In this document: piece by piece, positions 1-64,000 of the stretch
Numbering within the stretch: the stretch's first letter is position 1
Layout: every line of letters begins with the position of its first letter
Origin: Achromobacter sp. UMC46
Lineage (GTDB): Bacteria > Pseudomonadota > Gammaproteobacteria > Burkholderiales > Burkholderiaceae_B
Reading direction: 5' to 3'
Assembly (NCBI RefSeq): GCF_014170335.1
Contig: NZ_LZZS01000004.1
Coordinates: 682,001 to 746,000 of the forward strand
Length of the DNA: 64,000 bases
Made by a program: the position numbers and the translations under genes
Notes under the pieces: generated by a model
Databases searched by the model: none
Told to the model about the DNA's origin: nothing
What the model saw: only the letters and a program-made list of their open reading frames with translations

Positions 1-68
1 CCAGTGTAGACCTGGACCGCAACCCGCTCAATGCCGATTCCGCATAACGATATCGTGCGCAGGTCCAC
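1..68 (-). CDS. Possible N-terminal fragment of a gene running off the left edge
   Basis: On the minus strand, just after the HpxZ-like gene, a frame opens at a GTG (66-68) and stays open to the window edge. Its end, GIERVAVQVYT, resembles the first strand of enolase-superfamily proteins, which often begin with an IERV-V-VY pattern. Only about 22 codons are visible, no clear ribosome binding site precedes the GTG, and another start is possible. The position suggests a further gene of the same catabolic operon. This is a weak call. Confidence 0.25.
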   Translation of the reverse strand, partial: MDLRTISLCGIGIERVAVQVYT

Positions 69-95
69 CGAGTGTGGCGGTGCGCAGTGACAGCC

Positions 96-470
96 CTATG
101 TCATCAGGCTGACGTGCGCGGACACCACGCGCCAACCCTCGGGCGTGCGCATCCAGGTCTGGCTTTGGCGGCCGGTGCGGTCGCTGCCGTCGCGCTGGAA
201 CTCCAGGTTGGCCGTGGCGAAGTCGCGTCCGTAAGTGGTGATGGCGGTGCGCAGCACGCGGCGAGCCAGGCCCTGGGGTGAGCGCGCGGCGCGGAAGGCG
301 CGGATGGCGTCGTAGCCGTACAGGTTTTCGCCGGCGCCGTAACGCAAGGTGTGGGGACTGTTCCAGAAGAGGGTGTCCAGCACGTCCACCTGGTTGTTCA
401 CCAACGCCGTTTCATAGCGCTCCAGCGCCGCCGCCACTTCCGCCACGACGTCGGGCAGATTGATATCCAT
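96..470 (-). CDS. hpxZ: AtzH/HpxZ-like NTF2-fold protein (DUF3225)
   Basis: This 124-residue protein has the NTF2-like cone layout of the DUF3225 family. That family includes HpxZ (oxalurate catabolism) and AtzH, described as a 1,3-dicarboxyurea hydrolase. Tyr19 and Arg43 lie 24 residues apart, the same spacing as the Tyr22/Arg46 pair I recall for the AtzH active site. The start at 470 is chosen because GGAGAA sits just upstream; the frame opens further upstream without support. AtzG and AtzE homologues lie about 1.5-3 kb upstream on the same strand, separated by the GntR gene and one opposite-strand gene. The family is fairly secure; the substrate (carboxylated urea or oxalurate type) is inferred. 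Confidence 0.8.
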
Positions 471-689
471 GAGTCTTCTCCGCATGCACCGTTCTGGTGC
501 GGGTTTCAGGGTAATCACCAATATGGTGTCTGCCGCGGTGCGCCGATCCGCGGGGAGAGCACCCGCCGGGGCATTGGCCCTGGGGAATGCCGCGCCGCAA
601 GGCTGGCACGCCGCTTGCTAGGGTTAACACTGCACTCGCAATGCATCAGCAAGACATAACAAGCTGCACCGCTGCCCAGGAGTTCCGCC

Positions 690-1232
690 ATGTCCCGTTC
701 CGCCATTTCCGCCCCGGTCACCATGCTGGTCACCCGGCACATCGCGCCCGAGCGCTACAGCGATTTCCTGTCCTGGATGCGTCAGGGCGAAATCCTGGCG
801 GCGGGTTTCCCGGGGTTCCTCGGGTCTGGCGTGCTGCAGCCGCCGGAAGGCGGCGACCAATACCAGATCGTGCTGCGCTTCACCGATGCGGCCAGCCTTG
901 CCCGCTGGGAAAAATCCTTGCCGCGCAGGATGTGGCTGGAACGCGGGGCGACGCTGGTGCGGGCCAGCCACGAGCATCGCGTCAGCGGCACCGACGGCTG
1001 GTTTGCGCCCAAGGCCGCCAGCGCGCCGCCGCGCTGGAAGCAGGCGGTCAGCATCTGGCTGGCCTATTTTCCGGTGCTGCTGGTGTTTTCGATTCTGGTC
1101 AGCGAACACTTGAGCATCCTGCCGATATTCTGGCGCGTGTTGATCACCAGCGTGATCCTGACGCCCATCATGGTGTTTGTCTGCATTCCCGTCATCACGC
1201 GCGTGCTGCAGCGCTGGCTGCGGGCCGGCTGA
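690..1232 (+). CDS. ABM-domain membrane protein
   Basis: This 180-residue protein has an N-terminal antibiotic-biosynthesis-monooxygenase-like ferredoxin fold (about 8-105: a VTMLVTRHI strand, an ERYSDFLSW helix and a GFLGSGVLQPP loop). Two hydrophobic segments follow, near 119-137 and 148-170, and a basic tail ends it. The architecture matches a family of small inner-membrane proteins of unknown function, so a monooxygenase reaction is not implied. AGGAG lies a few bases before the ATG. It sits alone on the plus strand between the HpxZ-like and GntR genes, so it is probably not part of their operon. Confidence 0.75.
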   Translation: MSRSAISAPVTMLVTRHIAPERYSDFLSWMRQGEILAAGFPGFLGSGVLQPPEGGDQYQIVLRFTDAASLARWEKSLPRRMWLERGATLVRASHEHRVSGTDGWFAPKAASAPPRWKQAVSIWLAYFPVLLVFSILVSEHLSILPIFWRVLITSVILTPIMVFVCIPVITRVLQRWLRAG

Positions 1233-1262
1233 AGACGTTCCCTCGGCATCCCCGGGGCGGCC

Positions 1263-1970
1263 TCAGGCCGCCTTGGCGCGGCGCGTGGAATACAGCCGGT
1301 GCAGCGTGATCTTGCGCACCGCCGTCTGGCTTTCCTGGATATGGGCCTGCAGCAAGCGGGCGGCATCGGCGGCGTCGCCTGCCAGCAAGGCGCGCAAGAT
1401 CGCGCCATGCTCTTCGTAGGTCTTGCCGACACGGTCGGGCAAGGTGAAGTCCAGCCGCCGCACGATGCGGATGCGCTCGGTGGCGGCGCGGTGCACGCGC
1501 GCTATCTCGGGGTTGCCGGCTGCGGCTACGAGGTCGATGTGAAAGCGTTCGTCCAGATCGGCCAGCCATTCGCCGTCGCTGGAGCGCGCGCTTTCGTCCA
1601 CGAGCCAGATATCCGCCAGCGCATGCAGCGCGCGTACGGGGGGCGGCGACAGGCCCGGCGCGCACAGCGCATGCACGGCCGCGGTCTCCAGCACGCTGCG
1701 CAGCTCGTAGAAATGGTCCAGCGTGTTGAAGTCCAGCGGCTTGACCAGCCAGCCGTTGCGCTGCCGCACTTCTAGATAGCCCTCGCGTTCCAGCCGGAAC
1801 AGCGCTTCGCGCACGGGCGTGCGGCTGACTTGCAGGCGCTCCGCGATTTCGGTTTCCGTGAAACGGTCGCCCGGCGCCAGCCGGAAATCCAGGATGTCCC
1901 GTTTCAGCGACCCATAGGCCGTATCGGCCAGGGTGCGCGGCATGTCGATGGCAGCGAAAGCGGTTTCCAT
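1263..1970 (-). CDS. GntR-family (FCD/FadR-type) transcriptional regulator
   Basis: This 235-residue protein has a GntR winged HTH at about 12-80, with the characteristic ERLQVSRTPVREALFRLEREG run. An all-helical FCD effector domain fills about 85-215. The ATG at 1970 is chosen because the HTH starts just after it; the longer open frame adds an arginine-rich stretch unlike a protein. It begins 35 bases after the AtzE stop on the same strand, so it is probably the last gene of the ABC-AtzG-AtzE operon and its local repressor. A CTTGTAGACAAG palindrome at 6330-6341, before the first gene of that operon, fits the TTGTATACAA-like sites known for FCD regulators. The ligand is unknown. Confidence 0.9.
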   Translation of the reverse strand: METAFAAIDMPRTLADTAYGSLKRDILDFRLAPGDRFTETEIAERLQVSRTPVREALFRLEREGYLEVRQRNGWLVKPLDFNTLDHFYELRSVLETAAVHALCAPGLSPPPVRALHALADIWLVDESARSSDGEWLADLDERFHIDLVAAAGNPEIARVHRAATERIRIVRRLDFTLPDRVGKTYEEHGAILRALLAGDAADAARLLQAHIQESQTAVRKITLHRLYSTRRAKAA

Positions 1971-2005
1971 AGCGTGGCCTTGAATGGGATCGGAAAGGGG
2001 GCGGT

Positions 2006-3394
2006 TCAGGGCGTGCGGATGCGCGACACGCCGGCCTGCTCCAGCGCGTAGGCGGCGCCAAGGCAGTCGGCTTCGCGCCAGGGGGCGCCGATCAATTGCA
2101 CGCCCAGCGGCAGGTGGCCGTCCTGCTCCGTTTCCGGCCACGTCGGCGCGGTGCAGACGGGCAGGCCGATGCACGAGATCGGCTGCGTCAGCAGGCCCAT
2201 GCTGGCGCGTGCCGGCAAGGATTTGCCCGCCAGCGTCAGCCAGTCGGTCCCCACCTTCGTGGCGGATACGGGCGTGGCGGGCGCGATCAGCACGTCATAC
2301 TGGCTGAACAGGGCCAGCGCTTCGCGGTAGACGCGGTGGCGGACGCGCTGCGCCTGCTGCACCCAGGCGGCGGGCACCAGGCTGCCCGCGACAAGGCGGT
2401 CGCGGGAATGCGGTTCGTAGTAGTCGTAGTGCGTGACGAGCTTGCGGCGATGCAGCGCGCCGCCTTCGGCCGCGGTGATGACGAACGCGGCCGCGCGGGC
2501 CTGCGCGGCGCCGGGCAATTCGACGACGGCGGTGGCGCCCAGCGCGTGTGCTGCAATGTCAACGGCGCGGCGTGCCTGCGGGCCGGCCCATTGCGCGAAA
2601 TAACCGCCCAGCACCGCCACGCGCAGGGGGCGCGCGCCGGCGTGCAGCGACGGCAGCACGGGGTCGGCGGCGTGCTGCGCGCAGGCGGCGTCGTCGGCGT
2701 CCGGGCCTTGCAGCGCATCGTAGGCGGCGGCCAGGTCGCTGGCGCTGGCGGCGAATGGCCCCAGATGGTCAAGGCTGCCCACAAAGGGGAAAGAGCCGGT
2801 GCGCGGCAGGCGGCCCAAGGTGGGTTTCAGTCCGAATATGCCGCATAGCGAGGCCGGCACGCGGATGGACCCGTTGGTGTCAGATCCCAAGGTCAGCGGC
2901 ACCAGTCCGCCCGCCACGGCGGCGGCGCTGCCGCCGGACGAGCCACCCGCGATGCGGGTGGTGTCGTGCGGGTTGCGGCATGCGCCGTAATGGGTGTTTT
3001 CAGTGGTGAAGCCGTACGCGTGCTCGTCCATATTCAGCGCGCCGACCAGCACCGCGCCCGCCTCGCGCATGCGCGTGACCAGCCGGGCGTCATGGCGCGC
3101 CGGCCCGTTGGACGCGTTGACCCGACCACCCGCCAGCGTCACTTCGTCGGCGATGTCGAACAGGTTCTTGACCGCGTAAGGCACACCGGCCAGCGGCGGC
3201 AGCGGTTCGCCGCGGGCGCGGCGCGCATCGATGGCCGCCGCCTCCTGGCGGGCGCGGGCCTCAGTGACCGCGGTGAAGCAGTTGTAGCGGGAATCGTGCT
3301 CGCGGATGCGCGCGAGCGTGGCGTCCAGCACCGCCTGGGCGCTGCGTTCGCCACTGGCGACCTGGCGGGCGATGTCTGCGGCGGGGCCGGTCAC
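2006..3394 (-). CDS. atzE: AtzE-family amidohydrolase (amidase signature)
   Basis: This 462-residue amidase-signature enzyme has the Ser-cisSer-Lys triad readable as Lys76 (AVKNLFD), Ser152 (GGSSGGS) and Ser176 (SDTNGSIRVP). The closest remembered family is AtzE, the 1-carboxybiuret hydrolase of s-triazine catabolism; HpxY of the oxalurate operon is similar. AtzE works as a complex with the small AtzG subunit, and here AtzG is encoded immediately upstream with a 4-base ATGA overlap. The protein is cytoplasmic, with no signal peptide. The natural substrate cannot be read from sequence. Together with the HpxZ/AtzH-like gene and an importer, a small ureide or carboxyurea is the best guess. Confidence 0.88.
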   Translation of the reverse strand: MTGPAADIARQVASGERSAQAVLDATLARIREHDSRYNCFTAVTEARARQEAAAIDARRARGEPLPPLAGVPYAVKNLFDIADEVTLAGGRVNASNGPARHDARLVTRMREAGAVLVGALNMDEHAYGFTTENTHYGACRNPHDTTRIAGGSSGGSAAAVAGGLVPLTLGSDTNGSIRVPASLCGIFGLKPTLGRLPRTGSFPFVGSLDHLGPFAASASDLAAAYDALQGPDADDAACAQHAADPVLPSLHAGARPLRVAVLGGYFAQWAGPQARRAVDIAAHALGATAVVELPGAAQARAAAFVITAAEGGALHRRKLVTHYDYYEPHSRDRLVAGSLVPAAWVQQAQRVRHRVYREALALFSQYDVLIAPATPVSATKVGTDWLTLAGKSLPARASMGLLTQPISCIGLPVCTAPTWPETEQDGHLPLGVQLIGAPWREADCLGAAYALEQAGVSRIRTP

Positions 3395-3573
3395 GGGCGG
3401 AACACCGAAGCCGATTCCAGCTCGACGGGCAGGGCCTCGTCCACGAAGCTGGCCGCGATGTCGTGGATGCGCGAGAACTGCTGCACGACCTCTTGCGTGG
3501 TGGCTTCGCGCAAGGCGTACCCCGACAGCGCCAAGGCGCTGCGTACGTATTGATCGATGGTTTCCTGGGTCAT
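3391..3573 (-). CDS. atzG: AtzG-like small subunit (DUF4089)
   Basis: This 60-residue protein belongs to the DUF4089/AtzG family, the GatC-like partner that wraps around and stabilises AtzE-type amidases. It is short and helical, with a PVELESASVF tail like the extended end that contacts the amidase. Its TGA overlaps the atzE ATG (ATGA), a strong sign of co-translation of two subunits. It begins 67 bases after the ABC ATPase stop on the same strand. Confidence 0.85.
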   Translation of the reverse strand: MTQETIDQYVRSALALSGYALREATTQEVVQQFSRIHDIAASFVDEALPVELESASVFRP

Positions 3574-3640
3574 GGCGGATTCTCCCGATGGACTGGATGG
3601 TGACGGGCTTGCTGACTTGGGTACGTTTATTCGCGCACGT

Positions 3641-4462
3641 TCACTTGCGCACTTCGCGCTGGAAGATCTCCAGGCTCAGTTTCTTCATCTGGATGAAGCT
3701 GGGTTCGGACAGCGTTTCCACGGTGCGGGGGCGGGTGTCGCCGTAGTGCAGGATTTCGGCGACGCGCGTGGGCCGCTTGGTCAACAGCAGGATCTGGTCG
3801 GCCAGGTACACGGCTTCTTCCAGGTCGTGCGAGACCAGCAGCATGGTGGTGCCGGTCTGCATGAAGACTTCCTGCAGTTTTTCGCGGATGAACAGCGTCA
3901 TCTCGAAATCCAGCGCCGAAAACGGCTCGTCCAGGAACAGCACTTCGGGGCCGGGCGCCAGCGCGCGCATGATGGACGCCGTCTGCTGCTGGCCGCCCGA
4001 CAATTCGTACGGATAGCGCTTCAGGTCGAACTTGACGTCGAACGACGCGACCAGCTCTTGCACGCGCGCATCCACCTCGGCCTTGCTGCGGCCTTCCAGG
4101 CGCAGCGGATAGGCGATGTTGTCGATGGTGCGCAACCACGGGAACATGGCCTCGCGGTAGTTCTGGAACACGTAGCCGATCTTGGTCTGCGCCAGCGACT
4201 TGCCGTCGAACAGGATTTCACCGGCGTCGATGGGGATCAGGCCCGCGATCATGTTGATCAGCGTGGACTTGCCGCAGCCGTTGGGGCCGAACACCGAGAC
4301 GATCTTGCCCTTGGGGATGTCCAGGTTGAAGTCTTCGTACAGGGGCCATCCCGCGAAGTACTTGGTCAGGCCGCGGATGGTGATGTGGGTGCCCAGCGGG
4401 CCGGGCGCGAACGGCGCGGCAGCGGGCGCGGGGACGATGATGGGGTTGATGACGGTGGACAT
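3641..4462 (-). CDS. ABC transporter ATP-binding protein (SsuB/TauB/NrtD type)
   Basis: This 273-residue ATPase drives import of the substrate bound by the protein encoded at 5276-6283. Walker A is GPNGCGKST (59-67), the Q-loop glutamine is at 100, the signature is LSGGQQQ (154-160), Walker B is VLFLDEP (174-180) and the H-loop His is at 212. The segment after the signature reads QQQTASIMRAL rather than the usual RQRVAIARAL, a mild oddity. About 25 extra Pro/Ala-rich residues precede the first strand. The ATG directly abuts the permease stop codon with no gap. The family handles sulfonates, nitrate, pyrimidines or ureides. Confidence 0.92.
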   Translation of the reverse strand: MSTVINPIIVPAPAAAPFAPGPLGTHITIRGLTKYFAGWPLYEDFNLDIPKGKIVSVFGPNGCGKSTLINMIAGLIPIDAGEILFDGKSLAQTKIGYVFQNYREAMFPWLRTIDNIAYPLRLEGRSKAEVDARVQELVASFDVKFDLKRYPYELSGGQQQTASIMRALAPGPEVLFLDEPFSALDFEMTLFIREKLQEVFMQTGTTMLLVSHDLEEAVYLADQILLLTKRPTRVAEILHYGDTRPRTVETLSEPSFIQMKKLSLEIFQREVRK

Positions 4463-5272
4463 TTATCGGCCGCTCCAGTGGACCACGCGCTTTTCCAGCA
4501 TGAGAAAGAGAATGTTCAGAACATAGCCCAGGGCGCCGGCCGCCAGGATCGACGCGTACATCTCGCGCACGTTCAGCACCTGCTGCGCATTGATGATGCG
4601 GTTGCCCAGCCCGCTGTCGGAACCGATGAACATTTCCGCCACGATCACGATCACCAGCGCCATCGACACGCCGCTGCGCAGGCCCACGAAGGTCGGCTGC
4701 AGGCTTTCCCAGATCAGCACGTCCTTGAAGATCTGCCACCGCGACGCGCCCATCACGCGGGCCGCCATCACGCGCTGCTTGCGCGCATTGATGACGCCGT
4801 AGGCGCTGTTGAACAGGATGACCAGCACGGCCGCGAAGGCGGCGATGGCGATCTTGTTCATGTCGGTCACGCCGAAGATCATCAGGAACAACGGGATCAG
4901 CGCGGACGACGGCGTGGACCGGAAGAAGTCCACCAGGAATTCGACGCTGCGATACGCCTTTTCATTGCTGCCCAACAGCACGCCCAGCGGCACGCCGATC
5001 ACGCCGGCGATGACGAAGGCCTGCAGAGTGCGGTTCAAGGACGACAGGAAGTCCCACAGCAGCGGGCCGCCTGCCAGGCCCTTGATCAGCGCCACGATGG
5101 TGGCGCCGGGCGTGGGTAGCAGCACGGGGCTGACCAGTTGCAGTCGCACCACGAGGTCCCACACGACGAACAGCGCCAGGGGGCCGATCAGCGGCAGCAG
5201 GCGCGACGCGTTGAACCTGGCGGGCGGCTGCTTCGCCGCCGCCGGGGCGCTGCTTGCGGTTGTGGCGGTCAT
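4463..5272 (-). CDS. ABC transporter permease (SsuC/TauC/NrtB type)
   Basis: This 269-residue inner-membrane permease has about six transmembrane segments after an Ala/Pro-rich cytoplasmic N-terminus. The coupling-helix motif is recognisable as MGASRWQIFKDVLIWESL, the EAA-type loop that docks on the ATPase. A single permease gene implies a homodimer, normal for this importer class. It lies between the binding protein gene (stop 5276, three bases upstream of this ATG) and the ATPase gene, all on the minus strand. The substrate is inferred from the neighbouring AtzGE genes. Confidence 0.92.
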   Translation of the reverse strand: MTATTASSAPAAAKQPPARFNASRLLPLIGPLALFVVWDLVVRLQLVSPVLLPTPGATIVALIKGLAGGPLLWDFLSSLNRTLQAFVIAGVIGVPLGVLLGSNEKAYRSVEFLVDFFRSTPSSALIPLFLMIFGVTDMNKIAIAAFAAVLVILFNSAYGVINARKQRVMAARVMGASRWQIFKDVLIWESLQPTFVGLRSGVSMALVIVIVAEMFIGSDSGLGNRIINAQQVLNVREMYASILAAGALGYVLNILFLMLEKRVVHWSGR

Positions 5273-5275
5273 GGG

Positions 5276-6283
5276 TCAGCCCTTGTAAAGCATGGCCGAC
5301 ACGTCGACCTTCTGCGCGAAGATGCCCTTGTCGGTGAACAGGTCGAAGAATTTCTGGAAGTACTGGATGTCGCTGGGCGTGAACTCGTTGTAGAGCGTGT
5401 AGGCGGCCAGCGGCACCTCGTTGGTCATCGGGCCTTCGATGGCGGTGTAGCCCTTCATGAAGGGGCGCGCCTCTTCGGGTTTGGTGCGGATCAGTTCGAT
5501 GCCGCGCGCATAGGCGGCGATGAATTTCTTGCTTTCCTCGGGATGCTTTTTCAGGAAGGCGGTGGTCAGCGAGGCCGACCCGCCGAACCACGGTGCCATC
5601 GGATCGCCCAGCACGTACTTGGCGATGACGCCGGTCTCCAGCACACGGGTGGTACCGTTCAGGCGGCCCACGGTGCCGGTGGGCTCCAGCGTGTAGCACG
5701 CATCCAACTGGCCGGCGGCAACCGCGGCGACGTGCTGGCTGATCGCCAACTCGACCACGGTTGCCCCGGTTGCGCCGGCGCGCTCCAGGACTGCTTTGGC
5801 CAGCGTGGCGTTCTGGATGCCGGGTCCAGATCCGACCTTTTTCCCCTTGAGGTCTGCAATGCTCTTGATGGGACTGTCTTTCGCGACGATGAACTCGTCC
5901 AGCACGTTCTTGGCGTTGCTGGGGTTGGACGCGAAAATCTTGAACAAGCCGGGCGAGGCGATTTCCCCGATGGCCAGGTTGGCCGAACCGGTGCCGTTGG
6001 CGCTGCCGTCCGCGCGCCCGGCCAGCATGGCTTCCATGACCTGCTGCGCGCCGGCGAACTTCAGCGGTTCGACGTTCAGGCCCGCTTCCTTGAAATAGCC
6101 TTTTTCGACGGCGGCATAAAAGGGCAGGCCGGCGGCCACGGGCCAGAAGCCGATGCGGATCACCGGACCCGATTGCGCGCGTACCAGCGAGGGCGCGGCC
6201 AGCGTCGCGGCGCCCAGGGCGGCCCCCTGGATCAGGCGGCGGCGGGTGGCGTTGAAGGCATAGGGCGCATTGCGGTTGATCAT
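5276..6283 (-). CDS. ABC transporter substrate-binding protein (NrtA/SsuA/TauA-like)
   Basis: This 335-residue periplasmic binding protein has an N-terminal Tat-like signal (TRRRLIQGAALGAATLAAP, then a VRAQ cleavage region). The mature part opens with IRIGFWPVAAGLPFYAAVEKGYF, typical of NMT1/SsuA-type proteins. The start at 6283 is supported by AGGAG in the preceding bases. It is the first gene of the minus-strand importer/AtzGE operon, which suggests a small ureide or carboxylated nitrogen compound as ligand. Sulfonate or pyrimidine binding is an alternative. Confidence 0.9.
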   Translation of the reverse strand: MINRNAPYAFNATRRRLIQGAALGAATLAAPSLVRAQSGPVIRIGFWPVAAGLPFYAAVEKGYFKEAGLNVEPLKFAGAQQVMEAMLAGRADGSANGTGSANLAIGEIASPGLFKIFASNPSNAKNVLDEFIVAKDSPIKSIADLKGKKVGSGPGIQNATLAKAVLERAGATGATVVELAISQHVAAVAAGQLDACYTLEPTGTVGRLNGTTRVLETGVIAKYVLGDPMAPWFGGSASLTTAFLKKHPEESKKFIAAYARGIELIRTKPEEARPFMKGYTAIEGPMTNEVPLAAYTLYNEFTPSDIQYFQKFFDLFTDKGIFAQKVDVSAMLYKG

Positions 6284-6611
6284 GGGGGCTCCTGGTGTGC
6301 TCGCGGAAGTGTCCGGTGACGGCGCTTGCCTTGTAGACAAGCTTGCATACCAGTCATCAAGCAAGACCCGTGCCAACCTGGCCCGGCTGGCCCCCGCCCT
6401 ATGGCGGACGCTGGGCCGGGCGCCGGCCCGGTGCTTTCCATGAACCATGTTGGTGCATGGCGCACCATTGAAGGGGACGCAACGGCGCGTGCCCGGCCCG
6501 GCGGCAGCGGGCGGCGGTAAAGGGGTAGCATGGTCGCGGACCCGCGGCGTGTCGCCCCGGGCAATCGAAGCAGACGGGAAACAGGGCGCCGCCGGTCGGC
6601 GCCCGTTCAAG
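6284..6611. other. Divergent promoter region between ABC operon and LysR gene
   Basis: This 328-base gap holds no convincing gene. It should contain the promoters of the minus-strand importer operon and the plus-strand LysR gene. Two palindromes stand out: CTTGTAGACAAG at 6330-6341, and TGGTGC-N5-GCACCA at 6451-6467. The first fits an FCD-GntR operator, the second could serve the LysR protein. No clear -35/-10 pair was found. Confidence 0.6.
6330..6341. promoter_or_regulatory. Candidate GntR (FCD) operator
   Basis: The 12-base palindrome CTTGTAGACAAG lies 47 bases upstream of the first codon of the importer operon. FCD-type GntR proteins commonly bind TTGTATACAA-like sites, and the only GntR gene in this part of the window (1263-1970) closes the same operon. 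The pairing of site and regulator is inferred. Confidence 0.5.
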
Positions 6612-7523
6612 ATGAATACGCGTTTTGTCGAAGCATTTCTATGGTCGGCGCGGCTGGGCAGTTTCCGGGCCGCCAGCGACCGCCTCCACATCACCCAGGC
6701 GGCCGTGGCCAACCGCATCGCCTCGCTGGAAGAAGACATCGGGGCGCGCCTGTTCGAGCGCGACGCCAAGGAACTGCGCCTGACCGCGGTCGGCACCCGC
6801 CTGCTGGATTACGGTGAACGCTTGCTGGAGATCCGCCAGCAGATCCTGTCGCTCGGCAAGCGCGGCGACGAGGTTTTCGGCCTGGTCCGCATCGGCGCGA
6901 TCGAAACGGTGGTGCATACCTGGCTGATCGGCTTCCTGACGAACCTGAAGTCCACCTACCCGGGCATCGAAGTGCAATTGACGTCCGAGACGACGCGGGC
7001 GCTGCACCGGGGACTGCGGGAAGGGGCGCTGGACATCGCGCTGCAAACGGACCTGCTGAACGACACCGGCATCATCAGCAACGCTTGCCTGCCCATGGAA
7101 ATGGGGTGGGTGGGCCGCGCGGGAGACGAGGAATCGCTGACCGTGCAGCAACTGCTGGGCGAACCCGTGCTGACCATGAGCCCCGGCTCGCAGCCGCATG
7201 AAGCGTTGAAGGCGCTGTACCGGGAGGTGGGCATGCCGCAAGGCAAGGTGCATTGCGTCAGTTCCATTTCGGCGCTGGCGCGGCTGGTGAAAAGCGGCTT
7301 CGGCCGCGCGCTGGTGCCGCTGCCGCCCATCTACGAATACGTGGCGCGCGGCGAAGTGCAGGTGATCCGCAGCGACATGCCGGTGCCGCCGCAACTGCTG
7401 GTGGTGAGTTACGTGGAAAGCGCCGGGTCGGACGCGATCCGGCTCGTGGCGGAACTGGCCAGCCGGGCCTCGGACCAGTTCACGATGTCGGTGGCGGAAC
7501 CGCGTTTCGGATCTGCGCAATAG
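6612..7523 (+). CDS. LysR-family transcriptional regulator
   Basis: This 303-residue LTTR has its winged HTH in the first 60 residues (SFRAASDRLHITQAAVANRIASLEEDIG region) and a two-lobed effector-binding domain after it. The ATG at 6612 places Met one residue before the conserved N-terminal helix; the upstream extension of the frame is not protein-like. It is divergent from the importer-AtzGE operon, the usual LTTR arrangement, so it likely regulates that operon together with the GntR protein. The inducer is unknown. Confidence 0.9.
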   Translation: MNTRFVEAFLWSARLGSFRAASDRLHITQAAVANRIASLEEDIGARLFERDAKELRLTAVGTRLLDYGERLLEIRQQILSLGKRGDEVFGLVRIGAIETVVHTWLIGFLTNLKSTYPGIEVQLTSETTRALHRGLREGALDIALQTDLLNDTGIISNACLPMEMGWVGRAGDEESLTVQQLLGEPVLTMSPGSQPHEALKALYREVGMPQGKVHCVSSISALARLVKSGFGRALVPLPPIYEYVARGEVQVIRSDMPVPPQLLVVSYVESAGSDAIRLVAELASRASDQFTMSVAEPRFGSAQ

Positions 7524-7648
7524 TGTTATCCCTAGGGTGGCGCTCAGTAATTCTGTTGCTGGAAGGAAGAATTACTCGTTTGTCCCCGCGCCGCCTGGCG
7601 GATGAAGATGTGGCCTTCTGAAAATGAAGGAACGCTGGTCTTCCGCCT

Positions 7649-8320
7649 ATGAGCCATTCTGCCCCCTCCGCCTCGACTCCCCATGGCCTGCTGTTCGTCG
7701 CCACCGACGTCGAGGCCGCCGACGAGCCTGATTTCAACCGCTGGTACGACCGCGAGCATGTGGAAGAGCGCGTGCGCATTCCCGGTTTCCTGTCGGGCGC
7801 GCGCTATGTGTCGCGCGGCGGCGGGCGCAAGTATCTGGGCCTGTATCGCACGGAATCGCTGGCCGCCTTCACCACCGCCGACTACCGCGCCGCGTTCGAG
7901 CGCCAGACGCCGTGGTCGGTCGCGAACCTGGACCGCATGCGCGACCCGATGCGCCGCGTCTGCGCCGTCGAGGCCGTGACCGGGTTCGGCAGCGGCAGCG
8001 AATTGGTCGTGCTGCCGTTGCCGGTGGCAGGCGACGCCCAGGCGCTGATCGCCCAGGCCCGGGCCGCGGGCCTGGAACTGTCCCAGGCGGACGGCTTCGT
8101 GCAGTCCTACCTGCTGGTCCCGGACGCCACGCTCAGCACGCCGTTGCCGCGCGAATCCAAGGACAACCGCACGCTGGCGCCTCTGTTCGTCATCGAGGCC
8201 GGCAGCGCACCCGCGGCGCTTGCCCTGCGGCAACAGGCGGCAAGCGCGTTCGATGCGGATCCGGCCGGCGGCTGGCTGCTTGAACTGGGCTGGAAGCTGG
8301 CGGCGTCCGACCTGCGTTGA
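7649..8320 (+). CDS. Dimeric alpha/beta-barrel (EthD-like) protein
   Basis: This 223-residue protein begins with a strand and the motif EPDFNRWYDREHVEERVRIPGF, the W-Y-x-x-E-H pattern of EthD/DUF4286-like barrels that bind small hydrophobic molecules. The second half repeats a strand-helix organisation, so it may hold two barrel modules. No catalytic assignment is possible. It ends 47 bases before an MHS transporter gene on the same strand and may be co-transcribed with it, suggesting a role in the transported compound's catabolism. Confidence 0.7.
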   Translation: MSHSAPSASTPHGLLFVATDVEAADEPDFNRWYDREHVEERVRIPGFLSGARYVSRGGGRKYLGLYRTESLAAFTTADYRAAFERQTPWSVANLDRMRDPMRRVCAVEAVTGFGSGSELVVLPLPVAGDAQALIAQARAAGLELSQADGFVQSYLLVPDATLSTPLPRESKDNRTLAPLFVIEAGSAPAALALRQQAASAFDADPAGGWLLELGWKLAASDLR

Positions 8321-8367
8321 GCGGCGCCGAGCCTGACTCTCTACCCACAGACTACAAGGGGAAATCC

Positions 8368-9687
8368 ATGGCAGAACATGCCTTGCACGCGGCCCGCGCG
8401 GCCGATAGCGCAGCCGCGCCGAACAAGATGCGCCGGCTGGCCATGGCCAGTTCGGTCGGCACCACGCTGGAGTGGTACGACTTCACCATCTACAACCTGA
8501 TGGCGGCGCTGGTCTTCAATTCGATCTTCTTCCCGTCCTTCGATCCGTTGACGGGCACCATCCTGGCGTTCTCCACCTATGCGGTGGGCTATGTGTCGCG
8601 GCCCTTGGGCGGCATTGTCTTCGGCCACCTGGGCGACCGGCTGGGACGCAAGTTCGTGCTGGTCGCGACGTTGGTCATCATGGGCATTTCGACCGGCTTG
8701 ATGGGCCTGCTGCCCACCTATGCGTCGTGGGGCGTCTGGGCGCCCGTGGCGCTGGTGGCGTTGCGCTTCGTGCAGGGCGTGGCCCTGGGCGGGGAATGGG
8801 CGGGCGCGGTGCTGCTGTCGATGGAACACGGCAAGCCGGACCAGCGCGGCCGCAATGCGTCGTTCACACAGGTCGGCCCGTCGTGCGGCACGCTGATCGG
8901 CACCGGCTTCATCGCCCTGGTGACGGCCTTTGTCAGCGCCGAGGACTTCCAGGCCTGGGGCTGGCGCATTCCGTTCGTGTCCAGCGTGGCGCTGGTCATG
9001 TTCGGCCTGTGGCTGCGCCGCGGCGTCGAGGAAACGCCGGTGTTCCGCGAAATGGAAGCCAAGCGCGAGACCGCCAGCACGCCGATCAAGGAAGTGCTGG
9101 GCCAGCATTGGCGCCAACTGCTGATCGCGGGCGGGTCGCGCATCGGCTCGGACGTGCTGTACGCGCTGGTCGTCGTCTTCACGCTGACCTATGTGACGAC
9201 GGTGCTGCACCTGTCGCGGCCGATGGCGCTGACGGCCACCATGCTGGGCGCGGCGCTGAACGCGATCGCCGTGCCGCTGTGCGGGGCCTTGTCCGACCGG
9301 ATCGGCCGCCGTCCCGTGTATCTGGCGGGCGCGGTGCTGGGCATGGTCTGGGCGTTCGTGTTCTTCGTGCTGATGGATACGGCGCATCCCGTCGCCATCT
9401 GCGCGGCGGTCGTGGTGGGCCTCTTGATCCATGCGCTGATGTACGGCCCGCAGGCGGCGTTCATCACCGAGCAGTTCCCGGGGCGCGTGCGCTATGCCGG
9501 GTCGTCCCTGGCGTACACGCTGGCCGGTATCGTGGGCGGCGGCTTCGCGCCGCTGATCATCGCCAGCCTGTACAAGTCCTGGAGTTCGACCGTGGCGATT
9601 TCGCTGTACGTGGCGGCTGCGTTGGCCGTGACGGCGATCGCGCTGCTGGCGGCCAAGGAAACGGCCAAGGCGCCCTTGCAGCGCTAA
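8368..9687 (+). CDS. MHS-family MFS metabolite:proton symporter
   Basis: This 439-residue, 12-helix transporter is of the metabolite:H+ symporter family (ProP, ShiA, KgtP relatives). Seen are the family opening SSVGTTLEWYDFTIY in helix 1, the loop 2-3 motif GHLGDRLGRKFVL, and RFVQGVALGGEWAGA in helix 4. The ATG at 8368 is preceded by AAGGGGAA. Substrates in this family are organic acids or betaines; which one is not visible. It is convergent with the 2-hydroxyacid dehydrogenase gene 8 bases away. Confidence 0.92.
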   Translation: MAEHALHAARAADSAAAPNKMRRLAMASSVGTTLEWYDFTIYNLMAALVFNSIFFPSFDPLTGTILAFSTYAVGYVSRPLGGIVFGHLGDRLGRKFVLVATLVIMGISTGLMGLLPTYASWGVWAPVALVALRFVQGVALGGEWAGAVLLSMEHGKPDQRGRNASFTQVGPSCGTLIGTGFIALVTAFVSAEDFQAWGWRIPFVSSVALVMFGLWLRRGVEETPVFREMEAKRETASTPIKEVLGQHWRQLLIAGGSRIGSDVLYALVVVFTLTYVTTVLHLSRPMALTATMLGAALNAIAVPLCGALSDRIGRRPVYLAGAVLGMVWAFVFFVLMDTAHPVAICAAVVVGLLIHALMYGPQAAFITEQFPGRVRYAGSSLAYTLAGIVGGGFAPLIIASLYKSWSSTVAISLYVAAALAVTAIALLAAKETAKAPLQR

Positions 9688-9695
9688 GGCTGGCG

Positions 9696-10685
9696 TCAGC
9701 CGGTCAGCCGGTGGGCCAGGGGTTCGTCCCGGGCCCATCGGCGCAGGTTATCCACGAACAAGCCCCGCACGCGGGCTTGATTGCCGTCCGAGAAGCCCGC
9801 GCTGTGCGGTGTGACGATGACGTTGTCCTGCGCCCACAGCGGGGATGACGGCGGCAACGGCTCCTGCTGGAACACGTCCAGGAAGGCGCCGCCCAGCCGG
9901 CCGCCGGCCAAGGCCTCGATCAATGCGGTTTCATCGATGACATGGCCGCGCGCCACGTTCACGATCGACGCGTGCGCGGGCAGGGCGGCCAGCGCCTGGC
10001 GGCTGACCAGTTCCCGCGTGGCGGGCGTCAGCGGGCACGCCAGCACCAGCCAGTCGGCGCCGGGCAGGAGGTTGGCCAGATCCGTGTAAGGCGCAGTTTG
10101 CCGCGCCTGGGGCACGGGCGCGCCGGAATGGCGCACGACGGACAGCGTCAGGCCCAGCGCCATCAGCAGTTCGCCGATGCGTTGTCCGATGCCGCCCCAT
10201 CCCACCACCACCGCATGCTGGCCCGCCAGGTCGCGCGGCGTGCGATCGCCCAGCAAGGGGCGCCAGGCGCGGTCGCGCTGGTCCGCGGCCAGCAGGGACA
10301 GGCGGCGCGCCAGGGCCAGCACGCCGCCAATGGCCGTCTGTGCCACCACGGCGTCGCTGGCGCCTTGCGAGGTCGTGACGGCGACGCCGCGCGCGTGCAG
10401 GCTCTGGTAGATCTCGCGGTCGGCGCCAGCCGAATGGACGTGCACCCAGCGCAGCGCGGGCGCATGGCGCATGGCCTCGTAGTAGCGGGCGGTGTCGGGC
10501 GTGATCTGGAACTTGGTCGACGCGCCCGTGATGTCGCGGGACACGAAGGCCACTTGCGCATCGCTGGGCAGGCCGTCTTCGGGGTGGCGCAGGATGAAGC
10601 GCGGGCCATCCTTGGGCAGCGCTTTGACGAGGGCGGGTGCTTCAGCGGGCGAGCACAGGATGCGGATGTCGGGACGTGGCGTCAT
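9696..10685 (-). CDS. D-2-hydroxyacid dehydrogenase (GhrA-like)
   Basis: This 329-residue NAD(P)-dependent dehydrogenase has the cofactor loop VVGWGGIGQRIG at about 160-171. The catalytic set is Arg246 (NVARG), Glu275 (QQEPLP) and His294 (TPHSAG). The family interconverts 2-oxoacids such as glyoxylate or hydroxypyruvate with their D-2-hydroxy forms. It is the last gene of a minus-strand group after LysR, class II aldolase and a Bug receptor, 7 bases from the Bug stop. This suggests a pathway for a hydroxylated organic acid or an aldol product. Confidence 0.88.
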   Translation of the reverse strand: MTPRPDIRILCSPAEAPALVKALPKDGPRFILRHPEDGLPSDAQVAFVSRDITGASTKFQITPDTARYYEAMRHAPALRWVHVHSAGADREIYQSLHARGVAVTTSQGASDAVVAQTAIGGVLALARRLSLLAADQRDRAWRPLLGDRTPRDLAGQHAVVVGWGGIGQRIGELLMALGLTLSVVRHSGAPVPQARQTAPYTDLANLLPGADWLVLACPLTPATRELVSRQALAALPAHASIVNVARGHVIDETALIEALAGGRLGGAFLDVFQQEPLPPSSPLWAQDNVIVTPHSAGFSDGNQARVRGLFVDNLRRWARDEPLAHRLTG

Positions 10686-10692
10686 GGGGGAG

Positions 10693-11652
10693 TCAGTTGG
10701 CGCTGGGTCCGAACTTGCGCACCAGCGCTGCCCACTTGTCGTGTTCCTGGCGGATGAACGCGGTGAACTGGGCCGGTGTGCCGCCGATGGGTTCGGCCCC
10801 TTCATTGAGCATCTGCGCGTGCAGCGACGGCAGCGCGGCGTTGACTTCGCGGTTGATCGTCGCCACCACCTCCGGCGGCGTGCCCTTGGGCGCGAAGAAA
10901 CCGAACCAGGAGCCGGCGTCAAAGCCGGGGTAGCCGGATTCGGCGACGGTGGGCAGGTCGGGCAGCGTGGCCGAACGCTGCAAGGTGCTGACCGCCAGCG
11001 GACGCAGCTTGCCGGCGCGGATCTGCCCGATCACCGACGGGATGGTGGCGAACATGAAGTCGATGCGTCCCGCCAGCAGGTCGTTGACGGCGTCGGCGCC
11101 TTTGTAGGGCACGTGCGTGGCTTCCACGCCCAACTGGTCCATCAGCATGTAGCTGGACAGGTGCGAGGACGTGCCCACGCCGGTCGAGCTGTAGTTCAGG
11201 TGGGTCGCCTTCTTCACGTATTGGAGGAACCCCTTGAAGTCTTTGGCGGGGGACGACGGCGGCACCACCAGCACGTTCGGCACGGTCGCGATCTGCACCA
11301 TCGGAACCAGGTCCGTCAGGGGATCGAACGTCAGCTTCGCCAGCGAGGCATTCACCGCGATGGGGCCGACGGAATTGACGATCAGGGTGTGGCCGTCCGG
11401 CGCGGCGCGCACCACGAATTCAGTGCCGATGTTGCCGCCGGCTCCGGGTTTGTTCTCGACCACGAAGGGTTGCCCCAAGGTCTTGGACAAGGCGTTGGAC
11501 ATGCTGCGCGTCAGCGTGTCGGTCGTGCCGCCGGCCGTGAACGCCACGATGACTTTGACGGGCTTGTCGGGGTAGTCCGCGGCGGCGGCGGGTAGCGACG
11601 TACAGGCGCAGGCCGCCGCTGCGGCGGCGAGCAGGGCTCGGGCAGTGTTCAT
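10693..11652 (-). CDS. Bug/TctC-family tripartite tricarboxylate receptor
   Basis: This 319-residue periplasmic binding protein has a Sec signal (Ala-rich, cleavage near PAAAA-DYPDKP). The family opening YPDKPVKVIVAFTAGGTTDTLTR and the VENKPGAGGNIGTEFV segment make up the carboxylate pocket. The start is supported by GGAGA before the ATG at 11652. No TctA/TctB membrane subunits are encoded nearby, as is usual for the large Bug family in Alcaligenaceae. It likely presents a carboxylate used by the adjoining aldolase and dehydrogenase. Confidence 0.93.
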   Translation of the reverse strand: MNTARALLAAAAAACACTSLPAAAADYPDKPVKVIVAFTAGGTTDTLTRSMSNALSKTLGQPFVVENKPGAGGNIGTEFVVRAAPDGHTLIVNSVGPIAVNASLAKLTFDPLTDLVPMVQIATVPNVLVVPPSSPAKDFKGFLQYVKKATHLNYSSTGVGTSSHLSSYMLMDQLGVEATHVPYKGADAVNDLLAGRIDFMFATIPSVIGQIRAGKLRPLAVSTLQRSATLPDLPTVAESGYPGFDAGSWFGFFAPKGTPPEVVATINREVNAALPSLHAQMLNEGAEPIGGTPAQFTAFIRQEHDKWAALVRKFGPSAN

Positions 11653-11732
11653 ATCGTCTCCGTTCGTGGTTGTTGTCTTGGCATGCGAGGCGCCGTGCCG
11701 CCACGTCGGCCGGCGCCTTGGAAAAGCGGAAT

Positions 11733-12548
11733 TCAGTCGCGGAAGCCCGGGTCGATGCGGTCCAGCTTGCGCAACAGGGCCGGCCACTCCATGACGCCAT
11801 AAGGGCGCCGCGTGCCGGGCTGGTAGTTGTTCCAGGTTTCTTCCAGCACGGCCGGGCTGACTGCCCGCAGGGGCGCGCCGGTCGCCATCGCCGCCAATTG
11901 CGCGCGACAGGCCAGTTCCAGCCGATGCATCCAGTTGAACGCTTCGCCCACCGTCTTGCCGACGGTCAGCGCGCCGTGGTTGCGCAGGATCAGCGCTTCG
12001 CCCTGGCCCAGGTCTTCCAGCAGGGAGGCCTGCTCTGTCAAGTCCAGCACCACGCCCTGGTAGTCGTGATAGCCGATCTTCAGGAAGCGCATGGCCGTCT
12101 GCGTCAGCGGCAGCAGGCCGCAGTCCAGGGAGGCGACCGCCATGGAGGCCCAGCTGTGCGTATGGATCACGCAGTCCACCTCATGGCGCGCGCCATGCAC
12201 GGCGCTGTGGATCACATAGCCCGCCTTGTTGATGCCGTAGTCGATGTCGCCGAAATCGGGCTTGGCCAGGATCGTGCCGTCCAGGTCCACCTTGATCAGG
12301 CTGGACGCGGTGATCTCCTCATACATCATGCCGTAGGGGTTGATGAGGAACGCGTTGTCTTCGCCCGGCACGCGCGCCGAGATGTGATTGGCCATCATGT
12401 CGGCCATGCCGTAGCGTTCGACCAGCCGATAACAGGCGGCCAGGTCGACGCGGGCCTGCCATTCCTGTTCGGAACAGTGCGGCCGCATGGAAGGAATGGA
12501 AAGCAAGCCCGGGGAAGGCAAGGCCGGGGGGCGGGTGTCGGTCGTCAT
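11733..12548 (-). CDS. Class II aldolase/adducin family protein
   Basis: This 271-residue protein has the zinc-site histidines of class II (FucA/AraD-type) aldolases: His129 and His131 in VIHTHSWAS and His191 in LRNHGALTVG. It is longer than FucA (about 215) and closer to the adducin-like branch, where some members act on hydroxylated acids. The start at 12548 has a weak ribosome binding site; Met at 12491 is an alternative. It lies between the LysR gene upstream and a Bug receptor downstream on the minus strand. Confidence 0.85.
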   Translation of the reverse strand: MTTDTRPPALPSPGLLSIPSMRPHCSEQEWQARVDLAACYRLVERYGMADMMANHISARVPGEDNAFLINPYGMMYEEITASSLIKVDLDGTILAKPDFGDIDYGINKAGYVIHSAVHGARHEVDCVIHTHSWASMAVASLDCGLLPLTQTAMRFLKIGYHDYQGVVLDLTEQASLLEDLGQGEALILRNHGALTVGKTVGEAFNWMHRLELACRAQLAAMATGAPLRAVSPAVLEETWNNYQPGTRRPYGVMEWPALLRKLDRIDPGFRD

Positions 12549-12654
12549 CGGAAGTCGAGAAGGTCTGCTGCCGCAACACCATGCCGCGGCGTTCACGAAT
12601 GCAATTTATCCGCGGGACCCGCCCGGGCCTAGCCATGCGCCCGGCATGGGGGCA

Positions 12655-13581
12655 TCACGAATCGAGAAGGGTGGCGCCCGGCCAGGCGCCGTGGCGCACC
12701 TGCGCGCGCATCACGTCCACCAGCACCACGCGCGCGGCGAGTGCGGCCGGCGACAATTCTTCTTCATTGATGCAGTGCACCGCGTTGCGGCGGAACAGGA
12801 ACGGGTCGTCGATGGGATGCATGTTCAGCAGCCCGGCCTCGGCCCGCGCCACGGCGGCGCCGGGCTGGATGGTGGCGATGGCGTTGGCCTGCACCAGGTC
12901 CATCAAGGTGGTCAGCCCGTCGACTTCGACTTCGACCCAGGGCTCGATGCCGGCGCGTTCGAAGGCGGCCTCGACCCAGGCGCGCAGGCCATGCGCCTTG
13001 CTGGTGACCGCCAGCGGCAAGGCCGCCAGGTGGGCGATGGTGACGGGTTCGCCGTCAGGCATCGCGAACATGCCCCGCCGCGCAAGCAGAAACAGCCGTT
13101 CGTCCAGGACCGGGATCGTGCTGCGGGCCTGGCCACTGTCGTTCTGGAACAGCACCGCAAGGTCCAGCCGCCGGTTGTTGAGCTGTTCGCCCAGGTTGCC
13201 CGACAAGCCTTCGACCAGGTGCAGCCGCACGTTCGGATAGCGTTCGGCCATCGCCGAGTAGAACGGCTTGGCCAGCACGGACGCGGTGGTGGGGGCGAAG
13301 CCCACGCTGACCATGCCCGACAGCCGCGCCTCGCGGGCGGCGGCCACGGCATTCTCCGCGTGGCGCAGCGTCAATCGGGCCTGGCGCAGGAACGCCGTGC
13401 CGGCGGCCGTGGGAACGACGCCGGTATGCGTGCGCAGCAGCAGCCGCGTCGCCAGTTCGCTTTCCAGGCGGCTGATCTGCTGGCTGAGCGCCGAGGCGAC
13501 CACGCCCAGGTCGCGCGCGGCGCGGCCGATGCTGCCCAGTTCGGCCACGCGGACGAAGTAGCGGAGTTGGCGGAGTTCCAT
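12655..13581 (-). CDS. LysR-family transcriptional regulator (NAC/Cbl-like)
   Basis: This 308-residue LTTR opens MELRQLRYFVRVAELGSIGRAA, the typical HTH start, which fixes the ATG at 13581. The substrate-binding domain follows from about residue 90. It is the first gene of the aldolase/Bug/dehydrogenase group on the minus strand, with about 106 bases to the aldolase start, and is divergent from the imelysin operon. Its target is probably its own downstream group; this is inferred from position only. Confidence 0.9.
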   Translation of the reverse strand: MELRQLRYFVRVAELGSIGRAARDLGVVASALSQQISRLESELATRLLLRTHTGVVPTAAGTAFLRQARLTLRHAENAVAAAREARLSGMVSVGFAPTTASVLAKPFYSAMAERYPNVRLHLVEGLSGNLGEQLNNRRLDLAVLFQNDSGQARSTIPVLDERLFLLARRGMFAMPDGEPVTIAHLAALPLAVTSKAHGLRAWVEAAFERAGIEPWVEVEVDGLTTLMDLVQANAIATIQPGAAVARAEAGLLNMHPIDDPFLFRRNAVHCINEEELSPAALAARVVLVDVMRAQVRHGAWPGATLLDS

Positions 13582-13792
13582 GGCGGCGAAATGAGGGGCG
13601 GGAAAGCCGGATAGTAGCGGCCGAATGCCCGAATCAGCGTGGATTTTCGCGTATCCGGCGTTCAAAAAAACGTCAGGTATCTGACTTTGCGCTGAACATC
13701 AAACGAAAATTGTTTACACTCGCATCCACAAAATTGAAGTCGGAACGGCCCGCCGCGGGGGCGGATACCGTTCGAGTTACGGGAGAAAGTCG

Positions 13793-15091
13793 ATGCGCAA
13801 GTTGCTTTTGGGTGCGGTGCTGGCCGCCGCGGTATTCGGGGGAACGGCCCACGCCGCGGTTGAGCCCAAGGCCGTGGTCGCCACCTATTCGGATCTGGCG
13901 CTGGCGGGTTATGAAGATTCGCTGACCGCCGCCAAGACGCTGCGCACCGCCATCGACGCCTTGGTCGCCACGCCCAGCCCCGACACGCTGAAAGCCGCCC
14001 GCGAAGCCTGGCTGGCCGCCCGCGTGCCGTATCAGCAGACCGAGGCCTACCGCTTTGGCAATCCCATCGTCGACGACTGGGAAGGCCGCGTGAACGCCTG
14101 GCCGCTGGACGAAGGCCTGATCGACTACGTGGACGCGTCCTACGGCACTGAAAACGACGAAAACGCCTATTACACCGTCAACGTCATCGCCAATTCCAAG
14201 ATCTCGGTGGGCGGCAAGACGGTGGACGTCAGCAAGATCACGCCGAAGCTGCTATCCGAAGTGCTGCACGAGGCCGACGGCAACGAAGCCAACGTGGCCA
14301 CCGGCTACCACGCCATCGAATTCCTGCTGTGGGGCCAGGACTTGAACGGCACCGGTCCCGCGCCGGCCGACCGCAAGGGCACGCCGCAAGAACGCCATTC
14401 GGGCAACCGTCCGCATACGGACTTCGATACCAAGCAATGCACCGGCGGCCACTGCGAACGCCGCATCGAATTCCTGAAGGCGGTGACTGACCTGCTGGTG
14501 ACGGACCTGGAAGAAATGGTGGGCAACTGGAAGAAGGATGGCGCCGCGCGCAAGGCCGTGGAAGAAGATCCCAAGGCAGGCCTGATCGCCATGCTGACCG
14601 GTCTGGGCAGCCTGTCGTACGGCGAACTGGCCGGCGAACGCATGAAGCTCGGCCTGATGCTGCACGATCCCGAAGAAGAGCACGATTGCTTCTCGGACAA
14701 CACGCACAACGCGCATTATTACGACCAGCTGGGCATCCGCAACGTCTACCTGGGCGCCTACACCCGCATCGACGGCAAGCAGGTCAAGGGCGCGAGCCTG
14801 TCTGAACTGGTCAAGGCCAGGGATCCGAAGCTGGATGCCGAAGTGCGCGCCAAGCTGGATGCCACCGTGGCGGCCATGCAGGCAATGAAGACGCGCGCCG
14901 AAACGGTCGAAACCTATGACCAGATGATTGCCGACGGCAACAAGGAAGGCAATGCGATGGTGCAGGCCGCCATCGACCGCCTGGTCGACCAGACCCGCAG
15001 CCTGGAACGCGTGATCGCGTTGCTGGAATTGGGCAAGGTCGCCATCGAAGGTTCCGACAGCCTGGATAAACCCGACGCCGTGTTCAAGTGA
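13793..15091 (+). CDS. Imelysin-family protein (iron-regulated peptidase-like, first copy)
   Basis: This 432-residue exported protein has a signal peptide (MRKLLLGAVLAAAVFGGTAHA) and two imelysin helical repeats. The family GxHxxE motif is intact as GYHAIE (His173, Glu176), and the nearby RFGNP and DEGLIDY segments fit imelysin/ICMP proteins. Members are periplasmic or outer-membrane proteins linked to iron uptake; peptidase activity is not certain. A ribosome binding site (GGGAGAAAG) precedes the ATG. Its stop overlaps the GTG of the di-haem gene by GTGA, so the two are translationally coupled. No clear Fur box was seen upstream. Confidence 0.9.
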   Translation: MRKLLLGAVLAAAVFGGTAHAAVEPKAVVATYSDLALAGYEDSLTAAKTLRTAIDALVATPSPDTLKAAREAWLAARVPYQQTEAYRFGNPIVDDWEGRVNAWPLDEGLIDYVDASYGTENDENAYYTVNVIANSKISVGGKTVDVSKITPKLLSEVLHEADGNEANVATGYHAIEFLLWGQDLNGTGPAPADRKGTPQERHSGNRPHTDFDTKQCTGGHCERRIEFLKAVTDLLVTDLEEMVGNWKKDGAARKAVEEDPKAGLIAMLTGLGSLSYGELAGERMKLGLMLHDPEEEHDCFSDNTHNAHYYDQLGIRNVYLGAYTRIDGKQVKGASLSELVKARDPKLDAEVRAKLDATVAAMQAMKTRAETVETYDQMIADGNKEGNAMVQAAIDRLVDQTRSLERVIALLELGKVAIEGSDSLDKPDAVFK

Positions 15092-16605
15092 AACTCGTAT
15101 TAGCCGCCGTATTGGCGGCGTCGGCACACGCCGGCGCCGCCGTCGCATCTGAAGTGCCCGCCGGGCGTGACGACTTGACGCCCGAAGACCAGAAGCGCGT
15201 CACCGCCATTACCGCGCCCACGCGCGATTTCTCGAAGGTGGAAACCTTCGAGACCATGCAGGCCGGGGCGGGCACGACCAACAAGCTCGTCAACGCCGAC
15301 ATCTTTTCGCAGCCGTCGGCCAACATGAGCTTCGAGGGACGTCAGGAATTCCAGGTCGGCAACGGCCTGTTCCGGAAAGACTGGGTATCAGCCCCGGCTT
15401 CCACGCAGGCGTCCGATGGGCTGGGGCCGCTGTTCAACGCGCGCTCGTGCCAGGCCTGTCACACCAAGGATGGACGCGGCACGGTGCCGGGTTTCGATCC
15501 TTTGGAGCGCACGGACGCGGTGGCGCTGCTGCTGCGCCTTGCCGTGCCGGAAGGCCCCGACCGCGGCCATCCCAAGCTTGCCGCCGGCGAGCTGGCCGCC
15601 TTGCCCGAACCCGTCTATGGCGTGCAACTGCAGAACTTCGCGGTGGCGGGCCTGCCCGCCGAAGGCCGCATGGAGATCGAGTACGAGCCCGTCGCGATCG
15701 CGCTCAACGGCGGCGAAACCGCCACGTTGATGAAGCCCACCTACCGCATCGACAACCTCGGCTATGGTCCGATGCGCGCCGACACGCAGATTTCGCCGCG
15801 CCTGGCGCCGCCCATGATCGGGCTGGGCCTGCTGGAATCCATCCACGAGGCCGACATCCTGGCCAACGTGGGGGCGGACAAGCGCGACGGCATCGTCGGC
15901 AAGGCCAACTGGGTCACCGATGCGCGCACCGGCGCGCGCGTGCTGGGCCGCTTCAACCTGAAGGCCGGGCAGCCGACGGTCGAGCAGCAAAGCGCCGCGG
16001 CGTTCTCGAACGACATGGGCCTGTCCACGCCGATGTTCCCCAAGCACTCGGGCGACTGCACGCCCTCGCAGAAGCAGTGCCTGGAGATGCCGCATGGCGC
16101 GCAGCCGCGCTTCGGCCCCGAGGAAGTCCCGGCCAAGCTGATGGACTTCGTCACGATCTATTCCACCAATCTTGCCGTGCCGCAGCGGCGCGACGCGGAT
16201 GAGGCGCGCGTGCTGGCGGGCAAGAAGCTCTTCTACGAAGCCAACTGCGTGGCCTGCCACGTGCCCAAGTACGTGACCAGCCGCAATGCCAGGCAGCCCG
16301 AGCACCGCTTCCAGCTGATCTGGCCCTACACCGACATGCTGGTGCACGACATGGGCGACGACCTGGCGGACGGCGTGTCCGACGGCGAAGCCAACGGCCG
16401 CGAATGGCGCACGCCGCCGCTGTGGGGAATCGGCTTGACCAAGACCGTGAATCCCAGCGCCACCTGGCTGCATGACGGGCGCGCCCGCACGCTGCTGGAA
16501 GCGGTGCTGTGGCACGGCGGCGCGGGCAAGCCCGCGCGTGACCGCGTCGTGGCGATGACGCCCGAAGAACGCGCTGATCTGATCCGTTTCCTGGAGTCGC
16601 TGTGA
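15088..16605 (+). CDS. Di-haem oxidoreductase family protein (DHOR, COG3488)
   Basis: This 505-residue exported cytochrome has a GTG start, signal peptide (cleavage near AHAGAAVA-S) and two c-type haem motifs, CQACH (121-125) and CVACH (387-391). It belongs to the putative thiol oxidoreductase or peroxidase family that accompanies imelysins. The role is presumably periplasmic electron transfer or oxidation of a substrate held by the imelysin proteins; no reaction is established. It overlaps the preceding gene by 4 bases and the next by one base (TGATG). Confidence 0.9.
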   Translation: MKLVLAAVLAASAHAGAAVASEVPAGRDDLTPEDQKRVTAITAPTRDFSKVETFETMQAGAGTTNKLVNADIFSQPSANMSFEGRQEFQVGNGLFRKDWVSAPASTQASDGLGPLFNARSCQACHTKDGRGTVPGFDPLERTDAVALLLRLAVPEGPDRGHPKLAAGELAALPEPVYGVQLQNFAVAGLPAEGRMEIEYEPVAIALNGGETATLMKPTYRIDNLGYGPMRADTQISPRLAPPMIGLGLLESIHEADILANVGADKRDGIVGKANWVTDARTGARVLGRFNLKAGQPTVEQQSAAAFSNDMGLSTPMFPKHSGDCTPSQKQCLEMPHGAQPRFGPEEVPAKLMDFVTIYSTNLAVPQRRDADEARVLAGKKLFYEANCVACHVPKYVTSRNARQPEHRFQLIWPYTDMLVHDMGDDLADGVSDGEANGREWRTPPLWGIGLTKTVNPSATWLHDGRARTLLEAVLWHGGAGKPARDRVVAMTPEERADLIRFLESL

Positions 16606-17693
16606 TGGCCCGATCCTTTTCGCCTGTGTTCAAGCATGCCGCAGCGGCCCTGTTGCTGGCGGTCGCGCCGCTGGCCGTGCAGGCCGAATTGCCTGCCGAC
16701 CTGGGCGAACGCCTGGCACGCGACTACGCCCGTCCGGCGGTCGGCAAGATGGTGCAAGCCGCCGCCGCAGTGAATGAGGCGTTGGGCGGGTGGTGCGCCA
16801 AGCCGGACGCAGCGGGCGCCGCGCGCGTCGGTGTCGCCTTCTCGAATCTGGCCCAGGCCTGGTCCGGCGTGGAGATCCTGCGCTTCGGCCCGCTGGTGCA
16901 GGCCAACCGATTTGAACGCCTGGCGTTCTGGCCCGACACGCGCGGCGTGATGCCCAAGCAGGTGCAGCAGTTGATCGCCGCCGGCGACCCGGCATTGCTG
17001 GCGCCGGGCGCGCTGGCCGGCCGCAGTGTGGCGGTGCAGGGGCTGCCTGCCCTGGAGTACGTGCTGTACGGCGAACCCGCGCTGCTCACGCAGGCGAGCG
17101 CGCCGACGTTCGCCTACGCGTGCGCGTATGCCCGGGCCGTGGCCGCCAACGTCTCGACGATTTCCGGCGATGTGGCGCAGGCCTGGAGCGCCCAGGGCGA
17201 ATTCGGCCGCCAGTTCGCCAAGCCGCAAGCCGGCAACGACTTGTACCGCGATCCGCAGGAAGTGGCGGCCGAGGCCATGAAGGCCTTGTCCACCGGTCTG
17301 CAGTTCGCGCGCGATGTCAAAATCCTGCCCGTGCTGGGCGGATCTGCCGAGGCGGCCCGTCCCAAGCGCGCCGCCTTCTGGCGCAGCGAGTTGTCCACGC
17401 GTTTGCTGGCGGCCAACCTGGACGGACTGAAGGCGTTCTACCTGGCCGGCGGCTATCCGCTGCCCAAGGGCGGCGACTGGATGGACGTGTCCGTGCGCGG
17501 CGAATTGCAGAATGCCGCGCAGACCTTGCGGGCGGTGCCCACGCCGCTGGACGCCGCGCTGAAGCAGGAAGACGGCCGCCGCCAGTTGCTGCTGGCGGCC
17601 CTGACGATACAGAACGCCAAGGCCATCGTCGATCAAGACCTGGCGCCGGCGCTGGGCGTCACCATCGGATTCAATGCGCTCGATGGTGATTGA
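16605..17693 (+). CDS. Imelysin-family protein (second copy)
   Basis: This 362-residue exported protein has a signal peptide ending near AVQA-E and an imelysin-type helical domain. At the position of the GxHxxE motif it reads GLPALEYVLYG, so the glutamate is kept but the histidine is proline, unlike the first copy. This suggests a structural or binding role, not metal-dependent catalysis. The start is either the ATG at 16605, overlapping the DHOR stop by one base, or the GTG at 16602. It is the third gene of the envelope operon. Confidence 0.85.
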   Translation: MARSFSPVFKHAAAALLLAVAPLAVQAELPADLGERLARDYARPAVGKMVQAAAAVNEALGGWCAKPDAAGAARVGVAFSNLAQAWSGVEILRFGPLVQANRFERLAFWPDTRGVMPKQVQQLIAAGDPALLAPGALAGRSVAVQGLPALEYVLYGEPALLTQASAPTFAYACAYARAVAANVSTISGDVAQAWSAQGEFGRQFAKPQAGNDLYRDPQEVAAEAMKALSTGLQFARDVKILPVLGGSAEAARPKRAAFWRSELSTRLLAANLDGLKAFYLAGGYPLPKGGDWMDVSVRGELQNAAQTLRAVPTPLDAALKQEDGRRQLLLAALTIQNAKAIVDQDLAPALGVTIGFNALDGD

Positions 17694-18795
17694 TCGCCGC
17701 CGTTTCCTGTTGCTGGCGGCGGCGCTGGGGCTGTCGCCCGGCGCGGCGCTGGCCGTGCTTCCCGCGAACGGCGGGCCGTTGTACCTGAGCGCGCGCAAGC
17801 GCGGCGGGCGCGACGAAGCGGTGTTGCTGGACGAGGCCGGGGCCGACCGTCTGGTCGTGCCGATGCCCGCGCGCGGGCACAGCTTCGCCATCGATGCTTC
17901 AGGGCAGCGCGCGGTGGTGTTCGGCAGGCAGCCTGGATTCTTCGCCGTGGCGTTTTCGCTGCGCGGCGGCGGCGAGCAGCAGGCGTTGCCGGTGCCTGAC
18001 GAACGCCATTTTTTCGGCCATGGCGCCTTCGTGGACGGGGGGCGGCTGCTTGCCGCCACCGAGAACGATTTCGAAGGCGGCCGGGGCGTGCTGGGCATTT
18101 ACGATGCGTCGCCCGGGGGCGCCTGGCGCCGGGTCGGCGAATTCGATTCCGGCGGCATCGGCCCGCATGAAGTGGTGCTGATGCCGGACGGCAAAACGCT
18201 GTGCGTGGCCAACGGCGGCATCCTGACGCACCCGGACTACGGCAAGCTGGAGCTGAACCTGGACACGATGCGGCCGTCGCTGGCCTACATCGACGCGGCC
18301 AGCGGCCAACTGCTTGAGAAAGTGGAACTGGCGCCCGAACTGCATCGCCTGTCGATCCGGCATCTGGCGCTGGCGGCTGACGGTTGCGTCTGGTTCGGTT
18401 GCCAATACATGGGCCCGGCGGCCGACCGCCCGGCCCTGGTGGGACGGCATCGCCGCGGCGCGAAGCTGGAACTCTTCGACGGGCCGGTCGAGACCTTGCG
18501 CAACATGCGCAACTACGTGGGCTCGGTGACGGTCGACGCCTCGGGCGGCATCGTCGCCACCTCCAGTCCGGTGGGGGGGCAGGTGATCTATTGGGACACC
18601 GCCAGCGGCCGCTGCCTGGGCACGACGCTGCTGGCCGACGGCTGCGGCGTAGCCCCCGCGCGCGATGCCGGCTTCCTGGTCAGCAGCGGCCTGGGCGCGA
18701 TGCTGCGCACGGATGCCGCGGGCAGGGAATCGTCCTTGCTGCCGCCGTCGCGCGAGGTGTCCTGGGACAATCATTTCCGCGTCGTGCCGGCCTGA
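17674..18795 (+). CDS. DUF1513 beta-propeller-like periplasmic protein
   Basis: This 373-residue protein has a Tat-type leader (IDRRRFLLLAAALG) and a body of repeated strand motifs (GHSFAIDASGQRAVVFGR, GIGPHEVVLMPDGKTLCVANGG) typical of DUF1513 and seven-bladed propellers. It is the regular fourth member of imelysin/DHOR operons; function is unknown. It overlaps the second imelysin gene by 20 bases. An alternative ATG at 17683 would keep the whole Tat motif. Both starts have weak ribosome binding sites. Confidence 0.85.
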   Translation: MRSMVIDRRRFLLLAAALGLSPGAALAVLPANGGPLYLSARKRGGRDEAVLLDEAGADRLVVPMPARGHSFAIDASGQRAVVFGRQPGFFAVAFSLRGGGEQQALPVPDERHFFGHGAFVDGGRLLAATENDFEGGRGVLGIYDASPGGAWRRVGEFDSGGIGPHEVVLMPDGKTLCVANGGILTHPDYGKLELNLDTMRPSLAYIDAASGQLLEKVELAPELHRLSIRHLALAADGCVWFGCQYMGPAADRPALVGRHRRGAKLELFDGPVETLRNMRNYVGSVTVDASGGIVATSSPVGGQVIYWDTASGRCLGTTLLADGCGVAPARDAGFLVSSGLGAMLRTDAAGRESSLLPPSREVSWDNHFRVVPA

Positions 18796-18916
18796 CATCT
18801 GTTGTTCGCCGGTCAGGCGTATCCTTACAAAGCTTGACATCCCGGGGCCGCATCGCGGCCCTTCGCCTACCGATCATCTGATACAGTTTCCGGTTGTCAT
18901 TTTTGCGGGAGATTCC

Positions 18917-19777
18917 ATGGAAGACGCCTTGAAGGAATTTAGCGCCTGGGCCCCCAGGCTGATGGATATGGGCATCAATCTGCTTGTTGCCTTGCTGATC
19001 CTGATCGCCGGCTGGTGGATTTCGTCGCTGTTGGGCGGATGGGTCCGCCGCGCGGCTTCGCGCTCCAGCAAGATCGATCCCACCATCGTGCCGATGTTCT
19101 ACAGCACGGTCGTGTGGACGGTGCGCATCTTCACGGTGATCGCCGTGCTGGCGCGGTTCGGCGTGCAGACGGCCAGCCTGATCGCCGTGCTGGGCGCCGC
19201 CGGCCTGGCAGTGGGTTTGGCCTTGCAAGGCACGCTGCAGAACATCGCCGCGGGCATCATGCTGCTGATCCTGCGCCCCATCCGCGCGGGCGAGTACGTG
19301 GCGCTGAGCTCCGGCGCCGACGGCACGGTGGAAGAGGTCGGCCTGTTCCTGACGCGCCTGGTGCAGGTCGACGGCATCCACCTGACCTTGCCTAACAGCA
19401 CGGTGTGGAACGCCACCATCACCAACTACAGCCGCAACAAGACGCGGCGCCTGGATATCCCGGTGCCGGTCCGCTATGGCGACGACCTGGAAGTGGTGCT
19501 GGCCAAGCTGAAAGAGATCGTAGATGCGCGTCCCGACGCGCTGAAGGATCCCGAACCGCTGGTCAAGGTGTTCGAATACAAGGAAAACGGCGTCATCGTG
19601 AACGTGCGCGTGTGGGCCGAAGCCAACAACTACTGGGACCTGCGCTGGGGCCTGTACCAGCAGATCCGCACGTCGCTGGAAGCGGCCGGTTTCCAGCCGC
19701 CGATCCCGCTGCGCGAGATCCAGAACCCCAAGACCGCGGGCAAGGCCGAAGCCGCGCCGGGCAGCGCGGCGACCTGA
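18917..19777 (+). CDS. mscS: Small-conductance mechanosensitive channel (MscS)
   Basis: This 286-residue inner-membrane channel opens to relieve turgor. There are three N-terminal transmembrane segments; the third carries the Gly/Ala-packed pore helix (GAAGLAVGLALQGTLQNIAAG). The beta domain follows (RAGEYV, LTLPNSTVWN) and then a C-terminal vestibule. Length equals E. coli MscS. The ATG at 18917 has GGGAGA upstream. It stands alone and is followed by a strong hairpin at 19794-19827. Confidence 0.95.
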   Translation: MEDALKEFSAWAPRLMDMGINLLVALLILIAGWWISSLLGGWVRRAASRSSKIDPTIVPMFYSTVVWTVRIFTVIAVLARFGVQTASLIAVLGAAGLAVGLALQGTLQNIAAGIMLLILRPIRAGEYVALSSGADGTVEEVGLFLTRLVQVDGIHLTLPNSTVWNATITNYSRNKTRRLDIPVPVRYGDDLEVVLAKLKEIVDARPDALKDPEPLVKVFEYKENGVIVNVRVWAEANNYWDLRWGLYQQIRTSLEAAGFQPPIPLREIQNPKTAGKAEAAPGSAAT

Positions 19778-19793
19778 TCCAACGGGTCTTGGC

Positions 19794-19827
19794 AAAGATA
19801 CGGGCGCCGCAAGGCGCCCGTATCTTT
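19794..19827. terminator. Bidirectional intrinsic terminator
   Basis: A perfect 15-bp stem with a GCAA tetraloop (19809-19812) starts AAAGATACGGG and ends CCCGTATCTTT, giving a T-rich end on both strands. It sits between the convergent mscS and IclR genes and should stop transcription from both sides. Confidence 0.9.
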
Positions 19828-19840
19828 GGGGGGAAGAGGT

Positions 19841-20602
19841 CTAGGCCTGCAAAGCCAGACGCGCCAGTTCCGCCTTGATCCAGCCGGCGATTTCGCGCTG
19901 GCGCTGGGCCGGCATGCGGTCGATGATGGCCGTGACGCTCACGGCCAACAGGGGCGCGCCTTGCGAATCCAGCAGCGCGCAGCCCACGCCCAGCGCGCCG
20001 CGCACGGCGTGATTGCCCACCACCGAATAGCCGCGCGCCCGGGTGTTTTCGATCAGCCGGTACATTTCCTGAGGCGTCATGCCGCCGTACTCGTCCAGCC
20101 GCCCGGAGTTGCGCTCGACGATGCTGCGCGCCAGATCGTCGGGCAGCGCGGCCAGCAGCGCCATGCCGCCCGACCCCACGCCCAGCGGCTGGCGCTTGCC
20201 GGCGTAGGTCGCCAGGATCTGCACCGGGTAGCTGCCGATCTCGCGGTGCAGGCTGATGGAATCGTCTTCGTCTCGCACCACCAGGAAGACGGCGTCGCCC
20301 GTGCGGTCGGCCAGGCGGCGCAGCACGGGCAGCAACTGGCGCACCCGGGGATCGCGCGAACGCGTGTCCGGATCCACCGCCAGTTGGGCGCGGTATTTCT
20401 TGGTGCCCGTCACCGGCAGCACCAGGCCCGCGTCGAGCAGGGCGGCCAGCAAGCGGTAAATGGTGGGACGCTGTATGCCCGTCAGGCGGGCGATATCGGT
20501 CACGCTGAGGCCATCGGGCCCTTGGTCGCGCAGGGCGGCCAGAACGGCCAAACCGCGCCGCAACGTGCGTGGGCCTGCGGCCGCGGCATCACTGTCTTGC
20601 AT
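19841..20602 (-). CDS. IclR-family transcriptional regulator
   Basis: This 253-residue regulator has an N-terminal winged HTH (GLSVTDIARLTGIQRPTIYRLL) and an IclR effector domain with YAGKRQPLGVGSGGMALLA and GYSVVGNHAVRGALGVG. It is divergent from a Bug receptor gene. The shared 160-base gap holds two copies of the same 15-base palindrome (GTCC-N7-GGAC), making control of that receptor, and probably autoregulation, likely. Confidence 0.92.
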   Translation of the reverse strand: MQDSDAAAAGPRTLRRGLAVLAALRDQGPDGLSVTDIARLTGIQRPTIYRLLAALLDAGLVLPVTGTKKYRAQLAVDPDTRSRDPRVRQLLPVLRRLADRTGDAVFLVVRDEDDSISLHREIGSYPVQILATYAGKRQPLGVGSGGMALLAALPDDLARSIVERNSGRLDEYGGMTPQEMYRLIENTRARGYSVVGNHAVRGALGVGCALLDSQGAPLLAVSVTAIIDRMPAQRQREIAGWIKAELARLALQA

Positions 20603-20654
20603 GCAAATCTCTGAAAACTGTAGGTTATTGCGGAACGGTCAAGGGAAAACCATT

Positions 20655-20669
20655 GTCCGTACCGTGGAC
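20655..20669. promoter_or_regulatory. Candidate IclR operator, copy 1
   Basis: GTCCGTACCGTGGAC is a GTCC-N7-GGAC palindrome 53 bases before the IclR start on the minus strand. A second site with the same outer arms lies at 20728-20742. Centres are 73 bases apart, about seven helical turns, which favours cooperative binding or looping. Confidence 0.55.
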
Positions 20670-20727
20670 TCTACCTTGATGCACTCGCCGTGTATAGCTC
20701 AGAATGCATCATCCAATAATTCGAATC

Positions 20728-20742
20728 GTCCATTCAATGGAC
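20728..20742. promoter_or_regulatory. Candidate IclR operator, copy 2
   Basis: GTCCATTCAATGGAC is a perfect palindrome around one central base, ending 20 bases before the Bug start codon. It shares GTCC-N7-GGAC with the site at 20655-20669. The position close to the receptor start suggests repression of that gene. Confidence 0.6.
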
Positions 20743-20762
20743 AGTACCTGCACGGAGACACT

Positions 20763-21752
20763 ATGACTACAGGTCAAAAGCCTGGCCTGCGGCGTCTGGC
20801 CGCCACCCTTCTGGCCACCGCCGCAAGCACATTCGCCATGGGATCCGCCCATGCCGCCTATCCCGACAAGCCTGTCCGTATCGTGGTCGGTTTTTCCGCC
20901 GGCGGCACGACGGACGTGATCGCGCGCATCATGGCCAAGGAGCTCACCGAGAGCCTGGGTCAATCGTTCGTGGTCGAGAACAAGCCGGGCGCCGGCAGCA
21001 ACATCGCCACCGACCAGGTCCAGCGCGCCGCCCCTGACGGCTACACGCTGCTGTTCGTGGCCGTGACCAGCGCCATCAACCAGACGCTGTACAAGAACGT
21101 CACGTTCGACCTGCGCAAGGACTTCGCTCCCGTGGCGCTGGGCGCCAAGGTGCCGAACATCCTGGTCGTAAACCCGGAAGTGCCGGTGAAATCGGTGCAA
21201 GAACTGGTTGAATACGCGAAGAAGAACCCGGGCAAGCTGGCGTTCGCCTCGTCGGGCAGCGGCACCTCCATCCACATGGCGGGCGAACTGTTCAAGATGA
21301 AGGCGGGCATCGACGTCCTGCACGTGCCCTACAAGGGCAGCTCGCCGGCCATTACCGACCTGATCGGCGGCCAGGTGCAGTTCATGTTCGACAACATGCC
21401 CTCGGCATGGCCGCACGCCCAATCGGGCAAGCTGCGCGCCCTGGCGGTGACCACCAGCGAACGTTCGAAGAGCGCGCCGGACCTGCCCACGATGAAGGAA
21501 TCGGGCTTCACCGATTTCGACGTGTCGTCGTGGTTCGGCCTGTTGGCGCCCGCCGGCACGCCGCCGGAAGTGATCAACAAGCTGAACGCCGCCATGCAGC
21601 AAGCGCTGGACAAGGCGTCCGTGCAGACCAGCTTCGAGAAGCTGGGCGCCGTGGGCGTGAAGACCACGCCGGCCGAATTCGGCCAGTTCATCAAGTCGGA
21701 AGTGGAAGGCTGGGCCCCGGTGGTCAAGGCCTCGGGCGCCAAGGTGGACTGA
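20763..21752 (+). CDS. Bug/TctC-family tripartite tricarboxylate receptor
   Basis: This 329-residue periplasmic receptor has a signal peptide ending near SAHA-AYPDKP. The family motifs are YPDKPVRIVVGFSAGGTTDVIAR, VENKPGAGSNIATDQV and HVPYKGSSPAITDLIGG. The start at 20763 is preceded by CACGGAGA. No transporter membrane subunits are encoded nearby. It is transcribed alone, divergently from the IclR gene, and followed by a terminator at 21796-21826. The ligand is a carboxylate of unknown identity. Confidence 0.94.
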   Translation: MTTGQKPGLRRLAATLLATAASTFAMGSAHAAYPDKPVRIVVGFSAGGTTDVIARIMAKELTESLGQSFVVENKPGAGSNIATDQVQRAAPDGYTLLFVAVTSAINQTLYKNVTFDLRKDFAPVALGAKVPNILVVNPEVPVKSVQELVEYAKKNPGKLAFASSGSGTSIHMAGELFKMKAGIDVLHVPYKGSSPAITDLIGGQVQFMFDNMPSAWPHAQSGKLRALAVTTSERSKSAPDLPTMKESGFTDFDVSSWFGLLAPAGTPPEVINKLNAAMQQALDKASVQTSFEKLGAVGVKTTPAEFGQFIKSEVEGWAPVVKASGAKVD

Positions 21753-21795
21753 TCGCGATATTCCCCGGCAGGCTTGCCGCCGGGGATGCAAGGAA

Positions 21796-21826
21796 GGGAC
21801 AGGCTAATGCCTGTCCCTATTTTTTT
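21796..21826 (+). terminator. Intrinsic terminator of the Bug gene
   Basis: A 9-bp stem (GGGACAGGC, loop TAAT, GCCTGTCCC) is followed by TATTTTTTT. It overlaps the last codons of the convergent trmJ gene, whose TAG is at 21817-21819. A second GC-rich hairpin without a T-run lies just upstream (about 21763-21785). Confidence 0.88.
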
Positions 21827-22608
21827 GCGCCGCCGTTGCGCTTGGCGGTGGCCAGCATCGCCGTGCACACGCCGCGCATCATGTCGACTTCGTCGCGGGT
21901 CAAGGCCGGGCGTGAAAACAGGTGGCGCATGCGCGGCATCAGTTTCTTGGGGTGCGCCGGGTCCAGGAACTGGACGCCGATCAGCGCCTCTTCCCAGTGC
22001 GCCAGGAACGCCTGCACCGCTTCGCTTGAGGCGGGCTCGGCGCCGCGCGCCGGTTCCTGGGCGGTGGAGGCGGGCAGCAGCGCCGCGCCCTGGTCCACCA
22101 GCAAGGCGTAACGCAGTTCCCAGGCGGCCAGTTGCAGGGCCTGGGCGACGTTCAGCGAGCTGTATTCGGGATTGGCGGGAATGTGGCAGATGCGGTGGCA
22201 CAGCGCGATCTGGGCGTTGGTCAGCCCGGCGCGTTCGGTGCCCAGCACGATCGCGGCCACGCCCTCGGCCGTCTCGGCCAAATGGGCGCAGGCCAGGTCG
22301 GCCGCCTGCCGGATGTCGCAGGGCGGGGGACCCAGGTCGCGCACGCGGGCGGTCAGGGCGAAAGCCATGGTGACGGGCGCCAGCGCGGCTTCCAGCGACG
22401 GATAGATGCGCGCGTTTTCCAGCACGTCCAGCGCGCCGCTGGCGAGCGCCACGGCCTCTGGCTGGCTTGTTACATCTGGAAATTTAGGCTCGACCAGCAC
22501 CAGTTCCGAGAAGCCCATCGTCTTGATTGCACGGGCCGCCGAACCGACGTTTCCGGGGTGGCTGGGGTTCACCATAACGAAGCGAACACGTGAAAATGCT
22601 TGAGTCAT
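21817..22608 (-). CDS. trmJ: tRNA (cytidine/uridine-2'-O-)-methyltransferase TrmJ
   Basis: This 263-residue SPOUT enzyme 2'-O-methylates position 32 of tRNAs. The knot-forming motifs are NPSHPGNVGSAARAIKTMGF (14-33), IVLGTERAGLTN and the C-terminal IPANPEYSSLNVAQA. A helical tail after the SPOUT core is typical of TrmJ. It is divergent from suhB, a neighbour order common in beta- and gammaproteobacteria. Confidence 0.92.
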   Translation of the reverse strand: MTQAFSRVRFVMVNPSHPGNVGSAARAIKTMGFSELVLVEPKFPDVTSQPEAVALASGALDVLENARIYPSLEAALAPVTMAFALTARVRDLGPPPCDIRQAADLACAHLAETAEGVAAIVLGTERAGLTNAQIALCHRICHIPANPEYSSLNVAQALQLAAWELRYALLVDQGAALLPASTAQEPARGAEPASSEAVQAFLAHWEEALIGVQFLDPAHPKKLMPRMRHLFSRPALTRDEVDMMRGVCTAMLATAKRNGGAKK

Positions 22609-22739
22609 TTAAAATGGCACGTTTGGCTGAGTGCCTTCCTGGTTTTTTGGGTCGATTTCCCCGGTGGGGGCGACGACGGACCCGGGGGGCGGCAAGTGGC
22701 CTACCATCACGCGAACCCACCGCATACGTACGGAATTTT

Positions 22740-23525
22740 ATGCACCCGATGCTCAACATCGCCATCAAGGCGGCCCGGCGTGCCGGCACCATTATCAACC
22801 GTGCCAGCATGGATTTGGAACGACTCAGCGTGGCTCGCAAGGGGCCGCGCGATTATGTCACGGAAGTCGATCGCGCCGCCGAGGAGTCCATCGTCGAAAC
22901 ACTGCATGCCGCTTACCCGGACCATGCCGTGCTGGGCGAGGAATTCGGGCTGCAAGGTCCCGACCAGGCCGAATTCCAGTGGATCATCGATCCCCTGGAC
23001 GGCACGACGAACTTCATCCACGGCCTGCCCAACTACGCCGTGTCGATCGCGCTGACGCAGCGCGGCCAGGTCACGCAAGCGGTCATCTATGACCCGTCGC
23101 GCAATGAACTGTTCACGGCCAGCCGTGGCAGCGGCACCTTCCTGAACGACCGCCGCGTACGCGTCTCGGGCCGCACCCGCTACCACGAGGCGCTGCTGGG
23201 CGCCCACTGGCCAAGCGCCGGCGATCCCGAGCAGGGCTCGCAGCGCTTCCGCCAGATGGCTGAAGGCGCCACCGGCGTGCGCCGCCTGGGCGCTACCGTG
23301 CTGGACCTGGCCTACGTGGCCTGCGGCCGCCTGGACGGCTTCTGCGGCGTGGGCCTGAAGCCCTGGGACGTGGCTGCCGGCAGCCTGATGGTCCTGGAAG
23401 CCGGCGGCCTGATCGCCGACTTCGACGGCGAACAAGGCTGGATGGACAGCGGCAACGTCCTGGCTGCCAGCCCGAAGATCTTCACGCAAATGCTGACGTC
23501 GCTGAACCCGCCGTCGGCCGCCTGA
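22740..23525 (+). CDS. suhB: Inositol-1-monophosphatase family protein SuhB
   Basis: This 261-residue Mg-dependent phosphatase has its metal ligands readable as Glu67 (LGEEFG), Asp84 and Asp87 (DPLDGTTNF) and Asp210 (KPWDVAAG). SuhB also serves as an rRNA antitermination factor in Enterobacteria; whether this holds here is unknown. The ATG at 22740 matches the family N-terminus MHPMLNIAIKAARRAG; the frame upstream is not conserved in type. It is followed by a strong terminator. Confidence 0.95.
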   Translation: MHPMLNIAIKAARRAGTIINRASMDLERLSVARKGPRDYVTEVDRAAEESIVETLHAAYPDHAVLGEEFGLQGPDQAEFQWIIDPLDGTTNFIHGLPNYAVSIALTQRGQVTQAVIYDPSRNELFTASRGSGTFLNDRRVRVSGRTRYHEALLGAHWPSAGDPEQGSQRFRQMAEGATGVRRLGATVLDLAYVACGRLDGFCGVGLKPWDVAAGSLMVLEAGGLIADFDGEQGWMDSGNVLAASPKIFTQMLTSLNPPSAA

Positions 23526-23551
23526 TCCCGACGCGGATCCGGCAGTCTGGA

Positions 23552-23577
23552 AACCGGCCTTCGGGCCGGTTTTTTTT
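23552..23577 (+). terminator. Intrinsic terminator after suhB
   Basis: The stem AACCGGCC / GGCCGGTT encloses a TTCG tetraloop (23560-23563) and runs into eight T residues. It is a textbook terminator 27 bases after the suhB stop. Confidence 0.93.
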
Positions 23578-23679
23578 ATGCGCGGGCGCCGGCCATCCTG
23601 CATACGGACGAGGCGTGTCACCGGCATGTCATGGCATTTCCATGTACGATTACCGGTCGCGTAACTTCTGGAGCTCCTG

Positions 23680-25266
23680 ATGGAGTGGCTGCTAGACCCC
23701 GCTGCGTGGGTCGGCTTGCTTACCCTGGTCGTCCTTGAGATCGTCCTGGGCATTGATAACCTGATTTTCATCGCCATCCTGGCGGACAAATTGCCCCCCG
23801 CGCAGCGCGACCGTGCGCGCATCATGGGGTTGAGCCTGGCCCTCATCATGCGGCTTGGCCTCTTGTCCGTCATGTCGTGGCTGGTCACCTTGACCACCCC
23901 CCTGTTCTCCGTCGGTCCGCTGTCCCCCTCGGGGCGCGACCTGATCCTGATGGTGGGCGGCCTGTTCCTGCTGTTCAAGGGCACGATGGAGCTGCACGAG
24001 CGCCTGGAGGGCGGGCAGCACGTGGGCTCGTCCGGGCCGCGCGTGTACGCCAGCTTCTGGGTCATCGTGACGCAGATCGTGGTGCTGGACGCCGTGTTCT
24101 CGCTGGACTCCGTGATCACCGCGGTGGGCATGGTGGACCACCTGGCCATCATGATGATCGCCGTCATCATCGCCATCGGCATCATGCTGCTGGCCTCCAA
24201 GCCCCTGACGCGCTTCGTCAACGCGCACCCGACCGTGGTGGTCCTGTGCCTGGGCTTCCTGCTGATGATCGGCTTTTCGCTCTTGGCCGAGGCCTTCGGC
24301 TTCAAGGTGCCCAAGGGCTACCTGTACGCCGCCATCGGCTTCTCGGTGGCCATCGAAGCGCTTAACCAGGTAGCGCGCCGCAACCTGCTGAAGCTGGACG
24401 CGCGCCGCCCGATGCGCGAACGCACGGCGTCTGCCGTGCTGCGCATGCTGGGCAAGCGCCCGCCCGCCAGCGACGAACCCGACCTGCCCAACGCGGACGG
24501 CCCGGCCATGCCAGCCTTCGGCGTCGAAGAGCGCAACATGGTCAGCGGCGTGCTGACCCTGGCCGAACGGTCCATCCGGTCGATCATGACGCCGCGCACG
24601 GACGTGTCGTGGGTCAACATCGACGACGACCCCGAACTGATCCGCCGCCAACTGACTGAAGCCCCCCATAGCTTCTTCCCCGTCTGCCGCGGTTCGCTGG
24701 ACGAAGTGCTGGGCATCGCGCGCGCCAAAGACCTGGTGGCCGACCTGATCACCGAAGGCCGGGTGCGCCGCAACCGCCTGCGCGACCCCATCATCGTGCA
24801 CGAAGCCATCGGCATCCTGCGCCTGATGGACACGCTGAAGCGGTCGCGCGGCCAGCTGGTGCTGGTGGCCGACGAGTTCGGCGCCATCGAAGGCCTGGTC
24901 ACGCCCATCGACGTCTTCGAGGCCATCGCCGGCGAGTTCCCCGACGAGGACGAACTGCCCGACATCGTGGCCGACGGCGACAACACCTGGAAGATCGACG
25001 GCGCCGCCGACCTGCACCATGTCGAACAGGTGCTGGAAACCGAAGGCCTGGTCGACGAAGCCCAAGACTTCTCCACCCTGGCGGGCTATCTGCTGTCGCG
25101 CTTCGGGCATCTGCCCAAGCCGGGCGATGTCTGCGAATACGACATCCATCACCAGCACTTCCGCTTTGAAGTCCTGGAAATGGACGGCCGCCGGATCGCG
25201 CTGGTGCGCGTCGAGAAGCGGCCCCACGAAATGCTCTCCGACGAAGCATCGCTTGCCAACGATTAA
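23680..25266 (+). CDS. TerC-family membrane protein fused to CBS/CorC domains (YoaE-like)
   Basis: This 528-residue protein has an N-terminal TerC domain of about seven helices (1-230), including [11 protein letters not shown] and [12 protein letters not shown] with their metal-site Asp residues. A pair of CBS domains follows (about 290-410, [10 protein letters not shown] and [16 protein letters not shown]), then a C-terminal CorC/HlyC transporter-associated domain (about 425-515). Relatives YoaE, YegH and YtfL are thought to export metal ions or help envelope homeostasis. GGAG precedes the ATG. Only 18 bases separate it from uppP. Confidence 0.93.
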
Positions 25267-25284
25267 CCGGAAACCCTACCTATC

Positions 25285-26148
25285 GTGACTGAAAACGCGC
25301 TCTATCTGATCAAGGCATTCATCCTTGGCATTCTTGAAGGCCTGACGGAATTCATTCCGGTATCCAGTACGGGCCACCTTATCCTGGTGGGCGATTGGAT
25401 CAACTTCCAATCCGGCGACGGCAAGGTCTTCGAGGTGGTGATCCAGCTGGGCTCCATCCTGGCCGTGATGTGGGTGTTCCGCGCGCGGCTGCTCCAGCTG
25501 ATCCGCGGCGCCTTGACGGGGGTGCCCAGCGAGGTGGCCTTCGCTCGCAACCTGATCATCGCCTTCCTGCCCGCCGCCGTCATCGGCGCGATCTTCATCA
25601 AGACGATCAAGTCGGTGCTGTACCACCCGGGCGTGGTGGTGGTGAGCCTGGTGGTGGGCGGCCTGATCATGCTGTATGTCGAGCGCAAGACGCACCACAC
25701 GCCGGGCGATCAGCCGGGCGCGGCCGACGATACGGCTTCCGACGAGCGCGCCTCGGCGCACACGCTGGAGCAGATCACGTGGAAGCAGGCGCTGGGCGTA
25801 GGCGTGGCGCAGTGTTTCGCCATGATCCCCGGTACGTCGCGGTCGGGCGCCACCATCATCGGCGGCATGATCGCCGGCATCCAGCGCAAGACGGCCACCG
25901 AGTTCTCGTTCTTCCTGGCTATGCCCACGATGCTGGGCGCAGCCGTCTTCGACATGTACAAGAACTTCGGTGTGCTGACCCAGCACGACCTGTCCGGCAT
26001 CGCCGTGGGCTTCATCGCGGCGTTCCTGAGCGCGATGGTCGTGGTGCGCGCGGTGCTGCGCTTCGTGGCCAACCATACCTACCGCGTGTTCGCGTGGTAT
26101 CGCATCGTGTTCGGCGCGGTGGTGGCCGCCTGGATCTTCACCCGCTAG
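25285..26148 (+). CDS. uppP: Undecaprenyl-diphosphatase UppP (BacA)
   Basis: This 287-residue polytopic enzyme recycles undecaprenyl pyrophosphate for cell-wall synthesis and gives bacitracin tolerance. Seen are the two signature loops, EGLTEFIPVSSTGHL and PGTSRSGATIIGGM, in opposite membrane repeats. The start is a GTG at 25285, immediately giving the family N-terminus TENALYLIKAFILGILEG. An acidic linker of about 25 residues (GDQPGAADDTASDERAS) lies in the middle. It is probably co-transcribed with the TerC/CorC gene. Confidence 0.95.
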   Translation: MTENALYLIKAFILGILEGLTEFIPVSSTGHLILVGDWINFQSGDGKVFEVVIQLGSILAVMWVFRARLLQLIRGALTGVPSEVAFARNLIIAFLPAAVIGAIFIKTIKSVLYHPGVVVVSLVVGGLIMLYVERKTHHTPGDQPGAADDTASDERASAHTLEQITWKQALGVGVAQCFAMIPGTSRSGATIIGGMIAGIQRKTATEFSFFLAMPTMLGAAVFDMYKNFGVLTQHDLSGIAVGFIAAFLSAMVVVRAVLRFVANHTYRVFAWYRIVFGAVVAAWIFTR

Positions 26149-26169
26149 GCCTGTTCGGCGGCGGGATAA

Positions 26170-26204
26170 AAAAAGGGCCTCGCACCATGTGCGAGGCCCT
26201 TTTT
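26170..26204. terminator. Bidirectional intrinsic terminator
   Basis: A perfect 16-bp stem begins AAAAAGGGCC and ends GGCCCTTTTT around a CAT loop (26186-26188). It lies between convergent uppP and lpxH and gives a T-run on either strand. Confidence 0.95.
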
Positions 26205-26235
26205 CCTAGTGTGCGCCGGCGGTGGTGCAGGAGGG

Positions 26236-27009
26236 CTACGCTTCCGTTTCCAGGTCGTAAAACTCCAGGCCATCGCGGTCGATGACCAGCCAGCCGCCAC
26301 GGGCCGGCGACGCGTGGTCGCAGTCCCAGTCGGGCAGCACCCAGCGTTCGCGCTTCTTGCCGTCCACATCCAGCACGTGGCGCGCGGGGCGGTGCGTGTG
26401 GCCATGCACCAGCACGCGCACGCCCGTCTCGTGGAAGATGGCGTCGATGGCGGCGCCGTTGACGTCCATGATCTCCATGGACTTCGTCTGGTTGGCCGCC
26501 TGGCTTTCGCCACGGGCCTGCTGCGCCATCGCCAGGCGTTCAGGAATGGTCTTGCCCAGGAATTCGGCCTGCCATTGCGGATCGCGGACCATCTTGCGGA
26601 ACTGCTGGTAGGCGGCGTCGTCCGTACAGAACTCGTCGCCGTGGGTCAACAGCACCTGGCCGAAATCCGTTTCCAGCAGGGCGGGTTCGGGCAGCAGCTT
26701 GGCGCCCACGGCGGTGGCGAGCTCTTCCCCGATCAGGAAGTCGCGGTTGCCGCGGCCCAGCCACACCGGGATGCGCCCGGCCGTTTCCCGCAGCGCCGCC
26801 ACCACCGTGGCCAGCCACGGCGGTGCGGCGCGGATCACGTCGTCGCCGATCCAGGCGTCGAAGATGTCGCCCGGCAGCAGCAGGGCGGCAGCGTCTTCTT
26901 GCGCGGCTTGCAGAAAGGCCAGGAAGGCCTCCGAGGTAGCCGGCGTGGCCGGCCCCAGGTGCAAGTCGGATGCCAGCCAGATCGGGCCGGACAAGGCAAT
27001 CTTATTCAA
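26236..27009 (-). CDS. lpxH: UDP-2,3-diacylglucosamine diphosphatase LpxH
   Basis: This 257-residue metallophosphoesterase of lipid A synthesis makes lipid X and UMP. The di-metal motifs are all present: [34 protein letters not shown] and VHGHTHRPA. It overlaps the upstream cyclophilin gene by 8 bases, so the two are coupled on the minus strand. The pairing with a ppi gene recalls the ppiB-lpxH pair of E. coli. Confidence 0.95.
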
Positions 27010-27649
27010 GAATTTCGGCCTTCTCGATGATCACGTCTTCGTTCGGCACGTTCTGGTGAAAGCCCTTGTTGCCGGTCTTCACGCCCTTGATCTTCTCGAC
27101 CACGTCCGTGCCTTCGGTGATGGTGCCGAAGACGGCGTAGCCCCAGCCATTCGGCGTGGGCGACGTGAAGTTCAGGAAATCGTTGTTCGACACGTTGATG
27201 AAGAACTGGGCAGTCGCCGAGTGCGGGTCGCTGGTGCGGGCCATCGCCAGGGTGTACTTGTCGTTCTTCAGGCCATTGTTGGCTTCGTTTTCGATCGTGC
27301 CATGGGTTTGCTTCTGCTTCATGCCGGGTTCGAAACCGCCGCCCTGGATCATGAAACCGTCGATCACGCGATGGAACACGGTGCCGTTGTAGAAGCCTTC
27401 CTTGACGTAGGTCAGGAAGTTCTCGACGGTCTTGGGCGCCTTGGCGGCGTCCAGGGTGATGACCATGTCGCCTTGGTTCGTGACGAGCTTGACGCGGGGA
27501 TTGGTGCTCATGGCTTTTGTGCCTTCAGAAGTGGAGGTGGAAGAAGTGGCCGCAGGAGCGGCGCTGACGAGGGCTGGGGCAAATGCGGCCAGCGCGAACG
27601 AGCACGCCGTCAGGCGCAGCAGGTGGAAGGGGGAGTAACGGGACATCAT
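27002..27649 (-). CDS. ppiB: Cyclophilin-type peptidyl-prolyl isomerase (PpiB-like core with secretion leader)
   Basis: This 215-residue protein carries a complete PpiB-type cyclophilin core (about 50-212) with [22 protein letters not shown] and [10 protein letters not shown], the catalytic Arg and Gln segments. Before it lies a hydrophobic leader ([17 protein letters not shown]) and a Ser/Thr linker. E. coli PpiB is cytoplasmic and starts at the equivalent of residue 47 here. An internal ATG exists exactly there (27511), with GAAGG 10 bases upstream. So both a secreted and a cytoplasmic form are possible. The stop overlaps lpxH; the start overlaps the TPR gene's stop (ATGA). Confidence 0.9.
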
Positions 27650-28329
27650 TTGCCTTGTTTATCCTTCAGCATGGTTTCGACTTCGCGGGCTTTGTCCTGC
27701 ATGCCGGGCACGCCGTCGCTGGCGGCCTTTTTGTAGGTCTGCAGGGCCTGCAGCAGTTGCAGGTCGCCCAGATTGGCCCGGGCGGCCGCATAGCCGGGGT
27801 CGGCGCGCAATGCCATTTGCAGGGCATCTTGCGCTTTTTCAAGTTCACCGCGGCTGGCATATAGAGCCGCCAGGTTGTTCCAAGGTTCCGGCAGCTCCGG
27901 GAAACGCGTGGTCATGTCGGTGTAGATGTCGATGGCCTCGTTCGTGCGCTTCAGGGCGGCCAGGGCGCGCGCGTGCTGGAACATCAGTTGCACGTCGGTG
28001 CCGCGCTGGTCCTTGACCTCTTCTTCGCGCTTTTCGATCAAGGCCAGGGCTTCGTTCACGTCGCCGCGGTTCAGCAGCATCTCGATGCGCGAGGTGACCT
28101 GCGACGGCGATGGGGCCAGCCGCGTATCGACGCCGGGCTTGGCCGCTTCCAGCAGATTGGCCAGGCTGTCCCAGCCGCCTTCGGGCGGAATCGGGTCCAG
28201 CGTGGTGCGGGTGGCATTGGGACTGGCACCCCCGCCGCCGGCCATCGACTGGGCAAGGGCGGTTCCAACCGGCGCGCCGGCGACAGCCAGGGCGAGCAGG
28301 GCGACACAAAAACGCGGCTTGATAGTCAC
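27646..28329 (-). CDS. Exported TPR-repeat protein
   Basis: This 227-residue protein has a signal peptide ([19 protein letters not shown]) and several TPR units (about 85-200; for example [48 protein letters not shown]). It probably acts as a periplasmic scaffold; partner unknown. The start is taken as GTG at 28329 because the signal begins there. The open frame continues upstream into repeated DNA that is not protein-like. It forms an operon with the cyclophilin and lpxH genes and is divergent from cysS. Confidence 0.8.
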
Positions 28330-28667
28330 GTGGGTATCCGTTAAAAGTCGTGGCCGGCCCGCACTTACGCGCGCGACCGGGCCGCTTGCTATACTTGACG
28401 ACCGCCATTTTAGCCCCGGTTGAGTTTTTGGCTCGACATCGGGTGCAAGGGCTGGTTTGAACTGGCCTTGAGGGCCAGGTTGAACTGCCCTTGAAGGCCA
28501 AGTTGAACGGGCCCTGAGGGCTAGGTCGGACCGGTCCCGAGGGCCAGGCAAGACCTGTCGTCGGTATTCGATGACGACGGTGTTGGCGGCAGGCTGCGAA
28601 GGTATTGTCCTTCGCAAGCAACTTTCCGAATCCGCCCCGGAAGCAATTACACGAATCCTAAAGCGCC
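28330..28667. other. Divergent intergenic region with tandem repeats, TPR gene and cysS
   Basis: This 338-base gap holds no convincing gene. It contains the 23-bp tandem repeat array at 28457-28548 and must hold the promoters for the TPR-ppi-lpxH operon (minus) and cysS (plus). No unambiguous -35/-10 pair was recognised. Confidence 0.6.
28457..28548. repeat. Four imperfect 23-bp tandem repeats
   Basis: Units start at 28457, 28480, 28503 and 28526. They share the pattern TTGAACTGGCC-TTGA-GGGCCAGG with a few changes each. Every unit is itself nearly palindromic (GGCC-TTGA-GGCC), so each can fold into a short hairpin. Weak extra half-units flank both ends. The array lies between the TPR gene and cysS promoters. 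Confidence 0.88.
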
Positions 28668-30122
28668 ATGCTGCAAATCTACAACACGTTATCGCGTACC
28701 AAAGAACCGTTCAAGCCGGCCCAGGCCGGTCAGGTGCGCATGTACGTGTGTGGCATGACCGTGTACGACTTCTGCCATCTGGGCCATGCCCGCATGCTGG
28801 TCTCGTTCGACGTCGTGCAGCGTTGGCTGCGCGCCAGCGGGCTTGCGGTCGATTACGTGCGCAACATCACGGACATCGACGACAAGATCATCCGCCGTGC
28901 CGTTGAAACCGGCCGCCGCATCGGCGAAGTCACCGAGTTCTATATTGCCGCCATGCATGCCGACGAGCAGGCGTTGGGCGTGGAATCCCCCGACCGCGAG
29001 CCGCGCGCCACCCAGTACGTGGGCGACATGCTCGACATCATCGGCAAGCTGGAGCAGAACGGCCTGGCCTACCAGGCCGACGACGGCGACGTGAACTACG
29101 CCGTCCGCGAGTTTCCCGGCTACGGCAAACTGTCCGGCAAGACGCTGGACGACCTGCGGGCCGGCGAACGCGTGCCCGTGGGGTCCGCCAAGCGCGATCC
29201 GCTGGATTTCGTGCTGTGGAAATCGGCCAAGGCCGACGAACCCGCCGACACCAAGTGGGAATCCCCGTACGGCCTGGGCCGTCCGGGCTGGCATATCGAA
29301 TGCTCGGCCATGAGCAAATCCCTGCTGGGCCTGCCCCTGGACATCCACGGCGGCGGTCCGGACCTGAAGTTCCCGCACCACGAAAACGAGATCGCGCAGA
29401 CCGAAGGCGCCTTCGGCGGCACGCTGGCCAATATCTGGATGCACTGCGGTCCGCTCATGGTCGATTCGGACAAGATGTCCAAGTCGCTGGGCAATTTCCG
29501 CACCATCCGCCAGACGGTCGCCCAGGGCGAGCCGGCCACGGACGAGGCGACCTACCGCGTGAACTCGCGCGAGGCCGAAATGGTGCGCTTCTTCATTGTG
29601 CGCAACCACTACCGCAGCGCCCAGAACTACACGCCGGACAATCTGGTCGACGCGCAGAACGCGCTGGACCGCCTGTACCAGGCGCTGCAGAACGTGGCGG
29701 CCGACGACCAGGGCGTCGACTGGAACGAGCCGCAGGCCCAGGCCTTCAAGGCCGCCATGGACGACGATTTCAATAGTTCCGGCGCGATCGCGGCCCTGTT
29801 TGAACTGGCCTCCGAGGCCAATCGCGGCAAAAGCGCGCGCAGCGCCGGCCAGTTGAAGGCGCTGGCGTCGCTGTTGGGCCTGCTGCAACAGGACCCGGCG
29901 ACGTATTTCCAGTCGCCCACCCGCTATTCCGCTGCGGCGATCGAGCAAGGCCAGCGCGCCACGCTGGACGCCGCCGCCATCCAGTCGCTGATCGACGCGC
30001 GCGCGGCCGCCAAGGCCGCACGCAACTTCGCCGAAGCGGACCGCATCCGCGCCGAATTGCGCGATGCCGGGATTGAGCTCGACGACAAGCCGGGTGGTTT
30101 GACGCAATGGCGCCGGGCGTGA
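28668..30122 (+). CDS. cysS: Cysteine--tRNA ligase
   Basis: This 484-residue class I synthetase charges tRNA-Cys. Zinc ligand Cys28 lies in [17 protein letters not shown], which includes the HIGH-type HLGH (37-40). KMSKS appears as DKMSKSLGN, and the second zinc region GWHIECSAM and [15 protein letters not shown] are intact. Length and domain order are normal. It overlaps the following glycosylase gene by 16 bases. Confidence 0.97.
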
Positions 30123-30787
30123 GCCCAGTGGATACCCCCGACATGTCCACCGCCGATCTCGACATCCCCAAGCCCGAGTATTGGGAGGCCGCCGTCGCCC
30201 ATCTGATGCGGCGCGACCGGATCCTGAAAAAGGTCATCCCCCAGCATCCCGAGGTCTGGCTGACCTCGCGCGGCACGCCGTTCGTGACGCTGGCGCGGGC
30301 GATCATCGGCCAGCAGATCTCCACCAAGGCGGCCGACGCCGTCTGGACCAAGTTCATCGACGCCGTGGGCAAGCGCCCCACGCCGGTCGCCGTGCTGCGC
30401 GTGGGCGTGGACGGGCTGCGCAAGGCCGGCCTGTCCCAGCGCAAGGCCGAATACGTGCTGGATCTGGCCGTGCATTTCGGCGAACGCCGCGTCCACCCTG
30501 AAAAGTGGGCGGCGATGGACGATGAAGCCGTTATTTCTGAATTGGTCGCCATCCGGGGCATCGGGCGCTGGACGGCGGAGATGTTTTTGATTTTCAATCT
30601 ACAGCGGCCTGACGTCCTGCCGCTGGATGATCCCGGGTTGCTCAAGGCAATCTCGCTACACTATTTCAGTGGCGAGCCTGTCTCGCGCTTCGAGGCTCGC
30701 GAAGTCTCGCTGGCGTGGCAGCCCTGGCGTACCGTGGCAACCTGGTACCTATGGCGCAGTCTGGAACCGACACCGGTTCAATACTGA
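30107..30787 (+). CDS. DNA-3-methyladenine glycosylase II-type (AlkA family)
   Basis: This 226-residue HhH-GPD base-excision glycosylase has the helix-hairpin-helix [14 protein letters not shown] (146-159) and the catalytic Asp at about 175 (LPLDDPGL). The N-terminal AlkA fold domain is absent, as in short AlkA-like enzymes. It removes alkylated purines. The ATG at 30107 overlaps cysS; an internal ATG at 30143 is the alternative start. It lies between cysS and accA on the plus strand, probably one transcript. Confidence 0.9.
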
Positions 30788-30823
30788 TGCACACCAGGCA
30801 GCCCATCTACGGAACCACACTAC

Positions 30824-31789
30824 ATGCGCAATACATTTCTGGAATTTGAACAGCCGCTGGCCGAACTTGAAAACAAGATCGAACAGCTGCGCTATGTGCA
30901 GGCCGATTCAGCGGTAGACATTTCCGACGAGATCGGGCGTCTGCAGCAGAAGAGCCAGACCTTGGCCAAGGAAATCTACGCCAAGCTCACGCCGTGGCAG
31001 ACGGCCCTTGTCGCCCGCCACCCCCAGCGTCCGTACACGCTGGACTACGTGCGCGAAATGTTCACCGACTTCCATGAACTGCACGGCGACCGCATGTACG
31101 CCGACGACCAGTCCATCATCGGTGGTCTTGCGCGCTTCAACGGCACGCCCTGCATGGTCATCGGCCATCAGAAGGGCCGCGACACCAAGGAACGCGCCGC
31201 CCGCAATTTCGGCATGCCGCGTCCCGAGGGCTATCGCAAGGCCCTGCGCCTGATGCGCCTGGCTGAAAAATTCGGCATCCCCGTGTTCACGTTCGTGGAC
31301 ACCCCGGGCGCCTATCCCGGCATCGGCGCCGAAGAGCGCGGCCAGTCCGAAGCCATCGGCCACAACCTGTACGCCATGGCCGAGCTCAAGGTCCCCGTGA
31401 TCTGCACGATCATCGGCGAAGGCGGCTCGGGCGGCGCGCTGGCGATCGCCGTGGGCAACGCCGTGCTGATGCTCCAGTACGCCACCTATGCCGTGATTTC
31501 GCCGGAAGGCTGCGCGTCGATCCTGTGGCGCAGCGCCGACAAGGCCCCCGACGCCGCCGAGGCGCTGGCCATCATCGCCCCGCGCCTGAAGGACCTGGGC
31601 CTGGTGGACCGCGTGGTCAACGAACCCGTGGGCGGCGCGCACCGCGACCCCCGCGTCATGGCGCGCCTGCTGCGCCGCGCGCTGGGCGACGCCCTGCGCC
31701 AGCTTCAGGGCATGACGCCCGAACAGCTTGTGGAACAGCGCGTGCAACGCGTGCTGTCCTACGGCGCTTATCAGGAAGTGCGCGCGTAA
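30824..31789 (+). CDS. accA: Acetyl-CoA carboxylase carboxyltransferase subunit alpha
   Basis: This 321-residue protein is the alpha subunit of the AccAD carboxyltransferase that makes malonyl-CoA for fatty acid synthesis. Family marks include [21 protein letters not shown] at the start, [22 protein letters not shown], and [15 protein letters not shown], which forms the oxyanion pocket. Length matches E. coli AccA (319). It is followed 60 bases later by tilS, as in many proteobacteria. Confidence 0.97.
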
Positions 31790-31849
31790 GGCGGGCAGGG
31801 GCGCGGGCGGACCCGCCTGCGCCGCGACCGCGCTACCCGCGCCATCCCC

Positions 31850-32926
31850 ATGAACGTCCGGCCGACGCCCGACACGCCCCTCGCGGCCGAGTCGGGCGTT
31901 GCGCATTCCGTCCCGCTTTTGCTCCCCGTTTCCCCGGAACTTGCCGCCGCGTTGCGGCGGGCCCTGTTGGCCTTGCCCGAGCGTCCCGCACGCATCGCGG
32001 CCGCGGTCAGCGGCGGCGCGGACTCGGCCATGCTGGCCGTGCATGCGGCGGCCGTGTGCCGCGAACTGGGCATCGGCCTGTCGCTGTTCCATGTGCACCA
32101 CGGGCTGCAGGCCGCCGCCGATGCCTGGGGGCGCCGGGCGCATGCGCTGGGCGCCTTGCTGGACGTGCCTGTGGCCGAGGCCCGGGTGCAGGTCGAGCAG
32201 GCGGGCGGCAAAGGCATGGAAGCGGCTGCCCGCGACGCGCGCTATGCGGCACTGGCCGGGCTGGCCGATACGCACGGAACGCACCACGTGCTGCTGGCGC
32301 ATCACCGCAACGACCAGGCCGAAACCGTGCTGTTGCGCCTGTTGCGGGGCACGGGGCTGGCGGGCATGGCGGCCATGTCGCCGGCGACGCAGCGCGACGG
32401 CGTCTGCTACTTGCGCCCCTGGCTGGGCCAGGACCGCGCGACCATCCTGCAGGCCGCGGCATCGGTGGAGGCCGCTTGCGGCTGGCAGCCGGTGCAGGAC
32501 CCGACCAATGCCGACCCCCGCTACACGCGCGCCGCGGTACGCGAGCTGCTGGCGCCGGTGCTGGACAGCCGATGGCCGGGGTGGCGGGGCATCGTCGCCC
32601 GGCACGCGGACCACATGGCCGAGGCGGCGCAGATCCTGGACGAAGTCGCGCGCGAAGATTTCGCCCGGCTGGATCCCAGCCCGGACGCCGCCAGTTTTTC
32701 GCTGCAAGCATGGCGCGGATTGTCGGCGGCGCGTCAGTCGCAAGTGCTGCGCTATTGGCTGGCGCAAAACGGCGCCCGCATGCCCACCGACGCGCGCCTG
32801 CGCGACCTGCTGCGCCAACTGCGCGGACTGCACAGCCTGGGCCATGACCGCCAACTGCGGGTAGAGCAGGCCGGGCACGTGGTCCGTTGCCATCGGGGAC
32901 GGGTCTGGGTGGAACCCAGAGGATAA
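31850..32926 (+). CDS. tilS: tRNA(Ile)-lysidine synthase TilS
   Basis: This 358-residue ATP-dependent enzyme modifies C34 of tRNA-Ile(CAU) to lysidine. The PP-loop SGGADS is at 54-59, followed by HVHHGLQ and LLAHHRNDQAETVLLRLLRGTG. The C-terminal substrate domain is shorter than in E. coli (432 residues). The start at 31850 gives about 20 residues before the first conserved strand; a later start is possible. It is part of the accA-tilS-lysC order. Confidence 0.93.
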   Translation: MNVRPTPDTPLAAESGVAHSVPLLLPVSPELAAALRRALLALPERPARIAAAVSGGADSAMLAVHAAAVCRELGIGLSLFHVHHGLQAAADAWGRRAHALGALLDVPVAEARVQVEQAGGKGMEAAARDARYAALAGLADTHGTHHVLLAHHRNDQAETVLLRLLRGTGLAGMAAMSPATQRDGVCYLRPWLGQDRATILQAAASVEAACGWQPVQDPTNADPRYTRAAVRELLAPVLDSRWPGWRGIVARHADHMAEAAQILDEVAREDFARLDPSPDAASFSLQAWRGLSAARQSQVLRYWLAQNGARMPTDARLRDLLRQLRGLHSLGHDRQLRVEQAGHVVRCHRGRVWVEPRG

Positions 32927-33072
32927 AAACGGCTGCTTTGGAAAGAATCCGCAGAAAAATAGCCGCGTAATGAACATAAATTTCCTCAAACTGAGCAAAT
33001 TTTTACCGCCGCGCTAGAATATATGGTTTTGCCCGCCACCACTTTGCGGCGGGTTCCCAGCCAGAGTACGAG

Positions 33073-34338
33073 ATGTCCCTGATCGTTCACAAATATGGCG
33101 GTACTTCGATGGGCTCGGTCGAGCGCATCAGAAACGTGGCGCGTCGCGTCGCGAAGTGGCATGCCGCAGGCCACCAGGTTGTTGTTGTCCCGTCGGCAAT
33201 GGCGGGCGAAACGAATCGCCTGCTTGGCCTGGCACGCGAAATCACGCCCCAGCCCGACGGCCGTGAGCTCGACATGATCGCCGCCACCGGCGAGCAGGCC
33301 AGCAGCGGCTTGCTGGCGATCGCGCTGCAGGCAGAAGGCGTGCCCGCGCGCAGCTATGCCGGTTGGCAAGTGCCCGTGCGCACCGATTCGTCCTTCACGA
33401 AAGCGCGCATCAGCTCCATCGACGACGCGCGCATCCGCGCCGACCTCGACGCCGGCCGGGTCGTGATCGTGACGGGCTTCCAGGGCATCGACCCGGAAGG
33501 CCACATCACGACGCTGGGCCGTGGCGGTTCGGACACCTCGGCCGTGGCCGTGGCGGCGGCCATCAAAGCCCACGAATGCCTGATCTACACCGACGTGGAC
33601 GGCGTCTACACGACCGATCCGCGCGTGGTGCCCGAAGCGCGCCGCATGGCCGTCGTTTCCTTCGAGGAAATGCTGGAAATGGCGTCGCTGGGTTCCAAGG
33701 TCCTCCAGATCCGCTCGGTCGAATTCGCCGGCAAATACCGTGTACCGGTCCGGGTCCTGTCCTCGCTGACCGACCCGCTCATCCCGCTCGACGAAGAAAT
33801 GGTCTCGGGCACGCTGATTACTTTTGAGGAAGACGAAAAAATGGAAGCCGCCGTTGTCTCCGGCATCGCCTTCAGCCGCGACGAAGCCAAAATCACCTTG
33901 CTGGCCGTGCCCGACAAACCGGGCATCGCTTTCTCCATCCTGGGTCCTGTCGCCGCCGCCAACATCGACGTCGACATGATCGTGCAGAACCAGTCCGTGG
34001 CTGGCACGACCGACTTCTCGTTCACCGTGAACCGCAACGAGTTCGCGCGCGCCGTCGACCTGCTCAAGCGCGAAGTCATCCCCGCCGTGGGCGCGGGCGA
34101 GCTGTCCACCGACGAGAAGGTCGCCAAGGTCTCGATCGTGGGCATCGGCATGCGCTCGCACGTGGGCGTGGCCAGCCTGATGTTCCAGACGCTTTCGCAA
34201 GAAGGCATCAACATCCAGATGATCAGCACCAGCGAGATCAAGACGTCCGTCATCATCGACGACAAGTACATGGAATTGGGCGTGCGCGCGCTGCACAAGG
34301 CCTTCGGCCTGGACCAGACGCCGGGCGCCAAGGAATAA
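33073..34338 (+). CDS. lysC: Aspartate kinase
   Basis: This 421-residue enzyme makes aspartyl phosphate for Lys, Thr, Met and diaminopimelate synthesis. The kinase domain opens with VHKYGGTSMGSVERI and holds GRGGSDTSAVAVAAAI. Two ACT domains follow (about 270-400; VAGTTDFSFTV and NIQMISTSEIKTSV), which usually give feedback control by Lys plus Thr. No lysine riboswitch is seen in the 146-base gap upstream, only a short CCCGCC/GGCGGG hairpin near 33041-33056. Confidence 0.97.
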   Translation: MSLIVHKYGGTSMGSVERIRNVARRVAKWHAAGHQVVVVPSAMAGETNRLLGLAREITPQPDGRELDMIAATGEQASSGLLAIALQAEGVPARSYAGWQVPVRTDSSFTKARISSIDDARIRADLDAGRVVIVTGFQGIDPEGHITTLGRGGSDTSAVAVAAAIKAHECLIYTDVDGVYTTDPRVVPEARRMAVVSFEEMLEMASLGSKVLQIRSVEFAGKYRVPVRVLSSLTDPLIPLDEEMVSGTLITFEEDEKMEAAVVSGIAFSRDEAKITLLAVPDKPGIAFSILGPVAAANIDVDMIVQNQSVAGTTDFSFTVNRNEFARAVDLLKREVIPAVGAGELSTDEKVAKVSIVGIGMRSHVGVASLMFQTLSQEGINIQMISTSEIKTSVIIDDKYMELGVRALHKAFGLDQTPGAKE

Positions 34339-34426
34339 GGCAACGGTTCCGGCACGTTTTTTTGATTGATGGCCCCGTTTGCGGGCAAGACTCAAAAAAA
34401 ACGTGCTAGAATCTCGTTCTCTTTTC

Positions 34427-34519
34427 GGAGACGTGCCCGAGAGGCTGAAGGGGCTCCCCTGCTAAGGGAGTATGCGGCTAAAAACTGCATCGTGGGTTCG
34501 AATCCCACCGTCTCCGCCA
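34427..34519 (+). tRNA. tRNA-Ser(GCT)
   Basis: This is a 93-base type II tRNA. The acceptor stem GGAGACG pairs with CGTCTCC, followed by G and an encoded CCA (34517-34519). The anticodon GCT at 34461-34463 lies in a CTCCC/GGGAG stem, and a long variable arm follows as expected for serine. It reads AGC/AGU codons. A TAGAAT -10-like box lies at 34407-34412, and a terminator at 34562-34597. Confidence 0.97.
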
Positions 34520-34561
34520 GATAAGCTTTAGTACTGGCTTCTGGCCAGTGCTGAAGATAAA

Positions 34562-34597
34562 AACCCCGCAATCGCGAAAGCGAATGCGGGGTTTTTT
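34562..34597 (+). terminator. Intrinsic terminator after tRNA-Ser
   Basis: AACCCCGCA pairs with TGCGGGGTT around a 14-base loop that itself contains TCGCGAAAGCGA, and runs into T residues. It is 43 bases after the tRNA end and 11 bases before the convergent mnmH stop. Confidence 0.92.
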
Positions 34598-34607
34598 CTT
34601 GGGCGTT

Positions 34608-35696
34608 TCATGTCAGCGCCGCCAGTAGCACACGGGCCTGCTCCACGACATCAGCGTCGTTCGGCCGGAAATCCATCCGCGTGGCTTGCGGCAACTGCGT
34701 GTAGTGCGCATGGCTGCTGCGGGCGTAGGCGGGGTCGTAGTGGCGGTCGATCAGTTCGCGCGCCAGGTCGATGCGGCGGCCTTCGTCCACCATTTGCAGC
34801 CAGCCGTTGATGACGTCGCGGCTGTGCAGGCCCAGCAGGCGTTGCAGTTGGGCCTTCAGCCACTCCGGGTTTTCGAACAGTTCCGCGTAATCCTGTTGCA
34901 GGAAGGTGGCGCGGTCTTCGCGCGTGCAGGCGACTTCGATGCAGGCGCCCTGGTGCATGGCTTGCAGCAGGGCGGGCGGCAGCGCCACCGACCCGATCTT
35001 GCGGCTTTCCGATTCCACGTAGACCGGCCGGCTTGCGTCGAATTCGCGCAGGCGCCCGGCCAGCAGCGTGTCGAACCGCTTCTGCGAGGGTTGGGCGACG
35101 CCGGGCAGCGCGCCCAACAGCGACCCCCGATGCGACGCCAACTGCTCCAGGTCCAAGGTCTGGGCGCCGGCCCGGTCCAGCGCGTTCAGCAGGCGCGTCT
35201 TGCCGCTGCCGGTGGGGCCGACCAGCACGACGTAGCGCAGGGCTGCGGGCAGCGTGTCCAGGGCCTCCAGCGTGGCGCCGCGGTAACGCTTGTAGCCGCC
35301 GTCCAGTTGGCGCGCGCGCCAGCCGATCATGTTGAACATCACCGTCATCGAACCGGAGCGTTTGCCGCCGCGCCAGCAGTACACCAGCGGACGCCAGCCT
35401 TGCGGGCGGTCCGCGAAGGTGGTTTCCAGGTGACGTGCGATGTTGCGGGCGACGATGGCCGCGCCGGTGCGCGAGGCCTCGAAGGGCGAGACTTGGCGGT
35501 ACAAGGTGCCGACCTGCGCGCGTTCTTCATTGCTGAACACGGGCGCGTTGATCGCGCCGGGGATGTGGTCGTCGGCGTATTCGAGCGGCGAGCGCACATC
35601 GATGATTTCGTCGAAGTCATCCAGCTTGTCTAGGCTGGCGAGCAGGTGTTTCACGTTGGGAGCCGTTGCGTTGATCGGAAGGGGCGAAGCGGTCAC
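34608..35696 (-). CDS. mnmH: tRNA 2-selenouridine synthase MnmH (SelU/YbbB)
   Basis: This 362-residue protein has an N-terminal rhodanese domain with the catalytic Cys107 in LVYCWRGGKRS and a C-terminal P-loop domain (GPTGSGKT at 160-167). It replaces sulfur with selenium at the wobble uridine of some tRNAs, by way of a geranylated intermediate. It needs selenophosphate from SelD, which is not in this window. It is divergent from the DUF2199 gene. Confidence 0.95.
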   Translation of the reverse strand: MTASPLPINATAPNVKHLLASLDKLDDFDEIIDVRSPLEYADDHIPGAINAPVFSNEERAQVGTLYRQVSPFEASRTGAAIVARNIARHLETTFADRPQGWRPLVYCWRGGKRSGSMTVMFNMIGWRARQLDGGYKRYRGATLEALDTLPAALRYVVLVGPTGSGKTRLLNALDRAGAQTLDLEQLASHRGSLLGALPGVAQPSQKRFDTLLAGRLREFDASRPVYVESESRKIGSVALPPALLQAMHQGACIEVACTREDRATFLQQDYAELFENPEWLKAQLQRLLGLHSRDVINGWLQMVDEGRRIDLARELIDRHYDPAYARSSHAHYTQLPQATRMDFRPNDADVVEQARVLLAALT

Positions 35697-35774
35697 TAGA
35701 ATAATGCTTTCCTGACACGGGGGCTTGGCGCGCTGGTTGCTATCATCTGCGCATTCTCCCTGCCTGCCTGGAAT

Positions 35775-36293
35775 ATGGAATTCTCATTCAAGTGCGCCAC
35801 GTGTGATCAGCGCCATCATGGCCTGCCGAGCTTTGGCGCCGAGGCGCCCGAAAGCTACTACCGAATCGCCCCGGAAGAACAGCAGCAGCGCGGCGACCTG
35901 GGCAGTGACGACTGCGTGATCGACGAGCAGCAATTCTTCGTGCGCGGTTGCATCGAATTGCCCATTCATGGGTATCCCGAGCCCTTCGTGTGGGGCGTGT
36001 GGGTATCGGTCAGCCTGGCCAGCTACGAGACCTGGGTGCGCACCTTCGACGAGCCCGTGCGCGCGCAAACGCCGCCCATGTTCGGTTGGCTGAATACGCA
36101 GCTCGCGCCCTATCCGGATACGCTGAGCCTGAAGACGCATGTGCATTTGCGTGACGGCGGCATCCGGCCGTCGATTGAGCTGGAGCCGACCAGCCATCCG
36201 CTCGCCGTCGAGCAGCGCGAGGGCATTACGGTGGAACGGGTCGCGGAAATCTACGCGATGCTTGTGCATGGCGCCGGTGTGGCGCAAACCTAG
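35775..36293 (+). CDS. DUF2199 domain-containing protein
   Basis: This 172-residue cytoplasmic protein opens with a CATC zinc-knuckle-like motif (FKCATCDQRHHGLP) and carries the DUF2199 features VIDEQQFFVRGCIELPI and FVWGVWVSVS. Function is unknown. Its stop lies 9 bases before the TTG-started ankyrin gene, so they are probably co-expressed. The family is often seen with immunity-like or stress genes, but no toxin is adjacent here. Confidence 0.85.
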   Translation: MEFSFKCATCDQRHHGLPSFGAEAPESYYRIAPEEQQQRGDLGSDDCVIDEQQFFVRGCIELPIHGYPEPFVWGVWVSVSLASYETWVRTFDEPVRAQTPPMFGWLNTQLAPYPDTLSLKTHVHLRDGGIRPSIELEPTSHPLAVEQREGITVERVAEIYAMLVHGAGVAQT

Positions 36294-36302
36294 GAGCCGC
36301 CC

Positions 36303-37106
36303 TTGAAGCCCAGCAAGATATTCGATGCCGCCCGCAGCGGCGATGTGAAGGTGGTGCGTGCTTGCCTGGCGGCGGGCGCGGACCCGGCGGCCGTCGACGC
36401 GCATGGATTCACCGCGCTGCAGCAGGCCGCGATGGGTGCGAACGACACGGATATTCCGCAGAACCTGGAAGTGCTCAAGGTGTTGATCGATGCCGGCAGC
36501 CCACTGGAATTCCAGAGCGACGGGCGCACCGCGCTGTATCTGGCGGCCGAGTTCGCGCCCAGTACGGATGCGGTGCAACTGCTGATCGACGCGGGCGCCC
36601 GCGCGGATATCAGCGATGCCCACGGCAACCACATCACCGTGAATGCGATGATGCCCGAGGTGCAGGAAGTGCTGTCCGCGCTGACCGGCGTGGCGCTTGA
36701 AGAGCCGGAACCGGAGCCCGAACCCGTCAAGCTCGGTGCGGCGCAATGGCGCCAGGCGCAGGCCCGGCTGGATGTGTTGTTCGAGGCGCTGACGCAGGCG
36801 GGCCTGGTGGCCATGCAAGACGTGGGCACGACGCAGTCGGACGGCTTTGCCGATTGCTCGGAAGTCTTCCATGAGCGCGGTGGCGCGACGGCCGGCCTGC
36901 ACGGGTTCTGCTTCTATACCCGCCAGGACCGCAACCGCGCAAAGAAGGAAGGGCGGTTGGATCTGGCGTTCTGGGGCGCGCCCGAAGGCGCGGACGCGGA
37001 CATGTTGCGCGTGGCGCAACTGATCGTGCGCGAGGCCGCAGCGGCCGGCATGCCCGTTGCCTGGAATGGCAGCGCCGCCCGGCGGCCCACGCTTACGCTT
37101 TACTAG
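36303..37106 (+). CDS. Ankyrin-repeat protein with DUF6891-like C-terminus
   Basis: This 267-residue protein has three ankyrin units at about 3-110 (KIFDAARSGDVKVVRACLAAGADP; LKVLIDAGSPLEFQSDGRTALYLAAE; VQLLIDAGARADISDAHGN). A Glu/Pro-rich linker (EEPEPEPEP) and a C-terminal domain resembling DUF6891 follow (DCSEVFHERGG, GFCFYTRQDRNRAKKEGRLDLAFWG). The start is TTG, supported by GGAG 8 bases upstream; no ATG lies near. It is presumably a protein-binding factor; the partner is unknown. Confidence 0.8.
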   Translation: MKPSKIFDAARSGDVKVVRACLAAGADPAAVDAHGFTALQQAAMGANDTDIPQNLEVLKVLIDAGSPLEFQSDGRTALYLAAEFAPSTDAVQLLIDAGARADISDAHGNHITVNAMMPEVQEVLSALTGVALEEPEPEPEPVKLGAAQWRQAQARLDVLFEALTQAGLVAMQDVGTTQSDGFADCSEVFHERGGATAGLHGFCFYTRQDRNRAKKEGRLDLAFWGAPEGADADMLRVAQLIVREAAAAGMPVAWNGSAARRPTLTLY

Positions 37107-37108
37107 GC

Positions 37109-37150
37109 TGCCGAGGGCGGATGGCGCACATGCGGCGCCCGCCCTCGGCA
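37109..37150. terminator. Hairpin between convergent genes
   Basis: A perfect 12-bp stem (TGCCGAGGGCGG with its complement) encloses an 18-base loop between the convergent ankyrin and AcpA-like genes. It lacks a T-run, so termination is likely but not certain. Confidence 0.55.
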
Positions 37151-37157
37151 ATCGCGC

Positions 37158-38894
37158 TCAGGCGCTGAACGTCAGCGTATTGCTCAAGTCGCCCATCGGG
37201 TGCTGGCCGCGCGCGGTCATTGCATCATCGCGCGCTTTCAGGCCTTCCAGCATCGGCAGGTCGAACACGCGCGTCGCCAGCCGCAGAATCGAACCCGTGT
37301 CGTACACCGTGTGGTCCACCGTGCCCTTCTTGGCGAAGGGCGAAATCACCAGCGCCGGGATGCGTGTGCCCGGGCCCCAGCGATCGCCCTTTGGCGGCGC
37401 CACGTGGTCCCACCAGCCGCCGTTTTCGTCGACGGTGACCACGACCACCATGTTCTCCCACTGCGCGCTCTTGCGCAGGCTGTCGACGATGTGGGCGATA
37501 TGGCGGTCGCCCGAGTCCACGTCCGCGTAGCCCGCGTGCATGTTCAGGTTGCCTTGCGGTTTGTAGAACGTCAGGGCGGGCAGCTTGCCGGCTTCGGCGT
37601 CGGCCAGGAATTTGTTGGTGGACGACAGGTCGCCCAAGCCGCCGTCGCGCAGGTGCGCGGTGCGTGCGGGGGTGCCGGGCGCAGTGCTCTTGAAGTAGTT
37701 GAAGGGCTGGTGATGCGCCTGGAAATTGGGCGACGAAGGAAAGCCGGTGCTGGCCGTGGAGTCCACGGCAGCCTGCCAGCCGCCGGCGTACCAGGCCCAG
37801 TCCAGGCCCTTGGCGGTCATCAGGTCGCCGATGTTGTTGTGCGCTTGCGGCACCATCGTTTGCGGGCTGGTGGCGTCGGCCAGCGTCGGGTCGGTCGCGT
37901 CGCGGCTGAACGAAGGCCAGTAGGGCGGGGCCATGGTGTTGACGCCATAGCCGTCGGGCGTCAGCGCGCTGGCGCCGAATTGGGGGATGCCGGTCAACGC
38001 GCTGGCCGGCGACGCGGCCTTGGGTTGCAGGCGCGGGTCGGCGGGATCGGCGCTTTGCAATTGGGCGATCTGCGTTTTCGCGACCGAGTCCGCCACATCG
38101 GGATAGAAGGGCGGACGGCCCGCGACCAGGTACTGGTGATTCAAGAACGAACCGCCGAACGCGCCCTGGAAAAAGTTGTCGCACAGCACGAATTCCTGGG
38201 CGAGCTTCCACAGGCGCAGGTTGTAGGCGGAGTCGCTGTAGTGGCCCATGACGAGCGCGCCCGAGTCGGCCCATGCGACGAAGCGGTCGTTCTTGCCGCC
38301 GTTGATCTGCATCTGGTTCTGATAGAACACGTGCCACAGGTCGCGCGTGACGACGCCTTGCGGCAGCGGTTCGCCCTGCGGGCCCATCAGCGCGAACGGC
38401 GCGTTGGGCAGGTTGTTCATGTATGGCGCGGCCTGGTCGACCTGATACGTGATGTGGTTGGCCTGCTGCGACGTCGGCACCATGCCGTTCCACACGGGCG
38501 GCAGCACGGACAACGGCGTGCCGTCGCGGTCGTTCTGCGCGTAGTCCGCAGCGGTCAACGCGGACAGCGGCTTTTCCACGCCGGGGAAATTGGCGAACAG
38601 GTTGTTGAAGCTGCGGTTCTCGGCAAAGATCACCACCACCGTTTTCACATTGGCGCGCAATTGCTGCGTCAGGTCGGGAGCCGGGACGGGCGTGGGGTCC
38701 GGCGTGGGTGTGGGCGTGGCGGGGCTGTCATCGTCGTCATCGCTTGAGCAGCCCGACAGGGCTCCCATCGCTGCGGCGCTGGCACCCAGCGCGGCGATGC
38801 CGGTCAGGAAGCCGCGGCGCGTGGGGCGCACGGGGGATTCCGCGTCGGAGGGGGCGGCGGACGGTGCGTCGGCGTTCTTTTCTTTGTCAGACAT
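37158..38894 (-). CDS. AcpA/phospholipase C-type phosphoesterase, Tat lipoprotein
   Basis: This 578-residue phosphoesterase is of the AcpA/PlcC superfamily (acid phosphatase or phospholipase C type). The N-terminus has a twin-arginine motif (TRRGFLTG) followed by a lipobox (ALSGC), so it is probably exported folded and lipid-anchored. A Pro/Thr/Asp-rich linker comes next. The core shows VVVIFAENRSFNNLF, GGSFLNHQYLVAG, TVDENGGWWDHVAPP and ISPFAKKGTVDHTVYD, the metal-site regions of the family. The start at 38894 is taken because the Tat signal follows shortly. The natural substrate is not known. Confidence 0.9.
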   Translation of the reverse strand: MSDKEKNADAPSAAPSDAESPVRPTRRGFLTGIAALGASAAAMGALSGCSSDDDDDSPATPTPTPDPTPVPAPDLTQQLRANVKTVVVIFAENRSFNNLFANFPGVEKPLSALTAADYAQNDRDGTPLSVLPPVWNGMVPTSQQANHITYQVDQAAPYMNNLPNAPFALMGPQGEPLPQGVVTRDLWHVFYQNQMQINGGKNDRFVAWADSGALVMGHYSDSAYNLRLWKLAQEFVLCDNFFQGAFGGSFLNHQYLVAGRPPFYPDVADSVAKTQIAQLQSADPADPRLQPKAASPASALTGIPQFGASALTPDGYGVNTMAPPYWPSFSRDATDPTLADATSPQTMVPQAHNNIGDLMTAKGLDWAWYAGGWQAAVDSTASTGFPSSPNFQAHHQPFNYFKSTAPGTPARTAHLRDGGLGDLSSTNKFLADAEAGKLPALTFYKPQGNLNMHAGYADVDSGDRHIAHIVDSLRKSAQWENMVVVVTVDENGGWWDHVAPPKGDRWGPGTRIPALVISPFAKKGTVDHTVYDTGSILRLATRVFDLPMLEGLKARDDAMTARGQHPMGDLSNTLTFSA

Positions 38895-39110
38895 GGGGAT
38901 GAACTCGTGAGCTAGCGGGTGACGCGGCGCACTGTCATTGCGCCGCGGAATCGCCGGATGACAGCCGGCATCGTTAACGGCCGCTAGGCTAAAGAGCCAA
39001 CGTTCTATCGGTGTGACCATCCGCTGTCAGAAAGCTGTACGCAGTGCGTGGCAGGCAGCGGAAAAAGAGAAAGGATGGCGCGGATCCGTGTGAGATCTTC
39101 CCGCCTCGAC

Positions 39111-39139
39111 TTGCACGTTTTCTGAAACAACGCTATTAT
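39111..39139 (+). promoter_or_regulatory. Promoter of tRNA-Arg copy 1
   Basis: The -35 box TTGCAC (39111-39116) and the -10 box TATTAT (39134-39139) are separated by 17 bases. Transcription would start about 13 bases before the tRNA. It is a near-consensus sigma-70 promoter, as expected for a tRNA gene. Confidence 0.8.
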
Positions 39140-39158
39140 TCGAGGCTTGCTTTTTGAC

Positions 39159-39235
39159 GCGCCCGTAGCTCAGCTGGATAGAGTACCTGGCTACGAACCA
39201 GGGGGTCGTAGGTTCGAATCCTGCCGGGCGCACCA
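39159..39235 (+). tRNA. tRNA-Arg(ACG), copy 1
   Basis: A 77-base tRNA with acceptor stem GCGCCCG/CGGGCGC and encoded CCA. Anticodon ACG is at 39193-39195; A34 is normally deaminated to inosine, so it reads CGU/CGC/CGA. It is identical to the copies at 39420 and 40070. No strong terminator follows before copy 2, but copy 2 has its own -10 box. Confidence 0.97.
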
Positions 39236-39419
39236 AGTTTTTCGTAGTAGTTTTGGTAGTGGTTTTGGTGATCCGAATTCCGCGTGAGTTTCGCGTGAAT
39301 AGGGGGAGCTAAAACAAAAGCGAAGAACTTAATAAAAGAAGCAAATAGGGTCAGCAGCAAGGGGCAGCAGCAGCCCCAACGGCTTAATTATTGTGATATA
39401 ATTTTGCCTCTTTACCGGA

Positions 39420-39496
39420 GCGCCCGTAGCTCAGCTGGATAGAGTACCTGGCTACGAACCAGGGGGTCGTAGGTTCGAATCCTGCCGGGCGCACCA
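39420..39496 (+). tRNA. tRNA-Arg(ACG), copy 2
   Basis: Identical over 77 bases to copy 1, CCA included. A perfect TATAAT lies at 39397-39402, but no clear -35 box is found. The 184-base spacer from copy 1 is unusually AT-rich for this window. A terminator follows at 39522-39560. Confidence 0.97.
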
Positions 39497-39521
39497 AAAA
39501 AAGAACATAGCAAGAAAATGG

Positions 39522-39560
39522 AAAGGCCTTTGATCTCGCATCGAAGGCCTTTTTGTTTTT
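39522..39560 (+). terminator. Intrinsic terminator after tRNA-Arg copy 2
   Basis: AAAGGCCTT pairs with AAGGCCTTT across a 13-base loop, followed by TTTTGTTTTT. It lies 26 bases after the tRNA. Confidence 0.88.
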
Positions 39561-39617
39561 CCGGCGCAGAACAAATGCGTTCTGCATTCAGCCTTGCCGC
39601 ATCAGCCTTGCAACGCC

Positions 39618-39848
39618 TCAGTCCTGCCACACCTGTGCGGCCGCAGCCTGCCCGCCTTGCGGCGCTTCATCAACCGCTTCAAACCCCCAATTTCCCACGC
39701 TCGCCCAATCGTCGCCCAGAAGTTCGATGGGATGCATCGTGCGGTCGGAGCCGTTGCCGCAGCTCATGGCGTCTGTCGGGCAATAGCGGTCGCAGCCCCA
39801 GCAGATGCGCTCGGGGTGTTTCGGATGCATGGGGAATTTCTTGGCCAT
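39618..39848 (-). CDS. DUF3079 domain-containing small Cys-rich protein
   Basis: This 76-residue protein starts MAKKFPMHPKHPERICWGCDRYCPTD and contains CGNGSDRTMHPIELLGDDW, the full DUF3079 pattern. Its cysteines (C-x2-C-x3-C plus one more) suggest a metal or Fe-S site, but no function is established. The start at 39848 matches the family N-terminus. It sits on the minus strand between tRNA-Arg copies 2 and 3. Confidence 0.85.
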   Translation of the reverse strand: MAKKFPMHPKHPERICWGCDRYCPTDAMSCGNGSDRTMHPIELLGDDWASVGNWGFEAVDEAPQGGQAAAAQVWQD

Positions 39849-40024
39849 GGTCTGCGCTGCTTGAAGTCTGTTGCCGGCGTGCGGGGTACCGCGCGGGATC
39901 GGATCCTGCGTTGCGGCACGTTTGAGCGTACTGCGCACGAGCGGGCGCCTTCGTTGATTTGCCGCAAGCGCGGCGGCGCGTCACGGAAAGAAACTGCCGA
40001 AAATAGCGAATTTTCCCCTTCGAT

Positions 40025-40054
40025 TTGCATGATGGTATTTTTTCATGTTATAAA
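40025..40054 (+). promoter_or_regulatory. Promoter of tRNA-Arg copy 3
   Basis: The -35 box TTGCAT (40025-40030), an 18-base spacer and the -10 box TATAAA (40049-40054) lie 15 bases before the tRNA. Confidence 0.78.
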
Positions 40055-40069
40055 CACGCCTCTTTCGGG

Positions 40070-40146
40070 GCGCCCGTAGCTCAGCTGGATAGAGTACCTG
40101 GCTACGAACCAGGGGGTCGTAGGTTCGAATCCTGCCGGGCGCACCA
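40070..40146 (+). tRNA. tRNA-Arg(ACG), copy 3
   Basis: Identical over 77 bases to copies 1 and 2, with its own promoter and a strong terminator at 40197-40236. The flanks of the three copies do not match each other beyond short stretches, so only the tRNA itself is conserved. Confidence 0.97.
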
Positions 40147-40196
40147 ACTTATTTCGAACATGCTGCATCAACGATGCGGCGGTTCTGCTGAAAGAC

Positions 40197-40236
40197 AAAA
40201 GCGGCTTGATGGTCATCCATCAAGCCGCTTTTTTTT
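40197..40236. terminator. Intrinsic terminator after tRNA-Arg copy 3
   Basis: A 16-bp stem (AAAAGCGGCTTG... around a TCAT loop at 40213-40216) ends in eight T residues. It also gives a T-run on the minus strand and so can serve the convergent SDR gene ending at 40244. Confidence 0.93.
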
Positions 40237-40243
40237 GTCCGGA

Positions 40244-40840
40244 TCACCACACCCGGATGACACGCCCTGTCTGCGCGCCCTCGACGCTGCGGCGGTAGGC
40301 CAGCGCGACGCGGCTGGCGGGCACGGCTTCGAAGCCCGGAAAGTAGGGGCCGTAGCTTGCCATCGACTCTTGCAGCACGGTCGGGCTGACCGAGTTGATG
40401 CGGATGCCCTGCAACTCCACGGCGGCGCCGCGCACAAAGCCGTCGATGGCGGAATTCACCGCCGACGCGTTGGCGCCGAAGCGGATGGGCTCGTGGCTGA
40501 CGATGCCGCTGGTCAGCGTGATGGAGCCGCCGGCGTTGACGTAGTGTTGGCCGATCAGCGCCAGATCCACCTGGCCCAGTAGCTTGTCGTGCAGGCCGAT
40601 CTTGAACTGCTCCGCGGTCATCTCGGACAGGGGGCCGAAATGCAGGCCGCCCGTGGTGGAGACGATGGCGTCCACTTTGCCTACGCGTTCGAACAAGTTG
40701 CGGATGCTGTCGCTGCGGGTCACGTCGACTTGGTACTGGCCTTGGGTCTTGCCCACGGCGATGATGTCGTGGTGTTGGCCGAGTGCTTCCGCAACCGCGC
40801 GGCCGATGGTGCCGGTGGCGCCGATAAGGATGATTTTCAT
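40244..40840 (-). CDS. Short-chain dehydrogenase/reductase
   Basis: This 198-residue SDR has the NAD(P) motif IGATGTIGRAVAEAL at the N-terminus. The usual Ser-Tyr-x3-Lys active site is not evident: after SITLTSGIVS the expected YxxxK region reads FGANASAVNSA. It is therefore an atypical SDR of the short YwnB-like group. The ATG at 40840 directly precedes the nucleotide motif. It is divergent from a LysR gene that likely controls it. Confidence 0.85.
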   Translation of the reverse strand: MKIILIGATGTIGRAVAEALGQHHDIIAVGKTQGQYQVDVTRSDSIRNLFERVGKVDAIVSTTGGLHFGPLSEMTAEQFKIGLHDKLLGQVDLALIGQHYVNAGGSITLTSGIVSHEPIRFGANASAVNSAIDGFVRGAAVELQGIRINSVSPTVLQESMASYGPYFPGFEAVPASRVALAYRRSVEGAQTGRVIRVW

Positions 40841-40983
40841 AGGGACTCCCGGGGTGTGCCCGAAATGGAATGTTGTTGGGGCGCACCGGTCTGGCGTCAG
40901 TGCATGCAGCCATTCTCGCCGTTCGATTTCCATGGAAAAATCCAGGAATGGTGGAAACACTTCACACCCGGGGTGCGTAATTC

Positions 40984-41868
40984 ATGGACCGTTTGCTCAG
41001 CATGGAAGTATTCGTGGCGGTCGTGGAGCTGGGCAGCCTGACCGCCGCGGCCACGCGCCACGAGATGTCGCCGGCCATGGCGGCCAAGCACGTCAAGGGA
41101 CTGGAAGCGCGGCTGGGCGTGCGCCTGATGAACCGCACGACCCGGCGGCAAAGCCTGACCGAGGCGGGCCAGGCCTATTTCGCGCGTTGCAAGGCCATCC
41201 TGGCGGAGATCCGCGACGCGGAGCAGGGCGCGGAGGCCTTGCGGCTGACGCCCAGGGGGCACCTGCGCATCACGTCGACGGTGACCTTCGGTTCATTCGC
41301 GCTGACGCCGGCCATCGCCGACTACCTGTCCATCTATCCCGATGTCAGCGTCGAGCTGGTGCTTAGCGATGCCGTGGAAGACATCGTGGCCGCGCGCTAC
41401 GACCTGGCGGTGCGTATCGGCGAGCCGGCGGACTCAAGCCTGGTCGCGCGCATGATCGGGCGCTATCAGATGATCGTCTGCGCCGCGCCCGCGTATCTTG
41501 AGCGCTACGGGACACCCGCCACGCCGGACGACCTGGTGCGGCATCAATGCCTGGATTTTTCGTATTGGAGCCGCCGCACCGGTTGGCAGTTGAACAGCGG
41601 AGACGGCAACCAGGTGGGCTATCCCACCGGCCGGTTCCTGTCCAACAATGGCCAGGCGCTGCGGCAGGCGGCGCTGGCGGGCTTTGGCGTCGTGCTGCAA
41701 CCCGAGCTGCTGCTGGGCGACGACGTGCGCGCCGGCCGGCTGGTGCCGATCCTGCAGCCGTACTGGCCCGCCGCGCGACCGATCTCGCTGCTGTATCCGA
41801 AGGACAGGCAGGCGTTGCCCAAGCTCACGACTTTCGTGGACTTTCTGGTGGACCGATTTGCGCGGTAG
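40984..41868 (+). CDS. LysR-family transcriptional regulator (CrgA/DmlR-like)
   Basis: This 294-residue LTTR starts MDRLLSMEVFVAVVELGSLTAAA, the typical opening of the CrgA/DmlR branch, with the HTH at about 5-62 and a periplasmic-binding-like effector domain after it. The 143-base gap to the divergent SDR gene holds the shared promoters. This arrangement is very common for LTTRs that induce a neighbouring reductase in response to its substrate. Confidence 0.92.
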   Translation: MDRLLSMEVFVAVVELGSLTAAATRHEMSPAMAAKHVKGLEARLGVRLMNRTTRRQSLTEAGQAYFARCKAILAEIRDAEQGAEALRLTPRGHLRITSTVTFGSFALTPAIADYLSIYPDVSVELVLSDAVEDIVAARYDLAVRIGEPADSSLVARMIGRYQMIVCAAPAYLERYGTPATPDDLVRHQCLDFSYWSRRTGWQLNSGDGNQVGYPTGRFLSNNGQALRQAALAGFGVVLQPELLLGDDVRAGRLVPILQPYWPAARPISLLYPKDRQALPKLTTFVDFLVDRFAR

Positions 41869-41881
41869 GGAGGGGCGTCGT

Positions 41882-42130
41882 TCAGCGCCGTCGTCGGTCG
41901 ACCGCCGTCAGCGAGATGCCGTTCTTCAGCATCTCGTAGGCCTGGCCGCCAAGCCAGGTGACTTTTTCGCCTGAGCTGGTGCGGCAAATGCAATGCATCT
42001 TGGGATCGAAGCGGGACGTCCCCAACGCGGAGTACGCGTCCAGGTCGGCCACGAAACGTTCGATGCGATACAAGGTGCCATCGGGGGACGTGACAAGCAC
42101 ATCCGTCAATCGTCTAGCGGTGCCGAGCAT
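41882..42130 (-). CDS. Small protein, paralogue of the domain at 42224-42919
   Basis: This 82-residue protein is not recognised as a named family. Residues 7-76 align without gaps to residues 42-111 of the larger neighbour encoded upstream, with 23 of 70 identical. Shared marks are DV-V-S-DG-L-R--R, C-x-C, GE, W-x-G, Y, K-x-G and TA. The start at 42130 has an excellent AGGAGG eight bases upstream, which rules out the longer frame. The C-x-C plus GE..W pattern suggests a small beta-rich domain, perhaps metal binding. It lies on the same strand 93 bases after the neighbour's stop. Confidence 0.75.
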   Translation of the reverse strand: MLGTARRLTDVLVTSPDGTLYRIERFVADLDAYSALGTSRFDPKMHCICRTSSGEKVTWLGGQAYEMLKNGISLTAVDRRRR

Positions 42131-42223
42131 ACTGCTTACCTCCTGCGCGGGCCGTCTTTCATGCGGCGCCAAAGTCACGTGGACGGTTCAAGCTGCGGGG
42201 CGGCGGGCGAACCCCGCGCGGCG

Positions 42224-42919
42224 CTACTGGAGCCGTCCTCCTAACAATGAATCATCGAGTTGGTCGGGTGACACGCCCAATGCTTCCGATACGCGATCCA
42301 GGATGACCTGGCGTGGCCGTGGACGCGGCCGTTCCAATTCAATGTAAATGGAGTGATCCACGCCGAGCCGGGCCGCCATATCCGCAGTGCTGATATTGAG
42401 GTGCTCGCGCCAGGCGCGTATCAAGCTCCAATCGTTGCCGGTTTTTAGATTGACGACAGCTAGTGGTAATGGAGGGGGCCCGGCAGTCAGTTTCTTGTGC
42501 GGGGCGGCCCTGTATGCATCCGGTGCATTCCGTTTCACGGCGCCGCCTCTGCGGGATTCGCCGCGGGGCGTCGTGATATCGGATTCGGCGGTGTAGATCG
42601 CACCGCCTTTGGTCTGACGATACTGGTTATTTCCTATCCAGGATAGCGTTTCGCCGTTGTCGAGCATGCATTCGCAATCCAGGTGGTAATTGTTGGGAAT
42701 GCTCTCAAGTTTGGCGATGGTTTCGGTGGTCGTGGCGTGCCGCACCACACGATGCAAAACACCGTCTGATGAACGCACGAATACATCGGGAAGTCTCCAG
42801 GAAAAAGGGATGATGCTCTCCACGGCCGAAACAGCTTGCGCCACTGTAATCCGGTGGCGCAACGGTGAGATTTGGGGTTTCCCCTCGACTGCTGCAGCAA
42901 GCTTGTTTCTACCGCACAT
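42224..42919 (-). CDS. XRE-type HTH protein with an N-terminal domain of unknown function
   Basis: This 231-residue protein has two parts. Residues 42-111 form the unnamed domain shared with the 82-residue neighbour (DVFVRSSDG start, CEC, GETLSWIG). A basic, disordered linker follows (about 112-160). The C-terminus (163-222) is a Cro/CI-type HTH (SLIRAWREHLNISTADMAARLGVDHSIYIELERP). It may be a DNA-binding regulator whose N-terminal domain senses or binds a partner, possibly the small paralogue. The ATG at 42919 has AGGG upstream. No phage or toxin gene is adjacent. Confidence 0.75.
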   Translation of the reverse strand: MCGRNKLAAAVEGKPQISPLRHRITVAQAVSAVESIIPFSWRLPDVFVRSSDGVLHRVVRHATTTETIAKLESIPNNYHLDCECMLDNGETLSWIGNNQYRQTKGGAIYTAESDITTPRGESRRGGAVKRNAPDAYRAAPHKKLTAGPPPLPLAVVNLKTGNDWSLIRAWREHLNISTADMAARLGVDHSIYIELERPRPRPRQVILDRVSEALGVSPDQLDDSLLGGRLQ

Positions 42920-43022
42920 CGGCCCTAAAGATCTTCACAAATGTTCACCGGACATGACGCCATCATTCCTGCGGCGACCGCTGGAAAGGGCATTTGGCGT
43001 GCATGTCGCGCTGCGAATCAGA

Positions 43023-43802
43023 CTACAGGGCGGGCCATGCCGCCGCCAGCAGGCGAGGCATCACGTCGGCGGCGCCGCCGTGCAGATTGCAGTGCGCCTG
43101 CCGGTCCAGCGGTGTCATGGCCGGGTTGACCTGAACCACGGTCGCGCCTGCGGCCAACGCGCGTTGCGGCAATTCGGCGGCAGGGTAGACCAGTGCCGAC
43201 GTCCCGATGCTGAACAGCAGATCGCATTGTTCGGCCGCGCGCAGGGCACCGCTCCACGCGTCGGCAGGCAGGCTTTCGCCGAACCACACCACGCCGGGTC
43301 GTACTGGCGCGCCGCACACGGCGCAGGCGGGCGGCGCGATGCGGCGACCTTCGCCGGCTTCCTCGGTCACGCTGCTGGACAGCGTGTGCGGCGCGGCGCA
43401 GTCGGAACAGCGCGGCGCATGCAGGCTGCCATGCAGATGGGCGACCCGTGCGCTGCCGGCGCGCTCGTGCAGGTCGTCCACATTCTGCGTGACGACAAGC
43501 AGCTCAGGAACATGGCGCGCCAGCGCCGCGATGGCGTGATGTGCCGCGTTCGGATTGGCGCGCAAGGCCTGCGCGCGGCGCCACTCATACCAGCCCCAGA
43601 CGATATCGGGTTGCGCGCGGAACGCTTCGGGTGTTGCCAGCGCTTGCGCGTCAAAGCGCGACCACAATCCTGTCAGTGCATCGCGGAAGGTGGCGATGCC
43701 GCTTTCTGCGGACACCCCGGCGCCGGTGAAGACCACGATGCGCTGGGCGTCGCGTAGCGTCTGCGCGAGCGCGGCTGGAATATCTTGATGAGTACTCGTC
43801 AT
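43023..43802 (-). CDS. cobB: NAD-dependent protein deacylase (class III sirtuin, CobB type)
   Basis: This 259-residue sirtuin has an NAD site GAGVSAESGIATFR (27-40) and QNVDDLHERAGS (106-117). The catalytic His is 124 (HLHG), with zinc cysteines at 132, 135, 160 and 163. Tyr72 and Arg75 (WYEWR) form the YxxR pair that marks class III enzymes acting on succinyl- or malonyl-lysine. The start at 43802 matches family length; the longer frame upstream is not used. It is divergent from the cysteine dioxygenase gene. Confidence 0.94.
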   Translation of the reverse strand: MTSTHQDIPAALAQTLRDAQRIVVFTGAGVSAESGIATFRDALTGLWSRFDAQALATPEAFRAQPDIVWGWYEWRRAQALRANPNAAHHAIAALARHVPELLVVTQNVDDLHERAGSARVAHLHGSLHAPRCSDCAAPHTLSSSVTEEAGEGRRIAPPACAVCGAPVRPGVVWFGESLPADAWSGALRAAEQCDLLFSIGTSALVYPAAELPQRALAAGATVVQVNPAMTPLDRQAHCNLHGGAADVMPRLLAAAWPAL

Positions 43803-43970
43803 TTTCAACCTGGAAGATAGTCCGATACGCTGCGCGCCCAGACGCTGGCCTGTCAAGCGCGGCCTGAACCCGATTGCCGTCATGCCGCCAGGGTGAAGCG
43901 TGCGCAAGCATCCCGAATGGTGGATACTGGTTTTCTCATCTGGGATATTCCCGACGAATGGAGATGCGCA

Positions 43971-44597
43971 ATGCCCGAAGCTTCCCCCGGCCTGGACCGG
44001 CTTCGCCGTTTCATCGCCACCGCGACGCGGCTGGCGGCCCCGGACGCGCTGGCGCAGACGCCCGCCCTGCAGGCCGCCTTTGCCGACCTGGTGCGCCACG
44101 ACGACTGGCTGCCCGAGGCCTGTACCACGCCGCATCCGCAGTACTACCAGCAATTCCTGCTGCACTGCGATCCGCTGGAGCGGTTTTCGCTGGTCAGTTT
44201 CGTCTGGGGGCCGGGCCAGTTCACGCCGGTGCATGACCACGAGGTCTGGGGCTATGTGGGCATGCTGCGCGGCGCCGAAATCAATCAGCGCTACATACGC
44301 CAGCCGGACGGGCGCCTGACCGCCGTTGGCGAGTCCACTACCTTGCAGCCTGGCGACGTCGAGCGCCTGTCGCCCGAAGAGGGCGACATCCATCGCGTAT
44401 CCAACGCCTTCGCTGACCGTGCGTCGATCAGCGTGCACCTGTACGGCGGCAATATCGGCGCGGTGTCGCGGCATGTCTATGATCCCGAGACCGGGCAGGC
44501 GAAGCCGTTCGTGTCCGGCTATTCGTCGCCCAGCCTGCCCAACCTGTGGGACCGTTCCGCTGCCGTGCGCGCCACCATCCCCGGGCTGAAAGCCTGA
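43971..44597 (+). CDS. Cysteine dioxygenase (3-His cupin)
   Basis: This 208-residue cupin is of the bacterial CDO family, a mononuclear iron enzyme oxidising cysteine (or 3-mercaptopropionate in related enzymes). The iron ligands read as His88 and His90 (VHDHEVWG) and His141 (GDIHRV). GGAG precedes the ATG at 43971. Whether it prefers cysteine or another thiol cannot be told. It stands alone between the sirtuin and IclR genes. Confidence 0.9.
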   Translation: MPEASPGLDRLRRFIATATRLAAPDALAQTPALQAAFADLVRHDDWLPEACTTPHPQYYQQFLLHCDPLERFSLVSFVWGPGQFTPVHDHEVWGYVGMLRGAEINQRYIRQPDGRLTAVGESTTLQPGDVERLSPEEGDIHRVSNAFADRASISVHLYGGNIGAVSRHVYDPETGQAKPFVSGYSSPSLPNLWDRSAAVRATIPGLKA

Positions 44598-44601
44598 TCG
44601 C

Positions 44602-44633
44602 CGCCGCCCCGAAAGCGCTGTTCGCGGGCGGCG
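44602..44633 (+). terminator. GC-rich hairpin after the dioxygenase gene
   Basis: CGCCGCCC pairs with GGGCGGCG across a 16-base loop, directly after the dioxygenase stop at 44597. No T-run follows, so it may act as a weak terminator or only protect the 3' end. Confidence 0.4.
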
Positions 44634-44651
44634 TCTCATGCTATGTTCCCG

Positions 44652-44666
44652 TCCTAAATATTAGGA
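44652..44666. promoter_or_regulatory. IclR autoregulatory operator candidate
   Basis: TCCTAAATATTAGGA is a perfect 15-base palindrome ending 9 bases before the IclR start codon. Two further copies, one near-perfect and one with a degenerate right arm, lie in the divergent promoter region at 48057-48071 and 48235-48249. The position suggests repression of its own gene. Confidence 0.75.
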
Positions 44667-44675
44667 AAAAATAAC

Positions 44676-45440
44676 ATGGACAAGACGCTGCTCAAGGGGC
44701 TGATGGTGCTGGAGGCGGTGACCGATGTGGACAATCCGCCGCGCACGATCGATGCGCTGGCCGTGCGGGTCGGCCTGACCCGCAGCAATACGCATCGCAC
44801 CTTGCAAACACTGATCCACGCTGGCTACGTCATCAAAGACGATGACGGCGGCGGCTATCGTGGCGCGGTGCGCTTGTTTGAACTGGCCGCCCGCCAACTG
44901 GCGCAGTTGGATGTGCGCAAACTGGCCGCGCCGTTCATGCGCACGCTGGCGGACCAGACGGGGGAAACCGTGCACCTGTCGGTGCTGGACGGGTTCGATG
45001 TCGTCTACGTCGACAAGATCGACAGCCCGCAGCCGATCCGCGCCTATTCGATGGTGGGCGGGCGGGCGCCCGCGTATGCGGTCGCGACCGGCAAGGCCCT
45101 GCTGGCCTACCAGCCCGACGGCTATGTCGAGCGCTATGCCGAGAAGCTGGTGCGCCACACGCCTTCGACCATCGTGTCCATGGCGCTGTTGAAAGATGAA
45201 CTTCGCAAGATCGCCCGCGCGGGGTACGCCGTGAATCGTGGCGAATGGCGCGAAGGCGTGGGCGGGCTGGCCGTGACGCTGTTCAACAGCCTGGACCAGC
45301 CTGTGGCGGCCGTCGGCATTTCGGGCCCGCTGGACCGCCTGAGCGCCGCTAGGATGAAGCAGTTGGCGCCGGACGTGTCGGCCTGTGCGCAGGCCATCTC
45401 GCAAGGGATGGGCTATCGGCGGGGTTTCCTGGATCAGTAA
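44676..45440 (+). CDS. IclR-family transcriptional regulator
   Basis: This 254-residue regulator has a winged HTH (VRVGLTRSNTHRTLQTLIHAGYV) and an effector domain with VSVLDGFDVVYVDKI-type strands and GYAVNRGEWREGVGGLAV. Its own promoter and the divergent CoA-operon/Bug promoter region 3.4 kb away carry the same TCCTA...TAGGA palindrome. It is therefore the probable controller of the genes between 45.3 and 53.3 kb. Its last 92 bases overlap the 3' end of the convergent FAD-protein gene. Confidence 0.93.
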   Translation: MDKTLLKGLMVLEAVTDVDNPPRTIDALAVRVGLTRSNTHRTLQTLIHAGYVIKDDDGGGYRGAVRLFELAARQLAQLDVRKLAAPFMRTLADQTGETVHLSVLDGFDVVYVDKIDSPQPIRAYSMVGGRAPAYAVATGKALLAYQPDGYVERYAEKLVRHTPSTIVSMALLKDELRKIARAGYAVNRGEWREGVGGLAVTLFNSLDQPVAAVGISGPLDRLSAARMKQLAPDVSACAQAISQGMGYRRGFLDQ

Positions 45441-47010
45441 GCGGCGCCGGGCGCGTCAGCGCGGCGGCGATGCGCTGCGCCTGATCGCGCGCCAATCGCG
45501 CGTTCACGTCCATCGACGTGGTCCAGAAGTAAGTGCCGCCGGCCAGGCTGCCCAAGACGGATAGCTGCGTCAGCACCGCGTCCCGCGCGTCCATCAGGCA
45601 GCCCGTGTCGAAATCCAGCGCCAGGCCGCCGAATGCGTGCGGCCGCGCCAGCCCGTCCTGCAGCAACCCGGCCACCAGCGGATCACGGGTCGCGGCGGCA
45701 TTCACCGAAAAGCTTGTGGCATTGACCAGATAACGGCTGGCGAGCGTCGCGTCGCCTGCGGCGCCGCGCAGGCGCGTATGGAACCGCTGGTCCGCTGGGT
45801 CGTAGCGGGTGTCCACATAGCCCGCGCGCACCTGCAGTTGGCCGCGCTGGAACAGGGCCTGCAGCGTCAGCGCGTTGCGCATGGGAAAGGTGGCGCGCCG
45901 CGCCATCCACAATGCGCGCCATTGCGTCTGGAAGCGGCTGCGCTGCGCATCGGGCATCAAATGCCAGATCTGGTCGACCGCGGCGTTGGTGGCGGCGGCC
46001 ACGGCCTGCCAGGGGCGGGCGGCTTGCGAGGAACGGCGGATCTCTTCATCCAGCGCCGTTCGCGCATCCGCCTCCAGGCCCAGCACGTCGTCCGCGTCCA
46101 ACGGGCCGCCCATGGCCTGGACTTCGTCTTTCAGCGCTTGCGTGATCACCTCTACCGATAGCGCGCCGCCGTGGCGTGCGGCCAACAGCAAGGCGCCGTC
46201 GCGGGTCAGGTGGCGCAGCGACTTGGGCGCCTGATTGTGGGGGCTGCGCACGGAAGGCAATCGGCCGTTGCGCGACACGCACAGGATGGGGCCGCGGTGG
46301 CCGGACTGCTGCAAGGCGGCGATGGCGTCCACCGCGCTGAGGCTGGTGCCCACCACGCACACCGACGCGTCCGGGTCGATCTCGCCCGCCAGCGCGGAGA
46401 CGGGGTAGGGGCTGTTGAAGTAGCCCGGCGCGCCCTCCAGATGCGGAAAGGCCTGCGACGGCAGGTTGCCGTTGCACAGCACCGCGTGGCGCGCAATCCA
46501 CGATGCGCCCTGTTCGGGCGTCACGGCTATCGCACCATCCTGTCGCAGTGCCAGGTGCCGCACCCGGCATTGCTCGTGCACGAGCGTGACGCCCAGCGAA
46601 AGCGCCAGCTCGCGGCAACGCGCATGCACGGCGCGCAGATAGGCGCCGAACAGCGGGCGCGGAAGGAAGTCCGAGGGGGCGACCACGTCGACGCCGTACC
46701 CGCGTAACCAGGCGGGATCCTGCCCGCGCAGCCAATCCACGAAGTCCATCCGCTGATCGGCCCGCGCGGACATGTTGCCCGCCGGGATGTTGAGCAGATT
46801 GCTGGGCAGGTCTTCCTGGTAGGCGCCGCCCGGCCCGGGTTCAGCCTGCGGTTCGAACAGGGCGACGCGCAACGGGCGGGATGCCCGCTCGCCGCCGGCA
46901 GCTTCCAAGGCCAGCAGGAACTGGTACAGGAGGCTGACGGCGACCGAGCCGCCGCCCACGATGGCCAGATCCGCGGCCGACGGCAGGGGTAAACGGGAGG
47001 CGGGCATCAT
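45349..47010 (-). CDS. FAD/NAD(P)-binding protein (HdrA/FAD-NAD-binding PF13454 type)
   Basis: This 553-residue protein has the dinucleotide motif LAIVGGGSVAVSLLYQ at residues 13-28. Further marks are GGAYQEDLPSNLLNIPAGNMSARAD, CVVGTSLSAVDAIAALQ (a second nucleotide-site motif) and a C-terminal FWTTSMDVNARLARDQAQRIA. The family resembles uncharacterised flavoproteins related to HpnW/lysine-hydroxylase-type enzymes; the reaction is unknown. The start overlaps the Bug stop (ATGA at 47007-47010). The last 30 or so residues are Pro/Ala-rich and lie opposite the IclR 3' end. Confidence 0.8.
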   Translation of the reverse strand: MMPASRLPLPSAADLAIVGGGSVAVSLLYQFLLALEAAGGERASRPLRVALFEPQAEPGPGGAYQEDLPSNLLNIPAGNMSARADQRMDFVDWLRGQDPAWLRGYGVDVVAPSDFLPRPLFGAYLRAVHARCRELALSLGVTLVHEQCRVRHLALRQDGAIAVTPEQGASWIARHAVLCNGNLPSQAFPHLEGAPGYFNSPYPVSALAGEIDPDASVCVVGTSLSAVDAIAALQQSGHRGPILCVSRNGRLPSVRSPHNQAPKSLRHLTRDGALLLAARHGGALSVEVITQALKDEVQAMGGPLDADDVLGLEADARTALDEEIRRSSQAARPWQAVAAATNAAVDQIWHLMPDAQRSRFQTQWRALWMARRATFPMRNALTLQALFQRGQLQVRAGYVDTRYDPADQRFHTRLRGAAGDATLASRYLVNATSFSVNAAATRDPLVAGLLQDGLARPHAFGGLALDFDTGCLMDARDAVLTQLSVLGSLAGGTYFWTTSMDVNARLARDQAQRIAAALTRPAPLTDPGNPADSPSLARWPAHRPTRPAPTASS

Positions 47011-47972
47011 TTGGCGGCCGACATGCGCACCACTTCCGCCCAGCGGGCCACTTCCTGCTTCAGCACGCGGCTGGTGTCGGCGGGCGACGTCGCCACGGCA
47101 TCGGCGCCAAGCTTCAAGGCGGCTTGCTGCACCGAGGCCATCGCGGCGGCCTTCTGCATGCCGGCCGACAATTTTTCGACGACAGCGGGCGGCGTGCCGG
47201 CGGGCGCCAGCAGCGCATAGGCAGTGGCGACCGAATAGTCCTTCACGCCTTGCTCCATTAACGTCGGCAGGTCGGGCAGGGCAGTGGCGCGCGTGGCCGT
47301 GGTCACCCCCAGCAACCGGATCTTGCCGCTGGCGACTTGCGGCAGCAGGGCGGGCAGCGTTTCGATCACCATGTCGATCTGGCCGCCCAGCAAGTCGGTG
47401 ATGGCCGGGCCGCTGCCGCGGTAGGGCACATGCATGAGGCGGGTGCCCGTCACCACCTGGAACAGTTCGCCCGCCATGTGTTGCGATGTGCCGGGGCCGG
47501 CCGATCCGAACGTGATGGTGCCGGGCTTGCTCTTGGCCAGCGCGATCAGTTCCTGCACGTTCGTGGCGGGCACTTTGCTGTTCACCGCGACCGCCATTGG
47601 CATGCTGGTCGCCATCGATACGCCGACAAACGCGGTGGCGAAGTCGTAGCCGGGCTTGTCGGGCATGGCGGCATGGATCGCGTGGCTGCCCACCGCGCCC
47701 ATCAGCAGCGTGTATCCGTCGGGAGCCGATTTGGCGACATACTCCGCGCCGATCTCTCCGCCTGCCCCCGCCTTGTTCTCGACCACCACGCCTTGTCCCA
47801 GGAAATCGCCCAGGTGCTGCGCATAGATGCGCGCGGCGGCATCCGTGGCGCCGCCCGGCGGGAACGGCACGACCATGCGAACGGGTTTCGAGGGCCAGGT
47901 CTGAGCGGGGGCGGGACCGGCGGCCAGCGCCAGGACGGCGCCGGCGAGGGCAATGCGCCACGTTTGCTTCAT
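47007..47972 (-). CDS. Bug/TctC-family tripartite tricarboxylate receptor
   Basis: This 321-residue periplasmic receptor has signal peptide IALAGAVLALAAGPAPAQ. The pocket motifs are WPSKPVRMVVPFPPGGATDAAAR, VENKAGAGGEIGAEYV and HVPYRGSGPAITDLLGG. The start at 47972 has AGGAGA upstream. It is coupled by a 4-base overlap to the FAD protein and divergent from the CoA operon. It probably supplies the acid that the AMP ligase at 51759-53261 activates. Confidence 0.94.
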   Translation of the reverse strand: MKQTWRIALAGAVLALAAGPAPAQTWPSKPVRMVVPFPPGGATDAAARIYAQHLGDFLGQGVVVENKAGAGGEIGAEYVAKSAPDGYTLLMGAVGSHAIHAAMPDKPGYDFATAFVGVSMATSMPMAVAVNSKVPATNVQELIALAKSKPGTITFGSAGPGTSQHMAGELFQVVTGTRLMHVPYRGSGPAITDLLGGQIDMVIETLPALLPQVASGKIRLLGVTTATRATALPDLPTLMEQGVKDYSVATAYALLAPAGTPPAVVEKLSAGMQKAAAMASVQQAALKLGADAVATSPADTSRVLKQEVARWAEVVRMSAAK

Positions 47973-48056
47973 GGGAGTCTCCTTGGTGGGGCGGGTCGTC
48001 ATGCACGGGCGCCCGCGGTTGCGGTCGTTAGTGGTGCTGCGGCCCTTTTCTATAAA

Positions 48057-48071
48057 TCCTAATATATAGGA
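48057..48071. promoter_or_regulatory. IclR operator candidate (Bug side)
   Basis: TCCTAATATATAGGA shares the TCCTA/TAGGA arms with the palindrome before the IclR gene. It lies 85 bases upstream of the Bug start codon, in a position to control the minus-strand transcript. Confidence 0.7.
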
Positions 48072-48234
48072 CTCGTGTTCCAATAAATGGTTTACGTAGA
48101 ATTCCACACGGTGATATGCTGGTCAACAATTAAGCGCATTCCCTAGGGATTGCACTAGGAAACAAGAGCAGAAGCCACAAATCCGCCTGGCATGATGCCA
48201 TTCCGGAAGGCGTGCACTTATAATATTTTTTGCA

Positions 48235-48249
48235 TCCTAAATATTGAAT
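48235..48249. promoter_or_regulatory. IclR operator candidate (CoA operon side)
   Basis: TCCTAAATATTGAAT matches the first 11 bases of the autoregulatory palindrome exactly; the right arm is degenerate. It lies just after the TATAAT box at 48219-48224 and 22 bases before the first CoA-operon start codon, so binding would block transcription. Confidence 0.6.
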
Positions 48250-48270
48250 TTTCATAACGAGAGGTCAGAC

Positions 48271-49440
48271 ATGACACCCAGTTCGGCGCTTGCCGGCATC
48301 ACGGTGCTGGAGATTTGCAATGTCGCGGCGGGACCGTTTTGCGGCATGTTGTTGGCGGATATGGGCGCCGACGTGATCAAGGTCGAGCACCCCGAGGGCG
48401 GCGACACGCTGCGCAGCTGGCCGCCGATTTCCGACGGCTACAGCGAGAACTTCGCATCGCTGAACCGCAACAAGAAATCGGTGACGCTGAACTTGAAGGA
48501 TCCCGCCGATCTGGCGCTGGCGCGCGAATTGGCGCTGACCGCAGACGTATTGATCGAAAACAACCGGCCAGGCGTGATGGACCGCCTGGGGCTGGGCTAT
48601 GCGCAACTGCGCGAGGCCAATCCCAAACTGGTCTATTGCTCGATCTCGGCCTACGGCCAGTCGGGCCCGCGTTCGCAGGAAGGCGGTTTCGATCTGACCA
48701 TCCAGGCCATGAGCGGCATCATGAGCGTCACGGGCGAAGCGGGCGGTGAACCCGTGAAATGCGGCGTGCCCGTGGCCGATTTCTCGGCGGGCCTGTATGG
48801 CGCGTTCGCCATCGCGTCCGCCTTGCGCGCGGCGCAGGCCAGCGGGCAGGGCACGCACATCGATGTGCCGATGCTGGGCGCCACCCTGGGCATCGCCGCC
48901 TTGCAGACGTCCGAGTTCTTCGGCAGCGGCAAGGACCCGGTCAAGCTCGGGTCCGCGCATCCGCGTAATGCGCCGTACCAGGCGTTCCGCTGCCGGGGCG
49001 GCTACTTCGGCATGGCGGCCGGCAACCAGGCGCTGTGGAAGGCCGTATGCGCGACGGTGGGCCGCGAAGACTTGCTGGCCGATCCGCGCTTTACCGATAC
49101 CAGCGCCCGCGCCCGCAACCAGACGGCGTTGCGCGACATCCTCGAAGCCATCTTCGCCGCCGATGACGCGCAGACCTGGCTGGCCCGGTTCCGCGCCGCC
49201 GGCGTGCCTTGCGCCCCGATCAATACCTATTCCGAAGTGCTGGCGGACCCGCAGGTGGAACACATGGGCTGGGTGCAGCCGGTGGAGCTGCCCAATGGCG
49301 TGCAGACCCGTACCTTTGGCCTGCCGGTGCGGTTCGACGGGCAGACCACGGCGCTGCGCCTGCGACCGCCTGCGCTGGGCGAGCACAACGACGAGGTGCT
49401 TGGCGCCCTGCGCGGCGCCAAGAAAGGAGTGACGGCATGA
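48271..49440 (+). CDS. Family III CoA-transferase (CaiB/BaiF)
   Basis: This 389-residue enzyme moves CoA between carboxylic acids. The family opening is ITVLEICNVAAGPFCGMLLADMGADVIKVE, and the catalytic Asp is at about 170 (VPVADFSAG). AGAGGTC precedes the ATG at 48271. It is the first gene of a five-gene operon and overlaps the crotonase-like gene by ATGA. The acid is unknown; the nearby Bug receptor and AMP ligase point to uptake and activation of an exogenous carboxylate. Confidence 0.93.
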   Translation: MTPSSALAGITVLEICNVAAGPFCGMLLADMGADVIKVEHPEGGDTLRSWPPISDGYSENFASLNRNKKSVTLNLKDPADLALARELALTADVLIENNRPGVMDRLGLGYAQLREANPKLVYCSISAYGQSGPRSQEGGFDLTIQAMSGIMSVTGEAGGEPVKCGVPVADFSAGLYGAFAIASALRAAQASGQGTHIDVPMLGATLGIAALQTSEFFGSGKDPVKLGSAHPRNAPYQAFRCRGGYFGMAAGNQALWKAVCATVGREDLLADPRFTDTSARARNQTALRDILEAIFAADDAQTWLARFRAAGVPCAPINTYSEVLADPQVEHMGWVQPVELPNGVQTRTFGLPVRFDGQTTALRLRPPALGEHNDEVLGALRGAKKGVTA

Positions 49441-50159
49441 GCGGCGTTCTGCACATCGACAAGCAGGGCGCGCGACACGTGTTGACGCTGGCTCGCCCCG
49501 AGAAGATGAACGCGCTGTCCGCTGAATTGGTCGAGGCCCTGATTGCCGCGCTGGACGCAGCCGAGGCGCAAGGCGCCAAGCTGATCGTGTTGAAGGGCGA
49601 GGGCAAGAATCTCAGCGCCGGCTTCGACTTCGGCGATTGGCAGGCGCAAAGCGAGGGAGACCTGTTGCTGCGCTTCGTGCGCGTCGAGACCTTGCTGCAA
49701 CGTCTGGCGGCCTCCCCCTGCCTGACGGTGGCGTTGGCGCACGGGCGCAACTTCGGCGCGGGCGTCGACCTGTTCGGCGCCTGCAAATGGCGCATCAGCG
49801 CGCCCGACGCCACGTTCCGCATGCCGGGCCTGAAGTTCGGCCTGGTGCTGGGCACGCGCCGCTTCGCCGCGCTGGTGGGCGCCGAACGCGCCCGAGCGGT
49901 ACTCGAGCAGGCCGCGACGTTCAGTGCGGAAGAGGCCTTGCGCGACGGCTTCGCCAGCCGGCTTGCCACGGTGCAGGAGTGGCCTGGCATCGAGCAGCAG
50001 GCGGTGGACACGGCGGACGCGTTGACCGACGCCAGCCGCATCCAGCTATATGCGGCGTTGTCGCTTGAGACACCCGACGCCGACCTGGCGCGTCTGGTGC
50101 GTTCGGCGGCCGAGCCGGGATTGAAGGACCGCGTAGCCGCCTATCTGCAGGCGCGCTAG
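49437..50159 (+). CDS. Enoyl-CoA hydratase/isomerase (crotonase) family protein
   Basis: This 240-residue crotonase-fold protein has ARPEKMNALSAELVEAL and the oxyanion-hole segments NLSAGFDF and NFGAGVDLFGA. Where hydratases have their two catalytic glutamates it reads GAGVDLFGA and MPGLKFG, so neither glutamate is visible. It may therefore act as an isomerase, hydrolase or lyase, or use another residue. It overlaps the CaiB gene by 4 bases and precedes the CoA-transferase pair by 29 bases. Confidence 0.88.
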   Translation: MSGVLHIDKQGARHVLTLARPEKMNALSAELVEALIAALDAAEAQGAKLIVLKGEGKNLSAGFDFGDWQAQSEGDLLLRFVRVETLLQRLAASPCLTVALAHGRNFGAGVDLFGACKWRISAPDATFRMPGLKFGLVLGTRRFAALVGAERARAVLEQAATFSAEEALRDGFASRLATVQEWPGIEQQAVDTADALTDASRIQLYAALSLETPDADLARLVRSAAEPGLKDRVAAYLQAR

Positions 50160-50188
50160 GCCACCAAGAATCAGCAGGGAGGAAGACA

Positions 50189-51022
50189 ATGGCTTCGGGT
50201 TTCAATCAAAAGAACAAGCAGCGCACGGTGGTGGAACTGGCGGCGCTGGTGCCGGACGGCGCATCCATTGCGCTGGGCGGCAGCTTTCTGCACCGCGGGC
50301 CGTTCGCGTTCGTGCGCGAACTGATCCGTCAGGGCAAGCGGGATCTGGAACTGATCAAGCAGTCGCCCGGGTACGACGTGGACATCCTGTGCCGCGCCGG
50401 CGTGCTGCGCCGCGTCCGCGCGGGCATCGTGGCGATGGAGGGCAACTTCGGCCTGGCGCCGTGGTACCGGCGCGCGGTGGAGCGCCGCGAGATCGAATTG
50501 GAAGAGCACGCCTGCGCCAGCCTGACGGCCGGGCTGCGGGCGGCGGCGTTCGGCGTGCCGTTCCAGCCTTGCGGCGGGCTGCATGGCAGCGGCCTGCCGG
50601 CGCTGAATGGCTGGGCGTGCCTGGACGACCCCTACGGCAGCGGGCAGAAGACCTATGTCATTCCGGCGATCCGCCCGGACTTCGCCGTGATCCAGGCATC
50701 CGAAGTGGACGCGCTGGGCAACGTGCGCGTGCATGGCACGGCGCACTGGGACCGCATCATGTCGCGCGCAGCCGGCAGCGTGCTGGTGGTAGCCGAAAAA
50801 GTGGTGGACAGCACGGTGTTCGAAGCGCAGCCGGAATCCACGCTGGTGCCGTACTTCATGGTGCAGGCCTACGCGGTGGCTCCGGGCAGCGCCTGGCCCG
50901 GGTCGTGTTGGCCCGACTACGCCATCGACTATCCGGCCGTGGAGGCCTATATGGACAAGAACAGCGATCTGCAAGCGCACCTGGCCGCGGCGCCCGAAGC
51001 GCAGGGGGGGAATCATGGCTGA
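50189..51022 (+). CDS. CoA-transferase family I subunit A (GctA/IpdA-like)
   Basis: This 277-residue subunit has GASIALGGSFLHRGPFAFVRELIRQGKRDLELI at the N-terminus and FVIQ-type core strands (FAVIQASEVDALGNVRVHGTAHWD). The ELEEH segment aligns, from memory, with the region of IpdA that holds its catalytic Glu. GGAGGA lies upstream. It overlaps the beta-subunit gene by 8 bases, as normal for such heteromers. Confidence 0.87.
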   Translation: MASGFNQKNKQRTVVELAALVPDGASIALGGSFLHRGPFAFVRELIRQGKRDLELIKQSPGYDVDILCRAGVLRRVRAGIVAMEGNFGLAPWYRRAVERREIELEEHACASLTAGLRAAAFGVPFQPCGGLHGSGLPALNGWACLDDPYGSGQKTYVIPAIRPDFAVIQASEVDALGNVRVHGTAHWDRIMSRAAGSVLVVAEKVVDSTVFEAQPESTLVPYFMVQAYAVAPGSAWPGSCWPDYAIDYPAVEAYMDKNSDLQAHLAAAPEAQGGNHG

Positions 51023-51749
51023 GCAATGGTCGGGCTTTTCATACATCGTCACGAATCTGGCGCGCTTCATCCGCCCCGACGAGATCACGTTCAGCGGCGT
51101 CAATTCCACGATGCCGATGCTGGCGTGCCTGCTGGCCAAACGCGCCTACGACTGGGACTTCGTCTACATCAACGTGGCGGGCGGCGTGAATCCGCGTCCT
51201 TCGCACATTCCGATATCCAGCTCGGATCCGGTGCTGGCCGAGCATACGGCGTCTATTTTCTCGAACGAGGATTTCTACGACCTGTGCACGCGCGGCCGCA
51301 TGGACCTGACCTTCCTGGGGGCCGCGCAGATCGACGGCGCCGGCTGCGCCAACAATTCCTGCATCGGCGATTGGCATGAACCCAAGGTGCGCCTGCCCGG
51401 CGGCGGCGGCGGGGCGGTGATGCTGCCTACTGCCCGCCGGGCCTGCACCTGGCGCACGGAACACTCGCGCCGCACGTTCGTGCAGAAACTGGATTTCATG
51501 ACGTCCTGGGGCGGCTTCCATGGCGTGGTGACGCCGATCGCCGTGTTCGTGAAGCGCGACGGCAAGCTGGCCTTGCAGTCGTGGCACCCGGAGTCCAGCC
51601 TGTCTGAAGTGCGCGAACGCACGGGCTTCGAATTCGATGCGACGGGCGCCGCGCCGTCCGCACCGCCCACGGCCGCCGAAGCCCGCGCGCTGCGCGAGCT
51701 GGATGCGGACGGGCAATTCGAATGCGACGCCGCCGTCGCGCTGCGCTAG
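51015..51749 (+). CDS. CoA-transferase family I subunit B (GctB/IpdB-like)
   Basis: This 244-residue beta subunit has GVNSTMPMLACLLAKR, LGAAQIDGAGCANNSCIGDW and KLDFMTSWGGFHG, all close to GctB and IpdB segments. GctB carries its catalytic Glu in the strand IIVESG; the matching strand here reads YINVAGG, with no Glu. That resembles IpdB, part of a ring-opening hydrolase rather than a transferase. The alignment is from memory. The AMP ligase gene starts 9 bases downstream. Confidence 0.87.
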   Translation: MAEQWSGFSYIVTNLARFIRPDEITFSGVNSTMPMLACLLAKRAYDWDFVYINVAGGVNPRPSHIPISSSDPVLAEHTASIFSNEDFYDLCTRGRMDLTFLGAAQIDGAGCANNSCIGDWHEPKVRLPGGGGGAVMLPTARRACTWRTEHSRRTFVQKLDFMTSWGGFHGVVTPIAVFVKRDGKLALQSWHPESSLSEVRERTGFEFDATGAAPSAPPTAAEARALRELDADGQFECDAAVALR

Positions 51750-51758
51750 GGGACCGCC

Positions 51759-53261
51759 ATGACGATTGCCGAGGCCACGCTGGTGGCGGCGTGCGAACGC
51801 GCGTGGCGCCAGCCTGAATGGGCCGCGCGGCCCGCCATCGTGACGGCCGATGAAACGCTGAGCTATGCGGCGCTGCATCGCCGCGTCGGCCAAGTGGCGG
51901 GCGGGCTGCGCGCGGCCGGCGTGCCGCGCGGCGGCTTCGTGGCGGTGGCGATGGAGCGTTCGCTGGACCAGGTGCTGGCCATTCTGGGCGTCATGGCGGC
52001 GGGAGCCTGCCCCTGCCCGCTGGAACCGCGCCTGTCCGTCGAAGAAACGGCGCGCCGCGTGTCGGCAGTGGGGCTGGACTGGATGCTGCACGACGAGGCC
52101 AACGCCGCCACGGCCCAGGCCAGCGGGTTGCCTGCGGCGCGCTTGCTGCCGGCCGCCCGCGTGGCGCAGGGGCCGGAGGACTGGGCGGGCAGCGATGTCT
52201 CCGCCGCGGATCCCGGCCTGCTGCTGTTCACCTCCGGCAGCACCGGCAATCCCAAGGGCGTGCTGCTTAGCCACCTGGGCCTGGCGAACAATGCGCGCGG
52301 CGTGCTGGCGCACACCGGCCTGACGCCGGACGACCGCCTGCTGCACGTGATGCCGCTGCATCACACCAACGCACTGAACAACCAGCTATTCACGCCGCTG
52401 CTGGCAGGCGCCAGCGTCGCGCTGGCGGGACGCTTCCGGGCGGACGACATGCCGGGCCTGCTGCGCGCGTTCCGACCCACCATCATCACGGGCGTGCCCA
52501 CCATGTACGCCCGCATGCTGGAACTGGCATTCGATCCGCAAACCCTGGCGGGCCTGCGCTTCGCGCGCTGCGGCTCGGCCCCGATCACCGAAGCGCTGCA
52601 CCGGCGCATCGAGGCTTTTCTGGGCTGCCCGCTGGTGGTGTCCTATGGCTTGTCGGAAGCGACCTGCACGTCCACGATGAACCCGCCGGCGGCGCGGCGC
52701 GTCGGCTCGGTAGGCACGGTGCTGGCCGGCCAACGCGTGACGCTGCGCCTGCCGGATGGATCGGAGGCGGCGCCGGGGGGCGAAGGCGAGATCTGCATCG
52801 AAGGCGACAGCCTGATGCTGGGTTACCTGGGCGTCGGCGGCGCGGACGGCGCCACGCCGGCGCGCTTGCAGACCGGCGACCTGGGCCGTTTCGACGAACA
52901 GGGCTACTTGAGCATCACGGGCCGGATCAAGGACGTGATCATCCGCGGGGGCGAGAACATTTCGCCCGCGTTGATCGAAGGCGTGGTTGCGGGGCTGGCC
53001 GGCGTGGCTGCGTGCTGCGTCGTGGGGGCGCCGGACGAGGACCTGGGCGAAGTGCCGGTGGTCTTCGTGCAGCGCAAGGGCGCAGTCATCGAGGCGGCGG
53101 ATATCCAGGCCGAGGTGCTGGCGCGCCTCGGCCGCATCTACGTGCCTCGCGAGGTGCTGTGGATCGAGCGCCTGCCGGAGAACGCCGTGGGCAAAGTGGA
53201 TCGCAAGGCTTTGGCGCGGCAGGTGGCGGCTACCGCCGACCCGCAGGCCGCCGGCGCCTGA
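51759..53261 (+). CDS. AMP-dependent acyl-CoA synthetase/ligase
   Basis: This 500-residue ANL-superfamily enzyme activates a carboxylic acid as acyl-AMP and then acyl-CoA. The P-loop LLLFTSGSTGNPKGVLLSH, the A5-like SYGLSEATCTSTMNPP, the hinge region GRIKDVIIRGGENISP and the C-terminal Lys in ENAVGKVDRKAL are all present. The SYGLSEAT motif is typical of benzoate, long-chain or aryl-acid ligases. It is the last gene of the CoA operon, ending 3 bases before the convergent GntR gene. Confidence 0.92.
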   Translation: MTIAEATLVAACERAWRQPEWAARPAIVTADETLSYAALHRRVGQVAGGLRAAGVPRGGFVAVAMERSLDQVLAILGVMAAGACPCPLEPRLSVEETARRVSAVGLDWMLHDEANAATAQASGLPAARLLPAARVAQGPEDWAGSDVSAADPGLLLFTSGSTGNPKGVLLSHLGLANNARGVLAHTGLTPDDRLLHVMPLHHTNALNNQLFTPLLAGASVALAGRFRADDMPGLLRAFRPTIITGVPTMYARMLELAFDPQTLAGLRFARCGSAPITEALHRRIEAFLGCPLVVSYGLSEATCTSTMNPPAARRVGSVGTVLAGQRVTLRLPDGSEAAPGGEGEICIEGDSLMLGYLGVGGADGATPARLQTGDLGRFDEQGYLSITGRIKDVIIRGGENISPALIEGVVAGLAGVAACCVVGAPDEDLGEVPVVFVQRKGAVIEAADIQAEVLARLGRIYVPREVLWIERLPENAVGKVDRKALARQVAATADPQAAGA

Positions 53262-53264
53262 CGA

Positions 53265-54176
53265 TCAGGCCTGGCCGCGCAGCCGGGCCAGTTCGGCGGA
53301 CAGTTCGGCCACCAGCGCCTCGGCGCGCGCCAAGGGGTCATGGCCTTGCGGCGCGGCAGGCGCGAAGGGCTCGGAAGCGGCTTGAACCGGCGCGTCCTGC
53401 TGCAGCCGGGGATGCACGCTTTCGTGGCCCATGCTGACGTCCACGTCGAACACCAGCTGTTCGGCGCGGTGCCACGTCGTGAACCATTCCAGCGGCCGGT
53501 CGTGCTGGTCCATGCCTTGGCCTTGCAGCATCAGCAAGGGGGTGCCGGCCTGCGTATCCAGCAACGCGGCCAGCGTGGCGTCGGCGGCGACGGCGCGGAT
53601 CTGGTTGCGCCCCGCGCCAGGGCGCAGGCCGAAGCGGCGGGTCAGCACGCCATGCAGGGATGCGTCGGCAAGGTCTTCGGCGCGCAGGCCGGGCACGGCG
53701 TCGGCGGGCAGCCAGGTACGCACATAGGCCAGCGGCGCATCGGCCACGTGGCGCAGGCGTTCCAGCATCAGCAATTGCGCGGTGCCGAAAAAGGCGGCCA
53801 CGTCGTCGGGCGGTTCGGCCCGGGCGAAGGCCAATACGCGGGTCTGCAAGGCCACGCCAGATTGGGCGAACTGTTCATACAGGCCGGTGGAGCGCTGTAC
53901 CAGCCGGCGGTGCTCCTGAGGCGCCGCCACGGTGGCGGGGCGCCCGGTTTCGCGTTGGATCAGGCCTTCGGTGGCCAGCGCGGCCAGCGCCTGGCGCACC
54001 ACGCTGCGCGCCACGCCGAAGCGGTCGCACAGCGCGGCTTCGCTCGGCAGCACGGCGCCGGCCGCAAGCTTGTTCGTCCGGATGTATCCCCGCAGCAGGG
54101 TCGCCACCTGGGCGTGCAGCGGGATATCGCCGGAGCGGTCAAGAATGGGCAATGCGTCGTGCGTGGCGGGCGCCAT
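53265..54176 (-). CDS. GntR-family (HutC/UTRA-type) transcriptional regulator
   Basis: This 303-residue regulator has a winged HTH (about 15-85; IPLHAQVATLLRGYIRT, GVARSVVRQALAALATEGLI) and a UTRA sugar-acid-binding domain. About 55 extra residues rich in Ala, Pro and Glu form a C-terminal helix. GGAGG lies 9 bases before the ATG at 54176. It follows pdxA2 by 5 bases on the minus strand. A perfect 12-bp inverted repeat with GTACGTAC cores at 57555-57583, upstream of the permease, is its likely operator. Confidence 0.92.
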   Translation of the reverse strand: MAPATHDALPILDRSGDIPLHAQVATLLRGYIRTNKLAAGAVLPSEAALCDRFGVARSVVRQALAALATEGLIQRETGRPATVAAPQEHRRLVQRSTGLYEQFAQSGVALQTRVLAFARAEPPDDVAAFFGTAQLLMLERLRHVADAPLAYVRTWLPADAVPGLRAEDLADASLHGVLTRRFGLRPGAGRNQIRAVAADATLAALLDTQAGTPLLMLQGQGMDQHDRPLEWFTTWHRAEQLVFDVDVSMGHESVHPRLQQDAPVQAASEPFAPAAPQGHDPLARAEALVAELSAELARLRGQA

Positions 54177-54181
54177 GGGAA

Positions 54182-55234
54182 TCAACCTCCGGTTTGTGCC
54201 CGCGCAGTTTCCCATACATGCGTCCAGCCCGGGGCCAGATGCGCGGCGCGTTCGGCCGCCAGGATCAGGCTGTCTTCGCGGGCGATGCCCTTGCCTGCGA
54301 TGTCGAAGGCGGTGCCGTGGTCGACCGAGACGCGCACGACGGGCAGGCCGACGGTGATGTTGACGCCATCGTCGCCGTACACGGCCTTGAAGGGCGCGTG
54401 GCCCTGGTCGTGGTAACAGGCGATCACGAACTGCCACTTGCCGCGCACGGCCTGCGGGAACAAGGCGTCGGCCGGGATCGGGCCGGCGGCCAGGATGCCG
54501 GCGGCGTTGGCTTCGGCCACGGCGGGCGCGAGGATGTCGGCGTCTTCGCTGCCGAAGATGCCGTTTTCACCGGCGTGCGGGTTCAGGCCCGACACAGCCA
54601 CGGGCTGGTCGCCGCGGCCCAGGGCCTTGGCGAACGATCCGGCCAGCCGCAGCACGGCGCGCATGCGCGCGGGCGTCAGGTCTTCGATGGCCTGGCGCAG
54701 CGACACGTGGGTCGTGGCGTGGAAGATGTAGAGGTCGCCGGCCGACAGCACCAGCGAAAAGGTCTTGACGCCGAATTCGTGCGCCAGCAGTTCGGTGTGG
54801 CCGGGCCATTTGTGGCCGGCGGCGTGCATGGCGGCCTTGTTCAGCGGCGCGGTGACGATGCCGTCGACCTCGCCGGCGCGCGCCAGGGCGCAAGCCGTCG
54901 TGACGAAGCGCACCGAGCCGTCGCCCGCGTCGGCGCTGATTTCACCCAGCTTGACGTGAGCCAGCGACGGGCCGGCTTGCAGCACTTCGATCGTGCCGGG
55001 GGCATTGGTGCAGTCGGCTGCGCGGTCCAGCTTGCGGACGATGGCGGGGTCGCCGCCCAGGCTGCGCACGGCGTTGACCATGACGTCCACGTCGCCGACC
55101 ACCAGCAGGCGGGCCTTTTGGCGCAGTGCGTCGTGGCCCATCAGCATCTTGGCCGTGATTTCCGGGCCAATGCCCGCCACGTCGCCCAGGGTGACGGCCA
55201 GCAAAGGCAGCTTGTTGGGTTGGGGTTGTGTCAT
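54182..55234 (-). CDS. pdxA2: D-threonate/4-hydroxythreonine-4-phosphate dehydrogenase (PdxA2-like)
   Basis: This 350-residue PdxA-family dehydrogenase has metal and substrate motifs TLGDVAGIGPEI, HKWPGHTELLAHEFG, GLNPHAGENGIFG and CYHDQGHAPFKAVYG. In sugar-acid operons the PdxA2 branch oxidises 4-phospho-D-threonate, which decarboxylates to dihydroxyacetone phosphate. Coupling by ATGA to a DUF1537 kinase supports that role over vitamin B6 synthesis. The start at 55234 lies inside that overlap. Confidence 0.92.
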   Translation of the reverse strand: MTQPQPNKLPLLAVTLGDVAGIGPEITAKMLMGHDALRQKARLLVVGDVDVMVNAVRSLGGDPAIVRKLDRAADCTNAPGTIEVLQAGPSLAHVKLGEISADAGDGSVRFVTTACALARAGEVDGIVTAPLNKAAMHAAGHKWPGHTELLAHEFGVKTFSLVLSAGDLYIFHATTHVSLRQAIEDLTPARMRAVLRLAGSFAKALGRGDQPVAVSGLNPHAGENGIFGSEDADILAPAVAEANAAGILAAGPIPADALFPQAVRGKWQFVIACYHDQGHAPFKAVYGDDGVNITVGLPVVRVSVDHGTAFDIAGKGIAREDSLILAAERAAHLAPGWTHVWETARAQTGG

Positions 55235-56448
55235 CGCTTGAATCTCCTGTCGCGGATCGCGCGCACCGCGCGAACCAGTACGTCTTCGGTGCCAAAGCCG
55301 CCGGCCTTGGTCACCACGGGCAGGCCCGCGGCCGTGCCCCCGGTCAGCGTGCCCAGAGGCACGCCGCCCATGACTTCGTCCACCAGCGCAATGCCGCGGG
55401 CGGCAAGCGCCACCAGCACGCTGCGCGCGCCATCGCCGCCGGTGGCGACAACGCCCGCCGCGCGCGAGGTGGTGATCAATTGTGCCGCCAGGCTGCCCAG
55501 CCGTTCGGCGACCTTCTCGGAATCCAGACCGTCCAATTGGCCTTCGGGCGCCAGCAGCAGCACCGTGCCGGCTTCCGCCGCAGCTTGCGCATGCGCTTGC
55601 AGCAGGGGCTGGCTCCAGGCCTGCCATGCCGCGTCGTCCGCCAGCTGGGCCAACGAGGGCGTCCAGGTGTCGGCGCCCGCGGTCTGCAGGGCGGCGGCTT
55701 GCGCGCGCGCGGCGCTGTGCTGCGACGTCACCACGACCACGACGGGCGCGGTCTGGTCGGCGCCGGCCCAGACGCGGGCCAGCGGCACGGCCAGGCCGCC
55801 CGCGCCCACGGGCAGGGCATGTTCGCCCAGCAGGCCGATCGCGCGCGCCAGCCGTTCCAGGTCGGCATCCGAAGCGGCGTCGACGACTACGGTGTGGCCG
55901 GCTTGCCGGATGCGCCGGGCCAGCGCGTCCGGCGTTTCGCCGTCTTGCGCCGCGACGTGGGCGCAGCCTAGCAGGGTGGGGATATGGCTTTCGGTCACCG
56001 GGGTCACCGGATCGGTCGCGGCCGAGGTCTCGGTGACCGGCTTGCCGTTCACGTAGAGGATGCCTTGCTGGACGGTGCGGCCGGTGGCCGGGAAAGCGGG
56101 GCAGATCACCGCCACCGTGTCCGGGCCCCAGGCGGCGCGGGCCGCGTCGATCTCGGCCTTGAACGCGCCGCGCAAGGTGGAGTCCACCTTCTTGTACAGG
56201 CGCGACACGCCGGCCGCGCGCAGCTGTTGCACGTTCAGCGCGATGAGGCGCGCCGCGTCGGCGGCGGGCAGGGCGCGGCTGTTGGTGGTGACGGCCAGCA
56301 CTTCCACGCCGGCCGTGGCCGGCCCGGACAGCGCCTCGTCGGCGCCGCCGATGGACAGGTGCGTGCTCCAGCCGGCGCGGACGAACTGCACCGCGGTGTC
56401 GCCGGAACCGGTCAGGTCATCGGCGACGATGGCGATCGTGGGATTCAA
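55231..56448 (-). CDS. dtnK: Four-carbon acid sugar kinase (DUF1537, D-threonate kinase type)
   Basis: This 405-residue two-domain kinase has an N-terminal substrate domain (IAIVADDLTGSGDTAVQF, LYKKVDSTLRGAFKAEI) and a C-terminal nucleotide-binding domain (VVATGGDGARSVL, GVPLGTL, VVTKAGGFG). DUF1537 proteins phosphorylate D-threonate, D-erythronate or related acids at O4. With a PdxA2 partner the expected substrate is D-threonate or L-threonate. It overlaps both the permease stop and the pdxA2 start by 4 bases. Confidence 0.92.
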   Translation of the reverse strand: MNPTIAIVADDLTGSGDTAVQFVRAGWSTHLSIGGADEALSGPATAGVEVLAVTTNSRALPAADAARLIALNVQQLRAAGVSRLYKKVDSTLRGAFKAEIDAARAAWGPDTVAVICPAFPATGRTVQQGILYVNGKPVTETSAATDPVTPVTESHIPTLLGCAHVAAQDGETPDALARRIRQAGHTVVVDAASDADLERLARAIGLLGEHALPVGAGGLAVPLARVWAGADQTAPVVVVVTSQHSAARAQAAALQTAGADTWTPSLAQLADDAAWQAWSQPLLQAHAQAAAEAGTVLLLAPEGQLDGLDSEKVAERLGSLAAQLITTSRAAGVVATGGDGARSVLVALAARGIALVDEVMGGVPLGTLTGGTAAGLPVVTKAGGFGTEDVLVRAVRAIRDRRFKR

Positions 56449-57473
56449 AGCGCCTCTCCGCGCGCCTCGCCCAATGTGGGCGTGCCGCGATTTGCTTCCG
56501 CATCCTCGGATTTAAGCTCGCCGGCCCGCTTGAGGAAGTACGAGGCCAGGATCGGGGCCAGGATCGAACTGATCAGCACGCAGGCAGCGACCTGCGCGGT
56601 GGCGGTCGACACGTATTGCTGGAAGTTCGGATCGGCGGCCGCCACCACGGCGGGCGTGGCGATGGCGTTGCCGGCGGTCGTGCCGGCGGCAAAGCCCAGG
56701 CCGCTCTTGCCGCCGCGGCGCAGGATCAGGCGATAGCCCAGATAGACCAGGCCGCCGGTGATGGGGCTGATGATCAGGCCCAGGATCAGGCCGCTGATGC
56801 CGCCGCTGACGACGGCGCCCAGGTTGATGCCGGTGCCCAGCGCGAAGGCGAAGAACGGGATGACAATGTTGGGCACGGGTTTGAGCACGTCGCGCCATTT
56901 GGGGTCCAGGTTGCCGACCAACACGCCCAGCAGGAAGGGCACCAGCGCCGCCACCAGGGCGATCATCGGAATATCGGCCAGGCCCGAGGCGCCCAGGAAC
57001 AGCAGGCTGAAGAAGGGGCCGTCGTTGACCGCGCTGGCGACGTAGGCGCCGCGGTCGCGGGCATCGCCGTACTGGCCGGTGTAGGCCAGCCAGAGGCCGC
57101 CGTTGCTGTTGTCGAAGGCGGCCAGCAGGGCCAGGATGGACACGCCCAGCACGCCGTCCAGGCCGACATAGCTGCCCAGGATGATGATGAGCGTGGCGGG
57201 CACCAGCGTCTTCATCAGCAGGATGGTGCCGGCGGTGGCCAAAATGGGGCCGCCGGTGCGGGCGTTGACCTGCGTGCCGGTCGCGAAGATCAGCAGCGCG
57301 ATCAGCGGCAGGGCGCTGTTCTTGAAGAGCGCGGTGGTGAACCCGCCGATGGCCAGGGCGTCAGGGGCGAAGGTGCCGATCAGGGAACCCAGGATCAGCG
57401 GCACGAGCATCAATCCGCCAGGGATCTTTTGCATGGTGCCAAAAAAAGGCGAACGGGAAGTTGCGGTCGACAC
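56445..57473 (-). CDS. 2-keto-3-deoxygluconate permease-family transporter (KdgT-like)
   Basis: This 342-residue transporter has about ten helices. Marks of the KdgT family are IPGGLMLVPLILGSLIGTFAPDAL, LAAFDNSNGGLWLAYTGQYGDARDRGAY and AGTTAGNAIATPAVVA. Members carry sugar acids with protons; in DUF1537/PdxA2 operons they are thought to bring in the four-carbon acid. It is the first gene of the operon, with the palindromic operator 82 bases upstream. Confidence 0.92.
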   Translation of the reverse strand: MSTATSRSPFFGTMQKIPGGLMLVPLILGSLIGTFAPDALAIGGFTTALFKNSALPLIALLIFATGTQVNARTGGPILATAGTILLMKTLVPATLIIILGSYVGLDGVLGVSILALLAAFDNSNGGLWLAYTGQYGDARDRGAYVASAVNDGPFFSLLFLGASGLADIPMIALVAALVPFLLGVLVGNLDPKWRDVLKPVPNIVIPFFAFALGTGINLGAVVSGGISGLILGLIISPITGGLVYLGYRLILRRGGKSGLGFAAGTTAGNAIATPAVVAAADPNFQQYVSTATAQVAACVLISSILAPILASYFLKRAGELKSEDAEANRGTPTLGEARGEAL

Positions 57474-57554
57474 TTGCGGAGTCTCCAGGATGGTTCTGGT
57501 GGTTGCAGACGTTCGTTGACGCGTCTGTCACGGGGTTGAAAAACCGTAGTGTAC

Positions 57555-57583
57555 ACCTGTACGTACTAGCTGTACGTACAGGT
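57555..57583. promoter_or_regulatory. Candidate GntR (HutC-type) operator
   Basis: ACCTGTACGTAC and its exact complement flank a 5-base spacer (TAGCT), giving a perfect 12-bp inverted repeat. Each arm holds GTACGTAC, close to the GT-x-TA-x-AC pattern of HutC-type regulators. A further GTGTACAC palindrome overlaps the left end. It lies upstream of the KdgT-like gene and is the obvious target for the GntR protein encoded at 53265-54176. Confidence 0.75.
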
Positions 57584-57624
57584 TTTCCCGCCCAAAACAA
57601 CGGCACATTTCCCGTTCGCCGCCT

Positions 57625-58173
57625 TCAGGCGTACCGCGCCCGCCGTGTGCCGCCTTCGCGCCGGCTGGCCTTCTCCGAGACGATATTGTCTTCCGCCATG
57701 CGGCGTCCCCGTTGCTCGATGCGGACCAGGAAGTCGCGCAGCAGCGCGATTTCGCTGCCGCTCAGGTCCTGTACCAGCAAGTCGTTCAGCCGCGAGACCT
57801 CGGGCAGCAGGGCCTGGTAACGGGCGATGCCTTCGGCGGTGGCCTCGACGCGCACGACCCGGCGGTCGGCGCTGTCGTGAAGCCGCCGCAGCCAGCCCTT
57901 TTCGCATAGCGTCCCAAGGGTGCGCGACGTGCGGGCCAGGTCCAGCTTGGCGGTGGCGGCCAGTTCGGCCGAATTCATGATGCCGCCCTCGACGGCGCAG
58001 GCCAGGATCCGCCATTCGCGTCGGGTGATGCCGAAGCGGCCTTCGCACATCCGCACGAAGACCGGGTTGGACTGGGACCAGGCCTGGTACAGCCGGTACA
58101 TCAGCATGTCCGCCAGATGGGGCGGGTCGGACGCAGGCGGCTCGGAGGGGGGCAGGGTGGGCGTGGCGTGCAT
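57625..58173 (-). CDS. MarR-family transcriptional regulator
   Basis: This 182-residue regulator has the MarR winged HTH (about 45-130; RFGITRREWRILACAVEGG, TAKLDLARTSRTLGTLCEKGWLRR, the DRR wing DSADRRVVRVEATAEG). It has short Pro-rich N- and basic C-terminal tails. It is divergent from the Bug-sulfatase pair, with a 127-base gap between them, and probably controls them in response to an aromatic or phosphonate/sulfate-ester ligand. Confidence 0.92.
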   Translation of the reverse strand: MHATPTLPPSEPPASDPPHLADMLMYRLYQAWSQSNPVFVRMCEGRFGITRREWRILACAVEGGIMNSAELAATAKLDLARTSRTLGTLCEKGWLRRLHDSADRRVVRVEATAEGIARYQALLPEVSRLNDLLVQDLSGSEIALLRDFLVRIEQRGRRMAEDNIVSEKASRREGGTRRARYA

Positions 58174-58300
58174 ATCGTTATGGAAAGTCCTGGATTAGAT
58201 CAACCAACGGCCGCGTTGCTACATTCCATTCACTCATTCGGTATCGGCCAAGCATGAATAACCATAACCGACAGCGGGCCACTGTCTCCAGGAGAAGACA

Positions 58301-59275
58301 ATGCGTAAATGGATGACGGGCGCCCTTGTGGCGACGGCGTTGACGGGGGCGGCCCCGCTGGCCTGTGCGCAGCAGGCGCCACTGGACGGTCCGCTGAGCA
58401 TCGTCGTCGGCTATCCGCCGGGCGGCAGTTCAGACCGCATCGCGCGCCTGGTGGCGGATCGCTTGAAGGACCGGGTCGGCGTGCCGGTCGTGGTCGAGAA
58501 CAAGACCGGCGCCGGCGGCCGCATCGCGGCGCAGGGCCTGCATGCCGCGCCGGCCAGCCAGAACGTGTTGATGCTGGCCAACCCGGCCGTCATGGTGGTG
58601 GCGCCCCTGGTCTACGCGCAGCCGGGGTACGACGCCCAGCAGGACTTCAAGCCCGTGTCGCTGGCCAGCCGCTACAAGTTCGCCCTGGCGGTGCCAGCCA
58701 GTTCGCCCATCAAGGACGTGGCCGCCTTGCGCCAGTGGTTGGGCGCGAACCCCAAGCAGTTCACCGTCGGCGTGCCGGCCACCGGCAGCCTGCCTCACTT
58801 CTTCGCGTTGATGCTGGGCCGCGAGATCAAGATGGAGCCGGAAGTGGTCGGGTACCGGGGCTCGGCGCCGCTGATCTCCGAGCTGATCGGCGGCATCCTG
58901 CCCCAGGGCATCGACACGCTGGACACCTTGCTGCCGCAGCACCGCGCGGGCAAGATCCGCATCCTGGCCACCTCCGGAGACACGCGCGACGCGGATTTGA
59001 AAGAGGTGCCCACCTTCAAGGAAAGCGGCGTGAACCTGGCGGCCGACGGCTGGAACGCCTTCTTCGCGCCCGCGGCGATGCCGCAGGCGAAGATCGACCG
59101 CCTGGGGGCCGACATCGCGGCCATCCTGCGCGAACCCGCCATGCAGGAGGCCGTGCGCAGCGCATACCTGGAACCGGTTTCGCTGGACGCCGCCGGCACC
59201 GCCGACATGCTGACGGCCTATCGCAAGCAGTGGGAGCCCGTGGTGCGGGCCTCCGGCTTCACGGCCACGCAATGA
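58301..59275 (+). CDS. Bug/TctC-family tripartite tricarboxylate receptor
   Basis: This 324-residue periplasmic receptor has signal peptide TALTGAAPLACAQQ. The motifs LSIVVGYPPGGSSDRIAR and VENKTGAGGRIAAQGL identify the family. It differs from the other receptors here in the central part (GYRGSAPLISELIGGILPQG in place of HVPYKG), so its ligand probably differs. GGAGAAGA precedes the ATG. Its stop lies 11 bases before the sulfatase start, suggesting that it captures the ester or the acid released from it. Confidence 0.93.
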   Translation: MRKWMTGALVATALTGAAPLACAQQAPLDGPLSIVVGYPPGGSSDRIARLVADRLKDRVGVPVVVENKTGAGGRIAAQGLHAAPASQNVLMLANPAVMVVAPLVYAQPGYDAQQDFKPVSLASRYKFALAVPASSPIKDVAALRQWLGANPKQFTVGVPATGSLPHFFALMLGREIKMEPEVVGYRGSAPLISELIGGILPQGIDTLDTLLPQHRAGKIRILATSGDTRDADLKEVPTFKESGVNLAADGWNAFFAPAAMPQAKIDRLGADIAAILREPAMQEAVRSAYLEPVSLDAAGTADMLTAYRKQWEPVVRASGFTATQ

Positions 59276-59286
59276 CGGGACCCGCC

Positions 59287-60855
59287 ATGAGCACCGTGCA
59301 GAATGTGTTGTTCATCATGGCCGACCAGCTGCGGGCCGACCACCTCAGCTGTTATGGCCATCCTTACCTGCAGACGCCCAGCCTGGACGCGCTGGCGGCG
59401 CGCGGCGCGCGGTTCGACCGGGCGTTCGTGAACTCCGGCGTCTGCGGCCCCTCGCGCATGAGCTACTACACGGGGCGCTACCCGTCGCGCCATGGCGCGA
59501 CCTGGAACCGCGTGCCGCTATCGGTCAACGAGATCACGCTGGGCGAGTACCTGGCGGGCCAGGGGCGGGAGCTGGCGCTGGCGGGCAAGACCCACATCAT
59601 TCCGGACAAGGCCGGCATGGAACGCCTGGCCATCGACGGCGCGTCCGAACTGGGCGTGCTGCTGAGCCGTGGCGGCTTTACGGAACTGGACCGTTACGAC
59701 GGCCACCACGCGCCCGGCAAGGAAAGCGGCTATCCCGCGTTCCTGCGCCGCCACGGCTACGACAGCGCAGACCCCTGGACCGACTACGTGATCGCGGGCG
59801 TGGACGAGAACGGCCAGGTCGTCAGCGGATGGAACATGCGCAACGTGCACTTGCCGTCGCGCGTGGCCGAACCGCATTCCGAAACTGCGTTCATGACGGA
59901 TCAGGCGCTGGACTTCATGAAGCAGCGCGGCAGCCAGCCCTGGGTGCTGCACCTGAGCTACGTCAAACCGCACTGGCCCTACATGGCGCCGGCGCCCTAC
60001 CACCAGCGCTATACCGCCGATCAATGCCTGCCGGTGCGGCGCAACCGCGAAGAGCTCGCGAACGCGCATCCGGTCGTGGCCGCCTACCGCCAGCAGGAAG
60101 AAAGCGTCAGCTTTTCAACCGACGAGTGCGTGCGCGTGGTGCGGCCGGCCTATCAAGGCCTGATCCGGCAACTGGACGACCACCTGGGCCGGCTGTTCGA
60201 CTATATGGAGGGTGCCGGGTTGATGAAGAACACGTTGATCGTGTTCACGGCGGATCACGGCGACTTCCTGGGCGACCATTGGCTGGGCGAGAAAGAACTG
60301 TTCTATGACACCGTGCAGCGGGTTCCCTTCATTGTGATGGACCCGTCGGCCGCGGCCGATGCGACGCGGGGCCGCGCCTTGGCGGACATGGTAGAGAGCG
60401 TGGACGTGGTGCCTACCATTTTGCGCGCGCTGGGTACGCCCGGGCCTGGCCATCGGCTGGAGGGGCGCGAACTGCAGACGCTGCTGCATGGCCGGGAGGC
60501 CGCCGCGCCATGGCGCGATTGCGTGTATTCCGAGCTGGACTACAGCTTTCGCCAGGCGCGCGTGCTGCGCGGCAAGACGCCGCAGAACGCGCGCGCCTGG
60601 TCAGTGCGGACCGACCGCTGGCGCTACGTGCATTGGCTGGACGAACCCGAACAGCTATTCGACCTGCATGCCGATCCCGATGAATTCCAGGATCTGGGCA
60701 CCAGCAGCGCGCACGCCGGCGTGCGCGCGGAACTGCGCGAACGCCTGCTGGACTGGATGCTGCGCGGCAAACGCCGCACCACGATCAGCGACGAGGCGGT
60801 GGAAAAAGCCACCAACGCGCACAAGCGGGCCGGGGTGTTTTTCGGACAGTGGTAG
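59287..60855 (+). CDS. Sulfatase / phosphonate monoester hydrolase family enzyme
   Basis: This 522-residue alkaline-phosphatase-superfamily hydrolase has the nucleophile Cys53 in VCGPSRMSYYTGRYPSR (CxPSR), the signal for conversion to formylglycine. Metal ligands are near Asp13 (IMADQLRADHL) and in TADHGDFLGDHWLGEKEL. The stretch around the CxPSR site and HLPSRVAEPHSETAF resembles bacterial phosphonate monoester hydrolases (PehA-like), promiscuous for sulfate and phosphate esters. The start at 59287 has GGGA upstream; an ATG at 59272 overlaps the Bug stop. There is no signal peptide, so it is cytoplasmic. Confidence 0.88.
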   Translation: MSTVQNVLFIMADQLRADHLSCYGHPYLQTPSLDALAARGARFDRAFVNSGVCGPSRMSYYTGRYPSRHGATWNRVPLSVNEITLGEYLAGQGRELALAGKTHIIPDKAGMERLAIDGASELGVLLSRGGFTELDRYDGHHAPGKESGYPAFLRRHGYDSADPWTDYVIAGVDENGQVVSGWNMRNVHLPSRVAEPHSETAFMTDQALDFMKQRGSQPWVLHLSYVKPHWPYMAPAPYHQRYTADQCLPVRRNREELANAHPVVAAYRQQEESVSFSTDECVRVVRPAYQGLIRQLDDHLGRLFDYMEGAGLMKNTLIVFTADHGDFLGDHWLGEKELFYDTVQRVPFIVMDPSAAADATRGRALADMVESVDVVPTILRALGTPGPGHRLEGRELQTLLHGREAAAPWRDCVYSELDYSFRQARVLRGKTPQNARAWSVRTDRWRYVHWLDEPEQLFDLHADPDEFQDLGTSSAHAGVRAELRERLLDWMLRGKRRTTISDEAVEKATNAHKRAGVFFGQW

Positions 60856-60873
60856 GCGCGGCGGGTCGCAGGC

Positions 60874-62577
60874 CTAGGCGGTGGTTTGCGTTTGCGGCGG
60901 GGAGGCCGTTGCCTGCTGCGCCTCCGGCCTCAATTCCCGCCGCAGGATCTTGCCGACGTTGGTGCGCGGCAGATCGTCGCGGAATTCCACGTAGCGCGGC
61001 ACCTTGTAGCCGGTCAGTTGCGTGCGGCAATGAGCGATCAGCGTTTCCGCGTCCAGCCCCGGATCCTTGCGGATCACGTACAGCTTCACCGCTTCGCCCG
61101 AACGCTCGTCCGGCACGCCGACGGCCGCCACTTCGCGCACGCCGGGATGCAGCGCCGCCGCGTCTTCGACCTCGTTCGGGTACACGTTGAAGCCGGACAC
61201 GAGGATCATGTCTTTCTTGCGGTCGATCAGGAACACGTAGCCGTTTTCGTCGACGTAGCCGATGTCACCGGTGCGCAGGAAGCCGTCGGAGTACATCACC
61301 AGCGCCGTCTCGTCGGGCCGGTTCCAATAGCCTTGCGTGACCTGGGGGCCGCGCACGCAGATCTCGCCGCTTTGGCCGATGCCTTGCTCTTCGCCGTCAT
61401 CGTTGCGGATGGATATCTCGGTGGACGGCACCGGCAGGCCGATCGAGCCGGTGAACACCTTGACGTCCAGCGGATTGACGGTGACGGCAGGCGAGGTCTC
61501 GGTCAGGCCGTAGGCCTGCGCCAGCGACTTGCCCGTGACGGCGCGCCAGCGGTCGGCCACGGCGCGCTGCACGGCCATGCCGCCGCCCATCGTCAGGCGC
61601 AGGCGCGAGAAATCCAGCTTGGCGAAATCCGGATGGTTGAGCAGGGCATTGAAGAGCGTGTTGACACCCGTGAAGGCGGAAAACGGCACCTTGCTCATCT
61701 CTTTGATCAGGCCGGGAATGTCGCGCGGATTGATGATCAGCAGGTTGCTGGCGCCGATCTTCATGAAGGTCAGGCAGTTCGCCGTCAGCGCGAAGATATG
61801 GTACAGCGGCAAGGCCGTCACGACGCACTCTTCGCCCTCTTTGACCAACGGCTTGATCCAGGCGTGGGCCTGGCTCAGGTTGGCCACCAGGTTGCCGTGC
61901 GTCAGCATCGCGGCCTTGGCCACGCCCGTCGTGCCACCCGTGTATTGCAGGCAGGCCAGGTCGCGCTGGTCCAACGGCACTTCCGTGAACGGCGCGTTGC
62001 GGCCGGCGCGCAGGGCGTCGCTTAGACGGACCGCGCCCGGCAGCGACCAGGCCGGCACCATGCGCTTGACGCGGCGGATCACGAAGTTCACCAGCCGGCC
62101 CTTGAGGGGGCCGAGCATTTCGCCGACGGACGTCACCAGCACGCGTTCGATCGCGGTCTGGGGCAGGGCTTTCTGCACGGTGGCCGCGAAGTTGTCGGCC
62201 ACGACGATGGCGCGCGCGCCCGAGTCCGCCAATTGGTGTTCAAGCTCGTGCGCGGTGTAGAGCGGGTTGCAGTTGACGACGATGCAGCCGGCGCGCAGCG
62301 CGCCGAACAGGCAGACGGGGTACTGCAGCAGGTTGGGCATCATGAGCGCGATGCGGTCGCCCTTGCCCAGCCCGTTGGCGTGCAGCCATGCGGCGAAGTC
62401 GCGCGTCAACGCGTCCAGTTCGGCGTAGCTGATGGATTTTCCCATGCTGATGTATGCGGTCTTGTCCGCATAGCGGCGGCAACTTTCCCGCACGACCGAG
62501 ACCAGCGTCGTTACGCCGTCCATCTCGATCTCAGCGGGAACGCCGGAGGGATAGCTCTTGTGCCAGATTCGTTCCAT
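60874..62577 (-). CDS. fadD: Long-chain-fatty-acid--CoA ligase
   Basis: This 567-residue ANL enzyme has LACLQYTGGTTGVAKAAMLTHGNL (P-loop), AYGLTETSPAV, RTGDIGYVDENGYVFLIDRKKDMILVSGFNVYPNEVED and the C-terminal catalytic Lys region PRTNVGKILRREL. The opening IWHKSYPSGVPAEIE is typical of FadD. It activates fatty acids for beta-oxidation or lipid synthesis. It lies 14 bases after the chalcone-isomerase-fold gene on the minus strand and ends convergent with the sulfatase gene. Confidence 0.94.
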   Translation of the reverse strand: MERIWHKSYPSGVPAEIEMDGVTTLVSVVRESCRRYADKTAYISMGKSISYAELDALTRDFAAWLHANGLGKGDRIALMMPNLLQYPVCLFGALRAGCIVVNCNPLYTAHELEHQLADSGARAIVVADNFAATVQKALPQTAIERVLVTSVGEMLGPLKGRLVNFVIRRVKRMVPAWSLPGAVRLSDALRAGRNAPFTEVPLDQRDLACLQYTGGTTGVAKAAMLTHGNLVANLSQAHAWIKPLVKEGEECVVTALPLYHIFALTANCLTFMKIGASNLLIINPRDIPGLIKEMSKVPFSAFTGVNTLFNALLNHPDFAKLDFSRLRLTMGGGMAVQRAVADRWRAVTGKSLAQAYGLTETSPAVTVNPLDVKVFTGSIGLPVPSTEISIRNDDGEEQGIGQSGEICVRGPQVTQGYWNRPDETALVMYSDGFLRTGDIGYVDENGYVFLIDRKKDMILVSGFNVYPNEVEDAAALHPGVREVAAVGVPDERSGEAVKLYVIRKDPGLDAETLIAHCRTQLTGYKVPRYVEFRDDLPRTNVGKILRRELRPEAQQATASPPQTQTTA

Positions 62578-62591
62578 CGTCGTGGTTCCGC

Positions 62592-63182
62592 CTAGTTGCC
62601 CAAGAGGGCTTTCTTCAGGGATGCTTGAGCGGGATTGTCGCCGAGCCAGACGCGCAGCAAGGCACGCGCGAAGCCGGGGCTGTCAATCCTGCCCCGTTGC
62701 TTGCCGTTGCCCATGATCGTGACGCCGCGCGCGTCGAAGTCCAGATCGACCACGTCGCCGGTTTTGGCGGTGCCGATCTCGGCCATCAAGCGGGACAAGC
62801 TGTCTGTAGGCGCTTTCAGCTCGGCAAGCTCCTGCTTGGACGTATTGTCGCGCAACCCTTCCTGCAACGCGTCGTCCAGGCTCTTGCTGTCCACGTCGCG
62901 CAGCAATTGCAGGCGGATGCGGCGCGGCTCTGCGCTGTTGACCAGCGTCGCGGCGTCGCTGCTCTTGGTGGTGGTGTATAGCGCGGCGACGTAGACCTTC
63001 ACGACGAACTTGGTGCGCACGCCGGCGCCGTTGAGCACTAGCGCGCGGCCGCCTTCGGACAACTGCTCCGGCACGCGCACGCCCGCGACCTCGATGTCGG
63101 CGGCAACGGCAGGCGCACCCGCCAGGCTGGCGGCAAGCATGAGGCTCAGGGCGGCGGATCGCCCTCCAGAGATGGGATGCAT
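62592..63182 (-). CDS. Chalcone isomerase-like exported protein
   Basis: This 196-residue protein has a signal peptide (LMLAASLAGAPAVAA). Its chalcone-isomerase fold is marked by LVLNGAGVRTKFVVKVYVAALYTTTKS, a RIRLQLLRDV strand and FARALLRVWLGDNPAQASLKKALLG. Bacterial members (chalcone_3 type) are not flavonoid enzymes; some bind fatty acids. GGAGGAG lies upstream. Its start overlaps the DUF4442 gene by 37 bases, and fadD follows, so a role near fatty-acid use is plausible. Confidence 0.88.
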   Translation of the reverse strand: MHPISGGRSAALSLMLAASLAGAPAVAADIEVAGVRVPEQLSEGGRALVLNGAGVRTKFVVKVYVAALYTTTKSSDAATLVNSAEPRRIRLQLLRDVDSKSLDDALQEGLRDNTSKQELAELKAPTDSLSRLMAEIGTAKTGDVVDLDFDARGVTIMGNGKQRGRIDSPGFARALLRVWLGDNPAQASLKKALLGN

Positions 63183-63691
63183 GGGTCTCCTCCTGTGTTC
63201 TTTCGCTTGTAGAACTTCTTGTCGGCGATATAGATCGTGCGTTCCACGACGGCATAGACCACGCCGTCCTTGTCCTTCAATTCCACCGTGTACGTGCGGG
63301 TAGTCTCGTGGTCCCGCGCGAGCAGGCGGCGGATCTCCGCGATTTCGCCGGGCGGCAGCCGGAAGTCCACATACAGCGTCGTGTAGGCGGGCTTGCGGTA
63401 GCGGATCGACGCCGCCTTGTCCCATACGATGTGGTCCGCGCCCAGCGCGGACATCAGCATCGTGGGGTGGGCGCCGTCGGTCACCGCGAACAGCGATCCG
63501 CCGTACATCGAGCCCACGATATTGCGCGTGCGCCGCAGCAGAGGAAGCTTGATGCGGATGTGCTGGAAATCCGGCGACACGTGCAGTACCCGGCCGCCGG
63601 TGGCGCGGAATGCCGGGTGCAGGTTGAAACCCACCCGCATCAGGCGCGCGCGCCATTCCGGCGACAGGCTCTTGAACCAATAGGGCTTCAC
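63146..63691 (-). CDS. DUF4442 hot-dog-fold protein (thioesterase-like)
   Basis: This 181-residue protein has the hot-dog/PaaI-like pattern of DUF4442 ([50 protein letters not shown]). Relatives are acyl-CoA thioesterases or uncharacterised. The start is a GTG at 63691, within a GTGA overlap with the thiolase stop. The 3' end overlaps the chalcone-isomerase-like gene by 37 bases, an unusually deep overlap that may reflect coupling. Confidence 0.85.
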
Positions 63692-64000
63692 ATCGCCTCG
63701 AACAGGCCGGCCGCGCCCATGCCGGTGCCGATGCACATGGTGACCAGCCCGTACTTGCCGCCCGTGCGACGCAGGCCATGCGTGATCGTGGCCGTGCGGA
63801 TCGCGCCGGTCGCGCCCAGCGGATGGCCCAGCGCGATGGCGCCGCCCAGGGGGTTGACCTTGGCCGGATCCAGTTTCAGCTCCCGGATCACCGCCAGCGA
63901 CTGCGCCGCGAAGGCCTCGTTCAGTTCGATCCAGTCCAGCGCGTCCTGCGTGATGCCAGCGCGGTCCAGCACCTTGGGGATGGCGGCAATCGGGCCGATG
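63688..64000 (-). CDS. Acetyl-CoA C-acyltransferase (thiolase), C-terminal part
   Basis: Only about the last 104 codons are in the window; the gene continues beyond 64000. The visible part holds the thiolase C-terminal motifs [37 protein letters not shown] (catalytic His) and [18 protein letters not shown] (catalytic Cys). It degrades or forms 3-ketoacyl-CoA in fatty-acid metabolism and heads the minus-strand fatty-acid group with DUF4442, the chalcone-isomerase-fold protein and FadD. Confidence 0.95.

Follow-up and report, generated by a model that had tools for sequence, protein, structure and literature searches.

Achromobacter copy of the conserved imelysin/di-haem/IPPA/DUF1513 operon: a probable periplasmic iron and redox module with five invariant histidines in its predicted propeller protein

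The closest described relative of the locus analyzed here is the icmP operon of Pseudomonas aeruginosa, PA4370-PA4373. As set out in the sections of Xu et al. 2011 (PMC3143127) drawn on here, this operon is Fur-regulated, and a second imelysin family, in which the histidine is lost, was already described there; the same sections report that Fe(III), haem or zinc gave no stabilisation of PIBO or IPPA. In published data, iron limitation, or the loss of an iron-uptake regulator, alters expression of the Vibrio relatives: VC1264 and VC1266 of V. cholerae have been called iron-regulon genes, and irpA, a two-haem “thiol oxidoreductase” and VC1266-7 (irpA-like and hypothetical) are up in a table of genes changed on loss of the iron-uptake regulator IurV. 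Another M75 protein, EfeM, binds metals in a published assay.

The window, a stretch of 64,000 nucleotides from the genome of Achromobacter sp. UMC46, contains four overlapping genes at 13793-18795, which were delineated from open frames and Pfam matches and are denoted here ImA, DHOR, ImB and DUF1513. Their features are as follows.

13793..15091, plus strand: ImA, canonical imelysin (ICMP/IcmP type), 432 aa; PF09375, 313 bits; best solved relative 7xrx, E 5.3e-117
14303..14320, plus strand: GxHxxE motif of ImA, GYHAIE; GxHA(I/V)E in 40/40 and 35/35 aligned rows (two alignments)
15088..16605, plus strand: DHOR, di-haem c-type oxidoreductase, 505 aa; PF06537, 309 bits; two CxxCH
15448..15462, plus strand: haem motif 1 of DHOR, CQACH; Cys and His columns 35/35
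16246..16260, plus strand: haem motif 2 of DHOR, CVACH; Cys and His columns 35/35
16602, plus strand: alternative GTG start of ImB (363 aa)
16605..17693, plus strand: ImB, IPPA/PA4372-type imelysin-like protein, 362 aa; PF09375, 139.7 bits; sole solved relative found 3pf0 (IPPA), E 4e-14
17040..17057, plus strand: GxPxxE of ImB (GLPALE) where ImA has GxHxxE; His absent in 39/39 and 33/33 rows
17674, plus strand: alternative ATG start of DUF1513 (373 aa)
17683..18795, plus strand: DUF1513, twin-arginine-type predicted beta-propeller, 370 aa; PF07433, 378 bits; model pLDDT 84.3, with fold matches

The open frames reproduce the overlaps given in the sequence-only reading, namely, 4 bases between ImA and DHOR, 1 base between DHOR and ImB (4 if the GTG at 16602 is the start), and 20 bases between ImB and DUF1513 (11 if the Met at 17683 is the start). 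This Met directly precedes the twin-arginine motif of DUF1513, whose N-terminus from 17683 reads MVIDRRRFLLLAAA. By eye, the N-termini of all four proteins resemble signal sequences, and the four proteins look exported and encoded as a single unit, as that reading had proposed.

In Achromobacter, this unit represents the conserved imelysin-DHOR-IPPA-DUF1513 operon of the P. aeruginosa PA4370-PA4373 and V. cholerae VC1264-VC1267 type. Like the icmP operon, it brings together an ICMP-type imelysin with GxHxxE, a DUF1111 di-haem protein and an IPPA-type imelysin with GxxxxE, where we take DUF1111 and PF06537 to be one family. The fourth gene is DUF1513 in the window and its relatives, and PA4373 and VC1267 presumably are DUF1513 proteins as well. 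The sections of Xu et al. 2011 (PMC3143127) used here point to two differences: ICMP has a lipoprotein signal peptide whereas ImA, by eye, has no N-terminal Cys, and PA4370-PA4373 is Fur-regulated whereas no Fur box was recognised at the Achromobacter operon. The operon, the loss of the histidine and the link to iron are all present in these sections, so that the novelty implied by the sequence-only reading does not hold; its statement that the biochemistry is not established does, with no settled activity found for any of the four proteins. The EfeUOB system likewise combines an M75 domain with a haem protein in iron uptake, but the operon has no EfeU (FTR1-type permease) and no cupredoxin match. 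Because EfeB is a DyP peroxidase whereas DHOR is a c-type di-haem protein, EfeUOB is at most an analogue, despite the wording “EfeB homolog” in Xu et al. 2011 (PMC3143127).

All four genes occur in the same order in 26 of the 28 named relatives (26 Achromobacter, one Pollutimonas and one Pusillimonas record), which argues that the arrangement is not due to chance; the remaining two records (L057, L058) start within the DUF1513 gene. Of 56 DUF1513 matches that exceeded 70 bits in 299 genomes of the phylum, 51 were accompanied within 8.5 kb by DHOR and at least two imelysins and 4 more by DHOR and one imelysin, leaving 1 alone. In the UMC46 genome, no M75, DHOR or DUF1513 gene was found besides the two M75 genes, the one DHOR gene and the one DUF1513 gene of the operon. 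The pairwise identities of the four proteins co-vary (r 0.61-0.86 over 33 rows), most strongly for ImB and DUF1513, and for every protein pair the observed value exceeded those of all 999 permutations; shared vertical descent alone may account for this pattern of correlated divergence.

With regard to the surroundings, comparison of 63 flanking frames beside 11 other operons of the order revealed, by eye, no recurring transporter; the seven matching pairs were shared across 2 or 3 related loci, never more than 3. As two anecdotes rather than a tally, a ferric-binding-protein-like gene adjoins one operon (L023), and another is located immediately upstream of one lone DUF1513 gene (L014). NCBIfam names neither of these neighbours ferric-binding, both falling below all cut-offs, and the label comes from solved relatives.

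The two imelysins are clearly distinct. ImA has an M75 domain with the GxHxxE motif and is nearest to ICMP, and ImB has an M75 domain in which the histidine of this motif is replaced; the motifs noticed earlier in the two proteins, GYHAIE and GLPALE, were found again at the positions listed above. The description of ImB as “degenerate” is not upheld. It fits the IPPA/PA4372 family and keeps invariants of its own, and we rejected the possibility that it is a copy of ImA, either decayed or recently duplicated; judging from the alignments, ImB is a separate conserved partner family. IPPA (Psyc_1802, PDB 3pf0) resembles ImB in the replacement of His by Pro, in the C-terminal GFN..DGD and in the alignment of both disulphide cysteines. 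For IPPA, the disulphide is given as not conserved in Xu et al. 2011 (PMC3143127), whereas the Cys pair is kept in the ImB rows (39/39 in one alignment, 30/33 for each cysteine in another).

The haem protein of the operon matches only the DHOR and cytochrome c families in Pfam, and its HDMG and HDGRA motifs are invariant in the 35 aligned operon sequences (35/35); we take these motifs to resemble those of the bacterial CcP/MauG group. Comparison of DHOR with solved structures, by single-sequence and profile searches, yielded none at E 0.001 (best E at least 0.084), and the DHOR model, built with 27 close sequences, was not confident (pLDDT 29.9). Proteins of the c-type di-haem kind can pass electrons in either direction.

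DUF1513 provides the new lead: five unchanging histidines in an unstudied protein, which could form a metal site.

17878..18774, plus strand: span of the five invariant His codons of DUF1513; 35/35 operon sequences (a chosen set), 6/6 lone paralogues
17878, 18019, 18166, 18361 and 18772, plus strand: H66, H113, H162, H227 and H364, numbered from the Met at 17683

Judged from the strand register in the predicted model, these histidines lie 3-5 residues ahead of the innermost-strand ends in blades 1, 2, 3, 4 and 7 (our own blade assignment); at the equivalent position, blade 5 mostly has Ser and blade 6 small residues. In the model, the five could thus occupy equivalent innermost-strand places, as expected for a hub metal or haem site. 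If it exists, such a site would not have to rely on the imelysins, because all five histidines are also present in six lone DUF1513 genes outside the operon. The model fold matched nitrous oxide reductase 1fwx (Z 27.0, rmsd 3.5 over 306 residues), but many other propellers tied, so that no family was chosen by rank; against solved structures, the DUF1513 sequence gave weak WD-repeat-type matches alone (best E 0.0016). Nitrous oxide reductase, the propeller of which has hub histidines, shares the propeller fold with the model, but DUF1513 has five rather than seven candidate histidines and no cupredoxin domain, and no sequence relation was seen. The DUF1513 family name was not met in the literature searched, and the family is not treated in the sections of Xu et al. 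2011 (PMC3143127) on which we relied. Tentatively, and as a possibility we would not rate highly, DUF1513 might represent an unrecognised class of twin-arginine-exported propeller metalloproteins, with an open five-His hub ring binding iron, copper or haem; together with the DHOR cytochrome and the IPPA imelysin, it would make up a periplasmic complex that oxidises or reduces iron.

The region upstream of ImA was searched for signs of iron control, and two features stand out there.

13671..13685, no strand assigned: palindrome GTCAG-N4-CTGAC, within a ~65-base block upstream of ImA, conserved in Achromobacter
13692..13720, plus strand: candidate sigma-70-like promoter, CTGAAC-N17-TACACT, found by eye; conserved in Achromobacter

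The consensus scan did not list the candidate promoter, the first hexamer of which has 3/6 matches. On the minus strand, a T run comes after the palindrome, as in a weak terminator; as a terminator, the palindrome was rejected as no better than chance (1 site in the region against 4.6 expected from shuffles), and as a regulon operator, it was rejected with 24 genome matches at up to 2 mismatches against 21 for the reversed control. By eye, the two other sites with one mismatch are located within long reading frames. Fur-like boxes did not exceed chance upstream of the operon in the window, where 217 of 300 shuffles scored as well, or at any of the 5 further Achromobacter loci scored, where 54 to 208 of 300 did. 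Boxes equalled by 3 or fewer of 300 shuffles were detected in 5 of 13 non-Achromobacter loci of the order (L021-L033) and in 2 of 20 diverse loci, with the caveat that the start codon of ImA was chosen by a hydrophobicity rule, so that the upstream segments of some loci are possibly misplaced. The classical Fur 19-mer had no match in the whole genome at up to 3 mismatches, an uninformative search because this threshold is stricter than real boxes require. Iron control in Achromobacter is therefore unproven, there being no recognisable upstream Fur box; of the periplasmic metal or redox role suggested by the sequence-only reading, iron handling with a redox component stands as probable.

On balance, we lean toward the view that the operon encodes a periplasmic module that binds iron, carries out redox chemistry and has no permease of its own. 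Under this scheme, ImA would hold iron between its two helical bundles, and DHOR would carry electrons to or from this iron, possibly with peroxide. ImB, devoid of the metal-site histidine, would act as the docking partner for the DUF1513 propeller, which would bear metal or haem on its five-His hub and either join the redox step or pass iron on. Pfam matches of the frames in the four-gene operon include no permease, so the iron would go to a separate importer. As to the direction of the redox step, we weakly favour oxidation of Fe(II) for ferric-binding proteins over reduction of Fe(III). The opposite arrangement, in which DHOR and DUF1513 give electrons to Fe(III) and Fe(II) enters via FtrABCD- or Feo-type importers, appears unlikely: c-type di-haem proteins would permit it, and the single FTR1 match in the genome sits in a cluster that, by eye, resembles FtrABCD, but this cluster is on a different contig (C35) from the operon, which is inside C4, and both iron-import neighbours found are ferric-binding-protein-like rather than ferrous permeases.

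It also seems improbable to us that the operon is primarily a peroxide or redox-stress system, with DHOR working in the manner of a cytochrome c peroxidase and iron being sequestered by the imelysins and the propeller against Fenton chemistry, not for uptake. The retention of both haem motifs and of the invariant HDMG and HDGRA, with the assumed CcP/MauG resemblance, is compatible with such a role, and imelysin is mentioned in the part of the Leptospira peroxide-response literature considered here; the published relatives, however, respond to iron, and no peroxidase-specific residue is established in DHOR. Far less credible still is a peptidase function of ImA (insulin-cleaving, MEROPS M75), with the operon processing a periplasmic or host protein. 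This idea draws on the early characterisation of P. aeruginosa ICMP as insulin-cleaving, summarised in the sections of Xu et al. 2011 (PMC3143127) cited above, but the same sections offer a structural argument opposing proteolysis, and the haem and propeller partners would be left without explanation.

The operon is widespread in the phylum, and iron regulates its published relatives. In this setting, ImB is recast from a “degenerate imelysin” to a conserved partner family, and DUF1513, which in 55 of the 56 cases above 70 bits has DHOR and one or more imelysins beside it, becomes a candidate for the metal site still missing from the module.

The window encodes, on one strand, two imelysins of the M75 family, a di-haem c-type oxidoreductase (DHOR, DUF1111) and a predicted propeller with a twin-arginine-type signal (DUF1513), each gene overlapping the next:

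Genes of the unit, as open frames with their Pfam matches
13793-15091, + strand: ImA, imelysin of the canonical ICMP type (PF09375, 313 bits)
15088-16605, + strand: DHOR (PF06537, 309 bits)
16605 (or 16602)-17693, + strand: ImB, imelysin of the IPPA/PA4372 type (PF09375, 139.7 bits)
17683 (or 17674)-18795, + strand: DUF1513 (PF07433, 378 bits)

Open frames and Pfam matches thus bear out the unit described in the sequence-only reading, and the overlaps of 4, 1 and 20 bases given there hold under one choice of start codons; if DUF1513 starts at the Met at 17683, immediately 5' of the twin-arginine motif, the last overlap is 11 bases. A divergent LysR-type gene lies upstream and an MscS-type channel gene downstream. 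Among named relatives, the nearest are Achromobacter records, with identities of up to 95% for DUF1513.

The novelty of the operon is low. According to Xu et al. 2011 (PMC3143127), PA4370-PA4373 of P. aeruginosa form an operon under Fur control whose products include two imelysin-like proteins and a di-haem protein of the DUF1111 family; the same authors defined four imelysin families and reported the loss of the GxHxxE histidine in the IPPA/PA4372 family, with proline in its place in the IPPA crystal structure. ImB likewise has proline at this position. The best solved relative of ImA is P. aeruginosa ICMP (7xrx), and the sole one found for ImB is IPPA (3pf0), so that the pairing of an "intact" with a "degenerate" imelysin is the already known pair of families. 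The earlier interpretation is therefore partly right: the view of ImB as degenerate falls, whereas a unit of four exported-looking proteins, probably for periplasmic iron handling with a redox component, stands. In the open-access literature combining imelysin with propeller, di-haem and iron terms, we found only Xu et al. 2011 on the subject, the other papers concerning different topics by their titles and abstracts, and no open-access paper treating DUF1513 by name; this family is presumably COG3490. An expression table lists COG3490 as an "uncharacterized protein conserved in bacteria" (PMC4557100).

Alignments show that ImB has a conservation pattern of its own. Among 39 sequences, the GxHxxE position is never histidine, the motif glutamate is invariant, Cys64, Cys173, Trp86 and Gly95-Pro96 are kept in all, and the C-terminal DGD is found in at least 95%. 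In a wider set of 33, the histidine position holds Pro (19), Thr (6), Gly (4), Tyr (2) and otherwise Ser or Gln, and each of the two cysteines is present in 30. These align with the two disulphide cysteines of IPPA, a disulphide termed not conserved by Xu et al. 2011 (PMC3143127). Because IPPA is the exception without metal sites in a comparison of M75 proteins (PMC9174327), a role in docking, and not in carrying metal, would fit ImB.

Among 120 genomes of the order Burkholderiales, DUF1513 is present in 16, with 18 matches, of which 12 adjoin two imelysins; all four genes occur in order in each of the 11 such loci outside the window genome. The other 6 matches are lone copies of 100 to 187 bits, and operon copies not cut by a contig end score 236 to 379 bits. 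Across 299 genomes of the phylum, the window genome included, at least two imelysins and a DHOR lie within 8.5 kb of 51 of the 56 DUF1513 matches above 70 bits; four have a DHOR and one imelysin nearby, their genomes carrying further imelysins elsewhere, and one, of 73.5 bits, is alone. In genomes G303, G346, G348 and G395, where DHOR, one imelysin and DUF1513 stand together, the imelysin match elsewhere is the higher-scoring, ICMP-like one. Genomes lacking a DUF1513 match above 70 bits have 13 DHOR places among the 69 of 87 rows retained; 6 of these adjoin an imelysin and 7 do not. One genome has two tandem DHOR frames between ImA and ImB (L084:2229-5435). Over 33 rows, with median pairwise identities of 0.46 (ImA), 0.47 (DHOR), 0.23 (ImB) and 0.32 (DUF1513), the identities correlate between the four proteins (r 0.61 to 0.86, highest for ImB and DUF1513), the observed value being reached in 0 of 999 permutations for each of the six pairs. 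This would fit inheritance as a unit; plain vertical descent fits too.

Several lines connect such genes with iron. In V. cholerae, VC1264, VC1265 and VC1266-7 are up in a table of genes that change when the iron-uptake regulator IurV is lost (PMC7600106), VC1264 and VC1266 are termed iron-regulon genes (PMC5816637), and VC1264 and VC1265 are among the transcripts common to this species and Aliivibrio salmonicida in a low-iron expression comparison (PMC4324432). At one relative's locus (L014:235-2430), a lone DUF1513 lies directly 3' of a gene that, among solved structures, best matches ferric-binding proteins (2pt1, E 6.6e-105), in a genome where no M75 match was found; at another (L023:4535-5539), a divergent ferric-binding-protein-like gene adjoins the four-gene operon (7li0, E 2.7e-129). 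A single FTR1 match occurs in the window genome, on another contig than the operon, in a cluster that by eye resembles FtrABCD.

Fur boxes were scored over 19 positions in the 250 bases upstream of ImA against 300 shuffles per locus. At most 3 shuffles were as good in 5 of 13 loci (L021-L033, two of them without part of the unit) and in 2 of 20 diverse loci; the counts were 4 for Pollutimonas and 10 for Pusillimonas. The best window box matches 10 of 19 positions, a score that 217 of 300 shuffles reached; in the five other Achromobacter loci scored, 54 to 208 shuffles equalled the locus. These scores suggest iron control for some relatives and leave it unproven in the Achromobacter window. About 65 bases upstream of ImA (13660-13725) are strongly conserved across Achromobacter and hold a palindrome, then a T run on the minus strand, and a candidate promoter; the ImA promoter of this genus therefore seems to be under constraint by something.

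We favor a periplasmic iron module without a permease of its own, in which ImA would bind iron, DHOR would exchange electrons, ImB and DUF1513 would pair up, either for docking or to complete the redox chain, and the iron would pass out to a separate importer. That the four genes stay together and look exported is observed, and each step beyond this we infer. Oxidation of iron is weakly favored over reduction because both neighbors found, at L014 and L023, are of the ferric type. Peroxide detoxification remains a rival as the role of the module.

The AlphaFold model of DUF1513 is a beta-propeller (pLDDT 84.3, pTM 0.84), probably seven-bladed by our reading of the predicted strands. In Foldseek and VIA-align searches it matches many propellers, with ties too numerous to pick one, including 1ri6 (Z 29.6, rmsd 2.9 over 299), the hydrazine synthase beta subunit (Z 28.4, rmsd 3.0 over 288) and nitrous oxide reductase (Z 27.0, rmsd 3.5 over 306). 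Both twin arginines are nearly invariant (35 and 34 of 35 rows). Of the nine histidines of the window protein, numbered from the Met at 17683, residues 66, 113, 162, 227 and 364 are histidine in all 35 rows, and the remaining four in 27, 19, 10 and 12. By DSSP on the model, the five precede the end of the innermost strand by 5, 4, 4, 3 and 4 residues in blades 1, 2, 3, 4 and 7; the equivalent place is Ser281 in blade 5 (31 of 35 rows) and mostly Cys, Ala or Ser in blade 6 (31 of 35). All five are also kept in the 6 lone paralogues of the order sample, in which the Arg82 column is changed throughout and Arg64 and Arg226 are also lost in 4. These four (L015, L016, L017 and L020), with the five histidines and without arginines 64, 82 and 226, are perhaps a separate DUF1513 subfamily. 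On the model, the five-histidine pattern would look like a candidate cofactor site lining the hub, and this predicted hub is a lead worth following.
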